Positions 1-16,597 of a stretch of DNA of 16,597 nt are shown piece after piece. The DNA lies in the NCBI GenBank assembly GCA_024643945.1, contig JAHELX010000038.1, forward strand, positions 3,715 through 20,311, written 5' to 3'. How positions within the stretch are numbered: position 1 is the stretch's first letter; the number at the start of each line of letters is the position of its first letter. The DNA is from Anaerolineales bacterium (GTDB taxonomy: Bacteria > Chloroflexota > Anaerolineae > 4572-78 > NAK82). The notes under the pieces are model-generated. The model was not told the origin of the DNA and did not search any database. It saw only the letters and a list, made by a program, of their open reading frames with translations. The translations under genes were made by a program, and so were the position numbers.

Positions 1-785
1 CGCCACTGGGTGATCAACGAGCGCATCTGGCTCAAGGCGCCGCTCGTCAGGTCTTGCAGCCGTTCGAGTTGTTCCGGCACCCGGGTAGGGTCTTTGTCCA
101 ACAAGAGGCGTGCCGCCTGGGCCGTCAGGGTGATGCCGAAGATAGTCTGGCTGACCGAGTCATGGAGGGCGTGCGCCAGGCGATCGCGCTCCTGGGCTGC
201 TGCATGCTCTTCGACCTGAGCGGCATAGGCCTGCAGCCGCTCATGGGCTTGTTGCAGTTCGGCCAAGAGCGCCTGGCTCTCCTGGCGGGCTGTCTCGGCC
301 TGGCTGTAAAGGACCTCATACGAGACCGCCAGGACACTTGCTGCAACGTAGGACAAAGCCAGGCCCAGCCCTTTCGCCCAGCCCATGGTCAACATCAGGG
401 TGAGGATCATGGCAGCGGCGGAAAAGCCGCCCCAGGCCGTTGCCGCCGGCAAGGAGAGATAATAGAAGGCTTGAACGCTGATAAAAATGTAGAGAACTCC
501 CCATATATCCTGATAGGGACGCAACAGAGCCAGGGCCTGGATCAGACCAGTCTGCAAAGGGAAATAGATGTAAGGGTACCAGGGAAAGCGGCGGAACAAA
601 AAGGGATCGGTCGTCATCAGGAGCAACATGACACCCAACAATGCCGCGGCCAGGAGAGGGTTCCACTCACCAGGGAGAAATGTGAGCTCCCGAACGGCTA
701 CCACGCAAAAAATGAGGTAGCCGAGCAGGTAGATAGCCCGGTGTCGGCGGGGTGTGGCGCGAACAGCCGTAGAGCGTTGGGCCAT
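1..785 (-). CDS. NarL-type membrane sensor histidine kinase (C-terminus cut by window edge)
   Basis: This is an open frame with no stop from 785 to the window edge (261 complete codons seen). It is the sensor half of a two-component system. Residues 17-155 hold several hydrophobic membrane segments, followed by a coiled coil (about 158-200) and a HisKA_3 dimerisation/phosphoacceptor domain. The H-box reads ERDRLAHALHDSVSQ, with the likely phosphorylated His at 208. The ATPase domain would lie beyond position 1. The ATG sits 2 bp after the stop of the preceding histidine kinase gene. A GAGGAG ribosome site (794-799) lies inside that gene's last codons, so translation is probably coupled. The coiled coil and H-box closely resemble those of the upstream kinase (AQVEEHAAAQERDRLAHALHDS against AQVEEYAVAQERGRLARELHDS), so the two look like diverged tandem duplicates. 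The signal sensed is unknown; no recognisable periplasmic sensor domain is visible. Confidence 0.88.
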   Translation of the reverse strand, partial: MAQRSTAVRATPRRHRAIYLLGYLIFCVVAVRELTFLPGEWNPLLAAALLGVMLLLMTTDPFLFRRFPWYPYIYFPLQTGLIQALALLRPYQDIWGVLYIFISVQAFYYLSLPAATAWGGFSAAAMILTLMLTMGWAKGLGLALSYVAASVLAVSYEVLYSQAETARQESQALLAELQQAHERLQAYAAQVEEHAAAQERDRLAHALHDSVSQTIFGITLTAQAARLLLDKDPTRVPEQLERLQDLTSGALSQMRSLITQW

Positions 786-787
786 CC

Positions 788-1978
788 CTACATCTCCTCG
801 ACGCAAATGCGCGTGCCATGGCCGGGCTGTGAGTCGCAGCTCAGCTTCCAACCCAGCTCGCGCGCCCGCTCCGCCATTCCCGAAAGCCCCACGTGTCCAC
901 TCTCGAGGGAGACTGCGCCCGGATCAAACCCAACTCCGTGATCCTCTACCTCCAGCGACAGCCGTTCCTCGACCAGCTTCAGCCGCACGACCGCTTCACG
1001 CGTTCCAGCGTGCCTGGTCACGTTGTTGAGCGCCTCCTGCACGATGCGGTATAAGCCGACCGCGACCGGTTCGGGCAGGGCCTTCTCCCCGCTCACCTCC
1101 AGGCAGATGTGTAAGCCATCCCGCGTCTCTCGTTCGGCGATCAGCCGGCGCAGCGCCGCAGGTAGCCCTTCTTCAGCCAGCGAGCGAGGCCGCAGTTGGT
1201 TGACCAGCACCTGGATCTCACCTACAGCGCTGTGAGCCAGTTCCTGCAGCCGGTCGAGCTGTTCAGCCGCGCGGCCTGGCTCCCTCTCGAGCAGCATGCG
1301 CGCCGCCTGTACGGTCAGGTTCATACTAAAGATCGTCTGCGTGGCCGAATCGTGCAGCTCGCGTGCCAAACGGCCGCGCTCCTGCGCCACAGCGTACTCT
1401 TCCACCTGTGCCGCATAGTCCTGAAGCTGGTGGTGGGTCACCTGCAACTCTTCAAGCAAGCGCTGGTTCTCCTGGCGAGCCGCTTCAGCCCTGTGGATGA
1501 GGTGGGTATAATTTCCTGTTATGAAAAAAAGTCCGCCAAACAAAAGGACCATCACCAGGCCAGACAGCGCCCACTGCCAACCGGCCATCACTGGGCCGGC
1601 TATCGCCAGAGTGAAAGCTCCTATCCATACAAAACCCGTCCGCCGCTTGAAAAATAGGACGGCCTGCAGGCTAAGGGGGATGAACAGCATAGGGAGAAAA
1701 TCCTCGTGGGGCGGGATGAGCAGCAGGCGCATCGCCAGCCCGGATTGAAGCAAGAGATAAAGCCAGGGGTACCAGCCCCGCCAGCGGGATAGCCAGGGCT
1801 CCAGGGTCAAGAGCAGCCCGTACATCACCAGCAGAACCATCACCAGGCCCGCTTCTGGCCGGCCAGAGTAGCTGTTCACTGCCCGGACCAGCACCGCAAG
1901 GTAGATCAAATAGACGCCGAGATAGCGGACGAGAATCCTGGACAACCAGTGGTCAGATGCCGAGGAAGGGATAGCCAT
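788..1978 (-). CDS. NarL-type membrane sensor histidine kinase
   Basis: A 396-residue two-component sensor of the NarX/DesK-like class. About five hydrophobic segments (roughly residues 14-34, 43-60, 68-90, 95-110 and 116-155) form a membrane sensor region without a large extracytoplasmic loop. A coiled coil (160-200) leads to HisKA_3 with RLARELHDSATQ, likely phospho-His 209. The HATPase domain shows YRIVQEALNNVTRHAG (N-box, Asn319), EDHGVGFD (G1, 345-352) and GHVGLSGM (G2). It lies 16 bp downstream of the kinase-regulator fusion and 2 bp upstream of a second, similar kinase on the same strand, so its natural partner is probably the NarL receiver of that fusion. I see no good Shine-Dalgarno before its ATG, so it may rely on translational coupling. 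The arrangement with few loops suggests sensing of membrane or intramembrane state, as in DesK/LiaS types, but that is inference. Confidence 0.93.
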   Translation of the reverse strand: MAIPSSASDHWLSRILVRYLGVYLIYLAVLVRAVNSYSGRPEAGLVMVLLVMYGLLLTLEPWLSRWRGWYPWLYLLLQSGLAMRLLLIPPHEDFLPMLFIPLSLQAVLFFKRRTGFVWIGAFTLAIAGPVMAGWQWALSGLVMVLLFGGLFFITGNYTHLIHRAEAARQENQRLLEELQVTHHQLQDYAAQVEEYAVAQERGRLARELHDSATQTIFSMNLTVQAARMLLEREPGRAAEQLDRLQELAHSAVGEIQVLVNQLRPRSLAEEGLPAALRRLIAERETRDGLHICLEVSGEKALPEPVAVGLYRIVQEALNNVTRHAGTREAVVRLKLVEERLSLEVEDHGVGFDPGAVSLESGHVGLSGMAERARELGWKLSCDSQPGHGTRICVEEM

Positions 1979-1994
1979 TGGGAATCGCCAGTCG

Positions 1995-3572
1995 CTACTC
2001 GTTGCCCAGGCCGTGCTTGAGCGCCCAGATGGCGGCCTGGGTCCGGTCTGCCAGGCCCAATTTGCTGAGGATGCTGCTGACGTGGGTCTTGACCGTTTTC
2101 TCGCTGATGATCATTTGCTGTGCGATCTCGCGATTGTTCCGTCCTTGGGCGATCCAGTGAAGTACCTCCCGCTCTCGTTCGGTCAGTTGATCGAGGCCAG
2201 GGCTGGTCGCCTGGTCGCCAATCGGCCTGGTTTCTTGCGGGCTGGTCCCGGCCACGGCCGACATCAACTTCTTAGCGACATCGGGGTGCAGTTGGACTTT
2301 ACCCTGATATGCCTCACGCACCGCCTGCACCAGGTCATCGGGATGGATATCTTTAAGCAGATAGCCCTGAGCGCCAGCGCGAATAGCCGGGAAGACTTTG
2401 TCATCTTCGCCAAAGCTGGTTAAGATCAGCACGCGCGAGTTGGGACTGTCCTCGATGATCCTGGAGGTCGCCTCGACGCCGCTCATCTGCGGCATCACCA
2501 GGTCCAGCAGCACGATATCGGGCTGCAGTTGGCGTGCCAGTTCTATCGCCTCTGCTCCGTTTATGCCTTCGCCGACGACCTGCATATCGTCCTGAAGGTC
2601 GATGAAGGTGCGCAGGCCCTGGCGCACGACGGCGTGATCATCCACAATCAGAACCTTGATCTTTTTCATTTCCTCTCCCTGTCCTTTACTGGCCGATGCT
2701 GCCGACCGGTCAGGCAAGGCTGGGCGCGGCGTGGGGTGACGCGCCACCCCACGTTTAATTGCCTCCAGTTCCGCCGCTACCTGCCGCATGCTGGCCAAAC
2801 GCGCCCCGCGGTTCTTGGCCAGCATGCGGCGCATCAAATCGTCCAACGCCAGCGGCACATCATCCCGATACGCGGCCAGGTTGGGCAGCGGCTGGTTCAA
2901 GATGGCGTTCACGATCGCCCCTGGATAGCCCTCTCCCTCAAATGGGCGTTCCCCGGCCAGCATCTCGAAGAACACCACCCCCAGCGACCAGATATCTGTG
3001 CGCTCGTCCAGAGCCTGGCGGTTGCAGCCTTCGGGGCTGAGATATTGAAAGGTACCAATCACTTCTCCGCGTCTGGTAATCGGCGGGTGACCTGCGATGT
3101 GCGCCAGCCCGAAATCGGTCAGGCGGGGCGTGCCGTCTGCGGCCAAGAGGATGTTGCCCGGCTTGATGTCGCGATGAATGATGTTCAGGTGATGCGCCCG
3201 CGCCAGCGCGTCGGCTATCTCCAGCGCGATGCCCACCGTGCGCTCCAGGGGCAACTGGGGCTGCTCTCTGAGCAAATCGGCCAACGAGCCGCCTGCCGCG
3301 TACTCCATGACGATGTAATGCTGGCCGGCTTCCTCGAAGGTGGCCAGCACCTGGATGATATTGGGGTGATTGAGCTCGCGTAGCAGTTGGCCCTCGCGCC
3401 GAAAGCGTTCGACCAGGTGGGGTGCGTCGAGGATGATTTCCGGCCTGAGGACCTTGATGGCAACCGGCTGGCCGGTCTGAGTATCCAAGCCCTTATGGAC
3501 TTTGCCGACGCCGCCTTCGCCAATCAAGTAGCCAAGCTGATAACGGTTGGCGATGAGTTGCGGATCATCCAT
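1995..3572 (-). CDS. Ser/Thr protein kinase fused to a NarL/LuxR-family response regulator
   Basis: A 525-residue two-part protein. Residues 10-265 are a Hanks-type Ser/Thr kinase with all key parts: GEGGVG loop (18-23), AIK Lys40, alpha-C Glu60, HRDIKPGN (133-140), DFG (153-155) and YLSPE (177-181), so it should be active. There is no transmembrane segment and no PASTA or other sensor domain. A Pro/Ala/Arg-rich linker (about 268-301) joins it to a complete response regulator starting at Met302. The regulator has acidic pair Asp311-Asp312, phospho-Asp357 (VLLDLVMP), the LLKD lysine near 407, and a C-terminal LuxR helix-turn-helix (LTEREREVLHWIAQGRN onward). A perfect AAGGAGGTGG ribosome site precedes the ATG. 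It is the first gene of an operon with two histidine kinases. The regulator could therefore receive phosphate from a His kinase on Asp357 and from its own kinase on Ser/Thr. A second start inside the gene may give the regulator alone. Confidence 0.95.
   Translation of the reverse strand: MDDPQLIANRYQLGYLIGEGGVGKVHKGLDTQTGQPVAIKVLRPEIILDAPHLVERFRREGQLLRELNHPNIIQVLATFEEAGQHYIVMEYAAGGSLADLLREQPQLPLERTVGIALEIADALARAHHLNIIHRDIKPGNILLAADGTPRLTDFGLAHIAGHPPITRRGEVIGTFQYLSPEGCNRQALDERTDIWSLGVVFFEMLAGERPFEGEGYPGAIVNAILNQPLPNLAAYRDDVPLALDDLMRRMLAKNRGARLASMRQVAAELEAIKRGVARHPTPRPALPDRSAASASKGQGEEMKKIKVLIVDDHAVVRQGLRTFIDLQDDMQVVGEGINGAEAIELARQLQPDIVLLDLVMPQMSGVEATSRIIEDSPNSRVLILTSFGEDDKVFPAIRAGAQGYLLKDIHPDDLVQAVREAYQGKVQLHPDVAKKLMSAVAGTSPQETRPIGDQATSPGLDQLTEREREVLHWIAQGRNNREIAQQMIISEKTVKTHVSSILSKLGLADRTQAAIWALKHGLGNE
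2667..2680 (-). promoter_or_regulatory. Internal ribosome binding site and start for a stand-alone response regulator
   Basis: Read on the minus strand, AGGGAGAGGAA immediately precedes the in-frame ATG of Met302. That codon begins MKKIKVLIVDDHAVVRQ, the usual N-terminus of a NarL-family regulator. Either initiation also occurs here, giving a 224-residue free regulator, or this is the relic of a separate regulator gene whose upstream kinase lost its stop codon. The spacing to the ATG is short (about 2-5 nt), so strength is uncertain. Confidence 0.55.
2730..2753. repeat. Perfect inverted repeat inside the kinase-regulator linker
   Basis: CGTGGGGTG and CACCCCACG, 9-bp arms around a 6-nt loop, fill exactly eight codons (Arg274-Thr281) of the linker. 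The minus-strand left arm plus its next base, CGTGGGGTGG, also opens the hairpin at 8106-8145. This may be a member of a small palindromic repeat family or simply an RNA structure just ahead of the internal start. Confidence 0.6.
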
Positions 3573-3645
3573 CAGCCACCTCCTTAAAGAGCCATCTCTC
3601 CGGGTCTCACCAGTTTCAAAGGCCAGCGTGGTTTATTCTATCACC

Positions 3646-3674
3646 AATATACGGTAGATTGTTTCCGAAGTCAA
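3646..3674 (-). promoter_or_regulatory. Sigma-70-type promoter of the kinase-regulator operon
   Basis: On the minus strand, TTGACT (3674-3669) is followed by a 17-bp spacer and TATATT (3651-3646), about 75 bp upstream of the fusion gene's ATG. This is close to the housekeeping consensus and correctly oriented for the three-gene signalling operon. The rest of the 3573-3883 intergenic stretch holds no gene I can support. Confidence 0.65.
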
Positions 3675-3787
3675 CAGGAAAAACAGAACGACCCTACGCA
3701 ACCCGATTCCGGGCGACCAGTTCCTGCGCGTACTCCTGGACAATCCGCCGCAGTCACCGGTAGGCTATTTCCCGTCCCTACAGTTTG

Positions 3788-3796
3788 TGGTAGAAT
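3788..3796 (+). promoter_or_regulatory. Candidate extended -10 promoter for the aminopeptidase
   Basis: TGGTAGAAT matches an extended -10 (TGn followed by TAGAAT) about 90 bp upstream of the aminopeptidase GTG. There is no good -35 (TTTCCC at 17-bp spacing). The same TGn-TAGAAT form occurs before the receiver-histidine kinase gene at 14964-14972, which gives it some support. Confidence 0.35.
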
Positions 3797-3883
3797 GTTG
3801 CAGCAATAATTCTTGGACACACCTCCAAATATGGCGCGCCGAATGTGGCGTGAATCCTCACATCGCTGGAAGGAGAAGAAACT

Positions 3884-5407
3884 GTGGACATATCTATTCA
3901 ATCGGGAAGCATTCAAAGCGTGGATGTCGATGCGATTGTGGTCAATCTGTTCCAGGGAGTTACCGAACCAGGCGGCGGGACGGGAGCAGTAGACAGTGCC
4001 CTCAATGGCGCTATCCGTGACCTGATCGCCAATGGCGACATCCGGGGCAACTTGAACGAGACGGCCATCTTCTACCCGCGCGGAGCCATCCCCGCGCGGC
4101 GGGTAATCGTCGTGGGCTTGGGGCCCGAGGAGGAGTTTGATCTGGACGCGGTGCGCCAGGCAGCCGCGGCTGCCGCCCGCGCAGCACGGGATGCAGGAGT
4201 TCGCACCTTGGCCTCGATTGTACACGGAGGAGGACGAGGTGGGCTGTCGCTTGCCGATGCTGCCCAGGCCGTGGTAGAGGGCACTATTCTGGGCCTGTAT
4301 CGTTATGGCGCGCCCGGCGTGATTCCCCGTGAAGGTTTCGAACGACACGTTGACTCGTTGAGGCTGGTGGAGTTCGACGCCGCCAGGTTGTCGGAGGTTG
4401 AGACGGGCGCCAAAGTGGGGCAGGCGATCGCCGAAGCAACCTGCCTGGCGCGCGACCTGGCTAACCGGCCAGCCAATGTGGTGACGCCCACAGCGCTGGC
4501 CGAGACGGCACAGCGCATCGCCGCTGATTACGGCATGACCTGCCAGGTATTCGACCGGGAGCAAATGGCCGAGCTGAAAATGGGGGCCTTGCTCAGTGTA
4601 GCTCAGGGAGCTAATGAGCCGCCCAAGTTCATCGTGCTGGAGCACAACCCGGCCAGGAGTGATGCCCCTCCCTTCGTGTTGGTGGGCAAGGGCATCACCT
4701 TCGATTCAGGCGGCATCTCTATCAAACCTTATCAGGGAATGGAGGAGATGCGCGGCGATATGTCGGGGGCAGCAGCGATACTGGGTGCAATGCAGGCGAT
4801 AGGGGCTATCGGTCTGCCCAAACGAGTGGTGGCGATTGCGCCGGCGACCGAGAACATGCCCAGCGGCACCGCCACCCACCCCGGGGATGTCGTCACCGCG
4901 GTGAACGGGACTAGCATCGAAGTCATTAACACCGACGCCGAAGGTCGCCTGATTCTGGCCGATGCCCTGGCTTATGCCCAGCGCTACAACCCGGCTGCCG
5001 TGGTTGACGTGGCCACCTTGACCGGTGCGATCGTCATCGCTCTTGGGCACTATATGACCGGTGTCTACGTCACCGACAACTTGCTATGGGAAACGATCCG
5101 TGCCGCCGGTGACGCGGCCGGGGAGCCAATGTGGCGTATGCCACTCACGCCCATCTACGACCGGCAGATTTCAACCTCCTTCGCCGACGTGAAAAACGTT
5201 GGCGGGCGGCCAGCCGGTTCCGTGACGGCAGCCCGCTTCCTCTCCAAATTCGTGGAAAAGCATCCCTGGGCGCATATGGATATCGCCGGCACTAACTGGT
5301 GGGAACGCGACCTACCCTATCCCAAAAAGCCATACTACGTGCGGGGCAACACCGGTGTAGGGGTAAGGACGCTGGTTGGTGTATTACGTGCTTGGAGTGA
5401 CGCTTAG
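3884..5407 (+). CDS. pepA: Leucyl aminopeptidase (M17 family, cytosol aminopeptidase)
   Basis: A 507-residue two-metal aminopeptidase that removes N-terminal residues, typically Leu, from peptides in the cytoplasm. Residues 1-150 form the N-terminal macro-like domain. The catalytic domain carries GKGITFDSGG (Lys269, Asp274), catalytic Lys281, MRGD (Asp292) and the family signature NTDAEGRLILADAL (349-362) with Asp351, Glu353 and Arg355. All five metal ligands and both catalytic residues expected for M17 are present, and length is normal for the family. The start is GTG, chosen because AAGGAGAAG (3870-3878) lies at good spacing and the N-terminus MDISIQSG fits. It is a single-gene unit running toward the convergent KAS III gene. 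PepA proteins in some bacteria also bind DNA; nothing here shows that. The symbol is by family assignment. Confidence 0.96.
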   Translation: MDISIQSGSIQSVDVDAIVVNLFQGVTEPGGGTGAVDSALNGAIRDLIANGDIRGNLNETAIFYPRGAIPARRVIVVGLGPEEEFDLDAVRQAAAAAARAARDAGVRTLASIVHGGGRGGLSLADAAQAVVEGTILGLYRYGAPGVIPREGFERHVDSLRLVEFDAARLSEVETGAKVGQAIAEATCLARDLANRPANVVTPTALAETAQRIAADYGMTCQVFDREQMAELKMGALLSVAQGANEPPKFIVLEHNPARSDAPPFVLVGKGITFDSGGISIKPYQGMEEMRGDMSGAAAILGAMQAIGAIGLPKRVVAIAPATENMPSGTATHPGDVVTAVNGTSIEVINTDAEGRLILADALAYAQRYNPAAVVDVATLTGAIVIALGHYMTGVYVTDNLLWETIRAAGDAAGEPMWRMPLTPIYDRQISTSFADVKNVGGRPAGSVTAARFLSKFVEKHPWAHMDIAGTNWWERDLPYPKKPYYVRGNTGVGVRTLVGVLRAWSDA

Positions 5408-5414
5408 CGGGTGT

Positions 5415-5461
5415 TGCGTATTGCGTACTGCGTGTGTTACGCAATACGCAGTACGCAGTAC
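5415..5461. terminator. Overlapping inverted repeats between convergent genes (candidate bidirectional terminator)
   Basis: Four TGCGTAnTGCGT or ACGCAnTACGCA-type units are packed here. 5415-5426 pairs perfectly with 5439-5450 (12 bp, 12-nt loop). 5422-5433 pairs perfectly with 5446-5457 (12 bp, 12-nt loop). The two stems overlap, so only one can form at a time. The site fills the whole 54-bp gap between the aminopeptidase stop and the KAS III stop. There is no clear T-run, so Rho-independent termination is uncertain; a dispersed palindromic repeat is the other reading. Confidence 0.5.
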
Positions 5462-6640
5462 TCATTTGTCCCGGTCCTTTGGCTTGCGCAGTCCGGCGAA
5501 GGTGTACAGGGGGAGCAGCAATGAGCTGGCATGATAGCTAGCGACATCAGCCAATTGGCGAGCGCGCAGGCGCATCCTGGCTGCTGTCATCGAGACTCTG
5601 TGCCCGGCCGGGGCAAAGCGCCATACCAGAGGCCACTCCACTGGCTCGGCTGGCTGGCCCCAGCGCACCACTGCCGCTGCCCAGGTGAGGCCCCCGCCAA
5701 ACCCCACCATACAGATATTCATCCCATCGCGGATGCGGCCCTCTTCCAGCGCCTCTACCAATGCGATCGGGATGGACGCCGCCGACGTATTGCCGTAGCG
5801 ATCAATGTTAACGAAAAACTTGTCCATCGGCAGGCCGAGGTGGCGCGCGGCCAACTGAATGATACGCAGGTTGGCCTGGTGGGGGATGAATAAATCGATG
5901 TCGTCCAGGCTAAGCCCGGCTTTATCGACCGCTTGCAGCGTAGCCTCTCCCATCACCCGGGTGGCGAATTTGAAGACTTCACGCCCGTTCATCTCAATGT
6001 ACATGGCCTTGTCTGCGACCATCTCGTGAGTGATGGGGTAAGCGCAGCCGCCCCCGCGCACCATGAGATGCTCACCGCCGCTGCCATCGGAGCCCAACAC
6101 AAAGGATTGAACTCCGCTGGGTTGACTGCTCGCCTCCAGCACGACCGCGCCGGCCCCATCTCCGAAGAGAACGCAGGTGTTCCGGTCCTCCCAGTTCACG
6201 AACATGCTGATGACTTCGCTACCGATAACCAGGACCCGGTCATAGGCACCAGTGGCGATGAATTGGTGCGCCGTCGCCAACCCATAAACGAAGCCGGTGC
6301 AGCCAGCTACAAGACTAAAGGCCGGGCATTCCGCCCCCAACTGATATTGCGCTTCACTCGCCACGGAGGGCAGGAAATGATCAGGCGACGAAGTGGCGAC
6401 GATGATGAGATCCACGTCTTGAGGCATCAGCCCGGCCACGTCGAGGGCCTGGCGCGAGGCCGCGACCGACATCGAGGTGTTCGTTTCCCCTGGGCTGATG
6501 ATGTGCCGCTCACGGATGCCCGTTCGCGCCAGGATCCATTCATCGCTGGTATCCACCATCTTTTCCAGATCGGCGTTGGTGAGAACCCTGGATGGAGCAT
6601 ACTTGCCCCAACCCGTGATCTTACTGTAACGTTCGGACAT
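5462..6640 (-). CDS. fabH: 3-oxoacyl-ACP synthase III (KAS III, FabH-like) with C-terminal extension
   Basis: A 392-residue thiolase-fold condensing enzyme of the type that starts fatty acid synthesis from acyl-CoA and malonyl-ACP. The Cys-His-Asn triad is complete: Cys114 (SLVAGCTGF), His254 (FIPHQAN) and Asn284 (YGNTS). The glycine-rich MVGFGGGLTWAAA near 311-323 closes the usual fold. Standard FabH ends near residue 326 (VVRW). This protein continues for 66 residues (327-392), Arg-rich with a hydrophobic patch SLLLPLYTFAGL near 372-383, which is not typical. The start is set by GGAAGGGGGGAG just before MSERYSKITG rather than the ATG 9 codons earlier. A hairpin terminator lies upstream, so it is probably transcribed apart from the membrane-protein gene. 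Substrate class (straight, branched or a secondary-metabolite starter) cannot be read from the sequence. Confidence 0.92.
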   Translation of the reverse strand: MSERYSKITGWGKYAPSRVLTNADLEKMVDTSDEWILARTGIRERHIISPGETNTSMSVAASRQALDVAGLMPQDVDLIIVATSSPDHFLPSVASEAQYQLGAECPAFSLVAGCTGFVYGLATAHQFIATGAYDRVLVIGSEVISMFVNWEDRNTCVLFGDGAGAVVLEASSQPSGVQSFVLGSDGSGGEHLMVRGGGCAYPITHEMVADKAMYIEMNGREVFKFATRVMGEATLQAVDKAGLSLDDIDLFIPHQANLRIIQLAARHLGLPMDKFFVNIDRYGNTSAASIPIALVEALEEGRIRDGMNICMVGFGGGLTWAAAVVRWGQPAEPVEWPLVWRFAPAGHRVSMTAARMRLRARQLADVASYHASSLLLPLYTFAGLRKPKDRDK

Positions 6641-6710
6641 GGTACTCCCCCCTTCCATAGTCTTCATTCTTGTCGTTCCCAGGCACGGCGCCGGCGTTCA
6701 CAAAATAACC

Positions 6711-6749
6711 AAAAAATGGCTCAAAATGAAAGGGCGACTTGGTCGCCCT
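6711..6749 (-). terminator. Rho-independent terminator after the small membrane-protein gene
   Basis: On the minus strand, AGGGCGAC and GTCGCCCT form a perfect 8-bp GC-rich stem with a 3-nt loop (6731-6749). A T-rich tract follows (TTCATTTTG, then ATTTTTTGG). It lies 25 bp past the stop of the 6775-7149 gene and before the KAS III gene, separating the two. Confidence 0.75.
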
Positions 6750-6774
6750 ACACATAGGCTGTGCGGGCCTCGCG

Positions 6775-7149
6775 TTACGCACGAGCGACAGAGCGCTGTC
6801 GCCACAAGAGAGCGGCAATGATGCCAGCCACCGAAAGTGCAGAGCCTACTGCTGCCGCTCCGATGAGGACTCCGCGACGGCGGAGGAAAGAAGCTTTCGG
6901 CTCTGCATCCCGTCTTTCTGCTCGTTGTATGGCGGCTGCCAACAGGTCTTGTTTGAGACCTGCCTCAAATGCAGGCGAGGGCGCCACCGGCACCAACGCT
7001 GCTCTTACCCGTTCGGCAATGCGCAACAACGGCGACAGTTCATCCCGATAGGCCGGGAAGAGGTTCAGATAATCCTCGCTATTGGACTCTTTGTGAGCTA
7101 AGTGATCGGCGTGAGCCGCTAACACTTCAACGATTACATCTTCTGGCAT
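6775..7149 (-). CDS. Small single-pass membrane protein, candidate anti-sigma-like partner of the nearby ECF sigma factor
   Basis: A 124-residue protein I cannot place in a named family. Residues 1-90 are predicted soluble and helical (YLNLFPAYRDELSPLLRIAE near 27-46). A basic RRR (90-92) is followed by a single membrane helix (93-116) and a short basic tail. The positive-inside rule puts the N-terminal part in the cytoplasm, the layout of a membrane anti-sigma factor. The usual zinc motif (HxxxCxxC) is absent; the protein contains no cysteine at all. It lies 47 bp after DegV and two genes after an ECF sigma factor on the same strand. The start at ATG 7149 is preferred because GGAAAGG lies about 9 nt upstream; an in-frame GTG at 7167 and an ATG at 7158 are alternatives. 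The gene ends before a clear terminator. Confidence 0.72.
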   Translation of the reverse strand: MPEDVIVEVLAAHADHLAHKESNSEDYLNLFPAYRDELSPLLRIAERVRAALVPVAPSPAFEAGLKQDLLAAAIQRAERRDAEPKASFLRRRGVLIGAAAVGSALSVAGIIAALLWRQRSVARA

Positions 7150-7196
7150 AGGATCCATCCTTTCCACGCCTGTGCCACTGCATCCCTCTACGACCT

Positions 7197-8045
7197 TCAG
7201 GAGCTTGCCGGATAGGTCACCAGGCCAATCGTTCCGGGGCCAAAGTGAACCGCCAGCGAAGCGGCCAGGTCTTCAATAAAGGTTTCGCGCACGTTCAGAT
7301 TCTCCTGGGCCAGTTCCAGGAGCTTTTCGGCCTCGGCTGGCGCTTCGGCGTGAATAGTCGCCACGTTGACTGGCGTGTCGGCGCCCACCGCTGCGCGAGT
7401 AATGGCGAGCATTTGCTCGATGGCCCGGCTGCGACTGCGAACGCGCTCGCGGACGTCCAGCAGGCCATCTTCCAACCAGATGATGGGCTTCACGTCCAAG
7501 AGCGAAGCCAGCGCGCTTTGCAGACGCCCCACCCGACCGCTCATTTGGGCGTAGCGCAGGTCGGCCAGCATCAGAACCACCGTCAACTGGCGCCGGCTTG
7601 CTTCGAGGCGAGCGATTATCTCTTCGACGCTGGCACCGGCCTCAATCATACGCGCGACATCGAGGATCATCCAGCCCAATCCTGCTGATCCCGCCATACT
7701 ATCTATCACATGGACACGCACCTGATCTTTGACCATATCGGCTGCCAATTCGGCTGATTGGGTAGTGCCGCTAAGCCTGGCCGTGACATGCATGGAGATG
7801 ACATCATCTGCTTCGTCGGCCAGTGCCTGATAGACCTCACAAAACTCCCCTGCCGATGGCTGGGATGTGGCGGGAATGATGCCCAGTTCCTCTACCTTGC
7901 GGTAGAAGCCAGCATGGTCAATCGTGATCCCTTCGCGATACGTTTCACGCCCAAACTGGATATTAATCGGCACCACTCGAACGTCATAGCGCGATACCCA
8001 CTCGTCGGGCATATCACATGTGCTGTCGGTGACGATTTTAATCAC
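7197..8045 (-). CDS. DegV family protein (FakB-like fatty-acid-binding), copy 1
   Basis: A 282-residue DegV-fold protein, normal family length. DegV/FakB proteins hold a fatty acid and, with the kinase FakA, present it for phosphorylation to acyl-phosphate. Family marks are the N-terminal KIVTDSTCDMP, TSQPS (60-64), LSGT with Ser92, VIDS (113-116), the SGRVG stretch (169-173) and HFGPG (267-271). These fit the carboxylate-binding Ser and His known in FakB. It differs from copy 2 in having SGR where most members have GGR. The start is a GTG; only a weak AAGAAG lies upstream. No FakA (DAK-domain) gene is in the window, so lipid binding is known for the family but the pathway role here is inferred. 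It lies between the ECF sigma factor and the small membrane protein. Confidence 0.92.
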   Translation of the reverse strand: MIKIVTDSTCDMPDEWVSRYDVRVVPINIQFGRETYREGITIDHAGFYRKVEELGIIPATSQPSAGEFCEVYQALADEADDVISMHVTARLSGTTQSAELAADMVKDQVRVHVIDSMAGSAGLGWMILDVARMIEAGASVEEIIARLEASRRQLTVVLMLADLRYAQMSGRVGRLQSALASLLDVKPIIWLEDGLLDVRERVRSRSRAIEQMLAITRAAVGADTPVNVATIHAEAPAEAEKLLELAQENLNVRETFIEDLAASLAVHFGPGTIGLVTYPASS

Positions 8046-8105
8046 AATCAGTGATCTTCTTTTTCCCGGCGCTCAGCCCGGCCTGGCTATGAGCTTCTGA
8101 AAATT

Positions 8106-8145
8106 CGTGGGGCAGGCTCAGGCGGGCTAGAAAGCCCACCCCACG
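8106..8145 (-). terminator. Hairpin between sigma factor and DegV genes (terminator or palindromic repeat)
   Basis: CGTGGGG (8106-8112) pairs with CCCCACG (8139-8145), and GGGCT (8124-8128) with AGCCC (8133-8137), with an asymmetric internal loop. On the minus strand it starts 8 bp after the sigma factor stop and is followed by AATTTTC, so it could end or attenuate the sigma transcript. Its minus-strand opening CGTGGGGTGG is shared with the repeat at 2730-2753. Confidence 0.5.
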
Positions 8146-8152
8146 ACTCGCT

Positions 8153-8701
8153 CTAAGGCTGCCCCTCGGCGTCAAGCATCTCGCGCAGTGACAGCAGTGT
8201 TCGATGATAAAGGGACTTGATCGCTCCCTCACTGCGGTCCATCACCTTCCCAATCTCGGCGTTCGACATGCCTTCGACAAATTTGAGGATGAGGAGCTGC
8301 TGGCGATCGGGAGGCAGGCGTCGGATGGCAGCCAGCAGTTCGTCTTTTTCCTCATTTTGCTCGGCCATTTGATCCGGCCCCTGGCGGCGTTGAACACTAA
8401 GCTTTATGTCCTCTAATGAGATGATTTTGCGCCGGCTTTGGTCCCGGTGCCAATTAGCCACCAAATTGTGGGCGATGCGATACAGCCATGCCGAGAAGGG
8501 AGCTCCTTGATCTACGTAACGCTCTACGTGATCGAGCGCCCGGTAGAAGGTACGCGCCGTCAGGTCTTCGGCATCGTGCTGATTGCCGATTCGATAATAA
8601 ACGTAATTATAGATTTTATTCACATAACGTTCATATAGGATACCGAAGGCCGCTGGATCGGTTTTGGCTCGTTCGACCAGGGCATTTTCGTCAGATGACA
8701 T
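8153..8701 (-). CDS. ECF-type RNA polymerase sigma factor
   Basis: A 182-residue sigma-70 family factor with only regions 2 and 4, the ECF layout. Region 2 (about 15-88) includes DAEDLTARTFYRAL, the core-binding and -10 recognition area, and AWLYRIAHNLVANWHRD. Region 4 (about 122-176) has LPPDRQQLLILKFVEGMSN followed by the helix-turn-helix EIGKVMDRSEGAIKSLYHR, which reads the -35. It should direct polymerase to a small regulon, normally held in check by an anti-sigma factor. The best local candidate is the membrane protein at 6775-7149, separated from it by DegV copy 1. AGGGGAAAGC gives a good ribosome site. A tandem TATAAT region lies about 80 bp upstream, so housekeeping sigma may transcribe it. 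The ECF subgroup cannot be set by eye. Confidence 0.95.
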   Translation of the reverse strand: MSSDENALVERAKTDPAAFGILYERYVNKIYNYVYYRIGNQHDAEDLTARTFYRALDHVERYVDQGAPFSAWLYRIAHNLVANWHRDQSRRKIISLEDIKLSVQRRQGPDQMAEQNEEKDELLAAIRRLPPDRQQLLILKFVEGMSNAEIGKVMDRSEGAIKSLYHRTLLSLREMLDAEGQP

Positions 8702-8778
8702 TGCTTTCCCCTGACGGTTGGCCCTGCGGCATCTGATTAGTAGAACACCGCTGGGCTGAGATGGTTGCGCACCAATGG

Positions 8779-8806
8779 ATTATAGCCAGGATTATAGCAA
8801 GCACAA
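8779..8806 (-). promoter_or_regulatory. Tandem TATAAT boxes upstream of the ECF sigma gene
   Basis: On the minus strand GCTATAATCC occurs twice, 12 bp apart (TATAAT at 8796-8791 and 8784-8779). The proximal box has TTGTGC (8806-8801) at a 16-bp spacer as a weak -35. The upstream part overlaps the arm of the hairpin that ends the neighbouring DegV gene. Confidence 0.5.
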
Positions 8807-8838
8807 AGCCACCTCCGTTATAGCCGAAGGTGGCTTTG
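8804..8838 (-). terminator. Strong hairpin downstream of DegV copy 2
   Basis: CAAAGCCACCT (8804-8814) and AGGTGGCTTTG (8828-8838) form a perfect 11-bp stem with a 13-nt loop, 17 bp after the DegV stop. The minus strand continues TGCTTGCTATAAT, so there is no T-run. It probably ends or protects the DegV transcript rather than being a classical intrinsic terminator. Confidence 0.6.
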
Positions 8839-8855
8839 TATGGATGCCCGGACTT

Positions 8856-9758
8856 TCAAGCAGCGACCGAGGCATGGGCCGCATGGTCTTGGATAGAGGC
8901 AACTTCCAGCGGCCAGGCCTCGGGACAGAGAGCTGCCCCCAACACACCCGGTCCGGCGTGAACCCCAACGACCGGGCCCACTTCTCCGAAGATGGTGCGC
9001 TGGCACTTGAAGCGGCGGCGCACTTCAGCCTCAAGTTCACTAACCTCGTCTGGTACCTGGGCGTGCATTACAATTGCCTGTACTGGCTGACCGGGCGACA
9101 CGTGAGCTTCTAGCTCGGACAGCAAGCGCTGTATGGCCTTGCGTTTGCTGCGGACCTTGTCTAACGGTTTGATTACGCCTTCGTCTAAAGTAAGGATGGG
9201 TTTGACTTTGAGCAGCGTGCCCAAAAAGGCGGCCGCCGCACCGATGCGTCCTCCCTTTTGCAAATACTCCAGAGTATCCACTACAAAATAGAGCTTCATA
9301 TCACGCCGCATCTGCTCAACCCGGGCGACAATTTCCTCCATCGAATAGCCTTCAGCCGCCATCTCGGCAGCAGTGACCGCCATCAGCCCCAGGGCAGCGG
9401 CCACAAAGTACGAGTCGATGACCACGATGTTGGCATCTGGCAACATATCGCGGGCATCAAGAGCCGATTGATAAGTGCCACTTAATTTGCTGGAGATGAC
9501 AATGCAGAGCACATCGTGGCCGGCTTCGGTCAATTCGGCAAAAATATCCCGAAACTGTCCCGGCGACGGCTGGGAGGTGGTGGGCAGCTCTGGAGCCTCA
9601 GCCAACATGGTGTAAAATTGGTCGTTGTCCAGAGTCACGCCTTCCTGAAATGTTTGCTCTTCGCCAAAATGTACATTGAGAGGTACAATACGAAGGTCAA
9701 ATTTTTCGACTGTATCGGAGGGCAGGTAACAGGTGGAGTCAGTGACAATTTTGATCAT
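8856..9758 (-). CDS. DegV family protein (FakB-like fatty-acid-binding), copy 2
   Basis: A 300-residue DegV-fold protein. It carries KIVTDSTCYLP at the N-terminus, TTSQPSPGQF (60-69), LSGTYQSA with Ser93, VIDS (113-116), LEYLQKGGRIG (163-173, the consensus family form) and HAGPG with His267. Compared with copy 1 it is the more typical member, and it has about 20 extra C-terminal residues (EAWPLEVASIQDHAAHASVA near 280-299). In FakB proteins different copies select saturated or unsaturated fatty acids; two divergent copies here could do the same, but this is inference. AAGGAGGA lies about 14 nt before the ATG, a longer spacing than usual. It follows the wHTH regulator by 122 bp on the same strand and is separated from the sigma factor by a hairpin. 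Confidence 0.94.
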   Translation of the reverse strand: MIKIVTDSTCYLPSDTVEKFDLRIVPLNVHFGEEQTFQEGVTLDNDQFYTMLAEAPELPTTSQPSPGQFRDIFAELTEAGHDVLCIVISSKLSGTYQSALDARDMLPDANIVVIDSYFVAAALGLMAVTAAEMAAEGYSMEEIVARVEQMRRDMKLYFVVDTLEYLQKGGRIGAAAAFLGTLLKVKPILTLDEGVIKPLDKVRSKRKAIQRLLSELEAHVSPGQPVQAIVMHAQVPDEVSELEAEVRRRFKCQRTIFGEVGPVVGVHAGPGVLGAALCPEAWPLEVASIQDHAAHASVAA

Positions 9759-9880
9759 CGTGTGGGAATTCTTCCTCCTTCTTTAGTTTCGATTGGATGC
9801 TGGAGAAAGCTCAAAACCTTCCTTCGGCTGAATCGTTTCCCATCGGTCGAGCCGCACTTTCTCAGAATTCACTGGCAAGA

Positions 9881-10588
9881 TCAATAGTCGAATGCCTGGA
9901 GCGCATCTTGCAAAAAGGTGGTGAGACGGTTGACGCTCTCCTCGCTCAATTCGCTTAAATAAGTCTGAAACTCTTTGGTATGGCCGAGCAGTTTGCTCAT
10001 AAGCGATGGATCCTCAGGCTGGCCTGACATGGTCGAGCCCAGGCTGAAGCCAGCTAGCGTGCCCAGCCCGACCTCACCTCCCGCAGTCAGGCTGGTCAGC
10101 ATCCGGCGGGGAATGAGTTCACCTGTTTGCTGGCTGGCGTTAGCCAAATTGAGGAGAAGCGCGCCGATCATCTCGGTGCAGTACAGCAGAGGCGTTTTGA
10201 CGTCTGGCAGACGGGCCAGGATATCGCGTAACGCTTCGGAGTAGTTGGAGTCTTTGGTTTCCTGCAACCGTTGCAGCAAGCGTTCCTTAGCCTGGTACCA
10301 CTCGTCGCCGCCGAGGACTTCGTGCCGCAACTGGGTCAGGAATCTGGCAGCTTTGTGGGTGGGATAGAAGACAACCATAGAGCGGCCTGGGCCAGCGTGA
10401 TCCTCATCGAGAATGTAAGACGAGGCTGCTACCCCCTTTTTCTCAAGCAGCTTGAGCATATCATAAGCGGAAAACTTGTTGACGCCCAGGTGTTTTGCTA
10501 CCAGCGAATAATGGACCGGACCGTTGAATTCACGGTACAGGTCAAAAAGCTTGTCGAGAAATGCCTGTTGTCGAGGTGTGAGTTTCAT
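9881..10588 (-). CDS. Winged-helix transcriptional regulator with uncharacterised C-terminal domain
   Basis: A 235-residue protein whose N-terminal about 80 residues look like a LexA/MarR-style winged helix. Helices run through PRQQAFLDKLFDLYREFNG and VHYSLVAKHLGVNKFSAYDMLKLLEKKG, then a wing around DEDHAGPGRSMVVFYPT (61-77). The remaining 155 residues are mostly helical with a glycine-rich stretch GEVGLGTLAGFSLGSTMSG (171-189) and match no family I recognise; they may bind a ligand or form a dimer. The start was chosen at 10588 because AAGGTGG lies just upstream; the frame is open further (to 10774) but without a ribosome site. It is transcribed away from the KAS II gene across a 312-bp region and toward DegV copy 2, so it is a candidate regulator of one or both. 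Confidence 0.8.
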   Translation of the reverse strand: MKLTPRQQAFLDKLFDLYREFNGPVHYSLVAKHLGVNKFSAYDMLKLLEKKGVAASSYILDEDHAGPGRSMVVFYPTHKAARFLTQLRHEVLGGDEWYQAKERLLQRLQETKDSNYSEALRDILARLPDVKTPLLYCTEMIGALLLNLANASQQTGELIPRRMLTSLTAGGEVGLGTLAGFSLGSTMSGQPEDPSLMSKLLGHTKEFQTYLSELSEESVNRLTTFLQDALQAFDY

Positions 10589-10900
10589 TTTACACCACCT
10601 TCCAATGCCTGGCGCGTGAAGCTGCCAAGGGGTCGGCTTCTGGAGTCTGGGCACAACCTCACACACCTTTGAGAGCCTATCGGTGAGAAAAATCCCTGAA
10701 CTACTGACCGTCACCCAGGGCGATGAGGGGTTGAGAAAGACACGAGACAAGACACCAAAAAAACCAAAGACCAATATGCATTGTACAATTAGAGTGGCTC
10801 TTTGTCAACAGAATCCCCTGTTTCCGCGTAACCCAGTAACCGGCAAAGTGTTCCCATTTATGCAGAGAGCATTCCCAATCACAACGCAGAGGCCAATACC
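10589..10900. promoter_or_regulatory. Divergent intergenic region between regulator and KAS II
   Basis: No gene is supported here. It must hold promoters for both flanking genes, but no convincing -35/-10 pair is visible. The one clear element is a perfect 10-bp palindrome, ATTGTACAAT (10780-10789), about 110 bp before the KAS II start and 190 bp before the regulator start. It is a candidate operator; such a short palindrome could also be chance. Confidence 0.35.
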
Positions 10901-12169
10901 ATGAATATGAACGACGCACGAAATGATAGACAGCGGGTTGTAATCACCGGCCTGGGGGCTGTGTCGCCTCTGGGGCTTGACGTAGCGAGCACGTGGCAAG
11001 GACTGATCGAAGGAAAATCTGGGGTGTCTGCCATCACCGCTTTTGACACCCGCGATTTTCCTACTAAAATTGCTGCCAGTGTCCAGGGCTTTGACCCTAC
11101 CCTTTATTTGAACCAGCGCGAAGCACGGCGCATGTCACCTTTCATTCTTTACGCGTTGGCGGCCGCTCATGAGGCGGTGACTCAGGCCCGGCTCGACTTG
11201 AGTCAGGAAGACCCAACTCGGGTTGGAGTGGAAATCGGCAGTGGGCTGGGGGGCACCAGCATTGTGGAGGAGCAACGGTTGATCCTGGAAAACAAGGGGC
11301 TGCGGCATATCAATCCCTCCATGGTGCCGGCAATTCTGATTAGCACCGCAGCGTGCATGGTTGCCATTCAGTTGGGCATCAAGGGACCCGTCAATTCGGG
11401 AGTGTCAGCGTGTGCCAGTGGTCTCACCTCGTTGGGAGACGCAGCCCGGCGGGTGGCTTGGGGTGATGCCGACGTTATGCTGGCAGGTGGTGCCGAAAGC
11501 GTGACAACGCCGCTGTCCATCGCCGGGTTTAGCCGGCTGGGCGCCCTCTCAAAGAAGAATGATACGCCAGAGAAGGCCTGTGCCCCCTTCGACGCGGGCC
11601 GTGACGGCACAGTGGTCGGCGAAGGGGCGGCGGTGCTGGTGTTGGAGACCCTCGACCACGCTTTAGGGCGCAACGCCCCCATCCTGGCAGAGGTGCTGGG
11701 CTATGGCCTCACCTGCGATGCCTACCACACAGCCGCGCCCGATCCCAGCGGCGACGGCGCGGCCCGGGCGATGGCCAACGCGCTACGGGATGGTGGCACA
11801 TCACCGGACGAAGTGGACTACATTTGCGCCCATGGCACTGGCACTCCGCTCAACGACACCTCGGAGACGCTGGCCATCAAAACTGCGCTGGGAGACGGAG
11901 CCTACGCGGTGCCCGTCAGCTCCATCAAGGGATCAGTAGGACACATGATAGGGGCAGCCGGAGCTGTCTCGACTGTGGCCGGCTTGCAGGCCATTCTAAC
12001 TGGCCTCATCCCACCTACCATTAACTACCAGACCCCTGATCCTGAGTGTGACCTGGATTACGTGCCCAACGTTGCCAGGGAGACGACGGTAAACACGGTG
12101 ATGATCAATAGCTTTGGCTTCGGCGGCCAAAACGCTTGCCTGGTGCTGCGGCGATGGGATGGGCAATAA
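10901..12169 (+). CDS. fabF: 3-oxoacyl-ACP synthase II (KAS II, FabF-like)
   Basis: A 422-residue elongating ketoacyl-ACP synthase that joins malonyl-ACP to a growing acyl-ACP. It has the Cys-His-His active site: Cys171 in VSACASG, His311 in CAHGTGTPLNDTSE and His348 in KGSVGHMIGAAGA, with conserved Lys343. The C-terminal NSFGFGGQNACLVL has Gln where most FabF have Thr. Length fits FabF (about 410). The ATG at 10901 has AGAGG 8 nt upstream; a second ATG two codons later is possible. A stand-alone KAS of this kind without adjacent acpP, fabD or fabG is either the housekeeping FabF in a scattered pathway or a specialised copy. It lies 21 bp before the membrane GTPase, probably in one transcript, and is divergent from the wHTH regulator. 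Confidence 0.94.
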   Translation: MNMNDARNDRQRVVITGLGAVSPLGLDVASTWQGLIEGKSGVSAITAFDTRDFPTKIAASVQGFDPTLYLNQREARRMSPFILYALAAAHEAVTQARLDLSQEDPTRVGVEIGSGLGGTSIVEEQRLILENKGLRHINPSMVPAILISTAACMVAIQLGIKGPVNSGVSACASGLTSLGDAARRVAWGDADVMLAGGAESVTTPLSIAGFSRLGALSKKNDTPEKACAPFDAGRDGTVVGEGAAVLVLETLDHALGRNAPILAEVLGYGLTCDAYHTAAPDPSGDGAARAMANALRDGGTSPDEVDYICAHGTGTPLNDTSETLAIKTALGDGAYAVPVSSIKGSVGHMIGAAGAVSTVAGLQAILTGLIPPTINYQTPDPECDLDYVPNVARETTVNTVMINSFGFGGQNACLVLRRWDGQ

Positions 12170-12190
12170 TCGTTTCCCCTGAGGTACTCA

Positions 12191-13474
12191 ATGTCGACAA
12201 TTGATGACACCCTGAAAGAATTTCCCGAACCTGTCCGGGAGACCATCAAACACATCTGGGAAAGTCTGCCCGAGGATAGACGCAAAGAATCGGAGCAGTT
12301 ATTGGGCCTCCTTCCTGCTTCCCTCACGCCCCTGAAGGACATCCTTTCCCTTGTACTGGATCAATACAAGCCCGCCTTCGGGACGAAACACAGCATCGCC
12401 GTCCTTGGCCCTGCCAATGTGGGCAAGTCCACCTTGTATAACCAGCTTATCTCTCGCAAAGAGGATAAGGCGGAAGTGAGCCCTGTGCCCGGCACGACAC
12501 GCCAGAATCAGATGGCGGATACCGGTCTTTTCACCGTGATCGATACCCCTGGCGCCGACGCCGTGGGCGAGGTGGGTGAACGAGAACGCCAGATCGCTTT
12601 CCAGGCGGCCGAGCGTGCCGACTTCCTGGTGATTGTCTTCGAGGCCACCCGGGGCATCAAGCGCTACGAAAAAGACATGTTTGATGACCTGCTGGCGCTG
12701 GATAAGCCATTCATCGTGTTGCTGAACAAGATGGACTTGATCCCCAAGCGAGAGCGGGAAGAGGTACGCAACGCGGCTGCTCGCAACCTGCGCCTGGAAT
12801 CCTCCCAGGTGATAGATACGGTAGCCACCGAAGGCACAAATGTGGGACGGGTGATCCTGGCGATTGCCAAATTCGAACCGGAGTTGCTGGCAGCCATCGC
12901 TGAGGCGATGCCAGAATATCGAGCCAGGCTGGCCTGGGGGCGCATTGTGCCGGCGGCCGGGGCGGCCGGGGTTGTCGGTCTGATCCCGCTGCCCATTGTG
13001 GACCTGCTGCCCTTGCTGGGCATTCAATCGGGCCTGGTACTGAGCGTAGCCCGCATCTATGGATACCAGATTACTTTGAGTCGGGCCAAGGAGCTGATTA
13101 CCACCTTTGGCATCGGGCTCATCGCCCGAACGGTCTTTCAACAGTTGTCCAAACTGGGCGGTGTGCCCGGCTGGATTTTGAGCGCGGCCGTTGCCGCCTC
13201 CACCACGGTGGCCATTGGCTACGCGGCCATGGTCTGGTTTGCCTATGGCGAAAAGCCCACGCAAGAAGCCCTGCAAAAAATCGTCACCGATACCACCAAC
13301 TATCTCAAAGACCAATTGATGGGCCTGGGCGAGAAGCGGCCAGATCGGGGCACATTGCGCCAGCGCATTACCCAAGCCTTGAATAACTTGCCCCACCAGT
13401 TACGCCCCGATTCCAGGACTCCTACCAAGTCTGATGAAAGCGGTTCGGATTCGGCAGCAAAAAGTCAGCGTTGA
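12191..13474 (+). CDS. Era/TrmE-type GTPase with membrane DUF697-like C-terminal domain
   Basis: A 427-residue GTP-binding protein. The helical N-terminal part (1-66) precedes a G domain with G1 GPANVGKST (73-81), a switch Thr in PGTTR (100-104), G3 DTPG (118-121), G4 NKMD (179-182) and a probable G5 VATEGT (211-216). Residues 250-350 are hydrophobic and resemble DUF697 (VVGLIPLPIVDLLPLLGIQSGL and a later ATTVAIGYAAMVWFAY-like helix), which would place the protein at the membrane. The tail (about 390-427) is polar and likely disordered. Such GTPases are linked to membrane or stress functions but the role is unknown. A GAGGT site precedes the ATG. It follows fabF by 21 bp and overlaps the end of purB by 10 bp on the opposite strand. 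Confidence 0.88.
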   Translation: MSTIDDTLKEFPEPVRETIKHIWESLPEDRRKESEQLLGLLPASLTPLKDILSLVLDQYKPAFGTKHSIAVLGPANVGKSTLYNQLISRKEDKAEVSPVPGTTRQNQMADTGLFTVIDTPGADAVGEVGERERQIAFQAAERADFLVIVFEATRGIKRYEKDMFDDLLALDKPFIVLLNKMDLIPKREREEVRNAAARNLRLESSQVIDTVATEGTNVGRVILAIAKFEPELLAAIAEAMPEYRARLAWGRIVPAAGAAGVVGLIPLPIVDLLPLLGIQSGLVLSVARIYGYQITLSRAKELITTFGIGLIARTVFQQLSKLGGVPGWILSAAVAASTTVAIGYAAMVWFAYGEKPTQEALQKIVTDTTNYLKDQLMGLGEKRPDRGTLRQRITQALNNLPHQLRPDSRTPTKSDESGSDSAAKSQR

Positions 13475-14868
13475 CAGGCGCGCAGCCTTTGGGCCATCTG
13501 CCGGGCACGCTCGGGCGCGTCGCCTACGTAATCGGCCGCGTGCAGCAGGGAGCGCACCCGGTCGGGCGACAGGTAGGCAGTCACTTGAGGGTCGGCGCTC
13601 AGGTGATCGGGCAGGGGATTGGGTTGGCCGCTGGTTACCGCCGCCCAGGCGGCCATACTATGTGACCGGATGACTTCGTGCATGGCCTGCCGGTCGGCGC
13701 CCGCTTTCACCAGCTCCATCAGGAGCCGCTCGCTGGCGGCGAAGGTGCCGTAGGCGTCCAGAGTGCGAGCCACGGCCTCCTCGTCAACACGCAAATCGCC
13801 GATCAGCCGCGTCGCCCGCGCCAGCATTTCGTCGCTTGCCAGAAAAGCCTGGGGCAAGATAAGGCGACGGTTGGCCGAGTCATCCAGCGTGCGTTCCAAC
13901 AGACTGTGGGCGGCATTCTCCCAGGCTACGTGGGGGAGCGCGGCCACATAGCGGGCCAGGCTGTTTATGTTTTCGGCGTTGACCGGGTTGCGTTTGAAGG
14001 GCATGGCGCTGGATCCGACCTGCCCTTTGCCGAAGGGTTCGGCCCACTCGCCCAGCGGCGGCGATTGGAGCAGGCGCAGATCGAAGGCGAATTTGTAGAG
14101 CGAGCCGGCCAACCCGGCCAGCGCATTCAGGACCAGCCAGTCCTGCTTACGCGGATAGGTCTGCGTGGCGACGGGAAAGGCGGATAGCTCCAGAGTAGCC
14201 ATCACCTGGGCCTCCAACTCTTGCGCCGCGGCGGGCGACCCCAGCAATTGGACGTAAGAGGCCGACGTGCCCACCGCCCCTTTCAACCCTTTGCCCCGGA
14301 TTTCCCTCCGGATGCGGCGCAGCTCCTCAAAGTCCATCAGCAAATCCTGCCCATATTGCGCCAGCCGGTAGCCAACGGTCGTCGGTTCGGCCGGTTGCAG
14401 GTGAGTGAAGGCCATCGCCGCTGTCCCGGCCCAGCGCTGGATTTGGTCGGCCAGGTGCTGGAGCAGCGTCGCCAACCGGTCCAATACCAGGTCCAGTGCA
14501 GCGCGCAGCCGTAGCGCGTCGGCGTTGTCTTCCAGGTCCATCGAGGTGGCACCCAGGTGCAGGATGGGCCCACCGACGGGACATTGCCCGGCGAAGGTAC
14601 GCAGCTCGGCCATCAGGTCGTGGTGGATCTCGGCCTCAATCTGCTGCGCGCGCTGGATATCTATGTCGTCCACGTGGGCGCGCAGGTCAGCTAGCTGCTC
14701 GGCCGAAACCAGGCCCCAGGATTGTTGCGCCTCGGCCAGCGCCAGCCAGATGCGCCGCCAGAGCCGCCGCTTGTGTTCCTCACTCCACAGCTCGCGCATC
14801 GCGTCGCTCCCGTAGCGCCAGGTGAAAGGCGACAGATATGTTTCGTGCCCAACTTTGCGATGGGTCAT
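13465..14868 (-). CDS. purB: Adenylosuccinate lyase
   Basis: A 467-residue fumarase/aspartase-superfamily lyase for two purine steps: splitting SAICAR to AICAR, and adenylosuccinate to AMP, each releasing fumarate. It acts as a cytoplasmic homotetramer. Key parts are LSPFTWRYGSDAM (12-24) typical of PurB, the HHDLMAEL region (82-89), GATSMDLEDNA (106-116), THLQPAEPTT with His156 (155-164), and the superfamily signature GSSAMPFKRNP (285-295) containing the catalytic-loop serine. Length is normal. An AGGAGAGG ribosome site lies 3 nt before the ATG at 14868. No other purine genes are nearby. It converges with the GTPase gene, sharing the last 10 bp, so there is no room for a terminator between them. 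Confidence 0.95.
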   Translation of the reverse strand: MTHRKVGHETYLSPFTWRYGSDAMRELWSEEHKRRLWRRIWLALAEAQQSWGLVSAEQLADLRAHVDDIDIQRAQQIEAEIHHDLMAELRTFAGQCPVGGPILHLGATSMDLEDNADALRLRAALDLVLDRLATLLQHLADQIQRWAGTAAMAFTHLQPAEPTTVGYRLAQYGQDLLMDFEELRRIRREIRGKGLKGAVGTSASYVQLLGSPAAAQELEAQVMATLELSAFPVATQTYPRKQDWLVLNALAGLAGSLYKFAFDLRLLQSPPLGEWAEPFGKGQVGSSAMPFKRNPVNAENINSLARYVAALPHVAWENAAHSLLERTLDDSANRRLILPQAFLASDEMLARATRLIGDLRVDEEAVARTLDAYGTFAASERLLMELVKAGADRQAMHEVIRSHSMAAWAAVTSGQPNPLPDHLSADPQVTAYLSPDRVRSLLHAADYVGDAPERARQMAQRLRACQR

Positions 14869-14894
14869 AGTCCTCTCCTATACTGGAGACCTTA

Positions 14895-14923
14895 GATTTT
14901 GGGTAAGCAGCACCGATTTTGGG
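14895..14923. repeat. Direct repeat pair upstream of the hybrid kinase promoter
   Basis: GATTTTGGG occurs at 14895-14903 and again at 14915-14923, 20 bp apart (two helical turns). The pair lies 21 and 41 bp upstream of the -35 at 14944 and behind the purB start. The spacing suits a dimeric activator, but no such regulator is identified. Confidence 0.35.
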
Positions 14924-14943
14924 AATCTGGGACTAGAGTCAGC

Positions 14944-14972
14944 TTGTCTAGTTCTGCACTTACTGATAGAAT
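14944..14972 (+). promoter_or_regulatory. Promoter of the receiver-histidine kinase gene
   Basis: TTGTCT (14944-14949), a 17-bp spacer ending in TGA, then TAGAAT (14967-14972), forming an extended -10. It predicts a leader of about 95 nt before the ATG at 15073. Confidence 0.6.
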
Positions 14973-15072
14973 AGTCTCAAGCATCAGAATACTACAGGCC
15001 ATCCGCCTGGTCAATACCCAGAGAAACATATACAGGGGGGAACTGGAGCGTGACCGAGAAGGTGGAAGCATA

Positions 15073-16209
15073 ATGAGGGCGAAAACTCCCGAGAATAATG
15101 CGATCTTGATTGTGGGTGACATTGCCAATATTGGGGTATTATTCGATTATTTGAGAGGATTTGGATTCAGAGTATTGGCAGTCGATGACGGAGAAAGTGC
15201 GCTCCAGATAACTGAGCACGCCAGGCCGGACATCATCCTGTTGGATGTGATGCTGCCCGGCATCGACGGGTTCGAGACGTGTCGCCGGCTGAAAGAGCGT
15301 GAAACCACCCAGAACATTCCGGTGATTTTCATCACGGCTCTGGCCAATACAATAGATAAGGTCAGAGCCTTTGCGCTTGGGGCCGTGGATTACGTCACCA
15401 AGCCCATTCAGTCTGAAGAAGTCCTGGCCCGCGTCAGGACTCACCTGACCATTCAAAACCTGCAAAGGCGGCTGGAGGAGAAAAACGCCCGGCTGCAAGA
15501 GGAGATTGACGAGCGTGAGAAGCTCATCGAGGAGCTGGACGCCTTTGCCCACACGGTGGCCCACGACCTGAAAAACCCGCTGGGGGTTAGCATCAATTAT
15601 GCCAGATTCCTGAACAAGTACTGCACAGAAATGGGGATGGAAGAGTTGCAAAAGTATTCACAGCGCATCGTGCGCTCTGGGCAGAAGATGAACGATATTA
15701 TCGAGGCGTTGTTGTTGCTGGCCAGCGTGCGCAAAGAAGAAGTGGACTTGAAGCCCTTGAACATGGCCCATATCGTAACCGAAGCCCAGAGTCGCCTGGC
15801 GTATATGATTGGGCAATACCAGGCCGAGATCATCCTTCCCGCCGGCTGGCCCACAGCCCTGGGCTATGGCCCGTGGGTTGAGGAAGTATGGGTCAACTAT
15901 CTCAGCAACGGCATCAAGTATGGGGGACAACCCCCCCGCCTGGAGCTGGGCACGACCTCTCAGGCGGACGGCATGCTGCAATTCTGGGTCCGAGACAATG
16001 GTGATGGCCTGATGCCGGAGGATCAGGCCCGGGTGTTTGTCCCATTCACGCGACTCGACCAGGATCGCGCCGATGGGCACGGCCTGGGACTTTCAATTGT
16101 GCAACGTATTGTGGAAAAGTTAGGGGGGGAGGTCGGCGTAAAGAGTGACGGTGTGCCAGGACAGGGCAGTGTTTTCAGATTCACCCTACCCCGCTCAACA
16201 CAAACATGA
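15073..16209 (+). CDS. Soluble receiver-histidine kinase hybrid protein
   Basis: A 378-residue protein with an N-terminal receiver domain (10-125) followed by a coiled coil (125-156), HisKA and HATPase. The receiver has phospho-Asp58 (IILLDVMLPG), Thr88 and Lys110 (TKP). The usual acidic pair reads Gly15-Asp16 (ILIVGDIANIG), so one metal-site acid is missing. The kinase has AHDLKNP with phospho-His164, NYLSNGIKYG, DNGDG and ADGHGLGLSIV. There are no membrane segments, so the input is probably phosphate or protein contact through the receiver, as in cyanobacterial and Chloroflexi hybrids. The start at 15073 is chosen for GAAGGTGGAA upstream and because MRAKTPENNAILIV leads straight into the fold; an ORF start at 14899 would cover the promoter. 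The downstream B12 radical SAM gene begins 56 bp later with its own ribosome site. Confidence 0.92.
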   Translation: MRAKTPENNAILIVGDIANIGVLFDYLRGFGFRVLAVDDGESALQITEHARPDIILLDVMLPGIDGFETCRRLKERETTQNIPVIFITALANTIDKVRAFALGAVDYVTKPIQSEEVLARVRTHLTIQNLQRRLEEKNARLQEEIDEREKLIEELDAFAHTVAHDLKNPLGVSINYARFLNKYCTEMGMEELQKYSQRIVRSGQKMNDIIEALLLLASVRKEEVDLKPLNMAHIVTEAQSRLAYMIGQYQAEIILPAGWPTALGYGPWVEEVWVNYLSNGIKYGGQPPRLELGTTSQADGMLQFWVRDNGDGLMPEDQARVFVPFTRLDQDRADGHGLGLSIVQRIVEKLGGEVGVKSDGVPGQGSVFRFTLPRSTQT

Positions 16210-16265
16210 ATTCGACGACAGGGTGAGTAGTTAAAATATTGCAGGACTATGAGGAGATAAGTGTC

Positions 16266-16597
16266 ATGAACGTTCTGTTAATCTATCCGGAGTTTCCAGA
16301 TACATTCTGGAGTTTCAAGCACGCGCTGAAATTTATCCGCAAAAGGGCCTCTTTGCCACCCTTGGGCCTGCTGACCGTGGCCGCCATGCTGCCACCCGAG
16401 TGGTCGAAGCGCCTGGTCGACGTGAATGTGACCCGGCTCAGCGAAGAAGACCTGGCCTGGGCGGACTACGCTTTCATCAGCGGTATGGTGGTGCAGCGCG
16501 AGTCGGCGCGTCACATCATTGCCCGCTGCCAGGAGGCAGGCATCCAGGTCGTCGCCGGAGGACCCCTCTTCACGAGTGAGTACGAGCAATTTGAAGG
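16266..16597 (+). CDS. B12-binding-domain radical SAM protein, N-terminal part only
   Basis: 110 codons are visible before the window ends. The start MNVLLIYPEFPDTFWSF and the ASLPPLGLLTVAAMLP stretch (28-43) are typical of the N-terminal cobalamin-binding domain of a radical SAM family, often with a DUF4070 tail. The Rossmann-like pattern continues to VVAGGPLFTSEYEQF near the edge. The CxxxCxxC iron-sulfur motif would lie beyond the window and is not seen. GAGGAG (16251-16256) is 9 nt before the ATG. Members include methylases acting on unactivated carbons; the substrate here cannot be judged. Confidence 0.85.
   Translation, partial: MNVLLIYPEFPDTFWSFKHALKFIRKRASLPPLGLLTVAAMLPPEWSKRLVDVNVTRLSEEDLAWADYAFISGMVVQRESARHIIARCQEAGIQVVAGGPLFTSEYEQFE

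Follow-up and report, generated by a model that had tools for sequence, protein, structure and literature searches.

Response regulators of the LiaR/VraR (NarL) type work with HisKA_3 histidine kinases through a set of Asp, Thr and Lys switch residues, and VraR-type regulators dimerise upon Asp phosphorylation. Hanks-type Ser/Thr kinases of the PknB/Stk1 type, which share a conserved activation-loop Thr, are described in passages of one published account as forming dimers linked to activation; according to the same passages, the Bacillus subtilis Hanks kinase YabT undergoes DNA-activated trans-autophosphorylation (PMC6333020). YabT has a disordered basic DNA-binding region and a transmembrane helix but no receiver. 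The two kinds of signalling are known to meet. Passages of a review report that Stk1 phosphorylates VraR, lowering its DNA binding, and the same passages cite a study that failed to see this phosphorylation (PMC4601284); this reported precedent in trans bears out the one invoked in an initial annotation of the locus that we describe here. In HstK of Anabaena, to judge from the titles of papers on this protein, a Ser/Thr kinase and a two-component module are joined in one chain, the module being a histidine kinase and not a DNA-binding response regulator.

We analysed a 16,597-nucleotide stretch of DNA (the window) from an Anaerolineales bacterium, in which an open reading frame on the minus strand at 1995..3572 (ATG at 3572, stop codon at 1995-1997) specifies a protein of 525 amino acids. 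Specifically, Pfam assigns to this protein a Hanks-type Ser/Thr kinase domain with its catalytic residues (residues 11-262, at 2787..3542 on the minus strand; Pkinase, E 8e-55), a receiver with the phospho-acceptor Asp357 (residues 307-419, at 2316..2654 on the minus strand; Response_reg, E 6e-29) and a LuxR/GerE helix-turn-helix (HTH) (residues 461-517, at 2022..2192 on the minus strand; GerE, E 1.5e-22). The initial annotation had placed the gene exactly, giving no strand, and had correctly named Lys40, Glu60, an HRD motif at 133-135, a DFG motif at 153-155 and Asp357. These residues, together with Asn140 in the kinase and Thr385 and Lys407 in the receiver, are invariant in 121 of 121 sequences (the query and the best 120 of 5924 database matches), His133-Arg134-Asp135 and Asp153-Phe154-Gly155 included; the activation-loop Thr166 is invariant across 48 aligned rows, and the phosphorylation pocket (D311, D312, D357, T385 and K407) is strictly conserved in the fusions. 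With a Pkinase domain that has the Lys, Glu, HRD, Asn and DFG elements, the first half is predicted to be a Hanks-type Ser/Thr kinase; the second half, with an Asp-pocket receiver and a LuxR/GerE HTH, classes as a NarL/FixJ response regulator (RR). The Shine-Dalgarno (SD) sequence before the ATG is strong (duplex of -13.4 kcal/mol), and a promoter-like site upstream of the gene (3646..3674, minus strand, 10 of 12 positions) is weak, because two such sites were found where 1.2 were expected by chance.

The best solved relatives of the RR half are entries named VraR and those of the kinase half are PknB. The likeness to LiaR/VraR is one of sequence similarity, and many of the matches, like many such fusion proteins in databases, bear automatic names such as 'LiaR'. 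Whereas LiaR/VraR-type regulators are matched in the RR half, the operon histidine kinases and the switch residues, the fusion adds an N-terminal Hanks kinase in the same chain and has two histidine kinases in its operon. Likewise, it resembles PknB/Stk1 in the kinase half and the activation-loop Thr, but its C-terminal partner is an RR and no PASTA part was detected: the profile for PASTA kinases (NCBIfam NF033483, PknB_PASTA) scores 281.9 bits against a cut-off of 450, over the kinase region only.

Elsewhere in the window, Pfam identifies a hybrid response regulator-histidine kinase, with a receiver followed by HisKA and HATPase_c, at 14899-16209 on the plus strand. On the minus strand lie a FabH-like ketoacyl synthase with about 65 extra C-terminal residues past the family profile (5462-6667), a BldN-like ECF sigma factor (8153-8701) and a 130-aa protein with a hydrophobic stretch and no Pfam match (6775-7167), which is separated from the sigma factor gene by one DegV-like open reading frame and, judged by eye, is possibly an anti-sigma-like partner of that factor.

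Two circumstances that the initial annotation had named as fatal to its reading, a frameshift or assembly error and absence of the fusion from related genomes, do not apply. A protein database search scored 7995 sequences, 5924 of them at E<=1e-30, and in 120 of the best 120 of these both halves lie within one protein, kinase first, as assessed with our own profiles. Pfam finds Pkinase, Response_reg and GerE together in 119 of the same 120, the sole entry without GerE being one of 465 aa (P0030). The domain order proposed earlier (PF00069, PF00072, PF00196) was borne out, as all 141 entries, a number that includes near-duplicate loci, have the kinase N-terminal to the receiver. In addition, a 69%-identical copy of 536 aa is an unbroken reading frame on a contig of 5,353,777 bases (locus L174, genome G252). 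A frameshift or a chimeric assembly is ruled out by the fused state of all listed homologues and the position of the G252 copy inside a 5.35-Mb contig; restriction to a single genome is likewise rejected, though coverage by whole genomes is thin.

Among 396 genomes of the class Anaerolineae, at least 56 have a profile match at E<=1e-95, and in at least 16 of these a match spans both halves (one window-type fusion, in G252; one that we call type III, in G003; and 14 that we call type II); these counts are lower bounds, since the large genome searches scored the three best candidates per genome. Among 400 genomes drawn from the phylum, partly overlapping the Anaerolineae set, there was at least one match at E<=1e-90, to the kinase only. 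Searches at the level of the order covered 25, 5, 5 (the same five) and 56 genomes, and the G252 fusion was the sole window-type one that they yielded. A scan of genome contigs brought up mainly kinases from other phyla, whose similarity is confined to the kinase half. We note that one Anaerolineae genome, G001, contains 52 sequences that match either the kinase half or the RR half (E<=1e-30), mostly kinases.

The 14 type II loci (L176-L189) make up a second kinase-receiver-HTH family, in which the HTH looks degenerate (GerE E 9e-9 in the one scanned, L182). The type III fusion (L175:8169-9656) has its own HisKA_3 kinase gene just upstream, and its Ser/Thr kinase sits on a very long branch of the kinase tree. 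All 15 type II and III rows retain the catalytic and Asp-pocket residues, save that F154 is Leu in some.

The nearest kinase domains outside the fusions belong to unfused Anaerolineae kinase-AAA/TPR proteins, 47-61% identical to that of the window and presumably PknK-like. Eleven of 15 unfused related kinases carry, by Pfam, C-terminal AAA and/or TPR regions (MalT-like TPR in two cases), counting L201 and L202, in which these regions fall below the Pfam cut-off and are cut by a contig end. Three have nothing C-terminal, one of which (L190) is cut by a contig end and two of which (L203 and L204, about 300 aa) are a kinase domain alone, indicating that kinases of this type can sometimes do without a partner domain. 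The remaining one is a TIR protein (L200:3-1655, minus strand, in G336), a relative of the fusion kinase joined to an EAD7-like effector-associated domain and looking like a conflict or defence protein. In contrast to the kinase-AAA/TPR proteins, the fusion has no C-terminal AAA or TPR match in Pfam, bears a receiver-HTH, and has a kinase half that falls in a clade apart. The receiver-HTH occupies the place that AAA/TPR regions take in the unfused kinases, which suggests a role for the receiver as input to the kinase.

Directly downstream on the same strand lie two genes for NarL-class histidine kinases. HK1 (788..1978, minus strand, 396 aa) matches HisKA_3 and HATPase_c, and its N-terminal part appears hydrophobic by eye; HK2 (3..851, minus strand), a second HisKA_3 kinase, runs off the window end before any ATPase part appears, and its true start is probably inside the listed reading frame. 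HisKA_3 kinases are thus part of the operon of the fusion, as judged from strand and spacing. The earlier expectation that such genes follow the fusion holds in the window; it fails in the other two fusions linked to histidine kinases, where the histidine kinase precedes (in L174 in the order HK-[kinase-RR], with a 4-base overlap), and at the 14 type II loci, where no related histidine kinase was found near any of them in the stretches examined.

An RR-HK1-HK2 operon without the Ser/Thr kinase occurs in three genomes (L191 in G086, L196 in G022 and L197 in G364). The stand-alone RRs of these operons are 64-70% identical to the RR half of the window and are followed by two histidine kinases, the first of which group with HK1 (98/97) and the second with HK2 (88/86) in a tree of these kinases. 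Kinase remnants sought beside the three RRs were not found, the best chance match having an E value of 5.7. The absence of the kinase from these related operons indicates that the RR can do without it. At four further loci (L192-L195) the order is HK-RR, and in L195 a partial kinase reading frame lies about 7 kb from the stand-alone RR.

Trees of the two halves tell different histories. In a kinase tree of 86 rows (22 window-type, 14 type II, 1 type III and 49 unfused), the window-type kinase halves form one fusion-specific clade (99/99) and the type II kinases another (100/99), with unfused kinases beside each of the two, so that the most economical interpretation is that the two fusions arose separately. 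The window-type RR halves, by comparison, are not one clade in a tree of 69 rows, and keeping them as one group lowers the fit by 111 lnL in a set of 35 rows (p-AU 3e-6). Kinase clade A (100/99), for instance, unites the window, P0001, P0006, P0008, P0010, P0015, P0018, P0020 and L174, but the RRs of its members split between a beta group, to which the kinase-less RR-HK1-HK2 operons also belong (100/99), and, outside this group, an alpha group (L174, P0010 and P0020 at 98/95, with P0018 placed less firmly). The RR data reject holding clade A together (p-AU 0.006), and the kinase data reject both holding 18 beta-RR rows together (p-AU 0.003) and placing nine rows from the other kinase clade together with the window, P0001 and P0006 (p-AU 1e-10); they do not reject holding the four alpha rows together (p 0.36). 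The groups compared in the AU tests were named after the first tree had been seen, which weakens these p values. A common duplication-and-loss history of both halves is disfavoured by the AU tests, with this post hoc choice of groups.

In a FastTree phylogeny of 122 fused and 117 stand-alone RRs (after exclusion of 20 of 120 matches, of which 6 showed traces of a kinase, 6 had long N-terminal extensions and 8 had doubtful starts), 10 changes between the fused and stand-alone states are needed and at least 6 are forced by well-supported branches; across the RR trees, such branches force at least 4 to 6 changes. These counts come from unrooted trees and do not tell gain from loss. Since one kinase clade occurs on RRs of two groups, the kinase is a detachable module whose gain, loss or exchange took place at the linker. 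We conclude from these trees that recombination at the linker has given kinase and RR new partners and that the kinase is readily gained or lost; comparison with relatives shows it to be an addition that Anaerolineae two-component operons, ordinary in other respects, have had at some times and lacked at others.

The linker in question (about residues 273-303, at 2664..2756 on the minus strand) is rich in Pro, Ala and Ser, and across 122 fusions it measures 17-60 aa, with a median of 29. An AlphaFold model has confident domains joined by a disordered linker (mean pLDDT 84.7, pTM 0.55, with pLDDT below 50 at 279-299) and thus predicts no fixed contact between receiver and kinase. The variation in length also argues against rigid coupling, though not against dimerisation driven by proximity. 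Near the end of the linker, at the N-terminus of the RR half, is an in-frame internal ATG (Met302, at 2667..2669 on the minus strand) with GGGAGAGG just before it. Its SD pairing (-8.2 kcal/mol) is the strongest of 40 in-frame ATG, GTG and TTG codons, the next being ATG204 (-7.8), and resembles those of pepA (-8.8) and purB (-7.5) in the window; several other window genes, HK1 among them, pair more weakly. We interpret this ATG as what is left of the RR's original initiation codon, which may still be in use. Four RR-only database proteins (P0185, P0232, P0142 and P0152), 89-96% identical to fused RR halves, begin exactly at the same position.

In the reading that we tentatively favour, and to which we give a little under an even chance of being right, a VraR/LiaR-like RR acquired a PknB-like Ser/Thr kinase as an in-frame N-terminal module, such that Asp357 phosphorylation would produce a dimer in which the kinase is switched on at the promoter. 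We infer the steps of activity from the anatomy of the proteins. The receiver would take the place of the AAA/TPR partner typical of most related kinases; HK1 and HK2, as their gene order suggests, would phosphorylate Asp357; the phosphorylated receivers would dimerise and the HTHs bind DNA. The dimer would bring two kinase domains together for trans-phosphorylation at Thr166, yielding a kinase that is active at the promoter. A His-Asp signal would in this way give rise to Ser/Thr phosphorylation of substrates close by, among which the HTH of the RR itself may be one.

The initial annotation had inferred that Asp and Ser/Thr phosphorylation are integrated on one transcription factor. Spelled out by site, this would mean that the kinase phosphorylates its own RR half in cis, at S490 and T493 of the HTH, and lowers DNA binding. 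The alignment of VraR T175 and T178 with these two residues, both conserved, speaks for this, as do the identity of the closest solved relatives (PknB and VraR) and the action reported for Stk1. At the level of sites, strong support is missing: S490 and T493 are as conserved in stand-alone as in fused RRs (T493 in 107 of 107 stand-alone RRs), the receiver sites of VraR are absent (T106 aligns with the invariant D408 and T119 with A421), and in 9 of 14 type II fusions Asp or Glu stands opposite T493, in a degenerate HTH whose alignment is unsure. A comparison of 122 fused with 107 stand-alone RRs for fusion-specific Ser/Thr acceptor sites found enrichment only in column 488 (Thr in 55/122 against 9/107) and, mildly, in column 369 (Thr in 119/122 against 79/107), with less Ser/Thr in the fused RRs in columns 376, 379 and 447; the window protein itself has Ile at 488. 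We consider this reading rather unlikely. The anatomy agrees better with the other idea in the initial annotation, that of a kinase responsive to phosphorylation of the receiver or to DNA binding. The RR might instead merely deliver the kinase, which, tethered to a promoter without gating by the receiver, would act on RNA polymerase or co-bound regulators. A flexible, variable linker and the DNA-dependent activation of YabT (PMC6333020) are in keeping with such tethering, which alone would not require the strict conservation of the D311/D312/D357/T385/K407 pocket, though the RR's own job would; we regard this explanation as improbable.

Compatible with any of these is that one gene yields two proteins, initiation at codon 302 giving a free RR that would mix with the fused form in dimers. 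Besides the rank of ATG302 among in-frame starts, the residue at position 302 is Met or Val in 9 of 9 members of the closest set (the query and P0001-P0008) and in P0017-P0020, and two database proteins, P0185 and P0232, whose identity with the RR half of either the window or P0001 is 94-96%, have their first residue, a Val probably from a GTG, exactly at this position. Met or Val is found there in only 15 of 122 fusions, however (13 in the window's kinase clade, with membership of rows outside the tree taken from identity, plus P0028 and P0052), and is missing from L174; a decaying relic of the RR's start would fit equally, and P0185 and P0232 may be edge fragments or split genes. A second product thus seems to us possible, if doubtful. 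That the kinase is nearly neutral baggage, easily gained and lost and with no role of its own, would accord with the repeated changes of state on the RR trees but sits badly with the invariance of its catalytic residues (121 of 121 for the query and the best 120 of 5924 matches; 17 of 17 type I-III rows except at F154), and we deem it very improbable. The favoured reading might be extended to a detachable module that converts His-Asp into Ser/Thr signalling, is switched on by Asp357-driven dimerisation, is accompanied by a kinase-free RR from the internal start and has moved between paralogous RR/HK operons, a combination that we think unlikely to hold in all its parts.

A literature search returned no account of a fusion between a Ser/Thr kinase and a DNA-binding RR, an earlier mention being possible; keyword passages of two surveys of bacterial Ser/Thr kinase domains (PMC1262709, PMC2176072) and of two other papers (PMC9239204, PMC12189002) contain no kinase-RR fusion. 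What appears to be newly established here is an evolutionary history in which the kinase was gained, lost or swapped on RR-HK1-HK2 operons. According to passages of a 2018 review, Ser/Thr kinases, like the phosphatases, 'are not DNA-binding proteins', and the systems that they form lack dedicated transcription factors (PMC6213207). At this locus, a Hanks kinase is covalently joined to a dedicated transcription factor, whose own histidine kinases are encoded next to it. Nearly the same operon occurs both with the kinase and without it, so that relatives offer a natural plus/minus comparison of what Ser/Thr phosphorylation contributes to a two-component system and of the way in which signalling proteins exchange domains.
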